From NCBI GenBank assembly GCA_947597925.1, contig CANQFA010000001.1, positions 186,001-250,000 on the forward strand: DNA of 64,000 bases, read 5' to 3'. Source of the DNA: an uncultured Clostridia bacterium (lineage in GTDB: Bacteria > Bacillota > Clostridia > Christensenellales > Borkfalkiaceae). Below are positions 1-64,000 of this stretch, one piece after another. Under the pieces are notes generated by a model. It searched no databases. It was not told where the DNA came from and was given only the letters and a program-made list of their open reading frames with translations. Every line of letters begins with the position of its first letter. Position 1 is the first letter of the stretch. Both the position numbers and the translations under genes were made by a program.

Positions 1-2
1 AG

Positions 3-1781
3 ATCTTCATCGCGATGGCGAAGGATATCCGCGTCATCATCATCAAACTCGCCGACCGCCTGCACAACATGCGCTCCCTCAACTATCTCTCCCCCGAGAG
101 ACGGCAGAAGATGGCGCAGGAGACCCTCGACATCTATGCACCCATCGCAGGGAGGCTGGGTATCAGCCAGATCAAGTGCGAACTCGAGGACCTCTGCCTC
201 AAATATCTCGACCCCGCGGCATTCGAATATCTCGTGGGCAACATCCACCAGAAACTCGAGGAGCGCAACCGCTTCGTCAACTTCGTGGTGGAGGAGATCC
301 GCGGCATCCTCGAGGAGAGCGGCATCCGCGGCGAAGTCTTCGGGCGGCCCAAGCACTTCTACTCCATCTATAAGAAGATGAAGACCAAAAACCGCACTCT
401 CGACCAGATCTATGACCTCACGGCGGTGCGCGTCATCGTGGCGACGGTCGATGAGTGCTACGAAGTCTTCGGCAAGATCCACAAGCGCTGGAAGCCCGTG
501 CCGGGGCGCATCAAGGACTATATCGCGACGCCCAAACCCAACCTCTACCAATCCCTGCACACCACCGTGCTCACCAACTTCGGGCAGCCCTTCGAGATCC
601 AGATCCGCACCGAAGAGATGCACCGCACGGCAGAGTACGGTATCGCGGCGCATTGGAAATATAAGGAGCAGCGGGATACCGAGACGACGCTCGACCAGCG
701 CATCTCGTGGATCCGCGAGATGATGGACATCCAGGGGGGCCTGCGCGACTCCAAGGAATTCCTCGACACCGTAAAGGCGGAGCTCTACAGTCAGGAGCTG
801 CTCGTCTTTACGCCGCAGAGCAAGGTCATCTCCCTGCCCGCGGGCGCCACGCCCGTGGACTTCGCCTATGCCATCCACTCCGAGGTGGGCAATCACTGCA
901 TCGGGGCAAAGGTAAACGGCAAGATAGTTCCCCTCAACTCCACCCTCGAACTGGGGGACGTGGTGGAGATCATCACCTCGCCCACGAGCAAGGGCCCCTC
1001 GCGCGATTGGCTCAAATTCATCAAGTCCTCCTCCGCGAAGGCGAAGATCAAGAGCTTCTTCAAGCGCGAGACAAAGGAGGAGAACATCAAGCTCGGCAAG
1101 AGCATGCTCGAGGAGGCGGCAAAGAAGAGGGGATATTCGCTGTCCGAACTCCTGACGCCCGAGAGCTTCAAAAAGGTCTCCGAAAAACTCGCCTTTGACA
1201 CGCAGGACGAGATGTTCGCCGCCGTGGGGTATGGCGCCGTCTCCGTCAATCAGGTATTTTTCAAGCTCGTCGACTATTTCCGCAAGGAGGTGCCCCAGCC
1301 CATCGAGGTGCGCCCCTTCCGCGAGAAGCACGATGCGGGCGCCGTGACCGTAAAGGGCATGACGGGACTGCTCGTCTCCTTTGCGGGGTGCTGCTCGCCC
1401 GTGCCCGGCGACGACATCGTGGGATTTGTGACGCGGGGCAGGGGAGTCGTCATCCACAGGACGGACTGTCCCAATATGAAGAACGTGGAGCCCGAGCGCC
1501 TGCAGCCCGCCGAATGGACGGGCAAGACGGGCGAGGCGCGCTTCAAGGCGGCCATCGTCATCCGCGCGGAGGACCAGGGCGTCGCCCTCTCCGCCGTCTC
1601 CCAGTCCATCACCGAGATGAAGCTCTCCTTAAGCTCCATCAACGGGCGGTATGACAAGGCGGGCAATGCCATCGTGGAGGTCACGGTGTCCCTTCCCTCG
1701 CGGCAGGATGTGGAGACCTTGCTCGACAAGATCCGCGCCCATTCTCCCCGCATCATCGATGTGCACCGCATGAGCAACTGA
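3..1781 (+). CDS. rel: Bifunctional (p)ppGpp synthetase/hydrolase, RelA/SpoT (Rel) family, 5'-truncated by window
   Basis: Makes and probably degrades the alarmone (p)ppGpp in the stringent response. The reading frame is open to the window edge, so the true start lies upstream; about 590 of the usual 720-740 residues are present. The first residues (KLADRLHNMRSL) are the end of the HD hydrolase domain. The synthetase domain follows, with GRPKHFYSIYKK and the GRIKDYIATPKPNLYQSLHT block; the RIKD charge pattern is typical of bifunctional Rel enzymes. A TGS domain (VFTPQSKVISLPAGATPVDFAY), a conserved-cysteine region (GCCSPVPGDDIVGF) and a C-terminal ACT domain complete it. The stop lies one base before the next ATG, so the two genes are probably co-translated. 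Assignment is secure; Rel versus SpoT naming is by family only. Confidence 0.95.
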   Translation: MFIAMAKDIRVIIIKLADRLHNMRSLNYLSPERRQKMAQETLDIYAPIAGRLGISQIKCELEDLCLKYLDPAAFEYLVGNIHQKLEERNRFVNFVVEEIRGILEESGIRGEVFGRPKHFYSIYKKMKTKNRTLDQIYDLTAVRVIVATVDECYEVFGKIHKRWKPVPGRIKDYIATPKPNLYQSLHTTVLTNFGQPFEIQIRTEEMHRTAEYGIAAHWKYKEQRDTETTLDQRISWIREMMDIQGGLRDSKEFLDTVKAELYSQELLVFTPQSKVISLPAGATPVDFAYAIHSEVGNHCIGAKVNGKIVPLNSTLELGDVVEIITSPTSKGPSRDWLKFIKSSSAKAKIKSFFKRETKEENIKLGKSMLEEAAKKRGYSLSELLTPESFKKVSEKLAFDTQDEMFAAVGYGAVSVNQVFFKLVDYFRKEVPQPIEVRPFREKHDAGAVTVKGMTGLLVSFAGCCSPVPGDDIVGFVTRGRGVVIHRTDCPNMKNVEPERLQPAEWTGKTGEARFKAAIVIRAEDQGVALSAVSQSITEMKLSLSSINGRYDKAGNAIVEVTVSLPSRQDVETLLDKIRAHSPRIIDVHRMSN

Positions 1782-1782
1782 G

Positions 1783-2382
1783 ATGAAGATCTTTTCCATC
1801 GAGCCCATGGGGTTCGCCGCAAACAGCTATCTTCTGACCGCGGACGGCGTGCATGCCGTCGCCATAGACCCCGCACAGCCGCGCATTGCCGAGGAGGCGG
1901 AGCGGCTCGGCCTCGAGGTCTCCTTCTGCCTCCTGACGCATGGGCACTTCGACCATATCGGCGGATGTGCCGCCCTGCAGGCCCGCGGCGCGAAGGTGGG
2001 GTGCCTCGTCTCCGAACGGGCGCTTGTCCTCTCAAATGATAACATGGGGTGCGATTTCGGCTATGATGTCCCCCCGTTTTGCATCGATTTCACCTTTTCG
2101 GACGGCGAGGAGCTCTCGCTTGCGGGCATTGGACTCAGGGTGCTCGCGACGGCGGGGCATACGGCGGGGAGCTGCTGTTTCCTCGCACAAGACGCCATCT
2201 TTACGGGCGACACCCTCTTTTGCCGCGATGTAGGGCGGACGGACCTGCCCACGGGGAGCGGCGCGGCGCTCAAAATGAGCCTCAAAAAGCTCGCCGCACT
2301 CGAAAACAGAGCGGTCTACCCTGGACATGGGGTGCCCACAACGCTTGACGAGGAGAGAAAATATGGTTATCTCCGACTGTAA
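1783..2382 (+). CDS. MBL-fold metallo-hydrolase (glyoxalase II-like)
   Basis: A 199-residue metallo-beta-lactamase-fold hydrolase of the short YcbL/GloB-like type. The zinc-binding motif is intact (LLTHGHFDHIGG), followed by the second metal histidine in ATAGHTAGS, the aspartate in FTGDTLFCRDVGR and the last histidine in YPGHG. It probably hydrolyses a thioester such as S-lactoylglutathione or an analogue, but the substrate cannot be read from the sequence. It starts one base after the rel stop and overlaps the start of the following radical SAM gene. Such proteins commonly sit behind rel/dtd in Clostridia. Confidence 0.88.
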   Translation: MKIFSIEPMGFAANSYLLTADGVHAVAIDPAQPRIAEEAERLGLEVSFCLLTHGHFDHIGGCAALQARGAKVGCLVSERALVLSNDNMGCDFGYDVPPFCIDFTFSDGEELSLAGIGLRVLATAGHTAGSCCFLAQDAIFTGDTLFCRDVGRTDLPTGSGAALKMSLKKLAALENRAVYPGHGVPTTLDEERKYGYLRL

Positions 2383-3736
2383 CGGCATGGAGCCCGAGCT
2401 CATGGACGTCGTCCGTCTCTTCGCGGGGGCAGAGGAGCTCGCCATTTCGCACAGCGGCCGCTTTTCGGGCGGCAAATTTTCAAATACCTTCCTCGTTGAG
2501 GGGGAGGCATTTTCCTTTTCGGACGAAGGGGAGCCCGCGGGCGAGACGGAAAAGAAGAGCCTCATGAAGCGCTATGCCAAGCTCGGGCTCTACATGATCC
2601 TCCGCAGCCGCTTCGGGCGGGACCTGCCGTGGGGGTCGCTCACGGGCATCCGCCCCACGCGGCTCGCCTATAAGGAGCTCGAGGCGGGGCGGGATTTCGT
2701 GCCCCTCTTCCGAAAGCTCATGGTCTCCGAGGAAAATATCGCGCTCGTGGGGGAGGTCCTCGCGGGGCAGCGGGGCATCTATGAGCGGAGAGAGGGTAAC
2801 TGCGACCTCTTCATCTCCCTGCCGTTTTGTCCCACAAAATGCGACTACTGCTCCTTTATCACCGCGCCCATTGCCCGCACGCGGCAATATGTCCCCGCCT
2901 ATCTCGAGGCGCTCGAGAGGGAACTCGAGGCATCCATATCAGCGATCGGGCATCTCCGTTCGGTCTATGTGGGCGGCGGGACCCCCTTTGCCGTGGAGGC
3001 GGAGGAGCTCGCGCGGGTCCTCGCGGCGGCGGCGAAGCTGAGGACGAACGGGTGCGAATTTACGGTGGAGGCGGGGCGGCCCGATGTCTTCACGCGCGAA
3101 AAGCTCGACCTCTGCAGGGAGTACGGCGTGACCCGCATCTGCATCAACGCGCAGTCCTTTTCCGACCGCACCCTCGAGGCCATCGGCAGAAGACACACGG
3201 CAGAGGACCTCTTCCGCGCCTTTGACATGGCCGCACCCTATGGGTTCGACGTGAACTGCGACCTCATAGCGGGGCTCACGGGGGAGAGCGTGGAGGAATT
3301 TTGCCGCAGTGTCGACACCGTGATCTCGCTCGGGCCCGAAAATATCACCGTGCACACCCTCTGCCTCAAAAAGGGCGCCAAGCTGAAGGAGGAGACGGAG
3401 ACGCTCTCCGAGGGGGGCATGTCCGAAATGATCGCCTACTCCCGCGAAAAACTCGCCCAAGCGGGGTACCGCCCCTATTACCTCTATCGCCAGAAATATA
3501 TGGCGGGCGCGCACGAAAATGTGGGCTGGACGAAGCCCGGCAAGGCGTGCGTCTACAATGTCGACGTGATGGAGGAGAGCGCCGACAACCTCGCCGTGGG
3601 CTCCAATGCGATCTCGAAGAAGGTCTTTTTGCGAGAGGACCGCATTGAGCGCCTCGGCTCCCCGAAGGACATTCCCACCTACCTCCAAAAGGTGGACAAA
3701 CTTATCGAGGAGAGGACAAAACTTTTCCGTGCGTGA
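2363..3736 (+). CDS. hemZ: HemZ-like coproporphyrinogen dehydrogenase family radical SAM protein
   Basis: A 457-residue radical SAM protein of the HemZ/HemN-like group. The 4Fe-4S/SAM cysteines are in PFCPTKCDYCSF at about residue 155; GGGTPF, the helical ITGIRP-like segment (LTGIRPTRLAY) before the barrel, and the HemZ C-terminal block (YYLYRQKYMAGAHENVGW) support the family. The ORF track starts at 2327, but ATG 2363 follows GAGGAGAG at good spacing and is preferred; it overlaps the MBL gene by 20 bases. The family name implies oxygen-independent heme synthesis. Many clostridial HemZ homologues lack heme-pathway neighbours, as here, so the real substrate is uncertain. Confidence 0.85.
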   Translation: MVISDCNGMEPELMDVVRLFAGAEELAISHSGRFSGGKFSNTFLVEGEAFSFSDEGEPAGETEKKSLMKRYAKLGLYMILRSRFGRDLPWGSLTGIRPTRLAYKELEAGRDFVPLFRKLMVSEENIALVGEVLAGQRGIYERREGNCDLFISLPFCPTKCDYCSFITAPIARTRQYVPAYLEALERELEASISAIGHLRSVYVGGGTPFAVEAEELARVLAAAAKLRTNGCEFTVEAGRPDVFTREKLDLCREYGVTRICINAQSFSDRTLEAIGRRHTAEDLFRAFDMAAPYGFDVNCDLIAGLTGESVEEFCRSVDTVISLGPENITVHTLCLKKGAKLKEETETLSEGGMSEMIAYSREKLAQAGYRPYYLYRQKYMAGAHENVGWTKPGKACVYNVDVMEESADNLAVGSNAISKKVFLREDRIERLGSPKDIPTYLQKVDKLIEERTKLFRA

Positions 3737-3759
3737 CGGGATCTCCCGCAAACAAAAAG

Positions 3760-3800
3760 ACAGACGTCTCCCTGTGAAGACGTCTGTTATTACTTTATAG
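3760..3800 (+). terminator. Rho-independent terminator after hemZ-like gene
   Basis: A perfect 10-bp stem (ACAGACGTCT / AGACGTCTGT) with an 8-base loop, followed by TATTACTTTAT. It lies 24 bases after the hemZ-like stop. The T-tract is weak, so efficiency is uncertain. Confidence 0.7.
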
Positions 3801-3829
3801 CTTCAGAAAGAGGGGAGTGGGGCTTCCTT

Positions 3830-3902
3830 ACGTCATTCCGGGGAGCAGAGCGACGAGGGATCTCAAAGGACGAGATTTCTCGGCTTCGCCTCGAAATGAC
3901 GT
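3830..3902. repeat. Intergenic palindromic repeat element (GTCATT...AATGAC type)
   Basis: A 73-bp imperfect inverted repeat bounded by ACGTCATT and AATGACGT. Each arm reads GTCATTyCGrGG...AgCGAcGAG..ATCTC on its own strand. A further partial half-arm (GGCGAAATGACGT) follows at about 3911. It sits between convergent transcription units and encodes no plausible protein. From memory, similar GTCATTTCGAG-type palindromes are dispersed in other bacterial genomes; that was not checked here. Confidence 0.6.
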
Positions 3903-3961
3903 GAAAGAGAGGCGAAATGACGTTGGGGGGACATGATCATAATGACGGCAAAGAGCATAAC

Positions 3962-3993
3962 AAAAAGGTCCGCTGCCCGCAGCGGACCTTTTT
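3962..3993 (-). terminator. Terminator of pnp
   Basis: A near-perfect 12-bp stem AAGGTCCGCTGC / GCAGCGGACCTT flanked by A and T runs, so it can terminate in both directions. It lies 13 bases beyond the pnp stop on the reverse strand. Confidence 0.85.
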
Positions 3994-4006
3994 TTGAGAA
4001 AATTTT

Positions 4007-6103
4007 TCAGGAGAGCTTTTCGACGAGGCGGAAATCGATCCCCTTTTCGCCGATCTTGATGATTTTTACCTTCACGACATCGCCGATGGAGAGCACGTCT
4101 TCCACCTTTTCCACGCGCTTTTCGGAGAGCTTGGAGATGTGGATCATGCCGTCCTTCCCGGGGGCGAACTCGACGAAGGCGCCCATGGTGGAGAGGATGC
4201 GCACGACTCTTCCGATAAACATGTCGCCCACCTCGGGATCGTGCACGATGCTCTCGACGATGGCCTTTGCCTTGAGCGCGGCCTCGCTGTCGCCGTAGGA
4301 GGCGATGCACACGGTGCCGTCGTCCTCGATGTCGATCTTGGTACCCGTCTCCGCGATGATGGAGTTGATGACCTTGCCCTGCTTGCCAACCACGTCGCCG
4401 ATCTTCTCGGGGTCGATCTTGAAGAAGATGATGCGGGGCGCGTATTTGGAGATCTCGGGTGCGACTTCGGGCACGCACTCGAGCATCTTGGAGAGGATGA
4501 ACTCTCTGCCCTCATTGGCCTGCTCGATGGCGGTGTGCATGATCTCCTCGGAGATGCCCTTGATCTTGATATCCATCTGGATGGCGGTGATGCCCTTGCG
4601 GGTGCCCGCTACCTTGAAGTCCATGTCGCCGAGGAAGTCCTCGAGACCCTGGATATCGGTGAGCACGCGGAATTCGCCCGTCTCTTGGTCCTTGATGAGG
4701 CCCATGGCGACGCCCGCGACGGGAGCCTTGATGGGCACGCCCGCATCCATGAGCGCCATGGTGGAGCCGCAGACGGATGCCATGGAGGAGGAACCATTGG
4801 AGGAGAGGATGTCATTGACCACGCGGATGGCGTAGGGGAATTCCTCCACGGGCGGGATGACGGGGATGAGTGCACGCTCTGCGAGGGCACCATGTCCGAT
4901 CTCGCGCCTTCCGGGGCTCCTCAGAGCCTTTGCTTCGCCCGTGCAGTAGCCGGGGAAGTTATACTGATGCATGTAGCGCTTCTCGGTCTCGTCGTCGAGG
5001 CCCTCGAGCTTCTGCGCCGCGGCGAGCATGTCGAGCGTGCAGGTGGTGAGGGTCTGCGTCTGTCCGCGGGTAAAGACGGCGGAGCCGTGCGCGCGGGGAA
5101 GGACATGGCGCTCGCACCAGATGGGGCGGACTTCCTTGAGCCCTCTTCCGTCGGGACGGATGCCCTTGAAGAAGATCTTGGCGCGGACCTTTTCCTTGGT
5201 GAGGTAGTAGATGGCGTCATTGACTTCGCGCGCATTATCGGGATAGATCTCCTTGAAGTGCTCGGAGATCTCCGCGCCTACCTTGTCCTGACGGGCCTGC
5301 CGCTCCGCGCGGTCAAAGGTATCGAGCGCCCAGTCGAGCTTGTCGGAGGCATATGCACGCACGGCGGCATCGATGTCCTCGGGAATGTGATAGAGCTCGA
5401 TGGCGCGCTTCTCCTTTCCGACGGCGGGCACGATGACCTCTTCGATATACTTGCAGATCTTGGAGATCTCGGCCTGTCCGAACATGATGGCGCCCACCAT
5501 CTCGTCATTGGAGACCTCGTTTGCGCCCGCCTCGATCATGAGGATGGCGTCCTTGGTGCCGGCGAGGTTGAGGTGAATGGTGCTCACCTCGCGCTGTGCG
5601 GCGTCGGGATTGATGACGTACTTTCCATCTACGAGGCCGACGACGACGGAGCCGGTGGGGCCCGCCCACGGGATATCGGAGATGGCGAGTGCGATGGAGG
5701 AGCCGATCATGGCGAGGGGCTCGGGTGCGACGTCGGGCTCCACGGAGAGCGCGGTCGCCACGACGACTACGTCGTTAAAGAGTCCCTTGGGGAAGAGGGG
5801 ACGGAGGGGCCTGTCGATGAGGCGCGCGGTCAGGATGGCCTTATCCGAAGCTCTGCCCTCGCGGCGCTTGAAGCTTCCCGGGATCTTGCCGACGGCGTAC
5901 ATCTTTTCCTCGTAGTCCACCTGGAGAGGGAAGAAGTCGATGCCCTCCCTTGCCGTTTCGGACATGCAGACATTGACCATGACCGCCGTCTCGCCGCAGC
6001 GGACGACGCAGGAGCCATTGGTCTGCTCCGCATACTTGCCTGTCTCGACGACGACCTCGCGGCCGCCCACTTCGAAATGAAATTCTTTGTAATTCGGTGT
6101 CAT
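4007..6103 (-). CDS. pnp: Polyribonucleotide nucleotidyltransferase (PNPase)
   Basis: A 698-residue phosphorolytic 3'-5' exoribonuclease of mRNA decay, normal family length. Two RNase PH domains are visible, the second containing SGRREIGHGALAERALIP and SSNGSSSMASVCGSTMALMDAGVP. A KH domain (PEKIGDVVGKQGKVINSIIAETG) and a C-terminal S1 domain (VGDMFIGRVVRILSTMGAFVEFAPGKDGMIHISKLS) follow. The start at 6103 (MTPNYKEF) is chosen over the ORF-track start at 6211 because AGAAAGGAAC precedes it and homology begins there. It lies downstream of rpsO, the classic order, with a terminator between them. Confidence 0.97.
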   Translation of the reverse strand: MTPNYKEFHFEVGGREVVVETGKYAEQTNGSCVVRCGETAVMVNVCMSETAREGIDFFPLQVDYEEKMYAVGKIPGSFKRREGRASDKAILTARLIDRPLRPLFPKGLFNDVVVVATALSVEPDVAPEPLAMIGSSIALAISDIPWAGPTGSVVVGLVDGKYVINPDAAQREVSTIHLNLAGTKDAILMIEAGANEVSNDEMVGAIMFGQAEISKICKYIEEVIVPAVGKEKRAIELYHIPEDIDAAVRAYASDKLDWALDTFDRAERQARQDKVGAEISEHFKEIYPDNAREVNDAIYYLTKEKVRAKIFFKGIRPDGRGLKEVRPIWCERHVLPRAHGSAVFTRGQTQTLTTCTLDMLAAAQKLEGLDDETEKRYMHQYNFPGYCTGEAKALRSPGRREIGHGALAERALIPVIPPVEEFPYAIRVVNDILSSNGSSSMASVCGSTMALMDAGVPIKAPVAGVAMGLIKDQETGEFRVLTDIQGLEDFLGDMDFKVAGTRKGITAIQMDIKIKGISEEIMHTAIEQANEGREFILSKMLECVPEVAPEISKYAPRIIFFKIDPEKIGDVVGKQGKVINSIIAETGTKIDIEDDGTVCIASYGDSEAALKAKAIVESIVHDPEVGDMFIGRVVRILSTMGAFVEFAPGKDGMIHISKLSEKRVEKVEDVLSIGDVVKVKIIKIGEKGIDFRLVEKLS

Positions 6104-6209
6104 TGTTCCTTTCTGCTCCTTATTCTTTGCCCCCGTGCCCCGTGGCGCGGGAAGCGATAAATTTTTCCCTACCTGAGGAATTTTTCGCGCGTAAAGCCGA
6201 AATTTCAGC

Positions 6210-6234
6210 AAAAAAGGGCGGAAACCCGCCCTTT
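6210..6234 (-). terminator. rpsO-pnp intergenic terminator/attenuator
   Basis: On the reverse strand AAAGGGCGG-GTTT-CCGCCCTTT is followed by a T run, immediately after the rpsO stop. It would end most rpsO transcripts and allow partial read-through into pnp, as the equivalent terminator does in Escherichia coli. Confidence 0.85.
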
Positions 6235-6241
6235 CCCTGCT

Positions 6242-6496
6242 TTACTTACGAAGTCCGAGCTGTTCGACGATGGCTCTGTAGCGCTCAATGTCTTTCGACT
6301 TGAGATAGTCGAGGAGCCCGCGGCGCTTGCCGACCATCTTCAAAAGACCGCGGCGGGAGTGATTGTCGTGCTTGTGCTCCTTGAGGTGCTCATTGAGATG
6401 GTTGATGCGCTCGGTGAGAAGTGCGATCTGCACTTCGGGAGAACCGGTGTCCCCTTCATGCTGTGCGTACTTCGCGATGATCTCGCTCTTTTCCAT
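6242..6496 (-). CDS. rpsO: 30S ribosomal protein S15
   Basis: An 84-residue protein, close to the usual 88-89. It contains the S15 signature region ([30 protein letters not shown] followed by [21 protein letters not shown]). S15 binds 16S rRNA helices in the central domain early in 30S assembly. AAGGAGG sits at good spacing upstream of the ATG. A leader of roughly 100 nt lies between the predicted promoter and the start and may carry an S15 autoregulatory structure. Confidence 0.98.
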
Positions 6497-6595
6497 TTTC
6501 GTTTATCCTCCTTATGGAATTTGCCCGCTTCGGGGCATTGTCACGAGCGCCAAGAACTGCGTGGAGAGCGCACTTCCTCGCGCACGTCGACATAT

Positions 6596-6624
6596 AGAAT
6601 ACCATATTTCGGAGGCGTTGTCAA
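6596..6624 (-). promoter_or_regulatory. Predicted sigma-A promoter of rpsO-pnp
   Basis: Reverse strand TTGACA, 17-bp spacer, TATTCT. The leader it would produce contains a small hairpin (TGCCC-CGAA-GCGGGCA) shortly before the ribosome binding site. Confidence 0.75.
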
Positions 6625-6703
6625 AGGTTTTTGCCCGCCGATACGGATTTCGCGGAATTTATTTTCCGAAGAAGGGCAAAAAGAGGGGAGGAAGGGACAA
6701 TTT

Positions 6704-6722
6704 TGTCACAATTTTTATGACA
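6704..6722. promoter_or_regulatory. Candidate operator upstream of XRE gene
   Basis: Inverted repeat TGTCA-N9-TGACA about 45 bp before the XRE start. It could be an autoregulatory site for that regulator. No functional evidence beyond symmetry and position. Confidence 0.3.
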
Positions 6723-6764
6723 GATGTGCATTGTGTCCGAATTTTTGGTACAGTTTGTAGTAGA

Positions 6765-6986
6765 ATGAAAAACAGATTTTCGAAAAAACTCACCGAACTC
6801 ATCGCAGAGAGCGGCAAGACGCAAAATGCCCTCTCGGCCGAACTTGCCGTCTCCAAGCAGAAGCTCTCCAACTGGAAGACGGGACACACCGAGCCCGATC
6901 TCGACGACCTCATCTTGCTTGCGCACCACTTCGGGGTGACGGTGGACTTTCTCCTCGGGCTCGAGGACGGCGCGGAAGAGCTCTGA
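6765..6986 (+). CDS. XRE-family helix-turn-helix regulator
   Basis: A 73-residue protein that is almost entirely one Cro/C1-type HTH: LIAESGKTQNALSAELAVSKQKLSNWKTGHTEPDLDDLILLAHHFGVTVDFLLG. The ORF track extends to 6363, but homology begins at MKNRF (ATG 6765), and upstream sequence belongs to the rpsO leader on the other strand. The ribosome binding site is weak. It ends 12 bases before comEC and may be co-transcribed with it. Target unknown; the TGTCA-N9-TGACA repeat upstream is a candidate operator. Confidence 0.85.
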   Translation: MKNRFSKKLTELIAESGKTQNALSAELAVSKQKLSNWKTGHTEPDLDDLILLAHHFGVTVDFLLGLEDGAEEL

Positions 6987-6998
6987 TCCGCGAGAGAG

Positions 6999-8996
6999 AT
7001 GGCACGGGAAGGAAGCGTAAAGAAAGAGGAAGAGGGAAGGCGTCCGCGCATCAACTTCCGCCCTCTGCTTTTCTGTGCGCTCGGGCTCGTCTATGGGGTA
7101 TATTTCTACTTCCGCATCCGTATCGGGGGACTTTCCGCCTCCGATTTTTGTTTGCCCGCCGCCCTCCTCCTCGTCTCCCTCTTTCCCATAAGTTGGAAGC
7201 GCGTCCTCGCCCTCTTTGTCGCCGTCCTCGTCTTCGCGGGGGCGGGGGTGGGATTTGCCCATCTCAATGCGGAGCGCTATCTCAGCGGCCCGGAAGAAGG
7301 GGAGTACGCCGTGTCGGGCACCGTGGAGCGGTACACCGTGAAGTCGGGCTACATGCGGGTGCGGCTCACGGCGCTCTCCTTCGACGGGGTGCCCGTGGAC
7401 GGGAAGATGACCCTGAACCTCTCGGGGACCGAGGCGCAGATGGGAGACATCCTCCTCTTCGATGCCAATGTGACGAGAGAGGAGCTACCCATGCCCGAGG
7501 AGGACTGGTCGAAATTTTACGAAGACGTCCGTTACAGCGCCAATTCTTCCACGGCGCAGGTCACGGGGACGACGCGCGATCCCTTCCTCCTCGCGCGCAG
7601 GGCGCTCTTTGCCTCCCTCGATGAAAATATGGGAAAGGAGGAGGCGGCCGTTGCCTATGCCCTCCTCACGGGGGATTCCTCTCATGCGGACGGCGGGCTG
7701 CTCGACGAGATCCGCACGAGCGGCATTGCGCACATCTTCGCCGTCTCGGGCCTGCACATCGGGCTGCTCTTTTCCGTCGTCCTCCTCCTCTTTACCCTCC
7801 CGCTGAAGAGGAAGGCCTTCTTCCCCGCCATCGCGGCAGCCCTCCTCTACACCGCCTTCTGCTCCTTTTCGGTTTCCGCGACCCGCGCGCTCATCATGTG
7901 CGCCGTGCTCGGGGGCTACCGCGTCATCTTCCGCAAATATGACTTCCTGCAGTCCATCTCCCTCGCCGCGGTCTTCGCCCTCTTCGCGTGTCCCGCAGAC
8001 CTCTTTTCGGCGGGATTTCTCCTCTCCTTCGGCGCATGCCTCGGGCTCGCCCTCTTTGCGGGGCCGCTGGGGAGGCTGTTCGGACGCATTCCCCACTTCC
8101 CGCGCTTCCTCTCGGGATATCTCTCCGCCAATCTCTCCGTACAGCTCTTTACATTCCCCGTCCTCCTGCAGACCTTCGGGTACTACTCGGTGTGGGGGTT
8201 TGCCTTTAACCTCGTCGTCATCCCGCTCCTGCCCGTGCTCTTTCTGCCCGTCCTCCTCTGTTCCTTCCTCGCCCTCGCCATCCCGCCCGCGGCGGCAGCC
8301 CTCCTCACGGTGCCCGAGAGCCTCCTCTCCCTCCTGCTCTTCTTCTATGCCCGCTTCGACTTTTCCTTCGCTTTACGCGGTTTCTCCTTGGGCATGGGTG
8401 CCGCCGTTCTCCTCTTCGGACTCGTCATGCTCTCCGAAAAGGTGCGTCTTCGCCGACTGTGGCGTCTCCTCGCGGCGGGCGCTCTCGGGGTGCTCTTTAC
8501 GATCGCTCTCCTTCTCGAAAATGTCGTCTTTACGGGCGTCCGCATCGACGTCCTGTCCACGGAATATGGGATCGCCGCCCTCCTCCGCACCCCCGAAAAC
8601 GCCGTGCTCGTGATGGACGGGGAGGTGGGGCTCGACTCCCTCGAGGACTTTCTGAACCGCCGCTATGCGGGCACGCTCGACGGGGTCTTCGTCCTCTCGG
8701 AGCGCGAGCTGGACGGGATCAACCGCGCCGCCTTCCTCGACACGGAGGCCATCTTTGCCAAGGAGGAGATCGACACGGGGCTGCAATTTTCGCCCGTCCG
8801 CTTCGGGACTGCGCAGACGGTGGGGGAGATGTCCTTCCGCTATGTCACGCGGAGCAACCTCCTCTTCACCGCGGAGGACTTCGTACTCGAGTTCTGCTTC
8901 GGCACTTCGCCCACGGGCAGCGCCGACGGATATCTCGACGAAGCCCCTCAGCCCTTGCATTTTTTCCTGAAAGATGGTATAATGAGAGAGATATGA
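6999..8996 (+). CDS. comEC: ComEC/Rec2-family DNA-uptake channel protein with degenerate C-terminal domain
   Basis: A 665-residue polytopic membrane protein. An N-terminal two-helix region (DUF4131-like) precedes an OB-like segment (EGEYAVSGTVERYTVKSGYMRVRLTA). The Competence domain follows, with its hallmark RTSGIAHIFAVSGLHIGLLFS and many hydrophobic helices to about residue 510. Family members usually end with a metallo-beta-lactamase-like nuclease domain starting DVGQGDA and containing HxDH. Here the region begins VRIDVLSTEYGIAALL, and no HxHxDH motif appears, so that domain is probably inactive. It normally forms the inner-membrane DNA channel in transformation. No other competence genes are visible. 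The stop overlaps the holA start (ATGA). Confidence 0.88.
   Translation: MAREGSVKKEEEGRRPRINFRPLLFCALGLVYGVYFYFRIRIGGLSASDFCLPAALLLVSLFPISWKRVLALFVAVLVFAGAGVGFAHLNAERYLSGPEEGEYAVSGTVERYTVKSGYMRVRLTALSFDGVPVDGKMTLNLSGTEAQMGDILLFDANVTREELPMPEEDWSKFYEDVRYSANSSTAQVTGTTRDPFLLARRALFASLDENMGKEEAAVAYALLTGDSSHADGGLLDEIRTSGIAHIFAVSGLHIGLLFSVVLLLFTLPLKRKAFFPAIAAALLYTAFCSFSVSATRALIMCAVLGGYRVIFRKYDFLQSISLAAVFALFACPADLFSAGFLLSFGACLGLALFAGPLGRLFGRIPHFPRFLSGYLSANLSVQLFTFPVLLQTFGYYSVWGFAFNLVVIPLLPVLFLPVLLCSFLALAIPPAAAALLTVPESLLSLLLFFYARFDFSFALRGFSLGMGAAVLLFGLVMLSEKVRLRRLWRLLAAGALGVLFTIALLLENVVFTGVRIDVLSTEYGIAALLRTPENAVLVMDGEVGLDSLEDFLNRRYAGTLDGVFVLSERELDGINRAAFLDTEAIFAKEEIDTGLQFSPVRFGTAQTVGEMSFRYVTRSNLLFTAEDFVLEFCFGTSPTGSADGYLDEAPQPLHFFLKDGIMREI
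8955..8983 (+). promoter_or_regulatory. Predicted promoter of holA inside the end of comEC
   Basis: TTGCAT, 17-bp spacer, TATAAT. The expected transcription start would be only a few bases before the holA ATG at 8993, leaving the GAGAGAG ribosome site largely out of the transcript. It may be chance, or give a nearly leaderless mRNA. Confidence 0.45.
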
Positions 8997-9976
8997 AATT
9001 CGTCCAACTTGCAAAAAATCTCAAAGAGGAGGGTCTGCAGCCCGCCTACCTCATCGAGGGGGCAGATGCCTACTTCCGCGACCATGCCGTCTCCTCCCTC
9101 AGGAGCGCCTGCGGCCTCACCCAACCCGCACTGAACGACGTGCGCTACGAGGGTGAGGGGATGAAGGGGAAGCTCCCTTCGCTCGCGGCGGAGCTCCGCA
9201 CGGCGCCCTTTTTCGACCAAAAGCGCATCGTTCGGCTGTACGAATTTTATCCGACCGAGACGGAGTGGACGCGCTATCTCGACCCCTATCTGAAAGATCC
9301 CTGTCCCACGACCCTCCTCCTCATCGTCAACGAGGGGAAGAAGAGCTATGCGAAGAAGGGCATCGCCTATGTGGACTGCGGCAAGGAGAGCGAGGAGACC
9401 CTCTCGCGCTGGCTCTTCGGCATGGCGAAGCGGAGGGGCATCGCCATAGACGGGGATGTCGCCTCCCTCATGGTGCGCTACTGCGCCTACGACGCCGCCC
9501 GCATGGACCTCGAACTCAAAAAGCTCGCCCTCCTTCTCGGCGAGGGGGGAAGGGTGACGCGCGCCGTCCTCGACGAGGAGGTCGCAAAGGACGTGGAGTA
9601 CAAGACCTATGAGCTCACACAGGCGGCCTCGGGGAAAAATTTTTCCGCCTTTTCCGAGATCCTGCATGACCTCATGGAGAAGGGGTTCGATGAAAACGAT
9701 GCCCTCTCCGCGCTCGTCTATCACTATCGCAGCCTCACCGAGATCGCGGACATGGGTGCCATGTCCGATGCCGACATCGGGAAAAAGGTGGGGCTTCATC
9801 CCTATGCCGTGAAGAAGAGCCGCGAGGCCGTGCGGCGCATGGGCAGGGCGCGCGCAGAGGAGCTCTACCTCAAGCTCTACCGCCTCTCCGCCGACATGCG
9901 GAGCGGAAAATACTCCAAGGCGGGGGCGCTCAAGGCGGCCGTCGCCGAAATATTTTTCGGAGAAGGGAAAATTTAG
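8993..9976 (+). CDS. holA: DNA polymerase III subunit delta
   Basis: A 327-residue clamp-loader delta subunit, usual length about 330-345. The typical N-terminus (QLAKNLKEEGLQPAYLIEGADAYFRDHAV), the TAPFFDQKRIVRL segment, TTLLLIVNEGKKSYAKKG and the C-terminal helical domain (YKTYELTQAASGKNFSAFSEILHDLME... DNDALSALVYHYRSL) fit HolA. Delta opens the beta sliding clamp. The ORF track begins at 8459 in this frame; the true start is ATG 8993, overlapping the comEC stop by the ATGA arrangement. The comEC-holA order is common in Firmicutes. Confidence 0.93.
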   Translation: MKFVQLAKNLKEEGLQPAYLIEGADAYFRDHAVSSLRSACGLTQPALNDVRYEGEGMKGKLPSLAAELRTAPFFDQKRIVRLYEFYPTETEWTRYLDPYLKDPCPTTLLLIVNEGKKSYAKKGIAYVDCGKESEETLSRWLFGMAKRRGIAIDGDVASLMVRYCAYDAARMDLELKKLALLLGEGGRVTRAVLDEEVAKDVEYKTYELTQAASGKNFSAFSEILHDLMEKGFDENDALSALVYHYRSLTEIADMGAMSDADIGKKVGLHPYAVKKSREAVRRMGRARAEELYLKLYRLSADMRSGKYSKAGALKAAVAEIFFGEGKI

Positions 9977-9987
9977 AACGAAAGCAT

Positions 9988-10016
9988 TTGCCTTGTCGGG
10001 CAAAATCGGCTATAAT
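9988..10016 (+). promoter_or_regulatory. Predicted sigma-A promoter of cdaA operon
   Basis: TTGCCT, 17-bp spacer, TATAAT. The resulting leader contains a compact hairpin (CCCGTGCG-CC-CGCACGGG, 10027-10044) just before the GGAG ribosome binding site of cdaA. Confidence 0.75.
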
Positions 10017-10060
10017 GGAATATACGCCCGTGCGCCCGCACGGGAAAAAGGAGTCAGTCT

Positions 10061-10894
10061 ATGCGAGATCTTCAGACGGTCTGGGAGGGGATCGTATCCG
10101 TCTTCCGAAACCTTGAGTGGATCATGGCGGTGGAGCTCGTGCTCATGGCCGTCATCATCTATCTCGTTCTCCGCACCCTGTGGGAGAACAATGCGCGCCG
10201 CTTTATCTTCGCTTACATCGCCCTCATCGTGGGCATGGGTGCCATCACGCTCTTCTCCCCGCGCTTCAATGTCAATTCGTTTTTCCTCTTCTTCCTGCTC
10301 ATCTCCCTCTTCTTCCTCTTCCTCTTCAATGTGGAGATCAAGCGGAGCATCTGGAACACGGGAAGGCGGGCCTCCATGACCGCATCTACGGCGTCCAATG
10401 CCAAGATGACGGCCGTCGCCGCCCGTGCCGACGAGTATGTGAACAGCATCGTCAAGGCGGTGCAGAATATGTCCAAAAACGATGTGGGCGCCCTCATCGT
10501 CCTCTCCGACGGCAACCTGCCCAAGACGGTCGTGGAGAGCGGCGTCTCCCTCGATGCCCGCATCTCAAGCCAGCTCATCGAGGGCATCTTCATCCCGAAG
10601 GCCCCCCTGCACGACGGCGCCATGGTCATCTACGGAGACCATATCCAGGCGGCGGGGTGCTTCCTGCCCCTCAGCCAAAAGGACTTCCCGAAGGACTACG
10701 GGACCCGCCACCGCGCGGGCATCGGCATCACCGAAGTCGCCGATGTCTCCACCATCATCGTGTCCGAGGAGACGGGCATCGTGTCCGTGGTCAAGCGCGG
10801 CGAGATCACCCGCTATGTGGACTCCGAGGGCCTCAAGCGCTTTTTGAAGGAATACTACTGGAAAGAATTTAATGCGGAGGGCAAGAAGGCATGA
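10061..10894 (+). CDS. cdaA: Diadenylate cyclase CdaA
   Basis: A 277-residue membrane diadenylate cyclase making the second messenger c-di-AMP from two ATP. Three hydrophobic helices occupy about residues 21-92 (VELVLMAVIIYLVLRTL; IFAYIALIVGMGAITLF; FFLFFLLISLFFLFLF). The DAC domain follows with both catalytic motifs intact: HDGAMVI (DGA 185-187) and GTRHRAGIG (RHR 216-218). In Firmicutes cdaA is normally followed by cdaR and glmM. Here it is followed, with an ATGA overlap, by a 37-codon gene resembling only the CdaR N-terminus. c-di-AMP controls potassium and osmolyte transport and cell-wall homeostasis. Confidence 0.95.
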   Translation: MRDLQTVWEGIVSVFRNLEWIMAVELVLMAVIIYLVLRTLWENNARRFIFAYIALIVGMGAITLFSPRFNVNSFFLFFLLISLFFLFLFNVEIKRSIWNTGRRASMTASTASNAKMTAVAARADEYVNSIVKAVQNMSKNDVGALIVLSDGNLPKTVVESGVSLDARISSQLIEGIFIPKAPLHDGAMVIYGDHIQAAGCFLPLSQKDFPKDYGTRHRAGIGITEVADVSTIIVSEETGIVSVVKRGEITRYVDSEGLKRFLKEYYWKEFNAEGKKA

Positions 10895-11004
10895 AGTTCG
10901 TCGACTTTCTCAAAAAACTCTTTACGCGCAATATCCCCTTTAAGCTGCTTGCGCTCGTTCTCGCCGCACTCTGCGTGATCGTGATCCACGCATTTGCCGC
11001 ATGA
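10891..11004 (+). CDS. 37-aa single-TM micropeptide resembling the N-terminus of CdaR/YbbR
   Basis: Too short for the ORF track. It starts with ATG inside the cdaA stop (ATGA) and its stop overlaps the next gene's ATG in the same way, so it is locked into translational coupling on both sides. It encodes MKFVDFLKKLFTRNIPFKLL, then one hydrophobic helix (ALVLAALCVIVIHAFA). A short basic cytosolic segment plus one TM is exactly how CdaR (YbbR-domain) proteins begin, but none of the extracytoplasmic YbbR domains follow. I infer a degenerate or specialised CdaR that could still contact the CdaA membrane region. An alternative is a coupling leader peptide for the DUF1015 gene. Confidence 0.7.
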   Translation: MKFVDFLKKLFTRNIPFKLLALVLAALCVIVIHAFAA

Positions 11005-12122
11005 GAGGCGGCTGTCTCACGGTGCCCCGCGTCCTCCTTCCGCGGGCGGAGTTCGAGAGATGGGCAGTGCCCGCCGCGGATGCCTGTGACCGTGCGGCAT
11101 GGCAGCGGATCGGACAGGAGACGGGAGAGGCTCCCTCTGCCCTCCGCCTCATCGTGCCCGACGCCCTTGCCGAAGAGGAGGATTGCTTCCGCGAAGCGGG
11201 GGAGACCGCGTGGTACTATCTCGAGGAAAATATCCTCGAAAAGCTCAACCGCGGCTTTATCCTGACCGAGCGCATCATGGGCGGAGAGGTAAGGCGGGGG
11301 ATCCTGGCGACTTTTGACCTCGAGGACATCGGAGAGGGCAAGACGGTGAACCTGACCGAGGAGATCGACCCCGCTCTGCTTGAAAACGGGCTCGCCCTTC
11401 GCCGCGCCTCCGTGCTCGAGTTTCCGCACGCCGTCCTCCTCTACCGCGACAAGCACGACAAGATCATGAAAAATCTCATGAAGGAGGACCTCGAGGAGCT
11501 CTATCGCTTCGACCTCATGGAGGACGGAGGCAAGCTGCGCGGGTACTACCTTCCCGAGGATCTCTCGCTCGAGGTTGCGGCGGCGCTCGATTCGAGTCTC
11601 CGCACGCGGTTCGCCGTCCTCGAGGGCAACCAGTCGGTGGCGGCGGCAAAGGCATACTGGGAGGAGCTCAAGCCCTCTCTCACAGACGAGGAGCGTTACT
11701 ATCACCCCGCACGCTACATGCTCGCGGAGTTTACCAACCTGTACACCACCGAGATCTTCCCCGTCCATCGCCTCGTCACGGAAATAGACCGTGAGGCGCT
11801 CGCCTCCTTCCTCGCAAAGGAAGTGCGGGGCAAGCGGACGGGAAATCTCTTTTCCCTCGCGGGGGGAAGCCCCGCCGCCGTGCTGAAGGCAGATGCCGCC
11901 CTCTCGCGCTATCTGCGCGCAAACGGCGGGAGGGTCGCCTATCTCGAGAGCGAAGAGGAGCTCGCGGCCCGCGCGAAGGAGGAGGATTCCTTCGGTATCG
12001 TGCTGAAGCCCGTAGACCGAGAGGATCTCTTCGGTTTGGAGAAATTTCCGAAGAAGGCCTTTTCACTCGGGAAGGGGCGCAAGCGGTACTGCCTCGAGGG
12101 CAGGGAGATAAGTTATGATTAA
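11001..12122 (+). CDS. DUF1015 family protein
   Basis: A 373-residue protein matching the DUF1015 family in several places: RRGILATFDLEDIGEGKTVNLTEE, then VLEGNQSVAAAKAYWEELK (the family usually has DGNHSLATAKA) and HPARYMLAEFTNLYTTEIFPVHRLVT. Function of the family is not established; it is proposed to be cytosolic and possibly phosphoserine-metabolism related. The GNH to GNQ change at the conserved histidine may matter for activity. It overlaps the micropeptide upstream and aspartokinase downstream (8 bases), so it is translated as part of the cdaA operon. Confidence 0.8.
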   Translation: MRGGCLTVPRVLLPRAEFERWAVPAADACDRAAWQRIGQETGEAPSALRLIVPDALAEEEDCFREAGETAWYYLEENILEKLNRGFILTERIMGGEVRRGILATFDLEDIGEGKTVNLTEEIDPALLENGLALRRASVLEFPHAVLLYRDKHDKIMKNLMKEDLEELYRFDLMEDGGKLRGYYLPEDLSLEVAAALDSSLRTRFAVLEGNQSVAAAKAYWEELKPSLTDEERYYHPARYMLAEFTNLYTTEIFPVHRLVTEIDREALASFLAKEVRGKRTGNLFSLAGGSPAAVLKADAALSRYLRANGGRVAYLESEEELAARAKEEDSFGIVLKPVDREDLFGLEKFPKKAFSLGKGRKRYCLEGREISYD

Positions 12123-13434
12123 GGTCTGCAAATTCGGCGGGACGTCCATGGCGGACGGCACCACCCTCGCGCGCATCGGGAAAATAGTAGAGGCAGACCC
12201 CGCGCGGAAGTTTCTCGTGGTGTCCGCGCCCGGCAAGCGCTACAGCGGCGATTCCAAGGTGACCGATCTCCTCATCGAACTGCACCGAGAGCTCGAAGGA
12301 GGGGGGCATGTCGGGGAGATCTATGAAAAAATCGCCCGCCGCTTCCTCTCCATGGGCGAAGAGCTGGGCCTTAAGGGGGAGGTGGAAGCCCTCCTCGAGG
12401 AGACGAAGGAGGACATCCTCCGCGAAAAAAAGTATGACTTTACCCTCTCGCGCGGGGAGTACCTCGCGGGGAAGGTGGCCGCGCGCTATCTCGGCATTTC
12501 CTTTGTCGACGCCCGCGAAGTCATTCGGTTCGGCGAAAACGGCAGAGTGGACGCGGAGCGCACCTACGCCCTCCTCCGGAATGCCCTACAGGGGCTCGAG
12601 CGGGCGGTCATCGCGGGCTTCTACGGCGAAGATGCCGCGGGCAACGTGAAGATCTTTTCACGCGGCGGAAGCGATGTGACGGGCGCCATCGTGGCGCGGG
12701 CGGTGCATGCCGACCTCTATGAGAACTGGACGGACGTCTCGGGCTTTCTCGCCTGCGACCCCCGCATCGTGCCCTCGCCCGCAAGGATCCGCTCCCTCTC
12801 CTATAAGGAGCTGCGCGAGCTCTCCTACATGGGCGCCAATGTCCTGCACAGCGAGTCCATCTTTCCCGTGCGCGAGGCCGATATCCCCATCCGCATCCTG
12901 AATACCTTCCGTCCCGAAGACGAGGGGACGCTCATCCTTCCCGCGCCCGATGCCTCGGGCGCCCTCCGACCCGTCACGGGGATCGCGGGCAAGAAAAATT
13001 TTACCGTCATCTTCCTCGAGAAGTCCCTCATGAATGCGGAGATAGGCTTTGCCTACCGCGTGCTCGACGTCCTCTTCCGCCACGGCATCTCCTTCGAACA
13101 CATGCCCTCGGGCATTGATACCATGTCCTTTGTCATCGACAGCGAGGAGCTCTCGGGTGGTACGCTCGAGGAGGTGGAGCGGGAGATCGAGGAGGCAGTC
13201 CATCCCGACAAGATCTCCGTCTTTTCCGATGTCGCCCTCATCGCCGTCGTGGGACACGGCATGAGCCGCACGGTCGGCACGGCGGCCCGCCTCTTTTCCG
13301 CCATCGCCAATACGGGCGTCAACGTGCGCATGATCGATCAGGGCTCCTCCGAGCTCAATATCATCGTGGGTGTGGACAACATGCACTATGAGCGCACCGT
13401 GCGCGCCGTCTACGAGGAATTTTTCAAGAAATAA
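12115..13434 (+). CDS. Aspartate kinase
   Basis: A 439-residue aspartokinase, catalysing ATP-dependent phosphorylation of aspartate, the first step to lysine, threonine, methionine and diaminopimelate. The amino-acid kinase domain begins IKVCKFGGTSMADG and includes FSRGGSDVTGAIVARAVHADLYENWTDVSGF. Two ACT domains follow (FTVIFLEKSLMNAEIGFAYRVLDVLFRHGI; ALIAVVGHGMSRTVGTAARLFSAIANTGVNVRMIDQGSSELNIIVGV) that normally bind the feedback inhibitor. It overlaps the end of the DUF1015 gene and closes the operon before a strong terminator. Confidence 0.96.
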   Translation: MIKVCKFGGTSMADGTTLARIGKIVEADPARKFLVVSAPGKRYSGDSKVTDLLIELHRELEGGGHVGEIYEKIARRFLSMGEELGLKGEVEALLEETKEDILREKKYDFTLSRGEYLAGKVAARYLGISFVDAREVIRFGENGRVDAERTYALLRNALQGLERAVIAGFYGEDAAGNVKIFSRGGSDVTGAIVARAVHADLYENWTDVSGFLACDPRIVPSPARIRSLSYKELRELSYMGANVLHSESIFPVREADIPIRILNTFRPEDEGTLILPAPDASGALRPVTGIAGKKNFTVIFLEKSLMNAEIGFAYRVLDVLFRHGISFEHMPSGIDTMSFVIDSEELSGGTLEEVEREIEEAVHPDKISVFSDVALIAVVGHGMSRTVGTAARLFSAIANTGVNVRMIDQGSSELNIIVGVDNMHYERTVRAVYEEFFKK

Positions 13435-13449
13435 CCACATGGGTATCAA

Positions 13450-13478
13450 AAAACGCCGCTTCGGAGAAGCGGCGTTTT
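13450..13478. terminator. Bidirectional terminator between aspartokinase and YwaF-like gene
   Basis: AAAACGCCGCTTC-GGA-GAAGCGGCGTTTT, a perfect 13-bp stem with A/T flanks, between convergent genes. It is preceded by the recurrent ACATGGGTATCAAAAA motif. Confidence 0.9.
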
Positions 13479-13479
13479 G

Positions 13480-14352
13480 TCATTTCACTTGAGTTTTTTT
13501 CTTTCGGAAGAGCTTTCGGAGGTCGGCGGCGAAGCGCCTGTGGTCTACGAGAATGCCGATGAGGAGGGAGAGCAGGGCGAGCAGGAGATACATGGGGATG
13601 GCGTACCAGAGGAGGGGCGTATACGGGCGGGTCCCGTCGCCGAGGAAGACGGGCGGCGTAAAGGCCTCGAGGACGGGCGTGACCCATTCGAACCCCTTGG
13701 GCGGGGCGGGATGCATCACCCAGCAGGGGTTGAGCGAATAGAGGGTCTCGAAGAGGGACCCCGTGCCTTTCCCCACGAGGCCGAGCGAGACGCAGATGAC
13801 GGCATTCATGAGGATGAGGATGAGGAGCCCGAAAAAGAAGAGGGGCACGAAGGCAAAGCGCCTGTACGAGAGCTCGGTGAGTCCCCACAGGGCGGGCAGG
13901 ATGGAGGTCGTGATGAGGAGCACGTGGCAGACATAGAAGCGGAGCACCTCCCACGAGAAGACATCTTGCCCCGAAAACCAGAAGGGGACGACGACGGCGA
14001 GCAGGGGTCCCGCCGTGCCGACATAGACGAGGGCGTCGCGCAGGGCGCCCTTTCCGAAGAAGAAGATGAAGGGAGAGAGGAGGATGAGGCTCGCGCAGAC
14101 ATTGTAGCAGGTATTCTGATAGGTAAAGCCCTGCCCATAGAGATGGGGCCAGACGAAGGATTTGAGGAGATGCTGCTCGATATTGAGGAGCATGAGGACG
14201 AGGAGGACTGCCTTTTTCGTGCGCGCGGAGCGCTTGCGGAAGAGGAAGTAGATCCCGACGACAAACCCCGCCGAAAGGAGCAGGCAGACGAAATAGGGCA
14301 GGGACAGAAAGTTCAGTTTCAAAAGTGCCTCCGAGGGGGTACCTTCGGACAT
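13480..14352 (-). CDS. YwaF/TIGR02206-like polytopic membrane protein
   Basis: A 290-residue protein with about seven hydrophobic helices. Features fit the YwaF (TIGR02206) group: conserved small polar/aromatic segments such as WPHLYGQGFTYQNTCYNVCASLILLSPF, and a late WYAIPMYLLLALLSLLIG helix before a basic C-terminus. Function is unknown. I place the start at ATG 14352 because the predicted promoter TTGACT-17-TATAAT overlaps the alternative upstream ATG (14382), which would therefore lie at or before the transcription start. The reverse-strand ribosome site (GGCGG) is poor. The gene faces aspartokinase across a shared terminator. Confidence 0.7.
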   Translation of the reverse strand: MSEGTPSEALLKLNFLSLPYFVCLLLSAGFVVGIYFLFRKRSARTKKAVLLVLMLLNIEQHLLKSFVWPHLYGQGFTYQNTCYNVCASLILLSPFIFFFGKGALRDALVYVGTAGPLLAVVVPFWFSGQDVFSWEVLRFYVCHVLLITTSILPALWGLTELSYRRFAFVPLFFFGLLILILMNAVICVSLGLVGKGTGSLFETLYSLNPCWVMHPAPPKGFEWVTPVLEAFTPPVFLGDGTRPYTPLLWYAIPMYLLLALLSLLIGILVDHRRFAADLRKLFRKKKTQVK

Positions 14353-14380
14353 GGTACCGCCAAAAAACGTGTGTAGTTTC

Positions 14381-14409
14381 ATTATAACGAAAGGGCGCGC
14401 AAAAGTCAA
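14381..14409 (-). promoter_or_regulatory. Predicted promoter of YwaF-like gene
   Basis: Reverse strand TTGACT, 17-bp spacer, TATAAT. The -35 box lies in the loop of the hairpin that terminates the upstream nitroreductase gene. Confidence 0.7.
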
Positions 14410-14426
14410 CCGCTTTGCACGCCCTT
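14391..14426. terminator. Terminator after nitroreductase locus, overlapping next promoter
   Basis: Eleven-base arms GGGCGCGCAAA and TTTGCACGCCC pair with one G-U wobble, giving A/T runs on both sides. On the reverse strand it follows the nitroreductase stop, and its loop and 3' arm contain the -35 and spacer of the following gene. Confidence 0.65.
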
Positions 14427-14431
14427 TTTCT

Positions 14432-14973
14432 TTACTTGAGGAGGGTAAAGGTCTTTTCGAGTGGTTTTCGCTTCTTTTCGCGCACGGGGTAGTCCTCGGC
14501 GGGATAGCCGAGGGCGACGACCTCGGGGATGATGACCTCTTTTCCGAGCCCCAGCAGGGTGCGGAGGGCCTCTTCGTCCCGCCAGCCGAGGATGCACGAC
14601 CCCACGCCCGCGCTCTCCGCCGCGAGGACGAGGTGGGCGGTGAGGATGCCGAGGTCATTCTTTACGAACTCATTTTCCCGCAGCACTTCGCCCGCCCGCA
14701 TGATCCCGCCGCTCTTGTCCGAGGCGACGACGATGAGCGCCGAGGCGCGGGAGACGAACTTATTCATGCCCATCCTTTGGAGTGTCTTTGCAACCTCCGC
14801 ACGCCTCTCGCCCATGACGGCGACGAGCTGCCACGGCTGGGCATTCATGGCGGAGGGGGCGAGGAGCGCCACGCGGCAGATCTCGCTTATGACCTCTTCG
14901 GGCACTACCATGTCCGAAAACTCCCTGCAGCCTGCCGCTTTAAGTACAGAGTTTCAAGTTCCTTTAAGTCCAT
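14432..14973 (-). pseudogene. Nitroreductase family protein, N-terminal single-base frameshift
   Basis: The intact downstream frame (from 14911 in the ORF track) begins VVPEEVISEICRVALLAPSAMNAQPW, a nitroreductase missing its first 25 or so residues. In another frame just upstream, AAGGAGAT and ATG 14973 open MDLKELETLYLKRQ, the normal family N-terminus. The two join perfectly if one base is restored between 14932 and 14931: CAG-GCTGC becomes CAG-AGC-TGC, giving KRQSCREFSD, the FMN-contacting R-S-x-R-x-F motif. With that base the gene would be 543 nt (180 aa). So either a recent loss of one A inactivated it or this is an assembly error. The remaining ORF alone would lack the FMN phosphate-binding segment. 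It follows the lipase-like gene by 26 bases. Confidence 0.8.
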
Positions 14974-14999
14974 ATCGATCTCCTTTTCGGAAAAATTTT

Positions 15000-15782
15000 T
15001 CAGTAGCCGAGCTCGGCGAGCTCCTCGGCGAGGGCAAGGTAGAACCGCTTGACCTGCTCCCGCTTCTTCTTTTTGAGACTGTAGCCTATCATCTCGGAGT
15101 GGGAGAGGGAGCCGTCGATGCAGTCGCCGAGATAGGTGCCGAACTTTGCCGATTCCGCGGCGACGAGACCGTCGGATGGCCGCTTGTCGCACCGCCGCGT
15201 AAAGGCAAGGGGAATGCTCATCAGGAAGTCATCCCGCTTGCGGTGCATGGTGGCGGAGTAGCTGCGGCAGTATACTCCCTCGGGCATGGTGAGGCTGTCG
15301 AGCTCCTCATTGGGGGAGAGACGGAGCTGGCGGCAGACGGTGAGGGCGTCGGGATGCCTGTCGCCGAAGATGCGGTACCACACATTGACGAAGAAGGCGA
15401 CGATGGCGCGGATGGGCCGCCACAGTCCGTAGAGGAGGGTGGCCGCCCCTGCCCCGCGGTGGGGCGTGGAGAGGGTGGTGAGGGAGGCGACATGCGCCCG
15501 TATCTCCTCGTCGTGCATGAGGAGGTACTTCGCGTCGAGCCCGCCCTTTGAGTGCGCGAAGAGGTTTACTTTTTCCGCCCCCGTCTTCGCGAGGACATCG
15601 AGAATGCCCTCCCGCAGCATGGCGGCATTGGTCTCTATGGAGCCGAATCCGTCGGTGTCGGGGCAGAAGACGGTGTTGCCCGCCTCGGCGAGTGCCGTGC
15701 CGAGCTTGCCGAATGCCTTCACGACGCCGATATTTTTGACCGCGACCCCGTGGATGAGCAAGATGGGATATTTCGTAGGCAT
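15000..15782 (-). CDS. Triacylglycerol lipase-like alpha/beta hydrolase
   Basis: A 260-residue alpha/beta hydrolase. It starts with the oxyanion-hole motif YPILLIHGVAV, and the nucleophile serine lies in NLFAHSKGGLDAKYLL, an AHSxGG version of the lipase elbow. STPHRGAGAA follows, as in bacterial lipases. A late Asp (SDGLV) and His (LSHSEMIGY) could complete the triad. There is no signal peptide, so a cytosolic ester hydrolase is likely. It follows the transketolase terminator and precedes the nitroreductase locus. The ribosome site is weak (GGTGAA). Confidence 0.82.
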   Translation of the reverse strand: MPTKYPILLIHGVAVKNIGVVKAFGKLGTALAEAGNTVFCPDTDGFGSIETNAAMLREGILDVLAKTGAEKVNLFAHSKGGLDAKYLLMHDEEIRAHVASLTTLSTPHRGAGAATLLYGLWRPIRAIVAFFVNVWYRIFGDRHPDALTVCRQLRLSPNEELDSLTMPEGVYCRSYSATMHRKRDDFLMSIPLAFTRRCDKRPSDGLVAAESAKFGTYLGDCIDGSLSHSEMIGYSLKKKKREQVKRFYLALAEELAELGY

Positions 15783-15792
15783 AGTTTCACCG

Positions 15793-15824
15793 AAAAATCC
15801 CCTCGGGCAGAGATACCCGAGGGG
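15793..15824 (-). terminator. Terminator of transketolase
   Basis: Reverse strand CCCCTCGGG-N8-CCCGAGGGG followed by ATTTTT, shortly after the tkt stop. The downstream lipase gene begins 11 bases later, so some read-through is likely. Confidence 0.8.
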
Positions 15825-15831
15825 AAGGGGT

Positions 15832-17817
15832 TTACTTTCCGAGGCTTTCCTTTGCCGCGCGGACGACGTTTTCCGCCGTGAAGCCGAACTTCTCGAAGAG
15901 GGCGGCGGCGGGGGCGCTCGCGCCGAAAGTCGTCATGGTGACGAGGCGGCCCTGCTCGCCCGCATAGCGGTACCAGCTGTAGGGGGAACCCGCCTCCACG
16001 CACACGCGCGCCTTGACGGCGGAGGGGAGCACCTGCTCGCGGTACTCTCTCGGCTGCTTTTCAAATTCTTCCATGCAGGGCATGGACACGACGCGGGCCT
16101 TGATGCCCTCTTTCTCGAGCTCGGCCTTTGCCGCGACGCAGAGCGCCACTTCGGAGCCGCTCGCGAGGAGCAGGACATCGGGCGTACCCTCGCTGTCTTC
16201 GAGGATATATCCGCCCTTCATGGCCTCGTCGCCGCTTCCCGCATATTGCGACAGGGCCTGCCGCGAGAGGACGAGCGCCGTGGGAGAGGTGCCCGTGAGG
16301 GCGGACTTCCAGGCGGCGACGGTCTCCCTGCCGTCTGCGGGACGGAAGACCTTCATGCCGGGGATGGAGCGCAGGGCGATGAGCTGTTCCACGGGCTCGT
16401 GGGTGGGTCCGTCCTCGCCCACGCCGATGGAGTCGTGCGTCAGGATATAGATCACGGGGAGCTGCATGAGCGCGGAGAGGCGCATGGCATGCTTGCAATA
16501 GTCGGAGAAGATGAAGAAGGTCGCGCAGTAGGCGCGGATGCCGCCGTGCAGCTGCATGCCGTTTGCGATCGCCGCCATGGCATGTTCACGGATGCCGAAG
16601 TGGATATTTCTTCCGCCGTAATTTTTGGACGAGAAGTCCCCGTAGGAGAGGGTCTCCGTATCCTTCATGGCGGAGAGGTTGGAGGGCGCGAGGTCGGCCG
16701 ATCCGCCCATGAGAGAGGGAAGGGAGGCGGCGACGGCCTGCAGGACGGCGCTCGAGGTCTGGCGGGTCGCCATGGGCTTTTCGAACTTCAGCGCGTCGAG
16801 GAAGTCGAGCGCGGGAAGTTCGCCCTGCATGACGCTCCTGTACTCCGCCGCGAGTTCGGGGTAGGCCTTTTCATAGGCCGCGAACATCTTCTTCCATGCC
16901 CGCTCGAGCTTTGCGCCCCGCTTGCCCGCCTGTGCGGTATGGCGGAGGACCTCCGCGGGCACTTCGAAGGGCGCCTCCGTCCAGCCGAGCGCCTCCTTCG
17001 TCTTTTGGAGATTTTCCGCGCCGAGAGGGGCGCCGTGGCACTTTTCGCTGCCCTCGAGGGGGGAGCCGAAGCCGATCTTCGTCTTGCAGATGATGAGGGA
17101 GGGCCGCTTGGTCTCCCTGCGCGCCTTGCGGAGGGCGCTCGCGAGCAGGGTGACGGCGTCGGGATGTTCCACGAAGTCCACCTTCAGCACCTGCCAGTTC
17201 TGTGCACGGAAGCGGGCAGCGACATCTTCCCGGAAGGTGACGTCGGTATCGCCCTCGATGGTGATATCGTTGTCGTCGTAGAGGACGATGAGCTTGCCGA
17301 GTTCATTTGCCCCCGCGAAGGAGCATGCCTCATAGGAGATGCCCTCCTCGAGACAGCCGTCGCCGCAGAGCGCATAGGTATAGTGGTCGACGACGGGGAA
17401 GCCCTCGCGGTTATATCGGGCGGCGAGATGGGCCTCCGCGACCGCCATGCCCACCGCATTGGCAATGCCCTGCCCGAGGGGCCCGGTGGTCGTCTCAATG
17501 CCCACCGTGTGGCCGTATTCGGGGTGGCCGGGCGTCTTGCTGCCGAGCTGACGGAAGTTCATGAGGTCTTCCTTGGTGAGCCCGAAGCCATAGAGATGGA
17601 GGAGGGCATAGTTGAGCATGGAGCCGTGCCCCGCGGAGAGGATGAAGCGGTCGCGGTCCTCCCACTTCGGATCGGCCCCATTGAACTTCAGGAAGAACTG
17701 CCACAGCGTGTAGGCAATGGGCGCGGCGCCGAGGGGAAGCCCCGGGTGGCCCGAATTTGCCCTTTGGATGGCCTCCGCCGATAGAATGCGGATGGCATTG
17801 ATGGTCGTATTGCTCAT
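15832..17817 (-). CDS. tkt: Transketolase
   Basis: A 661-residue thiamine-diphosphate enzyme moving two-carbon units in the pentose phosphate pathway; full family length. The N-terminal ThDP domain has [33 protein letters not shown] and [13 protein letters not shown]...[12 protein letters not shown]. The pyrimidine domain has [16 protein letters not shown] and [22 protein letters not shown]-terminal domain completes it. AAGGAGTC precedes the ATG. It follows the phosphohexomutase by about 50 bases on the same strand. Its cofactor is linked to the riboswitch-controlled thiamine transporter elsewhere in the window. Confidence 0.97.
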
Positions 17818-17868
17818 CGTTGACTCCTTGTAAGATTTTTGTATGATCGCGGCGGGATGCCGCAGGTC

Positions 17869-19335
17869 TCAGAGAAGGGGAGAGATGTCGAGCATGGGGT
17901 ATGCCTGCAGAAAGGAGGCAAGCCATGCGAGCATCTTGCGGGTGCCGCCCGAGGAGTTGCTCTCGGCATTGACGGGGAGAATGGGCTCATGCAGGCTCAT
18001 GCGGACGAGCATCCAGCCGTCCCCCGCCTCCTCGGAAAAGTTGATGCGTACGCCCTCGACCCCGGGCGCGAGGGAGAGCCCCGCGGAGGTCTTCACGCGC
18101 TCTGCGAGGTCGCGGAGGATGTCCTCCCCCGCCTTTTTGAAGTCGCACCCGTCGCGGAAGCGGAGGCGCACCTCGGCCGCTTCGGCGGGCTCGGGAAGGT
18201 CGGCAATGAGCGCGGAGAGGTCGCCGCAGAGCGCCATGGCGATGAGCAGGCGCACCACGAGATAGGCGCCGTCGTCGAGATAGTCGTTCTCTTTCAGGGC
18301 AGCATGTCCGCTTGTCTCGATCGCGAGCGGTGCGGAGAGGCCCTCTTCCTCGAGCCTCTTTGCCTCGTTGATGACGTTTTTATATCCCCTGCGGAAGCGG
18401 TGATGGACGCCGCCGTGCGCCGTGATAAAGGCGGTGAGCCCGTCGCTCGTCACCGAGTCGGTCACGATGTGCGCGCCGGGGGTCTCCCTGAGGAGGATGG
18501 CGGAGATGAGGGCGATGAGGCGGTTGCGGTTGATCTCCTCCCCGTCGGAGGCGACGATGGCGGCGCGGTCGACGTCGGTATCGAAGATGATCCCGAGGTC
18601 GGCATGGTGCATTTTCACCGCATCGGAAATGGACTTCATGGCTGTCGCATTCTCCGGATTGGGGATATGGTGTGAGAAAAAGCCGTCGGGCTCGAGGAAT
18701 TGCGACCCCGCCGTGTCCGCGCCGAGAGGGGCGAGGACGAGGTCTGCGAAAAATCCGCCCGCACCGCCGCCCGCGTCGACGAGGATATGCTTGCCCGCGA
18801 GAGGGTGCTCCCTTCCCGTCGCCTTGCGGACGAGAGCGACGAGCCCCGCGGCATAGGTCCCGAGAAAGCTCCTCTTTTCCACCTTGCCGTCTCCCTCGGG
18901 GAAGACGCCGAGCGAGGCGATCTTTAAGATCTCCTCGACATCCTGTCCCTCCGCACCGCCCGAGGGGAGGAAGAACTTGAGTCCGTTTTTCTCCTTGGGA
19001 AGGTGGCTCGCAGTGATCATGATGGAGGCATCGGCGCCGAAATCTCCCTTGAGAAGCGCATACATGGAGGGCGTGGAGGAGAGCCCCGTGAGGATGACAT
19101 TCGCCCCGCACGAGGAGAGCCCATAGGCGGCCGCACAGGAGAGGATCTCGGCCGTGAGGCGGGAGTCGTGCCCCACCGCGATCGTGGGATTGGGGTTGCC
19201 CGTCCGCGCGGTCACAAAGACGACAAAGGCGGAGGCGATGGCGCGCACCGCTTCTTCGGTGAGGTCGACTTCTTCGGGCCCGCCGAGTGCCGTACCCCGC
19301 ACATCGGTCCCGTTTCTGAGTTTGGTAAGGTCCAT
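17869..19335 (-). CDS. Phosphoglucomutase/phosphomannomutase family protein
   Basis: A 488-residue alpha-D-phosphohexomutase. The phosphoserine loop is ASIMITASHLPKEKNGLKF, the metal-binding loop IIFDTDVDRAAIV and the sugar-binding loop AIETSGHAALKEN. It interconverts hexose 1- and 6-phosphates; sugar specificity cannot be read. The ORF track adds eight residues, but AGGAGG lies just upstream of ATG 19335, which begins MDLTKLRNGTDVRG. The reverse-strand promoter TTGAAA-17-TATAAT lies about 40 bp upstream. It leads the transcript into tkt. Confidence 0.93.
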   Translation of the reverse strand: MDLTKLRNGTDVRGTALGGPEEVDLTEEAVRAIASAFVVFVTARTGNPNPTIAVGHDSRLTAEILSCAAAYGLSSCGANVILTGLSSTPSMYALLKGDFGADASIMITASHLPKEKNGLKFFLPSGGAEGQDVEEILKIASLGVFPEGDGKVEKRSFLGTYAAGLVALVRKATGREHPLAGKHILVDAGGGAGGFFADLVLAPLGADTAGSQFLEPDGFFSHHIPNPENATAMKSISDAVKMHHADLGIIFDTDVDRAAIVASDGEEINRNRLIALISAILLRETPGAHIVTDSVTSDGLTAFITAHGGVHHRFRRGYKNVINEAKRLEEEGLSAPLAIETSGHAALKENDYLDDGAYLVVRLLIAMALCGDLSALIADLPEPAEAAEVRLRFRDGCDFKKAGEDILRDLAERVKTSAGLSLAPGVEGVRINFSEEAGDGWMLVRMSLHEPILPVNAESNSSGGTRKMLAWLASFLQAYPMLDISPLL

Positions 19336-19374
19336 TGGCGTTCCTCCTGCACCGTGCATGTTTTTTCATCTACC

Positions 19375-19403
19375 ATTATACAAGGAAACGGTCCGTTTTT
19401 CAA
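19375..19403 (-). promoter_or_regulatory. Predicted promoter of phosphohexomutase-tkt
   Basis: Reverse strand TTGAAA, 17-bp spacer, TATAAT, in the divergent region shared with degV. Confidence 0.75.
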
Positions 19404-19451
19404 CCGATTTCACAAAAAAAAGGAAAATACCCGAAAAAAAACCGCAAACAG

Positions 19452-19480
19452 TTGCGCCCGAACCGAAAATGTGATATAAT
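19452..19480 (+). promoter_or_regulatory. Predicted promoter of degV
   Basis: TTGCGC, 17-bp spacer, TATAAT, about 29 bp before the DegV start codon. Confidence 0.7.
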
Positions 19481-19508
19481 CGTGATATTCCCAAGAGGGG
19501 GGCCTTTC

Positions 19509-20411
19509 ATGGACAAACCCTGCAAGTTTACACTATCCACCGATTCGACGTGCGACCTCTACCGCGACTTTCTCGTGGAGCACGACATCAAGTGCGCGCG
19601 CCATACCTTTACGGTGGAGAAAGACGGGAAACTCGAGGAACGCATCGACGACTTCGCCTCTTACGCGGAGTATGTCTCCTTTTACAATGAACTGCGGGCG
19701 GGCGCCTTTTCGCATACCTCCATGCTCAACTATGGGACGCACTATGCCCATTTCCTCTCCCTCGCAAAGGAAGGCGCCGAGGACGTGGTGCACTTTACCA
19801 TCTCTTCGGGCCTCTCCCCCACAAAGGACGTGGCGGCGAAGGCGGCGGCGGATGTCAAGGCACTCTTTCCCAAATTCCGCGTGCTCGTCGTGGATCCCCT
19901 GACTGCGACGATCGGACAGGGCGCCCTCGTCATGATCGCCCTCAAGTGCCGCGACGAGGGGTGGGACGCCGACAGGACCTATGAATATGTCAATGGTTTC
20001 CGCCTGCATATCCAGCACTTTATCATTGCGAGCGACTTGGGGTATCTCCGCAAGGGCGGAAGGATAGGCGCCGTCTCGGCGGCGGTGGGGGGCATCCTCG
20101 GTATCAAGCCCGTGATCTCCTTTGACAACAGCGGAAAGCTCTTCCTCCTCGACAAGGTACGCGGCACCAAAAAGGCGATCTCCTATATCAAGCGCAAGCT
20201 CGAAAAGGAGGGTCCCGACCCCGACTATAACTATCTCTTCATCATCCACACGGACAATGAAGCCCCCTCCAACGAGCTCGCCCAATATGTGCGCGACAAC
20301 TTCGGATTCGAACCGCATATCTCCATCATGGGCCCCGTGATAGGCTCCCACGTCGGTCCCGACGCCTTTGCCCTCGGCTATGTCTCCAAGAGCCTGAGAA
20401 ACGAATTCTGA
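19509..20411 (+). CDS. DegV family fatty-acid-binding protein
   Basis: A 300-residue DegV-type protein, which in related bacteria binds fatty acids for the FakA kinase. The N-terminal FTLSTDSTCDLYRDF, the TFTVEKDGK segment, HTSMLNYGTHYAHFLSLAKEG, and the mid-protein YLRKGGRIGAVSAAVGGILGIKPVISFDNSGKLFLLDKVRG are hallmarks. The C-terminus carries PVIGSHVGPDAFALGY. ATG 19509 follows GAGGGGGG; the ORF track start at 19335 is upstream of the promoter. No fakA is adjacent, as is usual for the many orphan DegV paralogues of Clostridia. Confidence 0.93.
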   Translation: MDKPCKFTLSTDSTCDLYRDFLVEHDIKCARHTFTVEKDGKLEERIDDFASYAEYVSFYNELRAGAFSHTSMLNYGTHYAHFLSLAKEGAEDVVHFTISSGLSPTKDVAAKAAADVKALFPKFRVLVVDPLTATIGQGALVMIALKCRDEGWDADRTYEYVNGFRLHIQHFIIASDLGYLRKGGRIGAVSAAVGGILGIKPVISFDNSGKLFLLDKVRGTKKAISYIKRKLEKEGPDPDYNYLFIIHTDNEAPSNELAQYVRDNFGFEPHISIMGPVIGSHVGPDAFALGYVSKSLRNEF

Positions 20412-20439
20412 ACCCTCCACCTCGGACATGGTACCCACA

Positions 20440-20472
20440 AAAAATCCCGCAGCTCTGAACTGCGGGATTTTT
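20440..20472. terminator. Bidirectional terminator between degV and XRE gene
   Basis: AAAAATCCCGCAG and CTGCGGGATTTTT form a 13-bp stem with a 7-base loop, between convergent genes. ACATGGTACCCACAAAA, a variant of the recurrent pre-terminator motif, precedes it. Confidence 0.9.
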
Positions 20473-20491
20473 CAGTGGGAAATTTTTCAGC

Positions 20492-20782
20492 TTACAGGCT
20501 CTTCAGGAACTCATTGAGGAGGCGGCGCTGGTCGGGTGTGAGCGAGGCGAGCTTGTCGTCCTCGGCGGGCTTTTTGGTGGAGAAAAACTCCTCGATGGTG
20601 ATCCCCAGCCCCCAGCAGATATTGTCGATATATTCGATCGTGGGATTTTTCTCGCCGCGCTCGAGTTGGTAGATGTAGGTGGGCGAAACGCCTGCCAGAT
20701 TGGCAAGTGCGTTCTGTTTCAGGTGTCTTGCTTCTCTCAGTTCCCGAATGCGCTTTGCGACATCGTGCCGATCCATCCTCAT
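20492..20782 (-). CDS. XRE-family regulator, possible controller (C) protein of the adjacent restriction-type island
   Basis: A 96-residue Cro/C1-type HTH protein: RIRELREARHLKQNALANLAGVSPTYIYQLERGEKNPTIEYIDNICWGLGITIEEFF. A short tail with KLASLTPDQRRLLNEFLKSL follows. The start is ambiguous between TTG 20791, ATG 20782 and ATG 20776; I use 20782. Size, single HTH and divergent position next to a methyltransferase match controller proteins of restriction-modification systems, but generic XRE regulators look the same. The intergenic region has symmetrical repeats around the methyltransferase -10 box, which supports a local regulatory role. Confidence 0.85.
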   Translation of the reverse strand: MRMDRHDVAKRIRELREARHLKQNALANLAGVSPTYIYQLERGEKNPTIEYIDNICWGLGITIEEFFSTKKPAEDDKLASLTPDQRRLLNEFLKSL

Positions 20783-20795
20783 TACCCCCAAAATT

Positions 20796-20900
20796 AAAAC
20801 TTTAGTTACAGTTTAAGCACATTTTTTGCCAAATATTAAAACTGTAGCGTTGACAAATTGAAACTATCGTGTTATAATTTTAACACTAAAATTCTAACAC
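20796..20900. promoter_or_regulatory. Operator-rich divergent region of the methyltransferase island
   Basis: Seen directly: GTGTTA-N6-TAACAC (20869-20886) overlaps the -10 box of the methyltransferase promoter, with a third TAACAC at 20895-20900. Toward the XRE gene, AAACT-N8-AGTTT (20797-20814) and three related units AAAACTTTAG, AAAACTGTAG and GAAACTATCG recur. The region is AT-rich compared with its surroundings. These are plausible binding sites for the XRE protein. Confidence 0.55.
20850..20878 (+). promoter_or_regulatory. Consensus promoter of methyltransferase-DUF262 operon
   Basis: TTGACA, 17-bp spacer, TATAAT: a perfect sigma-A consensus promoter, which would need repression to avoid constant expression. 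Confidence 0.85.
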
Positions 20901-20909
20901 GAGGGAATC

Positions 20910-21914
20910 ATGCCTGCCGACAGTTTGAGAAACGCGCGAAAAAACAAAGCGGACGAGTTTTACACCCAACTTTCGGATATCGAAGCCGAGCTCAAACACT
21001 ATAGGGAGCAGCTCCGCGGAAGGGTCATCTTCTGCAACTGCGACGACCCCTACGAGAGCAACTTTTTCCGCTACTTCGCCATGAATTTTAACTACCTGGG
21101 GCTCAAAAAGCTCATAGCGACCTGCTACGACCCCTCGCCGATCGCCCATACGCAGCTCTCCTTTTTCGACGAAGAAAAGGCCGTTCCGAACAGGAACCGC
21201 CGCGCCTATAAGATAGAGATCACCGAGGTGGGGGACTATAACGGCGACGGCGCGATAGACCTCGTCGATATCGAATGGCTCCTCAGGAATAAGAAAAATT
21301 CGCTGTCCCTCCTGAAGGGAAACGGCGACTTCCGCTCCGAGGAGTGCATCGCGCTGCTGAAAGAGGCGGATATCGTGGTGACCAACCCGCCCTTTTCGCT
21401 ATTCCGCGAGTATGTCGCGCAGCTCATGGAGCACAAGAAGAGGTTTTTGATCATCGGAAACAAAAACGCCATAACCTACAAAGAAATTTTTACCTTGATA
21501 CAGGCACAAAGACTTTGGATCGGCTATCGCAATATCAATGCGGATATGTGGTTTATTGTCCCCGAAAACTATAGCTACGAAAGGATCGTCGACGGAAAGA
21601 GGATCAAACACATCATGGGCTGTTGGTTTACAAATCTGGATACGTCCAAGCGCCACGAGGTCTTGCCTCTATATAAACGCTATACGCCCGAAGAATATCC
21701 CAAGTATGACAATTACGATGCCATTGAAGTGGGAAAAGTTTCGGACATCCCTTATGACTATGACGGCGTGATGGGCGTTCCTATCACCTTTCTTGATAAA
21801 TACAATCCCGAGCAATTTGAACTTGTTCGTTTTCGAAAGGGGAACGACGACAGAGATTTGTCGATCAATGGGAAATATCCGTATTTTAGAATTCTTATAA
21901 GGAGGAAATCATGA
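20910..21914 (+). CDS. Adenine-specific DNA methyltransferase, EcoRI methylase family
   Basis: A 334-residue protein of the EcoRI-methylase-like N6-adenine methyltransferase family. The catalytic motif IV is ADIVVTNPPFSLFREYVAQLM (NPPF 159-162). The N-terminus (KADEFYTQLSDIEAEL...RVIFCNCDDPYESNFFRYFAMNF) and RFLIIGNKNAITYKEIF also fit. Residues 109-120 (DYNGDGAIDLVD) form a textbook EF-hand/dockerin-type calcium loop just before the catalytic region. It is transcribed from a consensus promoter and its stop overlaps the DUF262 gene start (ATGA). The 3' third is AT-richer than neighbouring core genes, suggesting acquisition by transfer. I infer that it modifies DNA to protect it from, or to mark it for, the partner protein. 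Confidence 0.88.
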   Translation: MPADSLRNARKNKADEFYTQLSDIEAELKHYREQLRGRVIFCNCDDPYESNFFRYFAMNFNYLGLKKLIATCYDPSPIAHTQLSFFDEEKAVPNRNRRAYKIEITEVGDYNGDGAIDLVDIEWLLRNKKNSLSLLKGNGDFRSEECIALLKEADIVVTNPPFSLFREYVAQLMEHKKRFLIIGNKNAITYKEIFTLIQAQRLWIGYRNINADMWFIVPENYSYERIVDGKRIKHIMGCWFTNLDTSKRHEVLPLYKRYTPEEYPKYDNYDAIEVGKVSDIPYDYDGVMGVPITFLDKYNPEQFELVRFRKGNDDRDLSINGKYPYFRILIRRKS

Positions 21915-23011
21915 AAATCGAACTGCACGAGATCACGGTCGGCGAGATCGCCGAAAACTACATCGACAACGCCGAGGAGGGCGTGGTCGGCTACGGCGGC
22001 AAGCTCAACATCCGCCCCAAATATCAGCGCGAATTCGTCTATGACGAGAAGAAGCGCAATGCCGTCATCGACACCATCATGAAGGGCTTTCCGCTCAACG
22101 TCATGTATTGGGTCCGGAATGAAGACGGCACCTACGAAGTTCTGGACGGACAGCAGCGCACGGTGAGCTTTTTCCAATACGTAGAGGGGGACTTCTCTGT
22201 GGGCGAACGCTATTTTCATAGCCTCACGGAGTATGAGCGGCAGAAGATCCTCGACTATAAGGTCCTCGTCTATTTCTGCGAGGGGAATGACCGCGAGAAA
22301 CTCGATTGGTTCCGCATCATCAATATCGCGGGCGAAAAACTCACCGAACAGGAGCTCCGCAACGCGACCTACACGGGGCCGTGGCTCACACACGCGAAGT
22401 CCATTTTCAGCAAATCAAACTGCGCCGCATATCTCCTCGCGAAGGACTATGTAAGCGGTTCGCCCATCCGGCAGGAGATCCTGGAGACGGCGCTCGACTG
22501 GATGAGCAAGGGGGCAATCGAGGAGTATATGTCGGCCCATCAGCACGACCCCAATGCAAACGAGCTGTGGACCTATTTCCGAAACGTCATCGAGTGGGTG
22601 CAGCTGACCTTCCCGCGATACCGCTGGGAGATGAAGGGGATCGCTTGGGGCGGCCTGTATGACGAATTTCATGGGAAGACCTACGATACCGCGGCATTGG
22701 AACAAAAAATCGCCGTCCTCATGGCGGACGACGATGTGACGAGCAAGAAGGGGATATACCCCTATCTGCTGACGGGGAAGGAGAAGCTCCTGAATATCCG
22801 TGCCTTCACCGAGAGCCAGAAGCGACAGGTCTATGAACGGCAGGGCGGGGTCTGCCCCCATTGTGTGCGGGAGCACCGCGAGAAGACGCGCTATGCCTTT
22901 GACGAGATGGAGGGGGACCATATCACGCCGTGGTGCGAGGGCGGCAAGACCGTCCTCGAGAACCTGCAAATGCTCTGCAAGGAACACAACCGCCTGAAGA
23001 GCAGCCGCTGA
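21911..23011 (+). CDS. DUF262 (GmrS-like/ParB-like) protein with C-terminal HNH nuclease domain
   Basis: A 366-residue protein. The N-terminal DUF262 domain has RPKYQREFVYDEKKRNAVIDTIMKGFPLN and the nucleotide-handling YEVLDGQQRTVSFFQY motif seen in GmrS and related restriction proteins. The C-terminus is an HNH nuclease: CPHC, then the GDHI core histidine, then NLQMLCKEHNRLK; all expected residues are present. DUF262 domains hydrolyse NTPs in characterised type IV enzymes, and the HNH domain would cut DNA. Overlap with the methyltransferase gene implies coupled translation and a joint function, probably a compact defence or restriction system. Confidence 0.88.
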   Translation: MKIELHEITVGEIAENYIDNAEEGVVGYGGKLNIRPKYQREFVYDEKKRNAVIDTIMKGFPLNVMYWVRNEDGTYEVLDGQQRTVSFFQYVEGDFSVGERYFHSLTEYERQKILDYKVLVYFCEGNDREKLDWFRIINIAGEKLTEQELRNATYTGPWLTHAKSIFSKSNCAAYLLAKDYVSGSPIRQEILETALDWMSKGAIEEYMSAHQHDPNANELWTYFRNVIEWVQLTFPRYRWEMKGIAWGGLYDEFHGKTYDTAALEQKIAVLMADDDVTSKKGIYPYLLTGKEKLLNIRAFTESQKRQVYERQGGVCPHCVREHREKTRYAFDEMEGDHITPWCEGGKTVLENLQMLCKEHNRLKSSR

Positions 23012-23338
23012 GTCCTTTGGGAACGATCAAACCCAACACGCCGAACAGCCGCAAAAGCCCTTTCCTCAACGGGACACCGTTTTTGCGGTCCTCGACTCCG
23101 TTGCGCGGGAGATCGATATAAATAGGGAAAAAATTCGCGTTTGCGTATCAAAACGAGTTGCTTTTTTCGGGCGGGCATGGTATACTTGAAAAGTCTGCAG
23201 GGCCGCCGTGCATCATTTTGGCCGTCGTGCGGGCAAATCCACATTCCGCGCCGTGCCGCACTCCGTGCTCCGTAAATCCTTTTCATGCGGGGCTCAGGCG
23301 GGATCTCATGCGGTGGGAAGAGGGAAAACGGAGGAATT
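23012..23338 (+). other. 327-bp gene-free region: structured element, rpsB promoter and leader
   Basis: The first part holds nested inverted repeats: CCGCAAAA (23049-23056) with TTTTGCGG (23081-23088), and CAACGG (23067-23072) with CCGTTG (23098-23103), perhaps a terminator or an intergenic repeat. The rpsB promoter follows at 23158-23186. The remaining 150 or so bases are an untranslated leader with several GC-rich short repeats, where S2 autoregulation could act. I see no coding gene here. Confidence 0.5.
23158..23186 (+). promoter_or_regulatory. Predicted promoter of rpsB-tsf
   Basis: TTGCTT, 17-bp spacer, TATACT. The pyrH promoter has the identical -35 and -10 hexamers and spacing. Confidence 0.7.
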
Positions 23339-24091
23339 ATGGCAGTTATCACCATGAAGCAGCTTCTCGAAGCGGGCGTCCATTTCGGACACCAGACGAG
23401 AAAGTGGAACCCCAAGATGAAGAAGTACATCTTCGCGGCCCGTCACGACATTCACATCATCGACCTCGAGACGACGGCAAAGCTTATCGAAGAGGCGTAT
23501 ACCTTCGTCGTGGAGTCCGTGAAGCAGGGCAAGAGCGTCCTCTTCGTGGGCACCAAGAAGCAGGCGCAGGACGCCATCAAGGAAGAGGCGGAGCGCTGCG
23601 GCCAGTACTATGTGAACTCCCGTTGGCTGGGCGGCACGCTCACCAACTTCAAGACCATCCGCTCCCGCATCGACTATCTCGAAAAGCTCGAGAGAATGGA
23701 GCAGAGCGGAGAATTCGATCTCCTTCCCAAGAAGGAGGTTCTGGGGCTCAAGAAGGAGATGGCGAAGCTGCAGGAAAATCTCGGCGGCATCAAGACCATG
23801 CGGGGCATGCCCGGCATCATGTTTGTCGTCGACCCGCACAATGAAGACATCGCCGTCGCCGAAGCGCGCAAGATGCACGTGCCGATCGTCGCCATCACCG
23901 ATACCAACTGCGATCCCGACCTCATCGACTATGTGATCCCCGGGAACGACGACGCCATCCGCGCCATCAAGCTCATCTCCTCCGTCATCGCGAATGCGGT
24001 CATCGAGGCGAACCAGGGCGAGACGCCCGTCGTCGCAGAAGAGACGGAAGAGCCCAAGGATGCCGAGGAAACTGCGGCAAGCGAAGAATAA
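23339..24091 (+). CDS. rpsB: 30S ribosomal protein S2
   Basis: A 250-residue S2 protein. It begins [31 protein letters not shown] and contains [17 protein letters not shown] and the [21 protein letters not shown] block. S2 joins the 30S subunit late in assembly. The ORF track start at 23285 is rejected, since CGGAGG lies just before ATG 23339 where homology begins. It has an acidic C-terminal tail. tsf follows in the usual rpsB-tsf order. Confidence 0.98.
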
Positions 24092-24118
24092 TCGAAAATA
24101 TCCAATGGAGGAACCAAA

Positions 24119-25045
24119 ATGGCTGAATTTACCGCAAAGGACGTAATGAAACTGCGCGAACAGACGGGCGCAGGCATGATGGATTGCAAGAAGGCACTCA
24201 CCGATGCCGACGGCGATTTCGAAAAGGCGGGGGAGCTTCTCCGTGAGCGCGGCATTGCAAAGGCCGCAAAGCGCGCCTCCAAGGTCGCGGCAGAGGGCGT
24301 GGTCTATGCCCTCGTCGACGGGAAGAAGGGCGTCCTCGAAGAGATCAACTGCGAGTCCGACTTCGTCGCCAACGGCGAGAAGTTCCGCGCGCTCGCAGAA
24401 GTCATCGCCCGCCAGATCCTCGCCTCGGGTGCGAAGGACGTTTCCGAGCTCCTCGCCTCGGACATGGGTGGGGGCAAGACGGTCGAGACCTACATCTCCG
24501 AGCAGACGGGCGTCATCGGCGAAAAGATCGCCGTGCGCAGATTTGTCGTGTGCGAGACGGAGGGGTTCCTCGAGACCTACATCCACATGGGCGGCACGCT
24601 GGGCGTCATGCTCGACTTCGCCTGCGCCGAGACCGCAGAAGTCAAGGAGCTCGCGCATAACCTTGCGCTGCACACCGCATTCACCAAGCCCGCTTACCTC
24701 GCGGCCGAGGATGTCTCCGAGGAGACCATTGCCAAGGAGCGCGCTATCCTCATGCAGGAAGTCCGCAACGACGAGAAGATGGCAAATAAGCCCGAGAAGG
24801 TCATCGAGGGCATCGTGCAGGGCAAGCTCAAGAAGTTCTACGAGGAGAACTGCCTCCTCGAGCAGAAGTTCATCAAGGACGACAAGGTGACTGTGAAGCA
24901 GCTCATCGCCTCCGTCTCCAAGGAGACCGGCGTGCCCATCACCCTGAAATCCTTCGTGTTCTTCGTACGCGGCGAAGGCATCGAGAAGAAGTCCGAAGAC
25001 CTCGCCGAGGAAGTTGCCAAGCAGGTCCGGGCAGCAAAGAAATAA
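24119..25045 (+). CDS. tsf: Translation elongation factor Ts
   Basis: A 308-residue EF-Ts, the nucleotide-exchange factor that reloads EF-Tu with GTP. The signature KLREQTGAGMMDCKKALTDADGDFEKA is present, followed by EINCESDFVANGEKF and HMGGTLGVMLDF. A C-terminal IEKKSEDLAEEVAKQVRAAKK closes the protein. TGGAGGAAC precedes the ATG. It is co-transcribed with rpsB and ends at a terminator. Confidence 0.98.
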   Translation: MAEFTAKDVMKLREQTGAGMMDCKKALTDADGDFEKAGELLRERGIAKAAKRASKVAAEGVVYALVDGKKGVLEEINCESDFVANGEKFRALAEVIARQILASGAKDVSELLASDMGGGKTVETYISEQTGVIGEKIAVRRFVVCETEGFLETYIHMGGTLGVMLDFACAETAEVKELAHNLALHTAFTKPAYLAAEDVSEETIAKERAILMQEVRNDEKMANKPEKVIEGIVQGKLKKFYEENCLLEQKFIKDDKVTVKQLIASVSKETGVPITLKSFVFFVRGEGIEKKSEDLAEEVAKQVRAAKK

Positions 25046-25060
25046 CCTATTCTGTCGAAG

Positions 25061-25089
25061 AGGCGGGCTCACCCCGCCTTTTCTTTTTG
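25061..25089 (+). terminator. Terminator of rpsB-tsf
   Basis: AGGCGGG and CCCGCCT with a short loop, followed by TTTCTTTTT, 15 bases after the tsf stop. Confidence 0.85.
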
Positions 25090-25138
25090 CCGAAAAACTC
25101 TTTTTGCCTTCCTGTCACCATATTTATTTTGGAAATTC

Positions 25139-25167
25139 TTGCTTTTTTTGCCCATCTATGCTATACT
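25139..25167 (+). promoter_or_regulatory. Predicted promoter of pyrH-to-rseP operon
   Basis: TTGCTT, 17-bp spacer, TATACT, directly after the rpsB-tsf terminator. Confidence 0.75.
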
Positions 25168-25193
25168 GTTAAAAAGGCCAAAAGGAGCGACAT

Positions 25194-25904
25194 ATGCAGG
25201 CAAAGTACAAGCGCATCCTTCTCAAACTCTCGGGCGAGGCGCTCGCAGGGGAGCAGCGCTTCGGCATCAACGAAGAGGTCATTGCGGGCGTCGTGGATCA
25301 GCTCGTCAAGGTCCATGAGATGGGGGTGGATATCGCCCTCGTGATAGGCGGCGGAAATTTCTGGCGCGGGAGACAGGGGACCAATATGGACCGTACGACG
25401 GCCGACCACATGGGCATGCTCGCGACGGTCATCAACTCGCTCGCCATGATGGATGCCATCGAGCGGCGGGGCATTCCCACCCGCGTGCAGACCGCCCTCA
25501 ACATGATCTCGGTCGCCGAGCCCTATATCCTCAGAAAGGCCCTCCATCACTTCGAAAAGGGGCGCATCGTCATCATGGCGTGCGGCACGGGCAATCCCTA
25601 CTGCTCCACCGACACCGCGGCGGCACAGCGCGCCTGCGAAATAGATGCCGACGTCCTGCTCATGGCGAAGAACGTGGACGGCATCTACGACAGCGACCCC
25701 CGCACCAATCCCAATGCCAAAAAGTACGACCACATCACCTTCCGCGACGTCGTCTCGGGCGGGCTCAAGGCAATGGATGCGACCGCCGCGACGATGTGCA
25801 TGGAAAACAATGTCCCCGTGCTCGCCTTTGCCCTCGGGGAAAAGGATTCCGTCATCCGCGCGGTCTGCGGAGAGCAGCTCGGCACCCTCATTTCCAACGA
25901 ATAA
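25194..25904 (+). CDS. pyrH: Uridylate (UMP) kinase
   Basis: A 236-residue amino-acid-kinase-fold enzyme phosphorylating UMP to UDP. It shows KRILLKLSGEALAGEQRFGIN, the GGGNFWRG glycine loop, ADHMGMLATVINSLA and GTGNPYCSTDTAAAQRA. AAGGAG lies before the ATG. It opens the pyrH-frr-uppS-cdsA-dxr-rseP operon, a conserved bacterial order linking nucleotide, translation, isoprenoid and envelope functions. Confidence 0.97.
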   Translation: MQAKYKRILLKLSGEALAGEQRFGINEEVIAGVVDQLVKVHEMGVDIALVIGGGNFWRGRQGTNMDRTTADHMGMLATVINSLAMMDAIERRGIPTRVQTALNMISVAEPYILRKALHHFEKGRIVIMACGTGNPYCSTDTAAAQRACEIDADVLLMAKNVDGIYDSDPRTNPNAKKYDHITFRDVVSGGLKAMDATAATMCMENNVPVLAFALGEKDSVIRAVCGEQLGTLISNE

Positions 25905-25935
25905 AATCTCCCCGAAGGGGGAAAAGGAGAATAGT

Positions 25936-26508
25936 ATGATTGAGAACGAAAAGATAGAAGAGATCTTCCTTACGCTGGAGGAAAGACTCGACAAGACGGT
26001 GAGCGTCCTCCGTGACAGCTTTGCCGCCATCCGTGCGGGAAGAGCCAATCCTCATATTCTCGACAAGCTTCAGGTGGAGGCCTACGGCATGATGTCGCCC
26101 ATCCATCAGCTCGGGAATATCGCGGTCGCCGATGCGCGCTGCCTCGTCATCAGCCCGTGGGATAAGTCTCTCCTGAAGGCCATGGAAAAGGCCATCCTCG
26201 CCTCCGATATCGGCATCACGCCCGCAAACGACGGCTCGGTCATCCGCCTCGTCTTCCCCGAACTCACCGAGGAGCGCAGAAAGGAGCTCGTCAAGCAGGT
26301 GCGCAAGATGGGGGAGGAGTCCAAGGTGGCGGCCCGCAACATTCGCCGCGACGCCATGGAGGCCCTCAAGAAGATGAAGACCGCCAAGGAGATCTCCGAA
26401 GACGAGAGCAAGAATTCGGAGATAGACGTGGAGGAGACCATCACCAAGACGATGGGCGAGATCGACAAGATCGTCGCCGCCAAGGAAAAGGAGCTCCTGA
26501 CCATTTGA
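25936..26508 (+). CDS. frr: Ribosome recycling factor
   Basis: A 190-residue RRF, which with EF-G splits post-termination ribosomes. The typical SFAAIRAGRANPHILDKLQVEAYG, PANDGSVIRLVFPELTEERRKELVKQV and ARNIRRDAMEALKKM blocks are present. ATG 25936 follows AAGGAGA; the ORF track extension to 25645 runs inside pyrH and is rejected. A small CCCC-GAAG-GGGG hairpin lies between pyrH and frr. Confidence 0.98.
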   Translation: MIENEKIEEIFLTLEERLDKTVSVLRDSFAAIRAGRANPHILDKLQVEAYGMMSPIHQLGNIAVADARCLVISPWDKSLLKAMEKAILASDIGITPANDGSVIRLVFPELTEERRKELVKQVRKMGEESKVAARNIRRDAMEALKKMKTAKEISEDESKNSEIDVEETITKTMGEIDKIVAAKEKELLTI

Positions 26509-27176
26509 TCCCCCGCCACGTCGCCATCATCATGGACGGAAACGGGCGCTGGGCCATAAGGCGCCTCCTTCCGCGCACGGCAGGACACCGTGCGGGCATG
26601 CAGCGCATGACGGAGCTCGTGCGGGAGATCTTTTCGCGCGGGGTGGAGTATTGCACGCTCTTTGCCCTCTCTGCGGAGAACCTGCAGCGTCCCCGCGAGG
26701 AGCTCGACGCCCTCTATGCCCTCTTCTCGGAATATTTCGACAGGGAGGCCGCTCGTCTGAAGGAAGGGGATATCTCCGTGCGTGCAATAGGCGACCTCTC
26801 CCTCCTGCCCGAGACGGTCTCCGAAAGTGTGCGCGCCGCCGAGGAAATGACCGCGGGCGGAGAGAAAAAACTTGCCGTCGCCCTCGCCTACGGGGGGAGA
26901 CAGGACCTCGTCGCCGCCTGCAACCGTGCAGTGGCGAAGGGGGAGGAAGTCACGCCGGAGACCTTCGCCTCCATGCTCTCCACGGGGGGCATGCCCGAGG
27001 TCGACCTCCTCATCCGAACGGGAAAGGAAAAGCGTCTTTCCAATTTTCTGCTCTTCGAAGCGGCTTATGCCGAACTTTGGTTTTCCGACAAACTCTTCCC
27101 CGACTTCACCGCGCGCGACCTCGACAGGGCGCTTGCGGAATATGCAAGGCGGGAGAGGCGGTTCGGGAATATCTGA
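26505..27176 (+). CDS. uppS: Isoprenyl transferase (undecaprenyl diphosphate synthase)
   Basis: A 223-residue cis-prenyltransferase making the lipid carrier for cell-wall synthesis. The catalytic HVAIIMDGNGRWA is near the N-terminus. The second block is EVDLLIRTGKEKRLSNFLLFEAAYAELWF; most homologues have TGGEQRLSNFLLWQ, so this copy differs slightly. The only start giving the full N-terminus is TTG 26505, which overlaps the frr stop by three bases, with AAGGAG upstream. Confidence 0.95.
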   Translation: MIPRHVAIIMDGNGRWAIRRLLPRTAGHRAGMQRMTELVREIFSRGVEYCTLFALSAENLQRPREELDALYALFSEYFDREAARLKEGDISVRAIGDLSLLPETVSESVRAAEEMTAGGEKKLAVALAYGGRQDLVAACNRAVAKGEEVTPETFASMLSTGGMPEVDLLIRTGKEKRLSNFLLFEAAYAELWFSDKLFPDFTARDLDRALAEYARRERRFGNI

Positions 27177-27185
27177 GGCAAAACT

Positions 27186-28181
27186 ATGGACGATTTCAAC
27201 GAACAAAAAAAGGGCCCGAGCAACATGACGCTGCGCGTCATCACGGGGTTCTGGCTCATGGGCATCCTGCTCGCGGCCTTCTTCCTGAAGATCTTCGTGA
27301 GCAAGCTCTTTTTCGACCTCATCCTCGTGCTCATGGCGGGATTCGGGACATGGGAGATGCTCCGCGCCTTCTCGGACAAGATCCACATTTCGCAGAAGGT
27401 AGTGGTCATGATCTTTGCGGTGCTCATCATCATCGTGTATGCCGTGAGCGATTTCTACTTCGCGGATATCTTGCATGTGCATATCCCCGGCGACGGCGAG
27501 ACCATCGGGACGGTGGAGGGGCGAAATTATGCCCTGCACATCACCCTCGTCTTCTTCATCGCGGGCGTCTCCATCCTGCTCGCCTTCCTCGTCTTTGCAC
27601 ATGAAAATATCACGCTCGAGTCGACGGGCTATGCCCTCTTCTCGTACATCTATCCCTCCCTCCTCCTGCTCGTCGTCTCCATCACCAACCACCTCGAGTA
27701 CTTCTCGGAGATCGGCGTGCTCTTCATCTTCGTGGTGCCCGCCTTTGCGGATTCCTTCGCCATGCTCACGGGCAAGGCGCTCGGGAAGAGGCTTCCCTTG
27801 AAGATCGCGCCCAATATCTCGCCCAAAAAGACCCTCGTGGGCACCGTGGGCGGGCTCGTCGGCGGCGGCGTGGGGGCACTCGCCATCTTCTTCGTGCTCT
27901 ATGGGCTCAACTTTATCGAGTCGGTGGCGTTCGCGGGTGACTATGCGCTCAACCTCGACGTGCTGCTCTTCGTGGGACTGGGCATCTTTACGGCGGCCTT
28001 TTCGCAGTTCGGCGATCTTGTGGAGAGCGCCATCAAGCGCAAGCTCGACATCAAGGACATGGGACATATCCTGCCGGGGCACGGCGGAGTACTGGACCGC
28101 ATCGACAGCGCGCTCTTTGCCTCCCTCGTCGTATGTATCGTCATCGTGCTTCGGCTCATGATTCGCGTCTATTTTGCATAA
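27186..28181 (+). CDS. cdsA: Phosphatidate cytidylyltransferase
   Basis: A 331-residue polytopic membrane enzyme forming CDP-diacylglycerol for phospholipid synthesis. About eight hydrophobic helices precede and include the conserved ISPKKTLVGTVGGLVGGGVGAL. The signature FSQFGDLVESAIKRKLDIKDMGHILPGHGGVLDRIDSALF lies near the end. It follows uppS by nine bases. Residues 90-115 form an extra polar loop. Confidence 0.96.
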   Translation: MDDFNEQKKGPSNMTLRVITGFWLMGILLAAFFLKIFVSKLFFDLILVLMAGFGTWEMLRAFSDKIHISQKVVVMIFAVLIIIVYAVSDFYFADILHVHIPGDGETIGTVEGRNYALHITLVFFIAGVSILLAFLVFAHENITLESTGYALFSYIYPSLLLLVVSITNHLEYFSEIGVLFIFVVPAFADSFAMLTGKALGKRLPLKIAPNISPKKTLVGTVGGLVGGGVGALAIFFVLYGLNFIESVAFAGDYALNLDVLLFVGLGIFTAAFSQFGDLVESAIKRKLDIKDMGHILPGHGGVLDRIDSALFASLVVCIVIVLRLMIRVYFA

Positions 28182-28198
28182 ATTAAGATAACGGAAGA

Positions 28199-28224
28199 GA
28201 TCGCCCGCCCATGCGGGCGATTTT
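28199..28224 (+). terminator. Hairpin between cdsA and dxr (weak terminator or attenuator)
   Basis: ATCGCCCGC-CCAT-GCGGGCGAT followed by TTTA, ending 12 bases before the dxr ATG. It may lower expression of the downstream genes or protect the upstream mRNA. Confidence 0.5.
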
Positions 28225-28235
28225 ATGAGGTCGCT

Positions 28236-29321
28236 ATGGTAAAGATCTCCCTCATAGGATGTACGGGAAGCATCGGGGAGCAGGTCCTGCGCGTGGTGCG
28301 CAGCTACCCCGAGCGCTTTTCGGTATGCGCTCTCGCGGCAAACCGCCGCAGTGAGAGGGCAGAGGCCCTCCTCGAGGAATTTCGCCCGCAATGCGCCTAC
28401 TTCGCATCGGAGGGCGGTACCATGCCCGAGGAGCTCTTCTCGGAATGCGATGTCGCCTTTATCGCGGCGAGCGGATTTTGCGGCCTCGGGTATACCCTCG
28501 CCGCCATCCGTGCGGGGAAAAAAGTCGCCCTCGCCAACAAGGAATCTCTCGTCGTGGGCGGCGCCCTCGTCACGGAGGCGCTGGAAAGGGGGCACGCGGA
28601 GCTCATCCCCGTGGACTCCGAGCACTCCGCCATCTTTCAGGCGCTCGGCATGCGGCGGGATGCGAAGTTCGAGAAGCTCATATTGACCGCGAGCGGGGGA
28701 CCCTTTTCCCGCCTTTCGGAGGAGGAGCTAAAGGGGGTCACGCCCGCCGAGGCCCTCCGCCATCCCACGTGGAAGATGGGGCCGAAGATCACGGTGGACA
28801 GCGCCACCCTCCTCAACAAGGGATATGAAGTCATTGAGGCAAAATGGCTATATGGGGTCGATTTTTCCGCCATTGAGACGGTGATGCACCCCGAGAGCAT
28901 CGTGCATTCCCTCGTCGCCTTCCGCGACGGCGCCATGCTCGCCCAGCTCGGCTATCCCGACATGCGCATCCCCATCCAGCTCGCGCTCACCTGCCCCGAC
29001 CGCCTGCCCTGTGCGCCGCAGCTCGACCTCGCGAAGGTGGGTACGCTGCACTTTTCGCCCCTCCCCGTGGAGCGCTTCCCCTGCTTCGAACTCGCCCTCG
29101 AGGCGGGAAAGCGGGGCGGCACGGCACCCGCCGTCCTGAACGGTGCCGCCGAGGAGGCCGTCTGCGCCTTCCTGCGGGAGGAGATCTCCTTCCCCCGCAT
29201 CGCCGAGACGATCGCCCATGCCCTCGACCGCATCCCCGTGGGGAGGGGAGAGGAGTACGGCGAGCTCGAAGAGGCAGACCGCGCGGCGCGCATTGCCGCA
29301 AAGGAATTTATCTATGGCTGA
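28236..29321 (+). CDS. dxr: 1-deoxy-D-xylulose 5-phosphate reductoisomerase
   Basis: A 361-residue NADPH enzyme of the MEP isoprenoid pathway. The nucleotide-binding motif is ISLIGCTGSIGEQVLRVV. Metal and substrate residues are in ELIPVDSEHSAIFQAL, LTASGGPFSRL and HPTWKMGPKITVDSATLLNKGYEVIEAKWLY. ATGAGGT lies upstream. It supplies isoprenoid precursors for the uppS product encoded three genes earlier and overlaps rseP by eight bases. Confidence 0.97.
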   Translation: MVKISLIGCTGSIGEQVLRVVRSYPERFSVCALAANRRSERAEALLEEFRPQCAYFASEGGTMPEELFSECDVAFIAASGFCGLGYTLAAIRAGKKVALANKESLVVGGALVTEALERGHAELIPVDSEHSAIFQALGMRRDAKFEKLILTASGGPFSRLSEEELKGVTPAEALRHPTWKMGPKITVDSATLLNKGYEVIEAKWLYGVDFSAIETVMHPESIVHSLVAFRDGAMLAQLGYPDMRIPIQLALTCPDRLPCAPQLDLAKVGTLHFSPLPVERFPCFELALEAGKRGGTAPAVLNGAAEEAVCAFLREEISFPRIAETIAHALDRIPVGRGEEYGELEEADRAARIAAKEFIYG

Positions 29322-30582
29322 TTTGCTTATGCCCGCCTGGCTGAGTACGACGCTGGGCATCCTGCTCGCCCTGCTCATCCTGCTCGCGATGATCACCATC
29401 CACGAGTTCGGGCACTATCTCGCGGGGAAAATTTTGAAATTCCGCATCACCGAGTTCTCGATAGGCTTCGGGCCCGCCCTCTTCAAACGAAAGAGCAAGA
29501 GGACAGGGGAGCTCTTCACCGTGCGCCTCCTCCCCCTCGGCGGCTACTGCGCCTTTGCGGGGGAAGATGGGATAGAGGAGCCCGAGAAGAAGAAAGACGA
29601 GGCACCCATGCCCGAGAAGGAGGAGGAGGAAGATCCGCCCTTCGAGGACTTCGCAAAGTCCGCCGAGGCCGCTAAGCCCGCCGAGACCGCGGATCCCGCG
29701 CACAGGAGAGAGCGCCTCCGCTACAGCGAAGACGGCGACTTCACCGAGATGAAGCCGTGGAAGCGCATCATCGTGCTCATCGCCGGCGCCTCCATGAACT
29801 ATCTTCTGGCGCTCGTGCTCATCTTCCTCCTCTTCGGCATCTATGGGCAGTCCTTCGTCATGGTACGGGGCGCGGAGATCACCGAGGAGTACGGCGCCGA
29901 GGTCTCCTTTCACGAGGGAGATATCCTGCTCGGCGCGGCAGGGAAGGACTTCTATCTCACGACGGACATCGCGCAGGCATTGAACGGTAAGAAGGCGGGG
30001 GAGACGGTCTCCTTCCGCGTTGCCGAACGGAGGGAGGACGGCAGCCTCGGCGAGGCGGAGCGGCAGATCATGCTGCGGTGCGACGTCTCCGTGAAAAACA
30101 GCGCCGAAGTCAATATCGCGTGGAAGGCGCTCGGCGTGGGCATCGAGAAGCGCGAAGATGCCTCCTACTATATGCTCTCGTCGACGGACTACCGCTTCGG
30201 CTTCGGAGAGACGATCGGCCGCTCCTTCCTCTATTCCTTCAGGATCGCCGGCTCCATCTTCCGCGTGCTCGGCGAGCTCCTGACGGGAAGGATCGGGCTG
30301 GATGCCTTCGGCGGGCCCGTGACCACCGTGACCATGACCTCGGAGATCGCCATGTCGGGCATGCGGAACTTCCTCTCGATCGCGGCGTATATCGGCGTCA
30401 ATCTCGCCGTCTTCAATCTCCTGCCCATTCCCGCCCTCGACGGCAGCAAGGTCGTCTTCACCGCCATAGAATGGGTGCGCGGGCGGCCCATCTCCCGTAA
30501 GGTGGAGGCCGTCATCCACACCGTGGGATTTTTCCTCCTCCTCGGATTTGCCGTCCTCGTCGACATCCTGCAATTTCTGTAA
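29314..30582 (+). CDS. rseP: Site-2 (M50) intramembrane metalloprotease, RseP family
   Basis: A 422-residue membrane zinc protease. The active site is in TIHEFGHYLAGKILKFRITEFSIGFGP on the first TM. A PDZ-like region lies mid-protein, and FNLLPIPALDGSKVVF carries the conserved LDG. It cleaves membrane-bound anti-sigma factors or signal-peptide remnants. An unusual 60-residue acidic, proline/alanine-rich loop (about residues 87-147, rich in E/D/K) separates the first TM from the second; most homologues have a short loop there. The start (ATG 29314) is inside dxr; the ORF track start is rejected. Confidence 0.93.
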   Translation: MADLLMPAWLSTTLGILLALLILLAMITIHEFGHYLAGKILKFRITEFSIGFGPALFKRKSKRTGELFTVRLLPLGGYCAFAGEDGIEEPEKKKDEAPMPEKEEEEDPPFEDFAKSAEAAKPAETADPAHRRERLRYSEDGDFTEMKPWKRIIVLIAGASMNYLLALVLIFLLFGIYGQSFVMVRGAEITEEYGAEVSFHEGDILLGAAGKDFYLTTDIAQALNGKKAGETVSFRVAERREDGSLGEAERQIMLRCDVSVKNSAEVNIAWKALGVGIEKREDASYYMLSSTDYRFGFGETIGRSFLYSFRIAGSIFRVLGELLTGRIGLDAFGGPVTTVTMTSEIAMSGMRNFLSIAAYIGVNLAVFNLLPIPALDGSKVVFTAIEWVRGRPISRKVEAVIHTVGFFLLLGFAVLVDILQFL

Positions 30583-30601
30583 AATTCCAACATGGGTATC
30601 A

Positions 30602-30637
30602 AAAAAAGCTCCCTGCGTGACCGCAGGGAGCTTTTTT
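30602..30637. terminator. Bidirectional terminator between rseP and lipoprotein gene
   Basis: AAAAAAGCTCCCTGC and GCAGGGAGCTTTTTT, a perfect 15-base inverted repeat between convergent genes, preceded by ACATGGGTATC. Confidence 0.92.
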
Positions 30638-30647
30638 GAAAGTTTGG

Positions 30648-33506
30648 TTACTCCGCTTCCGCTTCCGCAGGAGAGAGTAAGATGTAGGCATCTCCGAACT
30701 GCAGGGAAATGCTCGGCATGGACTTATAGACGGAGAGATAGTAAGTCGTGCCCTCCGCATCCTTCAGAACGAAGTAGTCGCCCGTGATGCCGCCGAAGAT
30801 CTCATCGACACTGTGATAGACGATGGTGAGCGTCTTTGCCGCTCCCTCGCCCACCTGCAGGGTGATCTTGTCCGCGGCCACCACGACGATGTAGGACACT
30901 TCGGTATAGTCTTCCCCTTCAAAGACATAGCCGCTGCCCTCATAGGTGCCGTAGGAGCCCTCGTAACTGACGACATACTTCGTATCCATGAGATAGTAGG
31001 AGGTATAGTCTGCGGAATCGGAGTCAACCACCAGCAACATGCCGTTGTCTATGACCTCGAGCACGCATTCCTTGTCCTGATAGATGAAGGAGAACTGGTA
31101 GTAGTATTTGCCCTGATTGTTATCCCAATCGCGGTAGAAGATGATATCCGCCGCGGCGATCTTGACCGTGGTCTCGCCCCGGGCGATGGTGATTGAGGCT
31201 TCGGCAATGGTCACGGTGTAGCCCTCGCCCGCATAGGTGGCGCAGTATTCCGTCCAGCTGTCGAACTCCTCGTATCTGTCGCGGCTGAGCCCGATGCCGT
31301 AGTCCTCATCGGAGAGGGCGAGGATGAGCTCGTCGTAGCCGTAGTTTGCCTGCTGCAGGATATATTCGACGTCGCCGAGCATAAAGGTGAACTGCGCGAC
31401 GTTCTCCGCATAGCCGTAGTCGTCGACCATGACGACGATCTCGAAGACGATCTCCGTCGCAGACTGCGTCGTGCCGCCCATCATGACCTCGATGGCGTTT
31501 GCGGTGATGATGACGTCGACATCTTCGCCCTCGTCATCGACGCCGAGGAAGGTTCCGATATAGAATACCCAGTCGCAGCGGTAGAGGGTGATGCGCTCCT
31601 CGCCCGCGGTGAGGATGAGGGTCTCATCTTCCTTGGTGAGGGTATAGGTCTTGCCGTCCGCCTCGAAGGTATAGCCGCTGCCTGCCTCCGTGACCTCGAC
31701 TTCCTCTTCCCCGAAGGTGACGGTGTCGAGGGTGACAGAGAGCACGGTCTCGCCCTGTTCATCTGCCCAGGTGCCGCCGAAGGAGATATCGATGGCTCCC
31801 TCGAGCTGTGCATCTTCGATCGTGATGGGCAGGACCGTCTTGTCCCAATCCGTAAAGGTGAGCACGATGTGCATGTCCTCGCAGTCGAGCTCCACGGTGT
31901 GCAGGACGCCGCCCTCGAGGGTCAGTGAGAAGGAATAGGGCGCGTAGAAGAGGTCGAGCTGCTCGGAGCCCGTGGCCACCTGCTGTGCGAAGAAGGCGGA
32001 GACATCGCCGTAGGAATCGTAGATGTCGGCGGGACGCACGCAGAAGGCGCCGTTTCCGAGGCTCTTCAGGAGGTAATAATATTCGCCGTTGTTGTCGGAG
32101 AAGGTAAAGACGCCCTTCATGGAGGTGAGGTCGCTTCCCTCAGACACGATCCTCTCGAAGGAAAATTCACCGCTCTCCGCGTCATAGACATAGCTCCAGA
32201 TGTTGCCGTCGGGACGGACGATATCGCCGTAGGCATAGTCCTCTTCGGCGATATAGATGGCCTTGTCGGTGTAGTAGAGCGTCTGTTCGCCCATGTCGCT
32301 CTCCATGTGCACGGTGTAGTTTTGGGCGGCGGCCGCCTTCTGCATGGCGCTCTTCAGCGTCCTGTGCTCGTCGAGCGTGGGGTATTTGTCGAAATAGTCG
32401 GCATCGATCGTCGCGTTGTCGCGGCTGACAGTCAGGTCAAAGGTGTACTGATAGTCCTCATACCAGTCGGGCTCGGAGACGCGCACAAGGGCGATCTCGA
32501 GGCGGACGATGGCGCCGCCCTCTTCGTACATCCAGAAGGTCTCGACTTCGTCGGCATAGCCGAACAGCGCCATGACGATGTCATATTGGCGCTCCGCATT
32601 CACCGTCCACACGCCGGGCTCCGTCTCGGTGAGGTCGCTCTCCGAGAGCAGATTAAAGGGGTTGAAGAGGGAGGTAAAGGGCTCGTCGTAGGGTGTAGCG
32701 ACGAGCGCGCCCGTCATGTCGTGCGTGAGCTGGACGGTGGACTTGTCGGTCGCCTCGCGGAAGAGCCAGACCCGCTCGGGCTCGGCCCCCGCATAGGCCT
32801 CGATGAGGACGGCGCGCCGCTGCATGTCATAGACCGTCCTGAGGTCGGATACGGTCTCCTCATCATAGTAGTAGTCATGATTCGTGCGGGTGCCCTCGAA
32901 GGCGACGGTGCCCTTCAGCGAGTCGAGCACGCTCTTGGTGCTATTCACGAAGGTGACGGCGACTGCGGTCTCTTCGGTCACGGTGAAGGTAAATTTGTTT
33001 CCGTCGAGCTCGGCAGCTACGCCGTTGACGGAGGCGCTCTGCACGCGGAAGCCCTGTGCGGCCGTCACGGTCGCGGTCACGGCCTCGCCGTATGCATACT
33101 TGTCTCCCGCCGCGGGAGGGGTCAGCTCCACGCTTCCCTGCGCCTTTTCATAGTTGAGCGTGACGGAATAGGTGAGCTTTCCGAAGGTGACGGCGACGGC
33201 GGTGTCGCCCGCGACGGCGAAGGTATAGCTCCCGTCCGTGAGGGCGGCATCTTCCTTTCCGCTCACGGTAAAGGTCTCCACCGCGTAACCCGTGTTGGGC
33301 GCGACGGTGACGGTCACGAGTTCGCCTTCGTCATAGAGCTCGCCCTCTTCGGGCGCGCCGATGGTGACGCTTCCCTGCGTCTCGTCGTAGGTCACGGTCA
33401 CACGATAGCCCGTTTCCTCTGTCGTCTCGGGCGTACAGGCCGCAAAGGCGGTGCATACCCCGAGCACCATGGCGAGGACACAGATCAAAAACAGCTTTCT
33501 TTTCAT
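30648..33506 (-). CDS. Large repeat-containing surface lipoprotein
   Basis: A 952-residue exported lipoprotein. The signal peptide MKRKLFLICVLAMVLGVC ends in a lipobox-like AFAAC with Cys24. Two tandem InlB B-like/bacterial-repeat domains follow, each with the pattern VTV-Y..-QGSV...AGE.Y-YGE.VT.TV.P..GY.V (about residues 32-105 and 108-190). The middle part is a unique beta-rich region. From about residue 580 on come four further beta repeats of the GTY.G.G.-.V.-.-I-L.V type. It probably binds surface polymers or proteins; no catalytic motif was recognised. It is alone between two terminators and has its own promoter. Confidence 0.85.
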   Translation of the reverse strand: MKRKLFLICVLAMVLGVCTAFAACTPETTEETGYRVTVTYDETQGSVTIGAPEEGELYDEGELVTVTVAPNTGYAVETFTVSGKEDAALTDGSYTFAVAGDTAVAVTFGKLTYSVTLNYEKAQGSVELTPPAAGDKYAYGEAVTATVTAAQGFRVQSASVNGVAAELDGNKFTFTVTEETAVAVTFVNSTKSVLDSLKGTVAFEGTRTNHDYYYDEETVSDLRTVYDMQRRAVLIEAYAGAEPERVWLFREATDKSTVQLTHDMTGALVATPYDEPFTSLFNPFNLLSESDLTETEPGVWTVNAERQYDIVMALFGYADEVETFWMYEEGGAIVRLEIALVRVSEPDWYEDYQYTFDLTVSRDNATIDADYFDKYPTLDEHRTLKSAMQKAAAAQNYTVHMESDMGEQTLYYTDKAIYIAEEDYAYGDIVRPDGNIWSYVYDAESGEFSFERIVSEGSDLTSMKGVFTFSDNNGEYYYLLKSLGNGAFCVRPADIYDSYGDVSAFFAQQVATGSEQLDLFYAPYSFSLTLEGGVLHTVELDCEDMHIVLTFTDWDKTVLPITIEDAQLEGAIDISFGGTWADEQGETVLSVTLDTVTFGEEEVEVTEAGSGYTFEADGKTYTLTKEDETLILTAGEERITLYRCDWVFYIGTFLGVDDEGEDVDVIITANAIEVMMGGTTQSATEIVFEIVVMVDDYGYAENVAQFTFMLGDVEYILQQANYGYDELILALSDEDYGIGLSRDRYEEFDSWTEYCATYAGEGYTVTIAEASITIARGETTVKIAAADIIFYRDWDNNQGKYYYQFSFIYQDKECVLEVIDNGMLLVVDSDSADYTSYYLMDTKYVVSYEGSYGTYEGSGYVFEGEDYTEVSYIVVVAADKITLQVGEGAAKTLTIVYHSVDEIFGGITGDYFVLKDAEGTTYYLSVYKSMPSISLQFGDAYILLSPAEAEAE

Positions 33507-33544
33507 GCGTTCTCCTTTTATATTATAAGAGTCTTATTACATAT

Positions 33545-33572
33545 TTTATAACATGGACCCGCCCCTTGTCAA
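33545..33572 (-). promoter_or_regulatory. Predicted promoter of 952-aa lipoprotein gene
   Basis: Reverse strand TTGACA, 16-bp spacer, TATAAA, about 40 bp upstream of the start. AAAGGAGAA is the ribosome binding site. Confidence 0.65.
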
Positions 33573-33616
33573 CTGTTTCGGCCCTCTTCGGCGAATTTTA
33601 TGCAGTCTTTATTCAA

Positions 33617-33642
33617 ACAGCCGAGGGATCCCCCTCGGCTGT
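33617..33642. terminator. Hairpin after thiamine transporter gene
   Basis: ACAGCCGAGGG and CCCTCGGCTGT with a 4-base loop. On the reverse strand TTTGAATAAAG follows, so it is a moderate terminator for the thiT-like gene. Confidence 0.6.
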
Positions 33643-33714
33643 CTTGGGAAAAGCGGTCGGCATCTCGGGCCAAAAGGCACCGTTTTGAGGACATGGGGTC
33701 TGAAACCGCGATTT

Positions 33715-34863
33715 TTATGCCTCTTCTTCGGCCGCGGTGGAGTCCGTGGGACGCACGGGCGAGGCTCTTCGCATCGCCTTGACAAAGGCGGACGAGCTGA
33801 AGACGATGACCCCCGCCACGATGGCGATGGCGATATCGGCAAAGACGAAGGAGTTATAGAGGAGGGAATATTCCCACGCACTCATGCCGTAGTCGGCGGC
33901 ATAGGCGGAGAAGGCGAAGACGCCCGAGAGCACATGCGCGACATAGCGGAGGGCGCTTGCGAGGACGGCGCCGAGGGCAAACTGCACCTGCGGGAGCTTG
34001 TCGAGCGCCCTGACATCGGCAAAGACCCCCGCGAGCCCGATGGCGGCAAAGGCGATGGGGTAGTCGAGCAGGAACTGCGCGGGATGGATGATCCACGGGT
34101 CCTGCACGGCCTGCAGCACGCCATAGACGAGCCCTGCGAAGACGCCCTTCTTCGTCCCGTACATATAGGAATAGATCATGAGGGGGAGGAGGGAGGCCGC
34201 CGTGACCGAGCCGCCCTGCGGAAGTTTCACGATGCGGAGATAGGAGAGGGCAAAGCTCAGGGCGATGCAGACGGCGGCATAGGCGATAGCCTTCGTGTCA
34301 AACCCGCTTCTGTCCTTTCTCCCGAAGAAAAGGCCTCCCGCCACGACGGCGGCAAGGAGGAGGGCGGCGAAGAGGTAGAGAAGGAGCTGGTTCACCGCCG
34401 CGACATCGGAGTTGAAGTAGCCGTCGCCGCTGATATTCTGCGCGTAGTAGACGCCGATGCAGACGAGCGAGGCGATGAGCAGGGCGCCGACGAGGCATCC
34501 CGCGGCAAGGAAGACGGGCTTTGCGGGCTTCCACGCGATGGCGAGGGCGCTCCCTCCGACCGCAAGGACGAGCAGGAGGAGGGGAACGAACATCATCACC
34601 TGAATGCCGTCATCCACAAACGTCCAGATGAGGAAGGTGAGCCCGAGCACGCAGGCATAGCATACGGCGCCCACCGAGCCGTAGCGCAGGAGCTTTTTCT
34701 GCGCGTCGCCCTTCAGGAGAAGGACGGAGAGGAAGAGGGCGATGGCGAGTGCGAGCGTGGTCCAGAAGGCGATGCTGCGCACGATGTTCAGCGGAGAATC
34801 GAAGAGGGTGGGGTACCACTTCGGGGGATCCCACTCCACCTCCGCCAAGAGGGAAGGAAACAT
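33715..34863 (-). CDS. thiT: ThiT-type thiamine ECF transporter S component with extra N-terminal membrane domain
   Basis: A 382-residue membrane protein. The C-terminal half (about residues 195-365) matches ThiT/YuaJ: YLRIVKLPQGGSVTAASLLPLMIYSYMYGTKKGVFAGLVYGVLQAVQDPWIIHPAQFLLDYPIAFAAIGLAGVF. ThiT alone is about 190 residues, so the N-terminal 190 residues, with about five predicted helices, are an addition. GGAGGT precedes ATG 34863; the ORF track start at 35019 lies inside the riboswitch. A TPP riboswitch with its terminator directly upstream independently supports thiamine uptake. ThiT works with the shared EcfA/A'/T module, which is not in this window. Confidence 0.88.
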   Translation of the reverse strand: MFPSLLAEVEWDPPKWYPTLFDSPLNIVRSIAFWTTLALAIALFLSVLLLKGDAQKKLLRYGSVGAVCYACVLGLTFLIWTFVDDGIQVMMFVPLLLLVLAVGGSALAIAWKPAKPVFLAAGCLVGALLIASLVCIGVYYAQNISGDGYFNSDVAAVNQLLLYLFAALLLAAVVAGGLFFGRKDRSGFDTKAIAYAAVCIALSFALSYLRIVKLPQGGSVTAASLLPLMIYSYMYGTKKGVFAGLVYGVLQAVQDPWIIHPAQFLLDYPIAFAAIGLAGVFADVRALDKLPQVQFALGAVLASALRYVAHVLSGVFAFSAYAADYGMSAWEYSLLYNSFVFADIAIAIVAGVIVFSSSAFVKAMRRASPVRPTDSTAAEEEA

Positions 34864-34906
34864 CTTATGACCTCCGAAAAAATTTTTGCATGCGATGCCC
34901 GTCCCG

Positions 34907-34938
34907 AAAAAAAACCGCCCACGAAAAATCGCAGGCGG
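34907..34938 (-). terminator. TPP riboswitch expression-platform terminator
   Basis: Reverse strand CCGCCTGCGA-TTTT-TCGTGGGCGG, a 10-bp stem with two G-U pairs, followed by eight T. It lies between the aptamer and the thiT ribosome binding site, the expected place for transcriptional attenuation. Confidence 0.85.
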
Positions 34939-34948
34939 AACCCTTTCA

Positions 34949-35024
34949 CCGTTCTTTCGTGCAAGCATGACCTTGCCCGATTCCAATGGTATCATCTCAG
35001 CCCCCTGCGGGGCACCCACGACGG
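34949..35024 (-). ncRNA. TPP (THI-box) riboswitch aptamer
   Basis: Reverse strand contains the THI-box 5' core GGGTGCC...GGGCTGAGATGATACC. A second arm GCAAGGTCATGCTTGC stands in the position of the usual CTGG-GTAAT-GCCAG stem. Closing helix P1 can form between CCGT(C)GTG and CAC...ACGG. The usual GAACCTGAT linker is GAATCGGG here, so the pyrophosphate-side half is divergent. The downstream terminator and ThiT gene confirm the call. Confidence 0.85.
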
Positions 35025-35043
35025 ATATTCACATGTTTTCCTA

Positions 35044-35072
35044 AGTATAACGCATTTTTCACTCAAAGTCAA
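35044..35072 (-). promoter_or_regulatory. Predicted promoter of riboswitch-thiT
   Basis: Reverse strand TTGACT, 17-bp spacer, TATACT, placing the start just before the TPP aptamer. Confidence 0.75.
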
Positions 35073-35101
35073 TTGTTTTTTCGCGCGAAAAGTAGTATAA
35101 T
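35073..35101 (+). promoter_or_regulatory. Predicted promoter of 35128 gene
   Basis: TTGTTT, 17-bp spacer, TATAAT, back-to-back with the thiT promoter: the two -35 boxes abut. Confidence 0.7.
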
Positions 35102-35127
35102 CGAAGAAAGAGTTTCGGGAGGCCGTG

Positions 35128-35709
35128 ATGAGGCGCTGCTACGTCGCCCTCCGCTTTACGGAGGACAAAAATCTCTATGACAGGCTCTACTGGTATCTCG
35201 CGGACGGACCCATCTCCGCGGGGGAGCGGATGGCCGCGCCGGTGGGCCCGCACGACAGGGTGCAGTTTGCCATAGCGGAGCGCGTCATCGCGGCGGAGGA
35301 CGGCCATGAGCCCTATCCCCGCGAACTGATGAAGCGCGCCGCGCGGGCAGTCGACCCGCCCTTCGGCAGGGAATTCGGCGGGATGCACTACGACAACCGC
35401 CACATTACGGCATACCATGTCCTTGTCTATGCGGAAAATGTTTCGGAAGCCTCGGACATGGGTGCCGCGTGCACTGCCTATGGCCTCCGCTACCTCCCGA
35501 ATTGCACCAAGGAAGAGGCTATCGAGACCCTCTCCCGCGGACATGGGGTATGCGTCTCGGGTGAAGAGGGGAGAGCCGTCTTCGATCTCCTCACCGCCTT
35601 CATGCGCGGAGAGAAGGGTGCATGGGAGGAAGTCACCCGCATTGCGGGAAAAGAGGGCACCTGCCGCATATTGGCCGCCCTCACCGGCTATTCGGACCGC
35701 CGCGAATAG
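35128..35709 (+). CDS. Uncharacterised protein, N-terminus resembling the PriA DNA-binding fold
   Basis: A 193-residue protein I do not recognise with confidence. The first 50 residues (YVALRFTEDKNLYDRLYWYLADG...SAGERMAAPVGPHDRVQFAIAERVI) resemble the small beta-barrel at the start of PriA helicases (Y.Y......G.RV.VP.G...). The second half (DMGAACTAYGLRYLP...GVCVSGEEGRAVFDLLTAFMRG) is alpha/beta-like. It has a Cys...Arg arrangement reminiscent of, but not matching, the C(X)5R loop of phosphatases. CGGGAGG precedes ATG 35128; the ORF track begins one codon earlier at a GTG. It lies 18 bases before the YfbR-like nucleotidase and is likely co-transcribed. Confidence 0.6.
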   Translation: MRRCYVALRFTEDKNLYDRLYWYLADGPISAGERMAAPVGPHDRVQFAIAERVIAAEDGHEPYPRELMKRAARAVDPPFGREFGGMHYDNRHITAYHVLVYAENVSEASDMGAACTAYGLRYLPNCTKEEAIETLSRGHGVCVSGEEGRAVFDLLTAFMRGEKGAWEEVTRIAGKEGTCRILAALTGYSDRRE

Positions 35710-35727
35710 GGCGGCAAAGGAGAATGT

Positions 35728-36309
35728 ATGGAAAAATTTTACGCCTATCTGGACCGCATGAAGTTCATACGCCGCTGGCAGCTCATGCGCTCGACGCGGG
35801 ATGAGAACATCATGGAGCATTCGCAGTCCGTCGCCGTCCTCGCCCACGCCCTCTGCACCATAGAAAACGGCATCTTCGGGGGACATGTCGACGCCGAAAG
35901 GGCCGTCCTCTACGCCCTCTACCATGAGGTGAGCGAGGTGATGACGGGCGATCTTCCCACCCCCGTCAAGTATTTCAACAGCGGCATCCACGGCGAATAT
36001 GAGAAACTCGAGACGCTCGCGGTCGAAAAGATCGCCTCGACGCTCCCCGAGGAGATGCGCACCCTCCTCCTTCCCTCGCTGCTTCCCGACAAGTCGAGCG
36101 AGGAGTGGCAGTTCGTCAAGGCCGCCGACCGCCTGTCCGCCTACATCAAGTGCCTCGAGGAACTCCGCTCGGGCAACAATGAGTTCGTGCAGGCGGAGAA
36201 GTCCATAGGGGCCTCCCTCCGCGAGCGGCATATGCGCGCGGTGGACTACTTTTTCGAGCACTTCATCCCCGCATTTTCCCTCACCCTCGACGAACTCGAG
36301 GGGCTGTGA
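35728..36309 (+). CDS. YfbR-like 5'-deoxynucleotidase (HD superfamily)
   Basis: A 193-residue HD-type phosphohydrolase. The family pattern is visible: IRRWQLMRSTRDENIMEHSQSVAVLAHAL, LYHEVSEVMTGDLPTPVKYFN, and VKAADRLSAYIKCLEEL near the end. E. coli YfbR removes phosphate from deoxyribonucleoside 5'-monophosphates using metal bound by an HD pair. Here the expected HD is HE (YHEVSE), a conservative change in a metal ligand. AAGGAG lies upstream. It follows the uncharacterised gene and ends its transcription unit. Confidence 0.88.
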   Translation: MEKFYAYLDRMKFIRRWQLMRSTRDENIMEHSQSVAVLAHALCTIENGIFGGHVDAERAVLYALYHEVSEVMTGDLPTPVKYFNSGIHGEYEKLETLAVEKIASTLPEEMRTLLLPSLLPDKSSEEWQFVKAADRLSAYIKCLEELRSGNNEFVQAEKSIGASLRERHMRAVDYFFEHFIPAFSLTLDELEGL

Positions 36310-36724
36310 CGATCTTTGCGGCCCTCCGCAAAAAAGCGGGAAGATTGCATATACTCACAGAAGGTGAATAAAATCTTGCAATTATAAGTTTTATTTATGG
36401 CCGGTATGCAAAATTCTTATACCGCGGGGGACCCCCGCGGCGTGAAGACAAGTTGTAAGATTTGTGTTGAAACGGTGTAAAAACGCTATAATATCCTGAA
36501 AATTTCCCCCTTTTCTGATTGAACGCACGCCGATTTTGTGAATTCGTGACAAAATGTCCCAAAACCGAATCGGCCCCGAATTCGATTGACAGGGGTCGCG
36601 TTTCCGTGGTATAATTTCACCATTATCAATAGATTAGGCGCGCGTGCATGATATTCGGTATTTCCCGCGCGCAGCGGACCCCGAGGCGGGTCCGCGGGCG
36701 AAACTACTTTCAGGAAGGAACAGC
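36310..36724 (+). other. 415-bp gene-free region upstream of the subtilase operon
   Basis: No protein-coding gene is seen. It contains a perfect palindrome CCGCGGGGG-A-CCCCCGCGG (36422-36440) and inverted repeats around 36535-36585 (TGAATTCG with CGAATTCGA). A second -10-like TATAAT at about 36485 and a strong promoter at 36586-36615 follow. The transcribed leader carries two GC-rich hairpins, including GCGGACCC with GGGTCCGC (36674-36695). The region is long and structured for this compact genome, suggesting regulated transcription of the following 17.8-kb block. Confidence 0.55.
36586..36615 (+). promoter_or_regulatory. Predicted promoter of subtilase-Opp operon
   Basis: TTGACA, 18-bp spacer, TATAAT: both hexamers are perfect. 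The leader to ATG 36725 is about 100 nt. Confidence 0.8.
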
Positions 36725-39700
36725 ATGACAAGATCCGGAAAAACGTGGAAATCTATCCTCTTGGGCGGAGTGGCGTTTCTGATGACGGGAACGCTCGTTG
36801 CCGCGCAGATCACCTCCCTCTTCGACGGGAAGGTGCAGGGCGCGGAGCAGGTTGCCGCCGAGGAAACTCCCCTCATCAGCGACCGCACGGGCACGGTGGA
36901 CCTCGCCCTCTCGAAGGATTTCGACGAGAGCGTCGTGGCCGCACGCCGCTCCGTGCTCCCCGATGACAGGGAGGTCTCCTATGTCGTCAAGACCTCTTCC
37001 GAGGGCGTCTATGACGCCTATGCGGCGCAGTCGTCCCTGACGCGGTACACGACGGTCGCCGACTATGCGCTCTCCTCCGAGGGCCGCTCGGTGAGCAAGC
37101 AGATCGCCAAGAAGAACGGCGAGGCATCGCGCATCCTCGAGAGCTCGGGGGTAAAGTTTACCTACGGCGCCGAGTACGATGTGCTCCTCGGCGGCTTCGA
37201 GATCGTCGCCAAGGCGGGGGACTATGAAAAGCTCGCCCGCGCCTTTGCCTCCTCCGAATACGAGATCACCATCTGCGAAGAGTATGAGCGCTGCGAGAGC
37301 CTCGTCGTCAACGACGTCAATGTCGATGAGAGCACGGGTATCTTCGACAGCGAGGGCGCGGGGTACGACGGCTCGGGTACGGTCATCGCCGTCCTCGACA
37401 CCGGCCTCGACTACACGCATACCGCCTTCGATCCCGACAGCTTCTCCCCCTCCGAGCCCGTGGTCATCGATCCGAGCTATATCGAGCAGCGCCTTCCAGA
37501 CCTCGTGGCGTCCCGCTATACGCCCGGGCTCAAGACGGCCAACCTCTACCAGAACCGCAAGGTGCCCTTTACCTACGACTATGCCGACAAGGACGCCGAC
37601 GTCTATCCCCTCGAGAGCCCGCACGGCACCCATGTCTCGGGCGTCATCGTGGGAAATGACAACGTCATCCGCGGCGTGGCGCCCAATGCCCAGCTCGTCT
37701 CCATGAAGGTCTTCTCGGATACGACGCAGGGGGCGCGCTGGTCGTGGCTTCTCGGCGCCCTCGAGGACTGCGTGGTGCTCGGCGTCGACGTCATCAATAT
37801 GTCCCTCGGCTCCTCGGCGGGATTCTCCGTGGAGTCCGACGAAGAGCAGCGCGCGACCTACGACAAGGTGGCCGCAGAGGGCATCAGCCTCGTGGCGGCG
37901 GCTTCCAACGACTATAACTCCACCTATGGGTCGGAGAAGAACGGCAACTTGGGGCTCACGACCAATCCCGACAGTGCGACGGTCGGCTCGCCCGGGTCGT
38001 ATACCTCCACCCTCGCGGTGGCCTCCATCAGCGGCGTCAAGACGCCCTACCTCACCTACAAGAACCAGATCATGTACTTCACGGAGGCGGCAGACCAGTC
38101 CTCCGAGCCCAAGGACTTCGTGGACGACATCCTGCCCGACGGGGTCAATGAGAAGACGTATGACTACGTCGTCATCCCCGGCATCGGGCGGAGCACCGAG
38201 TACAACGGGAAAGACGTGGAGGGGAAGATAGCCCTCGTGCGCCGCGGCAGCACCACCTTCGAGGAAAAGGCGAGGATCGCCGCCCAGAAGGGGGCCGCGG
38301 GCATCATCATCTACAACAACGTCTCGGGTGACATCAGCATGAATGTCGGCTCGGTGACCATCGCCGCATGCTCCATCTCGCAGGACAACGGCGAGATCCT
38401 CCGCCAGTCGGACGGGAAGATCACCATCAGCCGCACGCAGGTGGCGGGTCCCTTCATGTCCAACTTCTCCTCGTGGGGCCCCACGCCCGATCTCCGCATC
38501 AAGCCCGAGATCACGGCGCACGGCGGCGAGATCTATTCGGCCGTCCCCGGTCAGAAGTATGACCGCATGTCGGGCACCTCGATGGCGGCGCCCAACCAGG
38601 CAGGCGTCACCGCCCTCGTCCGCCAGTATGTCAAGAACCGCTTCCCCGAGCTTGCGGGCAATCCCGTCGCGGTCATGGCACGCACCAATCAGATCATGAT
38701 GTCCACGGCGGACATCGCACACAACATCATCGACCTTCCCTATTCCGTGCGCAAGCAGGGAGCGGGACTTGCCAATCTCACGAGGGCGATCAGCTCGCCC
38801 GCCTATATCTCCGCCTTTGCCCGCAGCGACGAGGCAGTCGCGGAGCAGCGCGCCGACCGCTTTACCGACGAGGTCATCGATAAGGCGAAGATCGAGTACG
38901 GCGACGACAAGGCGAAGTCGGGCAAGTACGACCTCAAGTTCAACATCAACAATGTCGGCGGCGATGCGCTCACCTATGACGTGGATGCCATCGTCATGAC
39001 GGAAGGGGTCAGCGAGACCAAGACCCATCAGGGCGACCTCACGGTCACCGAAGAGGGGTATGAGCTCAAGGACGCCGTTGTCACGGTGACCGAGGTCAGC
39101 GGCGGCACGAAGGGGAGCGGCAACGCGGTGAGCGTGCCCGCATACGGCACGGCGACCGTCATCGTGCACATCGAGATCCCCGAGGGCTCGGAGAGCAAGG
39201 AATACCTCGACAAAAAGGAAGTCGGCGTGGACGTCAACGGCAACGAAGTCTCGCGCGACATCTTCGCAAACGGCATGTTCATCGAGGGGTATGTCACGCT
39301 CAAGCCCTCCGCGGGCACCGAGATCCCCCTCAATGTCCCGTACCTCGCCTTCTACGGCGACTGGACGCAGGCGCCCCTCTTCGACCTAGACTACTTCGAG
39401 ACGGATAAGGACGCGCGGGACGACTCCATCGACCTCCTCGACAAGACCCTGCCCGACGCCTATGCCACCCTCCCCGTGGGCGGACTGTACAGCGACTATA
39501 TCTCCCAGCTCGGGTCGTACTACTTCGTGCAGGATCCCTCGAGCGCGCAGGTCTCGGCAGACCGCAACCATATCGCCCTCACCAACCAGACGGGCGACAG
39601 CGGCGGTGTGAATTCCATCTATGCCATCTATGCGGGCATGCTGCGCGCGGCGAAGAGCATGAAGATGACCATCACCGACACCACGACGGGCAAAGTCGTG

Positions 39701-42700
39701 TGGGAGAAGACGGAGTATAACCAGAGGAAGTCGTACAGCAGCGGCGCAAGCATCCGTCCCTCCTTCATCGACGTCGACTTCAATGCCGCCGACTACGACC
39801 TCAAGAACAACACGCAGTATCTCTTCCGTGCGGAGGGCATCCTCGACTTCCCGGGCGAACAGAGCAACACGCGCAATGTCTTCGAGTTCCCCTTCGTGGC
39901 CGACTTCCAGGCCCCCGTCGTGACGGGCGTGGAGTTCTACACCGAGTACGAGGAATCCCTGCAGACCCTCAATAAGACCCGCCTCTTCGCGCGCGTGTCC
40001 GTCTATGATAATCATTATGCGATGAGCGCGAATATCGGCCAGCTCGTGGAGAATGCGCCCGGCTCGCAGTATACCTATTCGCTCAACTCCTTCTCGCGCT
40101 ACTACACGCCCGTGTTCTCCTCGCTCAACTCCACGTCGGAGGTCACCTTCGAGCTCACCGACTACGTGGCGCGCCTGCGCGATTCCTTCAACCCCGATAC
40201 CTTTACCGTCACCCTCAATGACTACGCGCTCAATACCTCCGTCTATGAGATCCGCATCCCCGACGAGGTGAAGTACCTCTACTTCGAGGAGATGGACGGC
40301 GTGGGCACCGAGGACGGACAGAAGGAATACGGCGTCACCCTGAGCCCCAACCAGGTCTATCTGCTCGACCCTGTCTGCTATCCCTCTTCGGAGTGGAAGG
40401 AGTCCCTCACCTATACCTCGGACAATCAGGCCGCCGTCAAGGTGGTCAACGGCAAGCTCTTTGCCGTGGCGCCCGGGGAGGCGACGGTCACCGCGGTCTC
40501 CGCAAGCGACGGCAATGTGCGCGCCAACCTCACCGTAAAGGTGCTCGCACAGGGCGAACCCGGGTTCACCTACTATTCGCCCACCATCATCGACGAGGGG
40601 ACCTTCGCGCTCACGGGGTACCACACCGACTACGCCTATTACTTCCTCGTCACGAGCGACCGCGACATCGGCCTCACGGGGTACGATACCTATTTCTCGC
40701 GCAATGCGACCGCCTATGCGCTCTCCATGTTCCCCACGGAGAAGGTGACCATCCTGCACGAGCTCTCCTCCTTCGACGAGGCGCACACCCGCATCCTCTA
40801 TGAGAGCGGCGACAGCGCCATCGCCACCGTCAATGACGAGGGGCAGATCGTCGCCGTGAAGCAGGGCGCCACCACGGTCACCGTGCGCGTCATGTCGGAA
40901 GATGCCAACGGCAACCTCACGCCCACCATGTATGAGCGGAGCATCAATATCACCGTAAAGGATCCCTACGAACGCAACGGTCCCTACCTCACGGCATACC
41001 GCGGGGGCGGCGGGGCAGACGGCGTCGTCAGTATCGACGAGGCCCTCGGCTTCACCGAGATCTCGCAGTTTGCATTCTCGGGATACGAATACATTCCCAA
41101 GGACCTCGCCGCGGGCGATGAGATCTCGGAGGAGGATCCCTCCGCCACCAAGATCTGGTACTACGGCGAAAATCAGGACGTCAAAGTCGTCATCATTCCC
41201 GAGGGCGTGGAGACCATCGGCAACTATGCCTTCGCGGGCATGAAGGGGCTGGAGTCCGTCTACCTGCCCACCACGCTTACGAAGATCTCGACGGGCGCCT
41301 TCTACGGGTGCACCTCCCTGCAGACGGTGTACGGACTTGAAAACGTGCAGTTCGTCAATCAGTCCGCATTCTGGGGCCCCGAGGCGACCGATGCGAACGG
41401 AAACGGCCTCGGCTATCGTGAGACGGTCCCGCTCTCCGGTCTCTCCGACATGAAGGACTCCGCAGGCAGGGCCATCAATCCCTTCGCCTCCATCGTCGCC
41501 ATCGGCGATGCGGCCTTCCGCGGCACCGGGATCACCGAGATCGTGCTGCCCGCTTCGGCGCAGTCCATCGGCGCCTATGCCTTCGCGGATTCCACCCTCA
41601 TGACCGTCTCCATCCTCGCGGAAAAGATCAAGCTCGGCGCCTATGCCTTCGCGGGATGCGGATTCCTGTATGATATCAGCACAGTCAACTCCGCCGTCAT
41701 CGGCGAGGGCGCCTTCCTCGGTTGCTCCGCCCTCAGCTCCATAAGTCTCGGCAAGGATGTGGAGAACATCGGCGAATATGCCTTCGCGGGCACCTCCGTC
41801 TCCTCCTTTACCGTGGAGGCGGGCAACCCCAACTTCGCGGAGCAGGCGGGCGGAAATACCCCGTACCTCCTCTCGGCGGACGGGACCGAACTCGTCTATG
41901 TCGCGCCCATCGTCGCGGGCGGCACCTTTACCCTCGAAAACAGCGCCGTGAAGAGGATCGGCATCGGGGCCTTTGCGGGACACCGCGGCATCCGCACCGT
42001 CAGCATCCCCTCCGTCACCGCGGTGGAGGAGAATGCCTTCCGTCTCTGCGCGGACCTCACCTCCGTCACGCTCGGCAAACTCGAGGAAGTGGGCCCGTAT
42101 GCCTTCTTCGGCACGCAGATCCGTGAACTTCCCGCCTTTGCAGACGGGTATGCGGAGATCAGCGACTATGCCTTTGCGCAGACCGATATCGCTGAGGTCG
42201 TCCTCGGCGACGGCATCGTCATCGGAGAGGGGGCCTTCGCGGACAACGACCTCGAGACCCTCACGATCGGAAACAATGCCAAGATAGGGGCCTATGCCTT
42301 CGCGGGCAGAGGGGACAGCGAGCAGCTTCCCATCGAGGATTCCGAAGTCTACACCTATATCCACTATGTGGGCGGAAGCCACCTCAAAGAGATCACCATC
42401 GGGACGGATGCCGTCATCGGAGAGGGCGCCTTTGCCTACCTCACCGCCCTTGAGAGAGTCAGCCTCGGAAGCGGTGCCGTCATCGGCGACATGGCCTTCT
42501 TCTCGAGCACGACGGCGACCGCCGTCATCCGCGACAGGCGCCTCACCCTGGCAGAGCGCGACCCGCTCGACATCGACCTTCACGGCGTGAAGTCGGTGGG
42601 CGACTATGCCTTCTCGGGCGACATCATCTTCGCCCTCCTCAACCGCAACGGGACGGACTATCTCGTCGGTGCGGCGGGCTATCAGGCGCCGCAGGTGCAC

Positions 42701-44449
42701 AAAATAGACCTCTCGTCGGCAGACCATATCGGCGTGGGCGCCTTTGCCTACGGCGATGCGGCCGAAGAGCTCATCCTCGGCGAACAGATCACAGCCATCC
42801 CCGATACGGCCTTTGCGTATAACCACATCGCGGCCATCGACTTCCGCAATGTCGTCTCCATCGGCACGGGTGCCTTCTATCACTCCGATTCCCTCGAGGC
42901 GGCCGACCTCTCGGGCGTGGACAAGATAGGCCTCTCGGAAAATTCCGACGTCAACTACGGCGCCTTCGAGAACTCCGAGAAGCTCGCCCGTGTCACTCTG
43001 AAAGAGGGGGCGATCGTCGGCGACTTCTCCTTCGAGGGAGATGGCGCGCTCGTGCTCGCAGAGGGGCTCTCGGGAGTCGTCTCGGTGGGCGCGCATGCCT
43101 TCTCCAATACCGCGCTCTCGGGCAAGATCTCCCTCGTGCATGCCTATGCGATTGGCGACTTCGCCTTCCAGAATACGGCGATCACCGAGGCCGAACTCTC
43201 CGAAGAGCTCGCCGCCGCGGCGAAAGCGGAAGGGGAGACGGATGGGGAGTATGAGCTCCGCGTCTTCCTCGGCGAAAATCCCTTCGCGGGATGCCCGCTC
43301 CTTCCCTTCTCGAAGGAAGTGACGGAGACCGTGCACGGCGACTTCTCCGTCACGGAGACCGTATATGACTACAAACTCACCGCAGACGGCAGGGTGCAGG
43401 TGATAGGGGGCGCCCTCTATAAGACGCTACCCAATGGCACGCTCTGTCTCGTGAGCTATCCCGCCGCCTCCGACGCGAAGACCTTTACCGTGGCAGACGG
43501 CACGGTGCGCATCTCGGCGCAGGCCTTCCGCGGCAGTGAAAATCTCGAGGCGGTCACCCTGCCCGATACCCTCCTCGCGATCGGCGACAAGGCGTTCTAT
43601 GCGTGCGATTCCCTCCGCATGGTGACCTTCCGCAGCATCGCCGCGCCCATCCTCGAGGAGCAGTACGACGAGAGCTATGCCGCACTTCCGCTCACCGACG
43701 AAGAGGGCAATGCCATCCTCGACGAACAGGGCCGTGCGCTCACCAACCTTCCGTCCGACCCCGGCTATCAGATCCTGACGCGCTATGTTGCGAAGGGGCT
43801 GGGCATCATCAAGTACGACACGCTGTCCTTCGGCAACGTCAACTTCTTCTACGGCGCCACCTTCGTGGACTATATCGGGCACTTCGAGGGCGACCTCGTC
43901 ATGGTCCGTCCCGCAAACGGCGTGCGCTATGACTCCTTCGTGTACGGGCAGTACTTCGGCAGGACGATCGACGGGCCCAATGCCATCGACGAGATCACGA
44001 GGAGGGCCATCGAGGCCATCCGCGCCCTGCCCGACTCCGTGACCCTCAATGACAAGGCCGCGGTCGAGAATGCGCGTGCGCTCTACAATCAGGTCGTCTC
44101 CGCCGCACAGCGTGCACTCGCAGAGGGCGGGTACGACGGCTTCAATTACTCCGAGAAGCTCACCAATCTCGAGAACATCATCGCCTACCTCACGCCGCCT
44201 CCCGGAGGGGAGGGCCCCGGTTCGGAGAACGAAGCGGGTGCGGGCGCAGATCCCGTGGTGGTGACGCTCTCCGTCCTCACGGCACTCTTCGGCGCCGCGG
44301 CGATCGTCGCCTTTGTCCTGCTCTTTATCAAGAGCCGTCCCGCAAAGAAGACGGAAAGCGCGGCCGCGGAAGTGCCTGCAGATCCTGCGGCAAGCGAGGA
44401 CTCCGAGCAGCCCGAACAAATTTCTACGGAAGTGGATCATGAAGAATAA
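36725..44449 (+). CDS. Giant membrane-anchored subtilisin-like (S8) protease with Ig-like and BspA-type leucine-rich repeats
   Basis: A 2574-residue surface protease. It begins with a basic N-terminus and a signal-anchor-like helix (SILLGGVAFLMTGTLVAAQI). The S8 triad is intact: Asp225 in VIAVLDTGLDY, His300 in SPHGTHVSGV and Ser619 in MSGTSMAAPNQAG. A PA insert (GAAGIIIYNNVSGDISM) sits before the serine block, as in C5a-peptidase types. Later come beta domains, Big_2-like repeats (PGEATVTAVSASDGNVRANLTV), and from about residue 1440 to 2330 a long array of LRR_5/BspA repeats (IG.YAFAG...L..V.L). A C-terminal TM (LSVLTALFGAAAIVAFVLLFI) and basic tail anchor it. ATG 36725 follows AGGAAGGAAC. 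It overlaps the next lipoprotein gene. It likely degrades host or dietary protein at the cell surface. Confidence 0.9.
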   Translation: MTRSGKTWKSILLGGVAFLMTGTLVAAQITSLFDGKVQGAEQVAAEETPLISDRTGTVDLALSKDFDESVVAARRSVLPDDREVSYVVKTSSEGVYDAYAAQSSLTRYTTVADYALSSEGRSVSKQIAKKNGEASRILESSGVKFTYGAEYDVLLGGFEIVAKAGDYEKLARAFASSEYEITICEEYERCESLVVNDVNVDESTGIFDSEGAGYDGSGTVIAVLDTGLDYTHTAFDPDSFSPSEPVVIDPSYIEQRLPDLVASRYTPGLKTANLYQNRKVPFTYDYADKDADVYPLESPHGTHVSGVIVGNDNVIRGVAPNAQLVSMKVFSDTTQGARWSWLLGALEDCVVLGVDVINMSLGSSAGFSVESDEEQRATYDKVAAEGISLVAAASNDYNSTYGSEKNGNLGLTTNPDSATVGSPGSYTSTLAVASISGVKTPYLTYKNQIMYFTEAADQSSEPKDFVDDILPDGVNEKTYDYVVIPGIGRSTEYNGKDVEGKIALVRRGSTTFEEKARIAAQKGAAGIIIYNNVSGDISMNVGSVTIAACSISQDNGEILRQSDGKITISRTQVAGPFMSNFSSWGPTPDLRIKPEITAHGGEIYSAVPGQKYDRMSGTSMAAPNQAGVTALVRQYVKNRFPELAGNPVAVMARTNQIMMSTADIAHNIIDLPYSVRKQGAGLANLTRAISSPAYISAFARSDEAVAEQRADRFTDEVIDKAKIEYGDDKAKSGKYDLKFNINNVGGDALTYDVDAIVMTEGVSETKTHQGDLTVTEEGYELKDAVVTVTEVSGGTKGSGNAVSVPAYGTATVIVHIEIPEGSESKEYLDKKEVGVDVNGNEVSRDIFANGMFIEGYVTLKPSAGTEIPLNVPYLAFYGDWTQAPLFDLDYFETDKDARDDSIDLLDKTLPDAYATLPVGGLYSDYISQLGSYYFVQDPSSAQVSADRNHIALTNQTGDSGGVNSIYAIYAGMLRAAKSMKMTITDTTTGKVVWEKTEYNQRKSYSSGASIRPSFIDVDFNAADYDLKNNTQYLFRAEGILDFPGEQSNTRNVFEFPFVADFQAPVVTGVEFYTEYEESLQTLNKTRLFARVSVYDNHYAMSANIGQLVENAPGSQYTYSLNSFSRYYTPVFSSLNSTSEVTFELTDYVARLRDSFNPDTFTVTLNDYALNTSVYEIRIPDEVKYLYFEEMDGVGTEDGQKEYGVTLSPNQVYLLDPVCYPSSEWKESLTYTSDNQAAVKVVNGKLFAVAPGEATVTAVSASDGNVRANLTVKVLAQGEPGFTYYSPTIIDEGTFALTGYHTDYAYYFLVTSDRDIGLTGYDTYFSRNATAYALSMFPTEKVTILHELSSFDEAHTRILYESGDSAIATVNDEGQIVAVKQGATTVTVRVMSEDANGNLTPTMYERSINITVKDPYERNGPYLTAYRGGGGADGVVSIDEALGFTEISQFAFSGYEYIPKDLAAGDEISEEDPSATKIWYYGENQDVKVVIIPEGVETIGNYAFAGMKGLESVYLPTTLTKISTGAFYGCTSLQTVYGLENVQFVNQSAFWGPEATDANGNGLGYRETVPLSGLSDMKDSAGRAINPFASIVAIGDAAFRGTGITEIVLPASAQSIGAYAFADSTLMTVSILAEKIKLGAYAFAGCGFLYDISTVNSAVIGEGAFLGCSALSSISLGKDVENIGEYAFAGTSVSSFTVEAGNPNFAEQAGGNTPYLLSADGTELVYVAPIVAGGTFTLENSAVKRIGIGAFAGHRGIRTVSIPSVTAVEENAFRLCADLTSVTLGKLEEVGPYAFFGTQIRELPAFADGYAEISDYAFAQTDIAEVVLGDGIVIGEGAFADNDLETLTIGNNAKIGAYAFAGRGDSEQLPIEDSEVYTYIHYVGGSHLKEITIGTDAVIGEGAFAYLTALERVSLGSGAVIGDMAFFSSTTATAVIRDRRLTLAERDPLDIDLHGVKSVGDYAFSGDIIFALLNRNGTDYLVGAAGYQAPQVHKIDLSSADHIGVGAFAYGDAAEELILGEQITAIPDTAFAYNHIAAIDFRNVVSIGTGAFYHSDSLEAADLSGVDKIGLSENSDVNYGAFENSEKLARVTLKEGAIVGDFSFEGDGALVLAEGLSGVVSVGAHAFSNTALSGKISLVHAYAIGDFAFQNTAITEAELSEELAAAAKAEGETDGEYELRVFLGENPFAGCPLLPFSKEVTETVHGDFSVTETVYDYKLTADGRVQVIGGALYKTLPNGTLCLVSYPAASDAKTFTVADGTVRISAQAFRGSENLEAVTLPDTLLAIGDKAFYACDSLRMVTFRSIAAPILEEQYDESYAALPLTDEEGNAILDEQGRALTNLPSDPGYQILTRYVAKGLGIIKYDTLSFGNVNFFYGATFVDYIGHFEGDLVMVRPANGVRYDSFVYGQYFGRTIDGPNAIDEITRRAIEAIRALPDSVTLNDKAAVENARALYNQVVSAAQRALAEGGYDGFNYSEKLTNLENIIAYLTPPPGGEGPGSENEAGAGADPVVVTLSVLTALFGAAAIVAFVLLFIKSRPAKKTESAAAEVPADPAASEDSEQPEQISTEVDHEE

Positions 44450-45962
44450 GCTTTTGCTCATCTTGTCCATCCTCGCGTGTCTGGCGGCGGCACTCGGCCT
44501 CTCCGCATGCGTCGTGGACGACACGACCTACCTCTATATCCGCTACGACGCAAACAAGGGCGCCTACGGGGCGGATCCCTCGCGCAGGATCTATGACCGC
44601 TATGACTACGAGGCGAGCATGACCGATGCGGGGCTGCCCCTCGTCGATCCCGAAAGCGATCTGCGCGGCGACGGCGGTCTGAAGACCATCGGCCGCACGG
44701 GGTTCATCTTTCTCGGCTGGTTCCGCGAGAGGATCCCGCGCACCGATGCCGACGGGAACATGCTCGACGACTACGGCAACGTGACCGAAGACGAGAGCAC
44801 GCAGGGGTACACCTTTGCGGGCAAGTGGGACTTCTCCTCCGACCGCGTGATGAGGGAGGACCTCAAGCCCGACGAAGACGGCAACTACGAGTTCACCCTC
44901 TATGCGGCGTGGTCGCCTCAGTATACCTATTCCTTCTACCGCGAGATGACCGACGAGGAACTCGCCGCGCAGCGCAAGGAATACGAAGACGCACAAGCGG
45001 CCCGCAAGCAGGCGCTCATCGCAGACGGTCAGCCCATCAACGAGGAGGACTTCCCGCCCTTCGTCGAGGAGCGCTGGCAGGTTTACGGCACCTATGCGTC
45101 AGATACCCCGCCCGAGCTCGCCATCCCCGGCCGAAGCAGCAAGACGGGGGGCATAGACTACGGCAATGTGCCCGTCTACAATGACCACACCCTCACGGGC
45201 ATCTATCCCAACGCCTCCCTCAACGAGGCGGAGAAGTACACCGCTTCCATTCCTCATCCCGGCATCATCCATGCGGAGGAGGGGTACGGCGAAGGCATGG
45301 TCATCGCCCTGTACACCGACTGGATGGACGGCACATGGTACCATATCGATGACGCAAGCCAGCTTGCGACGCTCGACGCCGACGGCTGCTATGAAATAGA
45401 GGCCGACCTCAACTTCGAGGGAAAGACGTGGAACGGCTCGCGGACGATATTTACGGGCCTCTTCCACGGAAACGGCCACACCCTGAGCGGGATCGAATCG
45501 AAGCAGAACGATCAGACCACCACGTGCTCTGGCGGCGTCTTCGGCACCATCGATGCCTCGGCAGAGGTCACGAATGTGAAGTTCGCGGGCGTCAGCTTCC
45601 ACCTCGCACAGGTGTGCACCCGCGCAGGCTGTACCTATGGGCTCTTCGCGGGCGCCATAGAGCCCGAGGCGAAGGTAGAGGGCGTCACCGTGGACGGGAC
45701 GCTGTACCTCGGAGTCCTCACCAATCTCTATGAGGAGAGAGGGGACTACTCCTTCATGACCGTCTCCCTCGTCGCGGGGAACGGCGAAAACAAGGACATC
45801 TCCTATGCCGCCTCCAAGGTGGAGGTGGAGAGGGTCGTTGTCGGCTACGAGGACATCACCTATGCCGAAGTATGGGGCTGGTTCGTGCGGGCGACCGTGG
45901 GCGAAGAGGGCGTCGTGGAAATCTCTCTCAACCCCGACAAGACACAGGATCCCAATCCCTGA
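44439..45962 (+). CDS. Surface lipoprotein with InlB-type repeat segment
   Basis: A 507-residue lipoprotein. The signal peptide KLLLILSILACLAAALGLSAC ends in a clear LSAC lipobox. An InlB B-repeat-like stretch (GGLKTIGRTGFIFLGWFRE... FTLYAAW) follows. Toward the C-terminus are short beta repeats of the GLUG kind (TIFTGLFHGNGHTLSGIESK; GVFGTIDASAEVTNVKFAGVSF). No catalytic motif was seen. The ATG lies inside the last codons of the subtilase gene, so the two are translationally coupled. This suggests partnership at the cell surface. OppA follows 40 bases later. Confidence 0.82.
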   Translation: MKNKLLLILSILACLAAALGLSACVVDDTTYLYIRYDANKGAYGADPSRRIYDRYDYEASMTDAGLPLVDPESDLRGDGGLKTIGRTGFIFLGWFRERIPRTDADGNMLDDYGNVTEDESTQGYTFAGKWDFSSDRVMREDLKPDEDGNYEFTLYAAWSPQYTYSFYREMTDEELAAQRKEYEDAQAARKQALIADGQPINEEDFPPFVEERWQVYGTYASDTPPELAIPGRSSKTGGIDYGNVPVYNDHTLTGIYPNASLNEAEKYTASIPHPGIIHAEEGYGEGMVIALYTDWMDGTWYHIDDASQLATLDADGCYEIEADLNFEGKTWNGSRTIFTGLFHGNGHTLSGIESKQNDQTTTCSGGVFGTIDASAEVTNVKFAGVSFHLAQVCTRAGCTYGLFAGAIEPEAKVEGVTVDGTLYLGVLTNLYEERGDYSFMTVSLVAGNGENKDISYAASKVEVERVVVGYEDITYAEVWGWFVRATVGEEGVVEISLNPDKTQDPNP

Positions 45963-46002
45963 CCGAAAACAAAAATCGAAAATCTAAACGGAGGAATATA
46001 CC

Positions 46003-48816
46003 ATGAAAAGCAAGAAGGTAACGCGCATCGTCTCCTTTGCTCTCGCTGCCACGCTCGGCGCGGGCGCATTCGCGATGATCGCAGGCTGCACCCAGAAGGC
46101 CGATTCGCTTATCATCATGACACAGGAATTGAACGGCCTCTTCAACCCCTTCTATTCGACGGCAGGCACCGATATGGACGTCGTCGGACAGACGCAGATC
46201 TCCATGTTCACGACGGACAGCAAGGGCGAGATCGCCTGCGGCGACAAGGAAGCCGTCGTCGTCAAGGACTATGAGGTCAAAAACAACGGAGCGACCACCG
46301 ACTACACCTTTGTCATCAAGAACGGCATCAAATTCTCCGACGGCGAGCCGCTCACGATGAACGACATCCTCTTCAGCATGTATGTGCTCCTCGACCCCGC
46401 CTACACGGGTTCGACCACCATGTATTCCACGAAGATCGTCGGCCTGCAGAGCTACCGCACCCAGCAGATCAGCTCTTCGGACGGCAGCACGGAAGATGCG
46501 GCGCTTACCACCGCCGCCAACGGCCGCGTGACGCGGAGGATCCAGGAGCTCGTCAACCTCTACCGCACGACGGGGCAGATCCAGGCAGGCTCCACCAACT
46601 ATGACGCCGACGAGGCGAAGATGAAGGAAGCCATCGCAAACCATAATCCCTCCTCGGGCTATAAGGGCGCCATTGCGGTGAACGGCGACATCAGCACCGA
46701 AGACGCGCGTGCCCAGCTCCTCGAGGACTATGAGCACACCCTCGAACTCTTCAAGGAAGAGCTCAACAACGACTACAATGCCGCCAAGGACGCCTATAAG
46801 GATGCGCCCTATACCAATAAGGACGGCAATGTGACCAACCACACCGATGTCAAGTTCGACAACGGCCTCGCGGGCGAGATCGTCTCCTTCATGTACTATG
46901 AGGGCTACTACGAGGTGGAGTACAATAAGGTCACGGGTGCGAACGGCAAGCAGCGCGACGACACCAATGACATCCGCAAGCTCACCCCCCTCTATGACGT
47001 CAACGAGATCAAGACCAAGGAGCAGGCCATTCAGAAGGTCTACGACGACAACGTGGCCTCCGCCTTCGACTCCATCATCACCTCCTGGGCCTCCACCTCT
47101 TCGACCATCCGCAGCGAGTTTTCCGCCACGGCGAAGGACGTCTTCCTGCACGAGCGTCTCGGCAGCGATGCCAAGCTCGTCGTGGAGAACATCGAGGGTA
47201 TCCGCTCCCTCGGCCACAGGTTCAAGAAGAAGGACAACGCGACGGGCGAGTATGTCTATGAAGAGCCCATCTCGACTGTGAATGTCAACGGCAAGGAATA
47301 TGCCGTCGCGACCACGCACAATGACGACGGCACGCCCGCCAAGGCCAATGAGTACGACGTGCTCCGCATCACCATCAACGGCACCGACCCCAAGGCCATC
47401 TGGAACTTCGGCTTCACCGTCGCGCCTCATCACTACTATTCCGACCCCGTGAAGTACCCCGTGAACATCGAAAACAATCAGTTCGGCGTCGACTGGGCTT
47501 CCTTCGACTTCCACTCTCAGGTCATTCAGGGCGCCAATAGCTACGGCGAGAGCAAGAACAAGGTGCCGCTCGGCGCAGGTCCCTACATCGCCTCCGACCG
47601 CAACAACAGCGACAGGCCCACCGCGGCGGGATTCATCGAAAACGACCAGACCGTCTTCTATAAGGCAAATGAGCTCTTCTTCAAGGACGTGCAGGATGCC
47701 GACGAGAGCCTCCATGCACCCATCATCGAGAAGATGCGCTATCAGGTCATCTCGCAGACCAATGCCCTCAACCGTCTCGAAAACGGCGCCGTCCACTTCG
47801 TCGAACCGCAGTACACGAAGGACAATGCCGCGACCCTTCAGAGACTGAAGAAGCAGGGCATCGAGCAGCTCGACTCGTGGCAGCTCGGCTACGGCTATAT
47901 CGGCGTCAATGCGCGCTATGTCCCCGACGTCAATCTCCGCAGAGCCATCATGTCCGCCATGGACATCAGCCGCTCCCTCGAGTACTATGTCGCCGACTCC
48001 GCCGACACCATCAACTGGCCCATGTCGCTGGTGAGTTGGGCATATCCCCGCAGCGGGGCGACCAATCCCAATAACCTCAGCGCGGGCAAGGACGAGAACA
48101 ACAATCACGACTACACCATGTTCACCAAGTACTATAAGGCGAACGGCTCGCGCGACACCGAGAGAGAGGATGCCGAAGCGATCTCGAAGATCGAGCACTA
48201 CATGCAGCTGGCAAATGTCTCCGCGGGCGATGAGAAGCTGCACATCAAGTTCACGATCGCGGGCAGCAACCTGACCGATCACCCCTGCTACACCGTCTTC
48301 CTGCACGCGAAGCAGCTCCTCGACTCCTGCGGCTGGAACATCGAGATCAACCCCGATACCTATGCGCTCGTCAAGCTCGCCACCGGCTCCCTTGCGGTGT
48401 GGGCGGCGGCGTGGGGCTCCACCATCGACCCCGATATGTATCAGGTCTATCACAAGAATTCCACGGCTACCTCCGTCCTTTCGTGGGGCTACCGCGAGAT
48501 CCTTGCAGACCCGAGCACCTACAGCTATGAAAACGGCATCCTGACGCAGCTCTCGACGCTCATCGATCAGGCCCGTACGATCGAGAGCGACACGCAGGCG
48601 GGTAAAGACGCACGTTCCGCGATCTATCGCAACGCCATGAGCTATGTCCTCGACCTCGCCGTGGAGCTTCCCGTCTATCAGCGCAAGACGCTGTACGCCT
48701 TCAACTCCAATGTCATCGATGTGGACAGCCTCCCGAAGGATGACAACGGAAAGATCCTCAATAACCCTTACGCTTCTCCTCTTTCGAGAATTTGGGAACT
48801 CAAACTGAAAGGATAA
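46003..48816 (+). CDS. oppA: Oligopeptide ABC transporter substrate-binding lipoprotein (OppA-like), enlarged
   Basis: A 937-residue solute-binding lipoprotein; typical OppA is 540-600. The lipobox is MIAGC (Cys29). The start of an SBP_bac_5 domain is recognisable (MTQELNGLFNPFYSTAGTD...YTFVIKNGIKFSDGEPLTMNDILFSMYVLLDP), as is its later part (VPLGAGPYIASDRN..., LGYGYIGVNARYVPDVNLRRAIMSAMD, WAAAWGSTIDPDMYQVYH). Between about residues 155 and 420 lies an extra, mostly helical and charged segment. Peptide binding outside the membrane is the expected role. AACGGAGGAA precedes the ATG. A strong hairpin follows the gene. Confidence 0.9.
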   Translation: MKSKKVTRIVSFALAATLGAGAFAMIAGCTQKADSLIIMTQELNGLFNPFYSTAGTDMDVVGQTQISMFTTDSKGEIACGDKEAVVVKDYEVKNNGATTDYTFVIKNGIKFSDGEPLTMNDILFSMYVLLDPAYTGSTTMYSTKIVGLQSYRTQQISSSDGSTEDAALTTAANGRVTRRIQELVNLYRTTGQIQAGSTNYDADEAKMKEAIANHNPSSGYKGAIAVNGDISTEDARAQLLEDYEHTLELFKEELNNDYNAAKDAYKDAPYTNKDGNVTNHTDVKFDNGLAGEIVSFMYYEGYYEVEYNKVTGANGKQRDDTNDIRKLTPLYDVNEIKTKEQAIQKVYDDNVASAFDSIITSWASTSSTIRSEFSATAKDVFLHERLGSDAKLVVENIEGIRSLGHRFKKKDNATGEYVYEEPISTVNVNGKEYAVATTHNDDGTPAKANEYDVLRITINGTDPKAIWNFGFTVAPHHYYSDPVKYPVNIENNQFGVDWASFDFHSQVIQGANSYGESKNKVPLGAGPYIASDRNNSDRPTAAGFIENDQTVFYKANELFFKDVQDADESLHAPIIEKMRYQVISQTNALNRLENGAVHFVEPQYTKDNAATLQRLKKQGIEQLDSWQLGYGYIGVNARYVPDVNLRRAIMSAMDISRSLEYYVADSADTINWPMSLVSWAYPRSGATNPNNLSAGKDENNNHDYTMFTKYYKANGSRDTEREDAEAISKIEHYMQLANVSAGDEKLHIKFTIAGSNLTDHPCYTVFLHAKQLLDSCGWNIEINPDTYALVKLATGSLAVWAAAWGSTIDPDMYQVYHKNSTATSVLSWGYREILADPSTYSYENGILTQLSTLIDQARTIESDTQAGKDARSAIYRNAMSYVLDLAVELPVYQRKTLYAFNSNVIDVDSLPKDDNGKILNNPYASPLSRIWELKLKG

Positions 48817-48826
48817 CTCTCACTCA

Positions 48827-48854
48827 CCCTTCCCCGCGAAAATGCGGGGAAGGG
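48827..48854 (+). promoter_or_regulatory. Intergenic stabilising hairpin between oppA and oppB
   Basis: CCCTTCCCCGC-GAAAAT-GCGGGGAAGGG, a perfect 11-bp stem without a T-run. In binding-protein transporters such a structure commonly protects the 3' end of the oppA mRNA and allows higher OppA than permease levels. Confidence 0.65.
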
Positions 48855-48910
48855 ATATGAAGTTAAACGGAAAACCGAAAGGGGACCGAAAACATCCCTC
48901 GGAGCAGCCT

Positions 48911-49900
48911 ATGGCAAAATACATCATCAAACGTCTTGCGCTCGCGATCCTCATCCTGCTCGGCGTCTCGCTCATCATCTACATTCTGGTGCGGCTCATG
49001 CCCGTATCCTTCGTGGAGCAGAGGATCCTCGCGATCGCGCAAAACCAGAATCCCGAAGATCTCGACATGCTCGTAGCGGCCATGAAGAAGCAATACGGCC
49101 TCGAAGATGACTCCTTCTGGGGCATCATCGCGGGCTATTTCGGATGGCTCGGAAAGGTCGCCCGCTTCGATCTCGGCAATACCTTCACGGACCAGACGCC
49201 CGTGGTGGACGTGATCGCGCGCAAGATGGGGACTTCCTTCATCGTGGCCTTCATCGCCATCATCTTCGAGTATCTCATCGCCATCCCGCTCGGCGTGACG
49301 GCGGCGACGCACCAGTACTCCATCCGCGACTATGTCGTCACGGTGCTCGTCATGATAGGGATCTCCCTCCCGTCCTTCTTCTTCGGGCGGCTCTTCCAGA
49401 ATATCTTCGGCATGCAGCTCAAGTGGCTGCCCGATTCGGGATTCGGGAATCCCGATGTGCAGGGGATCGCGGCGATCATCGACAAGATCCCATATCTCGT
49501 CATGCCCATCACGGTCATGGTCGTCCTGAGCATCGGCGGCACGATGCGCTACATGCGCACCAATATGCTCGAGGTGCTCAACTCGGACTATATCCGTACG
49601 GCGCGGGCAAAGGGACTTCCCGAGAGCAAGGTCATCTACAAGCACGCCTTCCGCAATACCATGATCCCCATCGTCACCATGTTCGCGGGCGTGCTGCCTT
49701 CCCTCTTCTCGGGGGCCATGATCACCGAGCAGGTCTTTGACCTCCCCGGTATCGGTAACTATGCCATCAAGGTCATGCAGCAGGGCGATATCCCCTTCAT
49801 CATGGGATACAATATGTTCATCGCGATGCTATCCGTCATCGGCGTGCTGCTGTCCGACCTCATGTACGCCGTGGTCGACCCGCGCGTGAAACTTTACTGA
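48911..49900 (+). CDS. oppB: Oligopeptide ABC transporter permease OppB
   Basis: A 329-residue inner-membrane permease. It starts MAKYIIKRLALAILILLGVSLIIYILVRLMP and has DLGNTFTDQTPVVDVIARKM, then the BPD_transp_1 region with the EAA motif YIRTARAKGLPESKVIYKHAFRNTMIPIVT. I choose ATG 48911 (after GGAGCAG) because the longer ORF would begin inside the intergenic hairpin. The partner permease is OppC. Confidence 0.94.
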   Translation: MAKYIIKRLALAILILLGVSLIIYILVRLMPVSFVEQRILAIAQNQNPEDLDMLVAAMKKQYGLEDDSFWGIIAGYFGWLGKVARFDLGNTFTDQTPVVDVIARKMGTSFIVAFIAIIFEYLIAIPLGVTAATHQYSIRDYVVTVLVMIGISLPSFFFGRLFQNIFGMQLKWLPDSGFGNPDVQGIAAIIDKIPYLVMPITVMVVLSIGGTMRYMRTNMLEVLNSDYIRTARAKGLPESKVIYKHAFRNTMIPIVTMFAGVLPSLFSGAMITEQVFDLPGIGNYAIKVMQQGDIPFIMGYNMFIAMLSVIGVLLSDLMYAVVDPRVKLY

Positions 49901-49913
49901 GGAGGGGAACACA

Positions 49914-50996
49914 ATGGACGAAGAAAGAAAAGATCTTCCCGAAGTACCCGAAAGCGAAGCGGAGCACGACGAAGCCGTCGCACTGGCGCACAGCGAAGAG
50001 AATGCCCTCGACAAAAACGTCCGCCTTCTCTCGCCCGCCCGCATGGTCGCGCGCAGATTTTTCCGCTCCAAGCTCTCCGTCATCGGGCTCGTCATGATCG
50101 TGGCGCTCCTCCTCTTCTCGTGGCTCGGCCCCGTGGTATACCCGCGCTGGGGCGAACTGGAAGTGGATGACAAGGATTCCGCGGCGGAACCCACCGAGAC
50201 GCCGATCACCTATGTCGTAGACGGCGAAGATGTCGAGATGATGCAGGTCTCCGAGCAGTTCATCGCGACGAACTCCCTCGACGCTCCCAGCTGGCGGCAT
50301 CTCCTTGGCACGGATAAGTCGGGCATGGATGTCTTTACCCGCCTCATGTACGGCGGCAGGATCTCCCTGTCCATCAGCTTTATCGCGGTCTTTGCCGTCA
50401 CCATTCTCGGCGTCTTCTTCGGCGGCATTGCGGGATATTTCGGCAGATGGGTCGACGAGACCATCATGAGAATATGCGATATCCTCATGTGTCTGCCAAG
50501 TCTTCCCATCATGCTCATCGTCGGCGTCCTGTTCGATGCCTGGGGCATCCAATCGCAGTACCGAATCTATCTTCTGATGCTGTTTCTGACCCTCATCTCG
50601 TGGCCCGGGATCGCCCGCCTCGTGCGCGGACAGATCCTCTTCCTGCGCGAACAGGAGTACATGGTCGCGGCGGAGGCGATGGGTTTCTCCACGGCGAGGA
50701 AGATCTTCAAGCACCTCATCCCCAACGTCATGCCGCAGCTCATCGTGTCCATGACGCTCTCCCTCGGCAGCATGATCTTGACCGAGTCCACGCTGTCCTA
50801 TCTCAACCTCGGCGTCAAGGCGCCCTATGCCGCATGGGGCACCATGATCTATCAGTCGCTCGAGGACATGAACATCTTCCGAAATTATTTCAACGTGTGG
50901 TTCCCGCCCGGACTGTGCATCGTCATCGCGGTGCTCGGGTTCAACTTCATCGGCGACGGGCTCCGCGATGCGCTCGATCCCAAGGCGAGGAGGTAA
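49914..50996 (+). CDS. oppC: Oligopeptide ABC transporter permease OppC
   Basis: A 360-residue permease. A charged N-terminal tail of about 45 residues precedes RRFFRSKLSVIGLVMIVALLLFSWLGP. HLLGTDKSGMDVFTRLMYGGRISLSI and the EAA loop EYMVAAEAMGFSTARKIFKHLIPNVMPQLIV are canonical. The periplasmic loop after TM1 is longer than usual, with a polar insert (DKDSAAEPTETPITYVVDGE). GAGGAGGGGA lies before the ATG. It forms the channel with OppB. Confidence 0.94.
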   Translation: MDEERKDLPEVPESEAEHDEAVALAHSEENALDKNVRLLSPARMVARRFFRSKLSVIGLVMIVALLLFSWLGPVVYPRWGELEVDDKDSAAEPTETPITYVVDGEDVEMMQVSEQFIATNSLDAPSWRHLLGTDKSGMDVFTRLMYGGRISLSISFIAVFAVTILGVFFGGIAGYFGRWVDETIMRICDILMCLPSLPIMLIVGVLFDAWGIQSQYRIYLLMLFLTLISWPGIARLVRGQILFLREQEYMVAAEAMGFSTARKIFKHLIPNVMPQLIVSMTLSLGSMILTESTLSYLNLGVKAPYAAWGTMIYQSLEDMNIFRNYFNVWFPPGLCIVIAVLGFNFIGDGLRDALDPKARR

Positions 50997-50999
50997 GGT

Positions 51000-52997
51000 A
51001 TGGCAGAAGAAAAGAAAAATCGGCATTACCTCACCGGCAAAGAGGTCCGCGCCATTGTCAAGGAAAACAATAAGGTCACCAAGGCCCTCGAGAAGAAGAA
51101 GCGCAGGCATGCCGCCGAGAGCGAATTCCTCTCCGAGATGAAGGACAGCGGAAATATCCTCGAAGTGGAGGACCTGCACACCTACTTCTTTACCGACCAG
51201 GGGGTCGTGAAGGCGGTCAACGGCGTCTCCTTCGAGATCCCGCAGGGCGCCACCGTGGGCGTCGTGGGCGAGTCGGGCTGCGGAAAGTCGGTCACGAGCA
51301 TGTCCATCATGCAGCTCCTGCAGGGGCCCTACGGACAGATCTACTCGGGCGGCATCCGTTTCAAGTCCTATGACTACAAGCGGGACGCGAAGGGACAGCC
51401 CATCCCCATCTGGGAATATGACGAGAGCGGCAAGCCCATCTATGACCCCGTCTATACGAACGGCAAGATCCACGTCGCGGAGACCGACGAGAGCGGCGAG
51501 CCCATCTTCGAAGAGACTTCAGAGATCGGAGAGGGGGGACAGCCTAAGAAGGTCTACCACTATGTCAAGGACGAGAAGAGGGGGCTCACCATGCGCCTCC
51601 TGTACACCGTCTTCACCTACCTTCCCGCGGCGCTCCTGCTCCTTCTCTCCGTGCTCACCTTTGTCCTTCTGGCACTTCCCGCCCTCACCGCGGGGATGAG
51701 CGGCGTGAGCTTCTATCAGTTCCTCGCGGGGAATCTGGAGACCATCTTCGATGCCGATACCGCGCGGCTCATGGGGGGATTCTCCTCACAGACCTTCACC
51801 CTGCTCTTTTTTGCGGGCGTGGGGGTGGCGGTGGCGATCGGGCTCGCCGTGAGCATCTTCTTCAATCCTCCCGAAAAGTTCGCGAACGGGAAGGACCCCG
51901 TCTTCTACTATAATCTCCTGACCTTCCTGCCCACGGTCGTGCTCCTCCTCGTCATCGTGTCGACGATCCGCGAGATCGGAGATATCCACACCGAGCCGCC
52001 CTTCGAAGTGGGCAGTGCGACGATCGCGCTTCTCGCCCTCACTATCGTGACGGCCGTCCTCCTCGTCGCCGTGCAGGCAGTCCGCGCCTATCTCTACAGG
52101 CAGTATAAGAAGTTCTGCTATGTCCACGAGCGGGTCATAAAGCGCAAGGGCGGACAGCCCGTGCTCGAGCGCAGACAGAAGCGCGACGAATACGGCACCC
52201 GTCTCTTCGAGATGGAGGAAAAGGTCTTCGACATCACGCAGATGCCCATCAAGGAGATGTACCGTCTGCGCGGCAGGCAGATAGCCATGATCTTCCAGGA
52301 GCCCATGACGAGCCTCAACCCCGTCTTCACCATCGGCAATCAGCTCGACGAGGTGACTCTGCTGCACTTCCCGGGCGCCACCAAGGAAGACGCCCGCCGC
52401 CGCTCCATCGAGATGCTCAATCTCGTCGGCATCGCCATGCCCGAGCGGGTGTACAAGTCCTATCCCCATGAGCTCTCGGGCGGTATGCGCCAGCGCGTCA
52501 TGATCTCCATGGCACTCGCGGGCGACCCCCGCCTCATCATCGCAGATGAGCCCACTACGGCGCTCGACGTCACCATTCAGGCGCAGATATTGGACCTTCT
52601 GCGCGACCTCAAACAGCGCATCAATGGGTCCATCCTGCTCATCACGCACGACCTCGGCATCATCGCCGAGATGGCGGACTATGTCGTCGTCATGTATGCG
52701 GGCCGCATCATCGAGAAGGGGACGGTTTCGGAGATCTTCCATCATCCCATGCACCCCTACACCATCGGTCTGCAGAAGTCCAAGCCGACGATGGACTCGA
52801 ATGCCGACGAACTCTTCAATATCCCCGGCAATGTGCCGAACCCCATCGACATGCCCGACTATTGCTACTTCCGTGAGCGCTGCTCGGGCTGTGTCAAGGC
52901 GTGTTTCGGCGACTATCCGCCCATGGTGCAGGTCAGCCCCACGCATTGGGTCGCCTGCCACCTCTACAGACCCGAAACCAAGGAGGATGACGCATGA
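51000..52997 (+). CDS. oppD: OppD-type ABC transporter ATPase with four-TM insertion inside the nucleotide-binding domain
   Basis: A 665-residue protein; normal OppD is 320-350. All ATPase motifs are present in order: Walker A GESGCGKS (90-97), Q-loop FQEP (Q433), signature LSGGM (492-496), Walker B LIIADEP, H-loop H550, and the OppD C-terminal cysteine region ([15 protein letters not shown]). Residues about 122-420, exactly between Walker A and the Q-loop, are extra. They comprise a charged Gly/Pro/Asp/Glu-rich linker, two hydrophobic pairs (about 199-229 and 266-288; 305-322 and 340-362), then a basic linker back to [14 protein letters not shown]. The reading frame is continuous and codon use looks like its neighbours. 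It starts three bases after the oppC stop and overlaps oppF (ATGA). Core role: powering peptide import; the insert's role is unknown. Confidence 0.9.
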
Positions 52998-54220
52998 ACG
53001 ACGAAGAAATGAACGGACAGCAGACTTCCCCCGAAACGAAAAAGGAGGCACCCGTGTCCGCGAAGAAGGGCTCGTTTTTGAAGAAAGAGGAGCCTCAGAT
53101 CTCCGACGAAGAGCGCGCCGAGAAGAACCGCAAGTGCCTCGAAAAGGGCGACTTTACGGACTTTGACGACGAGTACGAGGCGAGGCTCGAGGCGGAGCGC
53201 CGCGCGAAGAAGGCGAAGGAAGACGAAGCGCTTCCCGCCGATCCCGAGGCCCTGCTCGAGGTCCGTCACCTCAAGATGTATTTCCCGCTCAAGAAGACCA
53301 TGACGGGCAAAGTCACCCTTTGGCTGCGCGCGGTGGACGACGTCTCCTTTAAGCTGAGACCGGGCGAGACGCTCGGCATCGTGGGCGAGTCGGGCTGCGG
53401 CAAGACGACCATGGGCCGCGCCATCCTCAAGCTCTATCAGCCGACGGGCGGACAGGTCTTTTTCGAGGGCAATGACATCGCGGGGTACAACTCCGCGAAG
53501 ATGCGCCCCCTTCGGACCAAGATGCAGATCATCTTCCAGGATCCCTACTCCTCGCTCCCGCCGCGCAGTACGGTGGGGGGCATCCTCTCCGAGCCCGTGA
53601 AGGTGCACAAGATCGTCGAGCCCGCCAAGACGCGCGAATATGTGCTCGAGGTCATGGACCAGTGCGGCCTCCGCGACTACTACTATGAGCGCTATCCGCA
53701 TGAATTTTCGGGCGGCCAGCGCCAGCGTATCTGCATCGCTCGCGCCCTCTCGGTCAACCCGCAGCTCGTGGTCTGCGATGAGCCCGTGTCCGCGCTCGAC
53801 GTCTCCATCCAGGCGCAGATCATCAACCTCCTGAAGCGCCTGCAGGAGCAGAGGGGACTCACCTACATGTTCATCTCGCACGACCTCTCGGTCGTCAAGC
53901 ACATCTCCGACCGCATCGGCGTCATGTATCTCGGCGCCATGGTGGAGTTCGGCGACAAGAAGTCCATCTTCTCCAACCCCATGCACCCCTACACGAAGGC
54001 GCTCTTCTCGGCGGTGCCCAATCCCAACCCCGATGTCAAGATGGACCGCATCGTGCTGAAGGGGGATATCCCTTCGCCCGCAAATCCTCCCAAGGGCTGC
54101 AAGTTCCACACCCGCTGCCCCGAATGCAGGGAGATCTGCAAGCACATTGCGCCCGTATACAGGGAATATGAGCCCGGACACTTCGTCGCCTGCCACTGCT
54201 ACCCGCAGGAGGAAGCATGA
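52994..54220 (+). CDS. oppF: OppF-type ABC transporter ATPase with charged N-terminal extension
   Basis: A 408-residue ATPase. After about 85 charged, Lys/Glu-rich residues the domain begins [15 protein letters not shown]. Motifs: Walker [11 protein letters not shown]-loop [11 protein letters not shown] (usually SLNPR), signature FSGGQRQR, Walker [14 protein letters not shown]-loop SHD. The C-terminal oligopeptide region ([20 protein letters not shown]) is intact. It overlaps oppD and the following small gene, so the three are translationally coupled. It pairs with OppD to drive transport. Confidence 0.95.
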
Positions 54221-54480
54221 AGAAAGAGGAAAAGGGAAAGGATAAGGATAAGGAAAAGAAGGAGCAGAAGATCGTCTATATCGACGACGGCAGCACCATC
54301 GCGGACATGAGCGGGACCTTTCGCGGGGGCAAGAAGCCCGACCGCCCGCGCTCGACTTTTCGCGAGAGATGGCAGACCTACATCTCGGTCGTGAAAAAGA
54401 TGATCCTCCCCATGCTCATCACCTTGCTCGCCTTTACGGCGGCATTCATCCTCCTCTACTGGGCCATGGCCGGCTTCTGA
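54217..54480 (+). CDS. Small single-TM protein at the end of the opp operon
   Basis: An 87-residue protein of unknown family. A very basic, Lys/Glu-rich N-terminus ([17 protein letters not shown]) and a polar middle (FRGGKKPDRPRSTFRERW) precede one hydrophobic helix (MILPMLITLLAFTAAFILLYWAMAGF) at the extreme C-terminus, so it looks tail-anchored. Its ATG overlaps the oppF stop (ATGA), and a strong terminator follows. Operon position suggests an accessory subunit of the modified Opp importer. Confidence 0.8.
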   Translation: MKKEEKGKDKDKEKKEQKIVYIDDGSTIADMSGTFRGGKKPDRPRSTFRERWQTYISVVKKMILPMLITLLAFTAAFILLYWAMAGF

Positions 54481-54501
54481 GGGACCGATTTCGTCACACA
54501 G

Positions 54502-54548
54502 AGACGGCGGGAAGCGCACTTCCCGCCGTCTTTCGCAATTTTTTTCGC
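54502..54548 (+). terminator. Terminator of the subtilase-Opp operon
   Basis: AGACGGCGGGAAG-CGCA-CTTCCCGCCGTCT, a perfect 13-bp stem, then TTTCGCAATTTTTTT. It lies 21 bases after the last stop. Confidence 0.9.
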
Positions 54549-54588
54549 CACAAGATATAGAATTTTCCGACGAATTGCCGTCAAAGTA

Positions 54589-54617
54589 TTGTGTTTTTTC
54601 TGTAAAAATGCTATAAT
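54589..54617 (+). promoter_or_regulatory. Predicted promoter of plsX-rnc-smc-ftsY
   Basis: TTGTGT, 17-bp spacer, TATAAT, 38 bp upstream of the plsX ATG. Confidence 0.75.
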
Positions 54618-54654
54618 GATTTCGTATTGAATCCAAACGGCGGGGACTTTTCCG

Positions 54655-55683
54655 ATGACGAAGATCATTGTCGATGCAATGGGCGGCGATCATGCGCCCG
54701 TGGAGATCGTGAAGGGGGCCATTCAGGCGCTCCCGATGCGGGAAAATTTTATGGTCGTCTTTACGGGCGACGAGGACCTCATCCGTCATGAGCTCGAAAA
54801 GTACGAGTACGACAGCTCGCGCGTGGAGATCGTGGCGGCGAGCCAGGTCATCACCAACGACGACATTCCCACGCAGGCGGTGCGCTCCAAGCGGGACAGC
54901 TCTCTCGTCGTCGGCCTCCGCATGCTCAAGGAAGACCGCGAGGCGGGTGCCTTCGTCTCCGCGGGGTCGACGGGCGCCGTCCTCACGGGCGGGGTCATGC
55001 ACATCGGCAGGATCAGGGGGGTACTGCGTCCCGCGCTCTGCCCCGGCATCCCCAATGTCAATGGGAAGAGGACGCTCCTCTGCGACTGCGGGGCGAATGC
55101 GGAGTGCAAGCCCGCCTATCTCCTCCAGTTCGGCATCATGGCCGCTGCCTATGCCAAGGTAGCCTACGGCGTGCAGTCGCCCCGCGTGGGCCTGCTCAAT
55201 AACGGCACCGAGGATCACAAGGGGGACCCCCTCCATCAGGAGGCACACGCCCTCCTCTCCGCCTCCGCAGATCTCGACTTCGTGGGCAATATCGAGGGGC
55301 GGGACATCATGTACGGCGATGTCGATGTCGCCGTCGCGGACGGATTTTCGGGCAACATCGCCCTCAAGTCCATAGAGGGGTGCGGCAAGACGGTCGCCGC
55401 CGTCCTCACGCAGGAGTTTACCCGCTCGCTCGGGAGCAAACTCTCCTATCTCTTCGCAAGGAAGCAGATCGCCCATCTCAAGGACATGCTCGACTATGCC
55501 AAGCTCGGCGGCTCCGTCTTTCTGGGGCTCAAGCAGGTGGTCGTGAAGTGCCACGGCTCCTCCAAGGCAAAGAGCGTCTCCGCGGCGGTCTGTCAGGCAT
55601 ACGATGCCTATACGCACGGGCTCATCGAGGCGATCTCCGAGAAGCTCTCCGTCTTCGACAGAGCGGAGGATCCCCGTGCGTGA
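54655..55683 (+). CDS. plsX: Phosphate acyltransferase PlsX
   Basis: A 342-residue enzyme transferring acyl groups from acyl-ACP to phosphate at the start of phospholipid synthesis. It begins MTKIIVDAMGGDHAPVEIVKGA. Conserved regions include FVSAGSTGAVLTGG, ALCPGIPNVNGKRTLLCDCGANAECKP and VGLLNNGTEDHKGDPLHQEA. It opens an operon with rnc, smc and ftsY. Its end overlaps the rnc GTG start by eight bases. Confidence 0.96.
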   Translation: MTKIIVDAMGGDHAPVEIVKGAIQALPMRENFMVVFTGDEDLIRHELEKYEYDSSRVEIVAASQVITNDDIPTQAVRSKRDSSLVVGLRMLKEDREAGAFVSAGSTGAVLTGGVMHIGRIRGVLRPALCPGIPNVNGKRTLLCDCGANAECKPAYLLQFGIMAAAYAKVAYGVQSPRVGLLNNGTEDHKGDPLHQEAHALLSASADLDFVGNIEGRDIMYGDVDVAVADGFSGNIALKSIEGCGKTVAAVLTQEFTRSLGSKLSYLFARKQIAHLKDMLDYAKLGGSVFLGLKQVVVKCHGSSKAKSVSAAVCQAYDAYTHGLIEAISEKLSVFDRAEDPRA

Positions 55684-56362
55684 CCTGCACGCGGCGGAGG
55701 AGGTCATCGGGTACACCTTCCGCAATCGGGGGCTCCTCACACGGGCCTTTACGCACGCCTCCCTCACGGCGGAGACGGCCGAGGAAAATAACGAGCGGCT
55801 CGAATTTTTGGGAGATGCCGTGCTGCAGCTCGCCGTGACCGAGATGCTCTATACTCGAGACGACGGGGACGAGGGCAAGCTCACCGAGCTCCGCAAGCAG
55901 TTCGTCTCCCGTCCCGCACTCGAGCGCGCCGAGGAGAAGGCGGGGCTCATGCGCTTCCTCCGTCACACGGGGGGCGCGGAAAACATTGGGGGAAAGACCG
56001 CATCGAACCTCGTCGAGGCGGTGATAGGCGCGCTTTACCTCGACGGCGGCATGACCGCCGTGCACGCATTTCTCAAAAAATTTCTCTCCGAGATCGATAC
56101 GGAGAACTATAAGACCCTCCTGCAGGAGCTCGTACAGGAACGGGAAAAGAAAATTCCCTACTACCATGTCCGAGAGACAGAGGGAGGATTTGAGTGTACC
56201 GTGTCCGCAATGGGACTATCAGCTACGGGCATGGGTGCAAGTAAAAAGGCGGCAGAAACATCCGCCGCGCGGGCGCTCTGGGAGCGCCTCGTCCCGCCCG
56301 AAGGGGAGGACCGCCGCGGCAAGGACAGGAAAATCGGAAACAAAAAAGGGGATCAATCGTGA
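55676..56362 (+). CDS. rnc: Ribonuclease III
   Basis: A 228-residue double-strand-specific RNase for rRNA and mRNA processing. The catalytic signature NNERLEFLGDAVLQL is intact, with a second acidic site in SNLVEAVIGALYLDGG. A C-terminal double-stranded-RNA-binding domain (YKTLLQELVQEREKKIPYYHV...GMGASKKAAETSAARALWERL) follows. The start is GTG 55676 behind GGAGGA; the ORF track's earlier ATG lies within plsX. The stop overlaps the smc GTG start (GTGA). Confidence 0.95.
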   Translation: MRDLHAAEEVIGYTFRNRGLLTRAFTHASLTAETAEENNERLEFLGDAVLQLAVTEMLYTRDDGDEGKLTELRKQFVSRPALERAEEKAGLMRFLRHTGGAENIGGKTASNLVEAVIGALYLDGGMTAVHAFLKKFLSEIDTENYKTLLQELVQEREKKIPYYHVRETEGGFECTVSAMGLSATGMGASKKAAETSAARALWERLVPPEGEDRRGKDRKIGNKKGDQS

Positions 56363-59300
56363 ATTTCAGGGAAATCAGACTTGCCGGGTTCAAGTCCTTT
56401 GCAGACAGGACCTCCATCCGCTTCGATGACGGCGTGACGTGCATCGTCGGCCCGAACGGGTGCGGAAAATCCAATGTGGCGGACGCCGTGCGCTGGGTGC
56501 TCGGCGAGCAGTCCGCCAAGACCCTGCGCGGCTCCTCCATGCAGGACGTCATCTTCGGCGGCACCGAGGCGCGCCGCCCTCTCTCCGTGTGCGAAGTGAC
56601 TCTCGTCTTCGACAACTCGGCGCGCATCTTCGATACGGACTACACCGAAGTCGCCATGACCCGCCGCCTCTATCGCTCGGGCGAGAGTGAATATCTCCTC
56701 AACGAGCGGCCCTGCCGTCTCAAGGACATCACCAACCTTCTTCACGGCGTGGGCATCGGCAAGGAGGGCTACTCCATCATCGGGCAGGGCAAGGTCACCC
56801 AGATCATGAACTCCAAGCCCGTGGAGCGCCGCGCCATCTTCGAGGAGGCGACGGGCGTCATCCAGTTCCGCTCCCAAAAGGGGGAAATAGAGCGCAAGCT
56901 CGAGAGCGCAAGGGAGAACCTCACCGTCTATATCCAGAGGATGGACGAGGCCGAAAAGCAGCTCCTGCCCCTCGAGAAGCAGGCACAGGCGGCCAAAAAA
57001 TATCGTGAGCTCAATGATCAGCTGAAATACGAGGAGGTCAATGCCTACCTCATCCGTACCGACACCTTCGAGGCGGAGACGGCGCGCTACCGTACCCGCA
57101 TGGAGGAGGCGGAGACGGAGATCCGCGAGCTCGGCGACCGCCTCTCCGCCCTCGACGCCGAGGAGGAGAGCAGCCGTCAGGCCCTCCTCGACGACGACTC
57201 CCGCCTGCGCATCATCAATGAGAAACTCCTCACCTTCGAGGTGGGCATCGAGAGAAAGTCGGGCGAGGCGAAGGTCATGCGCGAGCGCGTGCAGTCCCTC
57301 GAGCGGCAGCAGATGCAGGCAGGCGACGAGATAGACGCCGCCAAGGAGCGCACCAGAGAGATCGACCGCTCCGTGGAGGAGGGCGTCAAGAACATCGAGG
57401 CCGCCAAGGAGCGGGCAAAGGAACTCGAAAAGGAGATCGGCACCGCCTCCCTGAAGCTCACCGAGGCGGACACCCGCCTTGCCGTGTATGAGCGCATCTC
57501 GAGCGAGAAGCGGGCGAGCGAGCTCTCCTCCGTGGAAAATCTTGCCGACGTGCGTGCGGGCGCGGGGAGCCTCTCCGCCAAGCGCGACCTGACGCAGGAC
57601 CGTATCGGCGAAGTGAAGGATGCCATCGAGAAGGCCAAGCTCCGCAATGAGGAATACACCCGTCAGCTCAATGAGTGCCGCAAGGAAAAAGGCGTGTGCA
57701 CCGAATTTCTGGACAAGAAGCCCGATGCCGAGCGCGACCTCCTCGACGAAGTCGCCGACCTCAAGCGCTCCGAGCAGAAGATCTCCGAGGAGATCAATGA
57801 CTGCAACAACTCCATCATCAACCTCAATAATAACCTCGAGATGTACATCGGGCTCAAGAGCCGCTTCGACGGCTACCGCGACTCCGTGCGCAACCTGCAG
57901 CTCGACGCCAAGAAAAATCCCGAGATCAAGAAGCGCATCGCGGGCGCCATCGCGGACATCATCTCCACCGAGAAGAAGTACGAGGTCGCCATCGAGACGG
58001 CCTTCGGCGCCAACATGCAGAACCTCGTCACCGAGAATGCGGACGACGCGCGCTGGCTCATAGAATACTTGAAGCGCACGGGCGGCGGCATCGTCACCTT
58101 CCTGCCCGTCGAGGGCATGCGGCCGCGCGCCGACAGTCAGGAGATCCGCCTCGCCCTCCGCGAAAACGGCGCCGTGGGGCTTGCAAATGACCTCGTCAAG
58201 TACAACTCGTACTATGAGAACGTCATCAAGAACCTCCTCGGCAACACCCTCATCTGCGACACCATCGCGAGCGCGACGGCCATCTCCAAGAAATACCCCC
58301 GCGCCTTCCGCATCGTCACCCTCGACGGCGACAACATCGCGACGAGCGGCGCCATGACGGGCGGCTCCCGCAGAAAGGAGAGCGGAAACCTCCTCGCGGG
58401 CGAGCGCAACATCAAGGAATGCGAAGAGGCCATCGCCCGTAAGAAGGCCACCCTCGAGAAACTCAAGAAGGCCCTCGCAAGCTGCAGCCGCGAACTCGAG
58501 GAGGCACGCGAGCGCTATGAGCAATTCCGCGTCAAGGTGCAGGAAGTGATGGCGAATTTCGCCGCTCTCTCCCAGAAGGAGCTTGCCCTCGCGGGGCTCA
58601 TCGCCGACACGCAGGCCAATCTCGACGAATACAACGCCCTCCTCAGCCGCCTCACGAGACAGGCAGACGAACTCGAGGACGAGGCGAATACCTTTGCCCA
58701 GAACGAAGACCTCCTCAACAAGATCCGCGCCGAAGCGGCACAGGAGGCCGAGGCGCAGTCCGTGCAGGTGGAGGAACTCCGCGCCAAGCGCGACAAGATC
58801 GCCGAGCAGCTGCATGACCTCCGCGTGGAGAGCGTGCGGACGAACTCGGGCATCGAGACGGAAGAGGAGACCATTCTCCGCCTCCGCAGCGAGAAGGAAG
58901 AACTCGCCGAGAAGATCGAGGAGACGGAGGCGCAGATCAAGGACATGGCGGTCCGTCTCGAGGAACTCAAGGCGGAAGAGGAGCGCGTGTCCCTCTCCGA
59001 CGAGGAACGTCAGACGGTGGCGAAGCTCCGCCTCGAGCAGAAGCAGGTGGAGGAGCACAAGACCCTCGTCACCGAGCGCCAGCAGCACATCGCCGTCGAG
59101 AAGAGGTCCCTCTTCGACAAGCAGACGGAGGCGAGCGAGCGCAAGAGCAGTGCGAGCGGCGAGATCGCCCGCGCACAGGCGAGCCTCGAGAGCATGCGGC
59201 AGAAGATCGAGGAGGGCTACGGCCTCACCTATGAGAGCGCACAGGCCCTCCGCGACCCGCTCTACGACATCGCCCAGTCCAATACCAACATCGTCTCCCT

Positions 59301-59955
59301 TCGCCATAAGATAGCCGCCCTCGGCCCCGTCAACCAGCGCGCGGAAGAGGACTACGACACCCTCCTCGCCCGCTATAACGAGATGAAGACGCAGAAGGAG
59401 GACATCGACAAGGGCATTCTCGACCTCTCGGAGGTTTTGCAGGAGCTCAGAGATACCATCCAGAAGCAGTTCGACGACGGGTTCAACCGCATCAATGCCA
59501 ACTTCACGCAGATCTTCAAGGAGCTCTTCGGCGGCGGCAAGGCCGAGATGCAGCTCGACTATGAGGACTGCGACGATCCGCTCGATGCGGGCGTGGAGAT
59601 CGTGGCTTGCCCGCCTGGCAAGAAACTCGCGAAGATCTCCCTCCTCTCGGGCGGCGAGCAGGCCTTTACCGCCATCGCCATCCTCTTCGCCATCCTGAAG
59701 ACGCATCCCATGCCCTTCTGTATCCTCGATGAGATCGAGGCGGCGCTCGACGAGGCAAACGTGGACCGCTTTGCGAAATATCTCAAGAAGTTCTCGCGCG
59801 AGACGCAGTTCATCGTCATCTCGCACAAGAAGCCCACGATGGTGCAGGCAGATACCCTCCTCGGCGTGACCATGGAGGAGAAAGGCGTGTCGAAGATCGT
59901 CTCGGTCAAGCTCTCCGAAGTGGAGGAGCGTCTCGGCGGAGATACCGTCGCATAA
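56359..59955 (+). CDS. smc: Chromosome segregation protein SMC
   Basis: A 1198-residue SMC ATPase that compacts and helps segregate the chromosome with ScpAB. The N-terminal head has [20 protein letters not shown] and Walker A [21 protein letters not shown]. Long coiled coils flank a hinge at about residues 520-680 ([49 protein letters not shown]). The C-terminal head has the signature [17 protein letters not shown] and Walker B [16 protein letters not shown]. The start is GTG 56359, overlapping rnc. Length is standard. Confidence 0.97.
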   Translation: [1198 protein letters not shown]

Positions 59956-59961
59956 CAGACT

Positions 59962-60858
59962 ATGGGCATTTTTTCGAAGATCAAGGAAGCACTCAAAAAG
60001 ACCAAGGCGAATGTCTCGCAGAAGCTCCGCCAACTCTTTTTGAAAAATAAGATAGGGGATGCCTTTTACGAGGAACTCGAGGAGATCCTCATCTCCTCCG
60101 ATGTCTCCGTGCACACCGCAGAGGAAGTGGTGGAGGAGGTCAAGGAGGAGGCCATCGGCAACAAGGTAAAGGACGAGGCCTTCGTCACCGACCTCTTGAA
60201 GGATATCCTCGAGGAGACCTTAAACGAGGCACCCGTGCCCGAGATCAAGTACCCCTGTATCATCATGCTCGTGGGTGTCAACGGCGTGGGGAAGACGACG
60301 ACGGCGGGAAAACTCGCGGACTATTTTGCCCGCCAAAGGAAGTCCGTGCTCATCGCCGCGGCCGACACCTTCCGCGCCGCCGCGATAGGGCAGCTCGAGG
60401 TATGGGCGGACCGCGCGAACGTGCGCATCGTCAAGCACGAGGAGGGGAGCGACCCCTCCGCCGTGGTCTACGACGCCGTGTCCTCCATGAAGGCGAGAAA
60501 GACGGACGTCCTCCTCATCGACACCGCGGGCCGCCTCCATGTCAAGGAAAACCTCATGAACGAGCTCAAGAAGATGGACAGGGTGGTTTCGCGGGAATAT
60601 CCCGAGGCGACCTTTTATAAGTTCCTCGTGCTCGACGCGACGACGGGGCAAAACGCCTATTCGCAGGCGCGCGTCTTTCGGGACGCCGTCTCGCTCGACG
60701 GCATCATCCTCACCAAGCTCGACGGCACGGCAAAGGGCGGGTTTGTCTTTTCGCTGTGCGGCGAGCTGAAAGTCCCCGTGGTCTTCGCGGGGGTGGGAGA
60801 GAAGCTCGAGGACCTCGAACTCTTCGATGCCGAGCAGTTCGTAGAGGGATTTTTCTGA
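59962..60858 (+). CDS. ftsY: Signal recognition particle receptor FtsY
   Basis: A 298-residue SRP GTPase that docks ribosome-SRP complexes at the membrane. The NG domain includes VGVNGVGKTTTAGKLADYFARQ, AAADTFRAAAIGQLEVW, LIDTAGRLH and LTKLDGTAKGGFVFSL. The N-terminal acidic A-domain is minimal, as in many Gram-positives. It follows smc by six bases, a classic order. Its partner Ffh is encoded 2 kb downstream. Confidence 0.96.
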   Translation: MGIFSKIKEALKKTKANVSQKLRQLFLKNKIGDAFYEELEEILISSDVSVHTAEEVVEEVKEEAIGNKVKDEAFVTDLLKDILEETLNEAPVPEIKYPCIIMLVGVNGVGKTTTAGKLADYFARQRKSVLIAAADTFRAAAIGQLEVWADRANVRIVKHEEGSDPSAVVYDAVSSMKARKTDVLLIDTAGRLHVKENLMNELKKMDRVVSREYPEATFYKFLVLDATTGQNAYSQARVFRDAVSLDGIILTKLDGTAKGGFVFSLCGELKVPVVFAGVGEKLEDLELFDAEQFVEGFF

Positions 60859-60875
60859 CCCCATCTGCACATTTT

Positions 60876-60918
60876 GAGAAAATTGGACGGGGGACGAATT
60901 TTCTCGGAAAAATTTTCC
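60876..60918 (+). terminator. Weak AT-rich hairpins after ftsY
   Basis: GAGAAAATT and AATTTTCTC (9-bp stem, 12-base loop), followed by GGAAAA-ATTTTCC. AT-rich and without a clean T-run, so terminator activity is uncertain. Confidence 0.35.
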
Positions 60919-60925
60919 CAAACTC

Positions 60926-60954
60926 TTGACAGATGGCAAAATACTCTGTATAAT
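60926..60954 (+). promoter_or_regulatory. Consensus promoter of small membrane-protein gene
   Basis: TTGACA, 17-bp spacer, TATAAT: perfect hexamers and spacing, 31 bp before the ATG. Confidence 0.85.
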
Positions 60955-60984
60955 GGATACGAAAAAATCTTCAGGAGGTAAGTC

Positions 60985-61272
60985 ATGAAAGATTACGAAA
61001 AGAAAGAGATCGCCGGTCTCCCCGCAAAGTACCGCCCGCTCGGCGCATGGAGCTACGTCGGATACTCCATCCTCTTGGGGCTTCCCGTGATAGGGCTGAT
61101 CCTTACGATCATCTTCTCGTTAAGCAGCGATAATATCAACCGCCGCAGCTTTGCGCGCAGCTACCTGTGCGCATGGATCGTTTTGGCCGTGATCGTGGTG
61201 GTCTCCATTGTGGTGGTCGTCACGACCGTCGGCTTCGATGCCTTCTTCGAAACCATCATGCAAATGCAATAG
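60985..61272 (+). CDS. Small two-TM membrane protein
   Basis: A 95-residue protein of no recognised family. After a polar start (KDYEKKEIAGLPAKYRPLGAW) come two hydrophobic helices (GYSILLGLPVIGLILTIIFSL and SYLCAWIVLAVIVVVSIVVVVTTVGF) separated by SSDNINRRSFARS. The layout resembles small clostridial membrane proteins with a Y-x-P-L-x-x-W-x-Y motif. CAGGAGGTAAG and a perfect consensus promoter suggest strong expression. The terminator copy of the 39-bp repeat follows 23 bases after the stop. Confidence 0.8.
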   Translation: MKDYEKKEIAGLPAKYRPLGAWSYVGYSILLGLPVIGLILTIIFSLSSDNINRRSFARSYLCAWIVLAVIVVVSIVVVVTTVGFDAFFETIMQMQ

Positions 61273-61295
61273 GAAAAAATTTCCGAAAAAACCGA

Positions 61296-61334
61296 CATCC
61301 GTCAAGGGAAATCGCTTGACGGATGTCTTTTTAT
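61296..61334 (+). repeat. 39-bp repeat, copy 1 (terminator hairpin)
   Basis: CATCCGTCAAG...CTTGACGGATG forms an 11-bp stem with an 8-base loop, followed by TCTTTTTAT. Identical over 39 bp to 62442-62480. It acts as the terminator of the 60985 gene. The next gene (reverse strand) ends 54 bases later. Confidence 0.85.
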
Positions 61335-61387
61335 GTCTTGATTATCAATTCCGCCCGCGCCGTCGGCGCGGGCGGAAGGCATGTGTT

Positions 61388-61993
61388 TTAAGGCAATGTC
61401 ACGGATGTCGAGCCGTATTTCGAGAAGGTGTAATCGATACGGAATCTGCCGCCGCCGCCGTTGTAGCCGACGACTTCCGCGGTGGTAAATCTGTCTCCGC
61501 GCAGTTTGACCCGCGCGTTCGTGATCGTAAACCCGACCGCTGCGGAATAGGTCGAGAGCACATTGTCCTTCAGACGGTAATACTCCCCGTCCTCCTCAAC
61601 TTCGCCGAAGAAGACGGCTTGGAAGATCTCGAGATAGCAATAGTTTGCATCCGCAACCACCGATTCAATGCTCCGATAGCCCGTCTCGTTCCAGCCGTAG
61701 CGCGAGTTGGCATAAGAGTAGACTTTCCCGTTTTCCTCCGTCAGATAGACCGTTTCCGTGGTGCTGTCCCGCGTCATGGCAGCCTTTGCCTTTTGCCCGT
61801 CGACCTCGAGCACGGTGTCGTAATCGTAATGATAAGTGCCCAGAACGACCACCATGGTGACCTCTGCCGTGTAGTTGTCAAAGGCCTTCGTGGCGGCCTC
61901 GAATCTCTCCTCTACGGGTGCACTGCATGCCCCGAACGCGCATGCCGCGCAGAGAATGCTCCCGCAGAGAAGCGCTGTTGCGGTTTTTTTCAT
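61388..61993 (-). CDS. Small lipoprotein
   Basis: A 201-residue exported lipoprotein. The signal KKTATALLCGSILCAACAFGAC ends in a lipobox (AFGAC). The mature part is beta-rich (VTMVVVLGTYHYDYDTVLEVDGQKAKAAM; TVYLTEENGKVYSYANSRYGWNETGY), like LolA/LppX-type outer-surface folds, though without a convincing family match. GGAGGTTGTT sits before ATG 61993; the ORF track start four codons earlier is on the ribosome site itself. A perfect consensus promoter lies on the reverse strand. It is divergent from an XRE gene. Confidence 0.8.
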   Translation of the reverse strand: MKKTATALLCGSILCAACAFGACSAPVEERFEAATKAFDNYTAEVTMVVVLGTYHYDYDTVLEVDGQKAKAAMTRDSTTETVYLTEENGKVYSYANSRYGWNETGYRSIESVVADANYCYLEIFQAVFFGEVEEDGEYYRLKDNVLSTYSAAVGFTITNARVKLRGDRFTTAEVVGYNGGGGRFRIDYTFSKYGSTSVTLP

Positions 61994-62023
61994 AACAACC
62001 TCCATATTTGTACGTCTATCTCC

Positions 62024-62052
62024 ATTATAGCGAAATATAACTATATTGTCAA
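62024..62052 (-). promoter_or_regulatory. Consensus promoter of small lipoprotein
   Basis: Reverse strand TTGACA, 17-bp spacer, TATAAT. The AT-rich spacer and the neighbouring palindrome TTTTAGCTAAAA (62068-62079) could be bound by the divergent XRE regulator. Confidence 0.8.
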
Positions 62053-62113
62053 CTCATTTTTAGAAAATTTTAGCTAAAAATTGGAGTAAAATAGGGGAAA
62101 AGGAGGTGTAAAA

Positions 62114-62431
62114 ATGGACGTCATCGGGAGATTGAATGACCTGCGCCTGAAGAGAAACATGAGCGTCTACCGACTGGCCGAGCTCTCCGGCATCAACCAA
62201 TCCACGCTTGCAAATACCTTTTCCCGCGGCACGTCGCCCTCTCTGAAGCATCTCGAGATGATGTGCGAGACGCTCGGGGTGACCCTGTCGCAGTTTTTCG
62301 CCGAGGACGAGGTGCCCATGCGCCTCACCCGCGAGGAGAGCGAGCTCATCGCCAACTTTCGGCGGCTGCCCGAGGAACTACGCCGCGCCGTGGCCGAGAT
62401 CGTCAACACCGTTCCCTCCCTGCGCAGCTGA
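62114..62431 (+). CDS. XRE-family helix-turn-helix regulator
   Basis: A 105-residue regulator with an N-terminal Cro/C1-type HTH (VIGRLNDLRLKRNMSVYRLAELSGINQSTLANTFSRGTSPSLKHLEMMCETLGVTLSQFF). A helical tail (LTREESELIANFRRLPEELRRAVAEIV) follows. AAAGGAGGTG precedes the ATG. It is divergent from the small lipoprotein, sharing 120 bp of AT-rich DNA with a perfect palindrome, and probably regulates it and itself. Both genes lie between the two perfect 39-bp repeats. Confidence 0.88.
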   Translation: MDVIGRLNDLRLKRNMSVYRLAELSGINQSTLANTFSRGTSPSLKHLEMMCETLGVTLSQFFAEDEVPMRLTREESELIANFRRLPEELRRAVAEIVNTVPSLRS

Positions 62432-62441
62432 AAAATTTTTC

Positions 62442-62480
62442 CATCCGTCAAGGGAAATCGCTTGACGGATGTCTTTTTAT
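62442..62480 (+). repeat. 39-bp repeat, copy 2 (terminator carrying a -35 box)
   Basis: Identical to 61296-61334. It terminates the XRE gene 10 bases after its stop. The 3' arm provides TTGACG, the -35 of the ylxM-ffh promoter. A third, shorter relative (GTCAAGGGGAATCGCTTGAC) lies at 62498-62517 in the ylxM leader. Confidence 0.85.
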
Positions 62481-62490
62481 CTGCTATAAT
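62462..62490 (+). promoter_or_regulatory. Predicted promoter of ylxM-ffh
   Basis: TTGACG (in the 39-bp repeat), 17-bp spacer, TATAAT. The mRNA would begin close to 62497, directly before the leader hairpin at 62498-62517, whose 3' arm abuts the GGAGGT ribosome binding site. Confidence 0.75.
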
Positions 62491-62497
62491 TTCCTGT

Positions 62498-62517
62498 GTC
62501 AAGGGGAATCGCTTGAC
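62498..62517 (+). repeat. Short relative of the 39-bp repeat in the ylxM leader
   Basis: GTCAAGGGGAATCGCTTGAC, differing from the same segment of the 39-bp repeats at one base (GGGG for GGGA). It forms a 6-bp stem ending immediately before the Shine-Dalgarno sequence. Confidence 0.75.
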
Positions 62518-62527
62518 GGAGGTGCGT

Positions 62528-62959
62528 ATGCAGATGGCGACCGTAAAGGGCGACCGCCTCGCGGACATACCGCGAAAAGGGGCGGAGGAGCGCCTCCGCT
62601 ATCTCGGCCTCTTCGATACTTACGGGCCCCTCCTCACCCCCCTCCAGCAGGAGATGTGCGAGCGCAGTTTTCTCTGCGACCTCTCCCTTTCGGAGATCGC
62701 CGAGGAGAAGGGCGTCTCCAAGCAGGCCGTCTCGGACACCCTCAAAAAGAGCAGGGAGCTCCTCGACCTCTACGAGGAGAAATTGCACATCAAGAGGGAC
62801 AATGACGAGTATTCCCTTGCGGTCTCCGACATGATGACGCGCGTCACGCGGGCGCTCGGAGAATTTACCCGCCTGCACCCCGAATTTTCCGAAGAGATGG
62901 CTGCGATCGCGGACATGGTAGCGGTCGGCGAGGTCATCGGCCCCGACGAGGAGGATTAA
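62528..62959 (+). CDS. ylxM: YlxM/p13-family HTH protein
   Basis: A 143-residue protein; the family is usually about 110. The HTH region LGLFDTYGPLLTPLQQEMCERSFLCDLSLSEIAEEKGVSKQAVSDTLKKSRELLDLYEEKL is typical of sigma-70-region-4-like YlxM proteins, which accompany ffh and associate with SRP in Gram-positives. A C-terminal acidic extension (to GPDEED) is extra. ATG 62528 follows GGAGGT; an alternative ATG lies two codons later. ffh follows directly. Confidence 0.88.
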   Translation: MQMATVKGDRLADIPRKGAEERLRYLGLFDTYGPLLTPLQQEMCERSFLCDLSLSEIAEEKGVSKQAVSDTLKKSRELLDLYEEKLHIKRDNDEYSLAVSDMMTRVTRALGEFTRLHPEFSEEMAAIADMVAVGEVIGPDEED

Positions 62960-64000
62960 ATGGCACTCTTTCAATCGCTCTCCGAGCGGCTCAACCATAT
63001 CTTTTCCAAGCTCACGAAGCGCGGGAAGCTCACCGAGCTCGAGATAAAGGGCGCGATGCGCGAAGTGCGGGTCGCCCTCCTCGAGGCGGATGTCAACCTG
63101 AAGGTCGTGAAGAGCTTTATCAGCGACGTCTCCGAAAAGGCAGTCGGCCAGCAGGTCTTGGAGAGTCTCAACCCCGCCCAACAGGTCATCAAGATCGTCA
63201 ACGACGAACTCATTGCCCTGATGGGGTCGGGAAATTCCAAGCTCGAGGTCGCCTCCAAGCTCCCCACCGTCATCATGATGTGCGGTCTGCAGGGCGCGGG
63301 CAAGACGACGATGTGCGCCAAGCTCGCCGTCCTCCTCAAAAAACAGGGCAAGAAGCCCCTGCTCGTCGCGGGCGACATCTACCGTCCCGCCGCCATCGAC
63401 CAGCTCAAGGTCGTGGGGGGCAAGGCGGGCGCCGAGGTCTTCGAAAAGGGGACGCAGGACCCCGTCAAGACGGCGAAAGAGGGGGTCGAGTACGCCCGCA
63501 GGATGGGCTTCGACACCGTCATCATCGATACGGCAGGCCGCCTGCATATCGATGAAAAGCTCATGGTGGAGCTCGAAAATATCACCAAGGCGGTCGAGGT
63601 CACCGAGATCCTGCTCACCGTCGATGCCATGACGGGGCAGGACGCGGTCAATGTGGCCGAGACCTTCAACAGCCGTCTCGGCGTCACGGGGGTCATCCTC
63701 ACCAAGCTCGACGGCGATACGCGCGGCGGCGCCTGCCTCTCCATCAAGGCGGTCACGGGCAAGCCCATCAAGTTCATCGGCGTGGGCGAGAAGATCACCG
63801 ATCTCGAGCCCTTCTACCCCGACCGCATGGCGAGCCGCATCCTCGGCATGGGCGATGTGCTCTCCCTCATCGAGAAGGCGCAGGAGGCCGTCACCGAGAA
63901 GGAAGCCAAGGAGATGGAGCGCAAGATCCGCGAGAACTCCTTTACCCTCACCGACTATCTGGCACAGTTTGAGATGCTTAAGAAGATGGGCGGTGCGGGC
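62960..64000 (+). CDS. ffh: Signal recognition particle protein Ffh, 3'-truncated by window
   Basis: Missing from the ORF track because the stop is outside the window. Translating from ATG 62960 gives MALFQSLSERLNHIFSKLTKRG, then the G1 loop GLQGAGKTTMCAKLAVLLKKQGKKPLLVAGDIYRPAAIDQL, DTAGRLHIDEKLM and LTKLDGDTRGGACLSI. The first part of the M-domain follows (NSFTLTDYLAQFEMLKKMGG). 347 of about 450 codons are present. Ffh binds signal sequences and pairs with FtsY encoded upstream. It follows ylxM without a gap, with GAGGAGG as ribosome site. Confidence 0.97.
   Translation, partial: MALFQSLSERLNHIFSKLTKRGKLTELEIKGAMREVRVALLEADVNLKVVKSFISDVSEKAVGQQVLESLNPAQQVIKIVNDELIALMGSGNSKLEVASKLPTVIMMCGLQGAGKTTMCAKLAVLLKKQGKKPLLVAGDIYRPAAIDQLKVVGGKAGAEVFEKGTQDPVKTAKEGVEYARRMGFDTVIIDTAGRLHIDEKLMVELENITKAVEVTEILLTVDAMTGQDAVNVAETFNSRLGVTGVILTKLDGDTRGGACLSIKAVTGKPIKFIGVGEKITDLEPFYPDRMASRILGMGDVLSLIEKAQEAVTEKEAKEMERKIRENSFTLTDYLAQFEMLKKMGGAG

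Follow-up and report, generated by a model that had tools for sequence, protein, structure and literature searches.

The window (the whole stretch of 64,000 nucleotides analysed) carries a small XRE-family regulator gene divergent from the genes of an EcoRI-family adenine methyltransferase (M) and a DUF262-HNH protein (R), as described in an earlier note on this DNA. The M and R reading frames overlap by ATGA and follow a perfect consensus promoter. The features of the locus are listed below, with the strand given where one is assigned.

20492..20776, minus strand: XRE-family regulator, 94 aa (PF01381, 6.7e-14)
20793..20815: candidate XRE operator, a AAACTTTAGTTACAGTTT repeat/dyad adjoining the XRE start (the intergenic alignment shows a conserved AAACTWTAGTTWTAGTTTA block)
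20836..20870: further candidate XRE boxes, AAAACTGTAGCG and GAAACTATCGTG (repeats, kept in relatives)
20850..20878, plus strand: promoter of the M-R operon, TTGACA-17-TATAAT (12/12 match to consensus, kept in relatives)
20867..20902: 16-nt imperfect inverted repeat over the -10/start region (94% complementary, 4-nt loop)
20910..21914, plus strand: M, EcoRI-family adenine methyltransferase, 334 aa (PF13651 EcoRI_methylase, 2e-138)
21384..21395, plus strand: NPPF catalytic motif of M, residues 159-162 (invariant in 56 aligned M)
21519..21620, plus strand: VR1 of M, residues 204-237, class YRNINADMWF...IMG, putative first target recognition segment (hypervariable, reassorting)
21825..21884, plus strand: VR2 of M, residues 306-325, class FRKGNDDRDLSINGKYPY, putative second target recognition segment (class common to genuine M.EcoRI)
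21911..23011, plus strand: R, DUF262(ParB-like)-HNH nuclease, 366 aa (PF03235 GmrSD_N, 6.5e-21; PF01844, 2e-8)
22145..22159, plus strand: DGQQR NTP-binding motif of R, residues 79-83 (kept in all 59 R aligned)
22853..23005, plus strand: HNH domain of R, with D336, H337, N351, N360 and C315/C318/C356 (PF01844)

M of the window is 53% identical to M.EcoRI from a plasmid of E. coli. The PADLOC profiles PDLC03297 (MTase_II) and PDLC03418 (REase_II) match M and R, respectively, over approximately their full length (6.5e-137 for R), so both proteins are already catalogued. In the HNH domain of the 59 aligned R, D336, N351, N360, C315 and C356 are invariant, and H337 and C318 are kept in at least 90%. 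A profile search of R found GmrSD_N and HNH as the only domains, with no match to DUF1524. Foldseek searches with an AlphaFold model for R, of mean pLDDT 87.6, gave weak matches, none with E <= 0.001; the best was to BrxU (E=2.6e-3), and others were to ParB/Noc clamps and an HNH nickase. For M, no solved relative was found in the PDB by sequence, and by fold there was no match with E <= 0.001.

The unit is flanked by degV and rpsB. The placement is not, however, a clean insertion between ancestral neighbours. In 19 congeners compared, homology to the window upstream of rpsB does not start before about 23230-23330, and the 1.5 kb preceding rpsB yielded no degV. A clean empty site between degV and rpsB was sought in relatives and not found, the region before rpsB being variable; positions 23011-23330 of the window are unconserved within the genus. 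The genome of the window encodes two further DUF262 proteins. One, of 598 aa (L001, G000:C8), is GmrSD-like with a VHHIFP nuclease-type motif and adjoins an integrase-like gene; the other, of 401 aa (L002, G000:C27), has DGKQR and no obvious nuclease domain and lies at a contig end.

The pairing of M with R is close to universal. Loci were collected by searching with R alone, plasmid, phage and genome loci being pooled and duplicates removed; the relatives compared are mostly metagenome-assembled. M lies near R, usually directly upstream, in 186 of 193 distinct R loci spread over many phyla, plasmids and phages. Four of the other seven are cut by a contig end, and in two, L022 and L254, R is broken. 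The last, L084, has an intact R (L084:3037-5089) that immediately follows a RhuM-like gene and lacks an M within roughly 4 kb. The search with R alone found M at 78/80 loci in GTDB genomes and at 76/80 on viral contigs, where the remaining four are cut at contig ends. One scan of GTDB genomes yielded at least 531 stretches encoding an R relative, with hosts ranging from Clostridia and Bacteroidota to Patescibacteria. R is carried by 21 of 101 genomes in the genus of the window versus 8 of 399 sampled across the phylum, and the pair also occurs on plasmids, some with resistance genes. Thus, a nuclease and a linked cognate methyltransferase, as in restriction-modification (R-M) systems generally, are found together far above chance beyond the window locus, and the lack of co-occurrence that had been named as refuting the defence reading was not observed. 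Two variant architectures were seen. In L066 the order is reversed, with M downstream of R, and an EEKRR-coding repeat lies within the C-terminal part of M; one annotated CDS of a Lactiplantibacillus plantarum plasmid (L261:2180-4282) looks like a fusion of an EcoRI-family methyltransferase with a cytosine-5 methyltransferase.

The control region is conserved as well. The XRE-M intergenic regions of 13 relatives retain the TTGACA/TATAAT promoter and XRE-type repeats, those of the AAACTATAGTT type lying over and beside the promoter. In the window, the second candidate box of 20836..20870 occupies the spacer between the -35 and -10 elements of this promoter. In 16 relatives a divergent XRE can be detected upstream of M, with 57-84% identity in 13 and a more distant relationship in three, and XRE belongs to the unit in the genus of the window. 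An adjacent small HTH regulator and repeated putative operators at the R-M promoter, the features of C-protein-controlled R-M systems, are both present. This arrangement is consistent with autoregulation of the M-R promoter by XRE, in which the divergent regulator would repress or time the promoter via the repeated operators. The conserved promoter and repeat elements, together with the near-universal pairing, lend good support to the earlier description of a self-regulated two-gene restriction system. At another locus (L111:1865-1925), a (CGGCA)12 repeat lies about 60-130 bases upstream of M, and thus not within the M reading frame, as a possible expression switch.

Alignment of M reveals two hypervariable segments, VR1 and VR2, in the C-terminal half, which fall into discrete classes and look like target recognition domains. 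Among 158 M, 34 VR1 classes and 68 VR2 classes occur in 124 observed combinations, these counts depending on the chosen cut-off of 55% identity and on single linkage. The exchange is sharply bounded in L010 versus L011, where the XRE-M-R DNA is mostly 85-98% identical in 60-bp bins and VR1 and VR2 are at about 40%, the homology extending from near the 3' end of XRE to the stop codon of R. Residues 75-134 of M (VR0) were a candidate for a third recognition segment but were dropped, because EcoRI-paired M differ there too (0.05-0.49) yet must share GAATTC. L018, taken for a replacement of M owing to its low M-core identity to L015, proved to be a frameshift at a G12 tract combined with swapped VRs.

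R does not follow these segments. R identity correlates with that of the M core (r=0.72), which may reflect linkage alone, and hardly with VR1 (r=0.17) or VR2 (r=0.08). Given the M core, the partial correlations are -0.015 for VR1 and 0.019 for VR2; they were reached in 208/300 and 60/300 permutations, respectively, and do not stand out. In 121 pairs with R 80-90% identical, neither segment is common in 64% and both are common in 6.6%. R can be 94-97% identical although both M recognition segments have been exchanged, and the R cluster of the window, with 14 members, includes five VR1 and six VR2 classes in 10 combinations. Differences in R are spread equally along the protein in pairs with different VRs (86 pairs) and in those with matching VRs (only nine pairs). 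The change of R with M specificity that is expected of an orthodox Type II system is, on this indirect evidence from sequences, absent from the covariation.

Genuine EcoRI pairs provide a natural control. Six were found with an M of the same family beside an EcoRI-type R, from E. coli, two Klebsiella, Leuconostoc, Staphylococcus rostri and Rhodococcus, one of the Klebsiella R being annotated only as restriction endonuclease. In these, VR1 is 0.62-0.95 and VR2 0.75-1.0 identical even with R.EcoRI just 60% identical, while residues 75-134 of M diverge freely. VR1 and VR2 are frozen where the nuclease fixes the site and free beside the DUF262-HNH protein. By this control and by analogy, different VR1/VR2 classes would correspond to different sites. 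The site of the window M may share part of GAATTC, because this M has the EcoRI VR2 class and a different VR1 class. On the Rhodococcus plasmid (L265:1623-5918), the EcoRI-type pair is followed by another DUF262 protein.

Five relatives have switchable-looking VR2 cassettes, three with a choice of frame at a repeat tract and two with inversion between perfect repeats. In G359, from the genus of the window, M enters a CAGA repeat at a contig end and a second contig begins in the same repeat. The contigs overlap exactly by 57 nt, and three open frames follow, encoding an EcoRI-class VR2 (...TPYFRILIRRK), a GATESEG cassette and a GLDDHR cassette that ends at the R start. The design recurs in G797 (Saccharibacteria), where the repeat is AAGC, the cassettes are different and the exact contig overlap is only 9 nt. 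In both genomes the joining across the repeats is inferred, because the assemblies break there. L173 lies on a single contig and has a GA repeat, with two of the frames productive and one meeting an early stop. In L105 and L136, a second VR2 cassette lies in inverted orientation, bounded by perfect repeats of 18 nt and 15 nt, respectively. These architectures suggest that the cassettes switch, and R is full-length at the switchable loci. The EcoRI-class VR2 (FRKG/FRHG...KDL) is among the alternatives in 5/5 switchable loci (L266-L276 for G359 and G797, L173, L105, L136). M is out of frame at a G12 tract in L018 and at a G11 tract in L136. Two M genes with differing VRs accompany one R in L112, L156, L170, L174 and L249, the second M of L156 being diverged. 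The window copy has neither a repeat tract nor a second cassette, and a search of its genome for further M fragments or VR cassettes gave just one weak 60-residue match; it is judged to be a fixed member of the family.

The reading best suited to these data, with a probability of roughly 0.7, is a mobile R-M system in which M sets the specificity of both marking and cutting. If the nuclease read a site by itself, each change of M specificity would expose the host to cutting; therefore R would take its target from M, as near-identical R with exchanged segments, tandem M genes and cassettes beside a full-length R all indicate. Cassette switching would be tolerable only if R follows M, a logic earlier applied to the EcoP1/EcoP15 mod genes (PMC3874151). 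M thus probably aims R, unlike in ordinary two-gene restriction systems. The sequences themselves show the pairing, the R-independent VR reassortment, the EcoRI control, the cassette architectures, the conserved promoter and repeats, and the intact motifs; methylation, an M-R complex, NTP use, cleavage, repression and actual switching of the cassettes are putative steps of the mechanism. M, with its two exchangeable segments, would methylate adenine in the resulting site. R, without a recognition segment of its own, would be guided by an M sitting on an unmethylated site, where M would load or activate it. NTP binding or hydrolysis by the ParB-like DUF262 domain would serve as the switch, and the C-terminal HNH domain would do the cutting. 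Against the aiming of R by M, there is no motor domain to explain the comparison of distant or multiple sites, and at L084 an intact R has no M in the nearest 4 kb or so.

The main rival, regarded as unlikely, is that R senses the presence or absence of N6-methyladenine independently of sequence and without binding M, in an SspE-like manner; host methylation would, for example, regulate its NTPase and nuclease. SspE and BrxU are indeed DUF262 enzymes under DNA modification control, and such sensing would also account for an R insensitive to M specificity and agree with the rarity of R without M. Both enzymes have the DUF1524 that R lacks, however, and since sparse host marks leave most DNA unmarked, a sequence-blind sensor would need an extra cue to tell self from non-self. 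The orthodox Type II reading, in which R by itself reads the site of M, is strongly disfavoured. Although gene layout and the PADLOC models speak for it, both M segments can be replaced beside R up to 97% identical, no region of R tracks the VR classes, switchable cassettes and tandem M stand beside one intact R, and genuine EcoRI pairs behave in the opposite way. Orthodox Type II systems also have no NTP requirement; R carries a DUF262 domain of the NTPase type, which may be active. The statement in the earlier note that the system matches no classical layout therefore needs dividing. The gene order is an ordinary M-then-R and counts as Type II in PADLOC; the covariation argues against orthodox Type II working, because the M recognition segments vary independently of the nuclease.

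Marginally less credible still is an R inactive in many copies, with the locus serving mainly as an epigenetic switch (phasevarion) or addiction module. Repeat-tract and inversion architectures would suit such a role, and res is sometimes non-functional in repeat-bearing Type III mod systems (PMC3874151), but the DGQQR and HNH residues are kept in 59 aligned loci and R is not truncated where M is switchable. The lowest probability falls to a Type IV-like restriction of foreign modified DNA with M as a bystander. Its basis is the DUF262 kinship with GmrSD/BrxU, whereas M nearly always accompanies R, overlaps it in the window, and would mark host DNA that an R dependent on adenine marks is expected to attack. 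With a cognate M present, a Type IV assignment of the locus was rejected, and the term modification-dependent, offered previously, finds no support, a cognate methyltransferase being present in 186/189 testable loci.

Compared with known systems, the reading in which M aims R has partial parallels. The window VR2 class is shared with EcoRI; here a DUF262-HNH protein replaces R.EcoRI, the window VR1 is of another class, and the VRs of EcoRI pairs are frozen. Type III systems (EcoP1/EcoP15, phase-variable mod) likewise have two genes, an M that apparently gives specificity, a recognition region of M that swaps beside a constant R, and repeat-mediated phase variation. They differ in that their Res has an SF2 helicase/translocase absent from the M-R family, where M is a two-segment EcoRI-type enzyme, R combines ParB-like and HNH domains, and two loci have a three-frame choice among complete C-termini. 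BREX is similar if M aims and R cuts, and differs by the ParB-like NTPase-HNH nuclease without helicase. GmrSD, BrxU and SspE (DUF262 + DUF1524) resemble R in combining DUF262, including DGQQR, with an HNH-type nuclease at the C-terminus, whereas R, of 366 aa, has a PF01844 HNH and almost always an adenine methyltransferase as partner. Neither the Type IV GmrSD composition, without a cognate methyltransferase, nor the phosphorothioation genes that accompany SspE in Ssp systems apply here. In Type I hsdS shuffling and in NgoAV (full-length/truncated HsdS), inverted repeats or repeat tracts control specificity (PMC7394358). Two exchangeable target recognition domains are common to those systems and the M-R family, which has no S subunit or HsdR motor and carries the recognition segments inside the methyltransferase. 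The Type II label in PADLOC implies that R recognises a site independently, contrary to the covariation data.

A distinct R-M type may tentatively be proposed, in which an EcoRI-type M with two plug-in segments loads a sequence-blind, ParB-like, NTP-gated HNH nuclease and, in some members, a repeat tract chooses among three complete C-termini, which would make a three-state switch of specificity with no OFF state. Both families are catalogued. The literature searched, which leaves out most subscription papers and REBASE, gave no description of the M-R pair and nothing on the independence of the M segments from R, the contrast with EcoRI or the three-frame switch. The pair is widespread yet filed as plain Type II. 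The M-R family opens the recognition code of EcoRI-type methyltransferases to direct testing, would connect ParB-like NTP switches with restriction that involves a cognate methyltransferase, and would provide a further design of phase-variable specificity besides those of Types I and III. Should R indeed be aimed by M, the pair would offer a restriction platform both compact and naturally reprogrammable, in which exchange of two short segments would retarget both marking and cutting.
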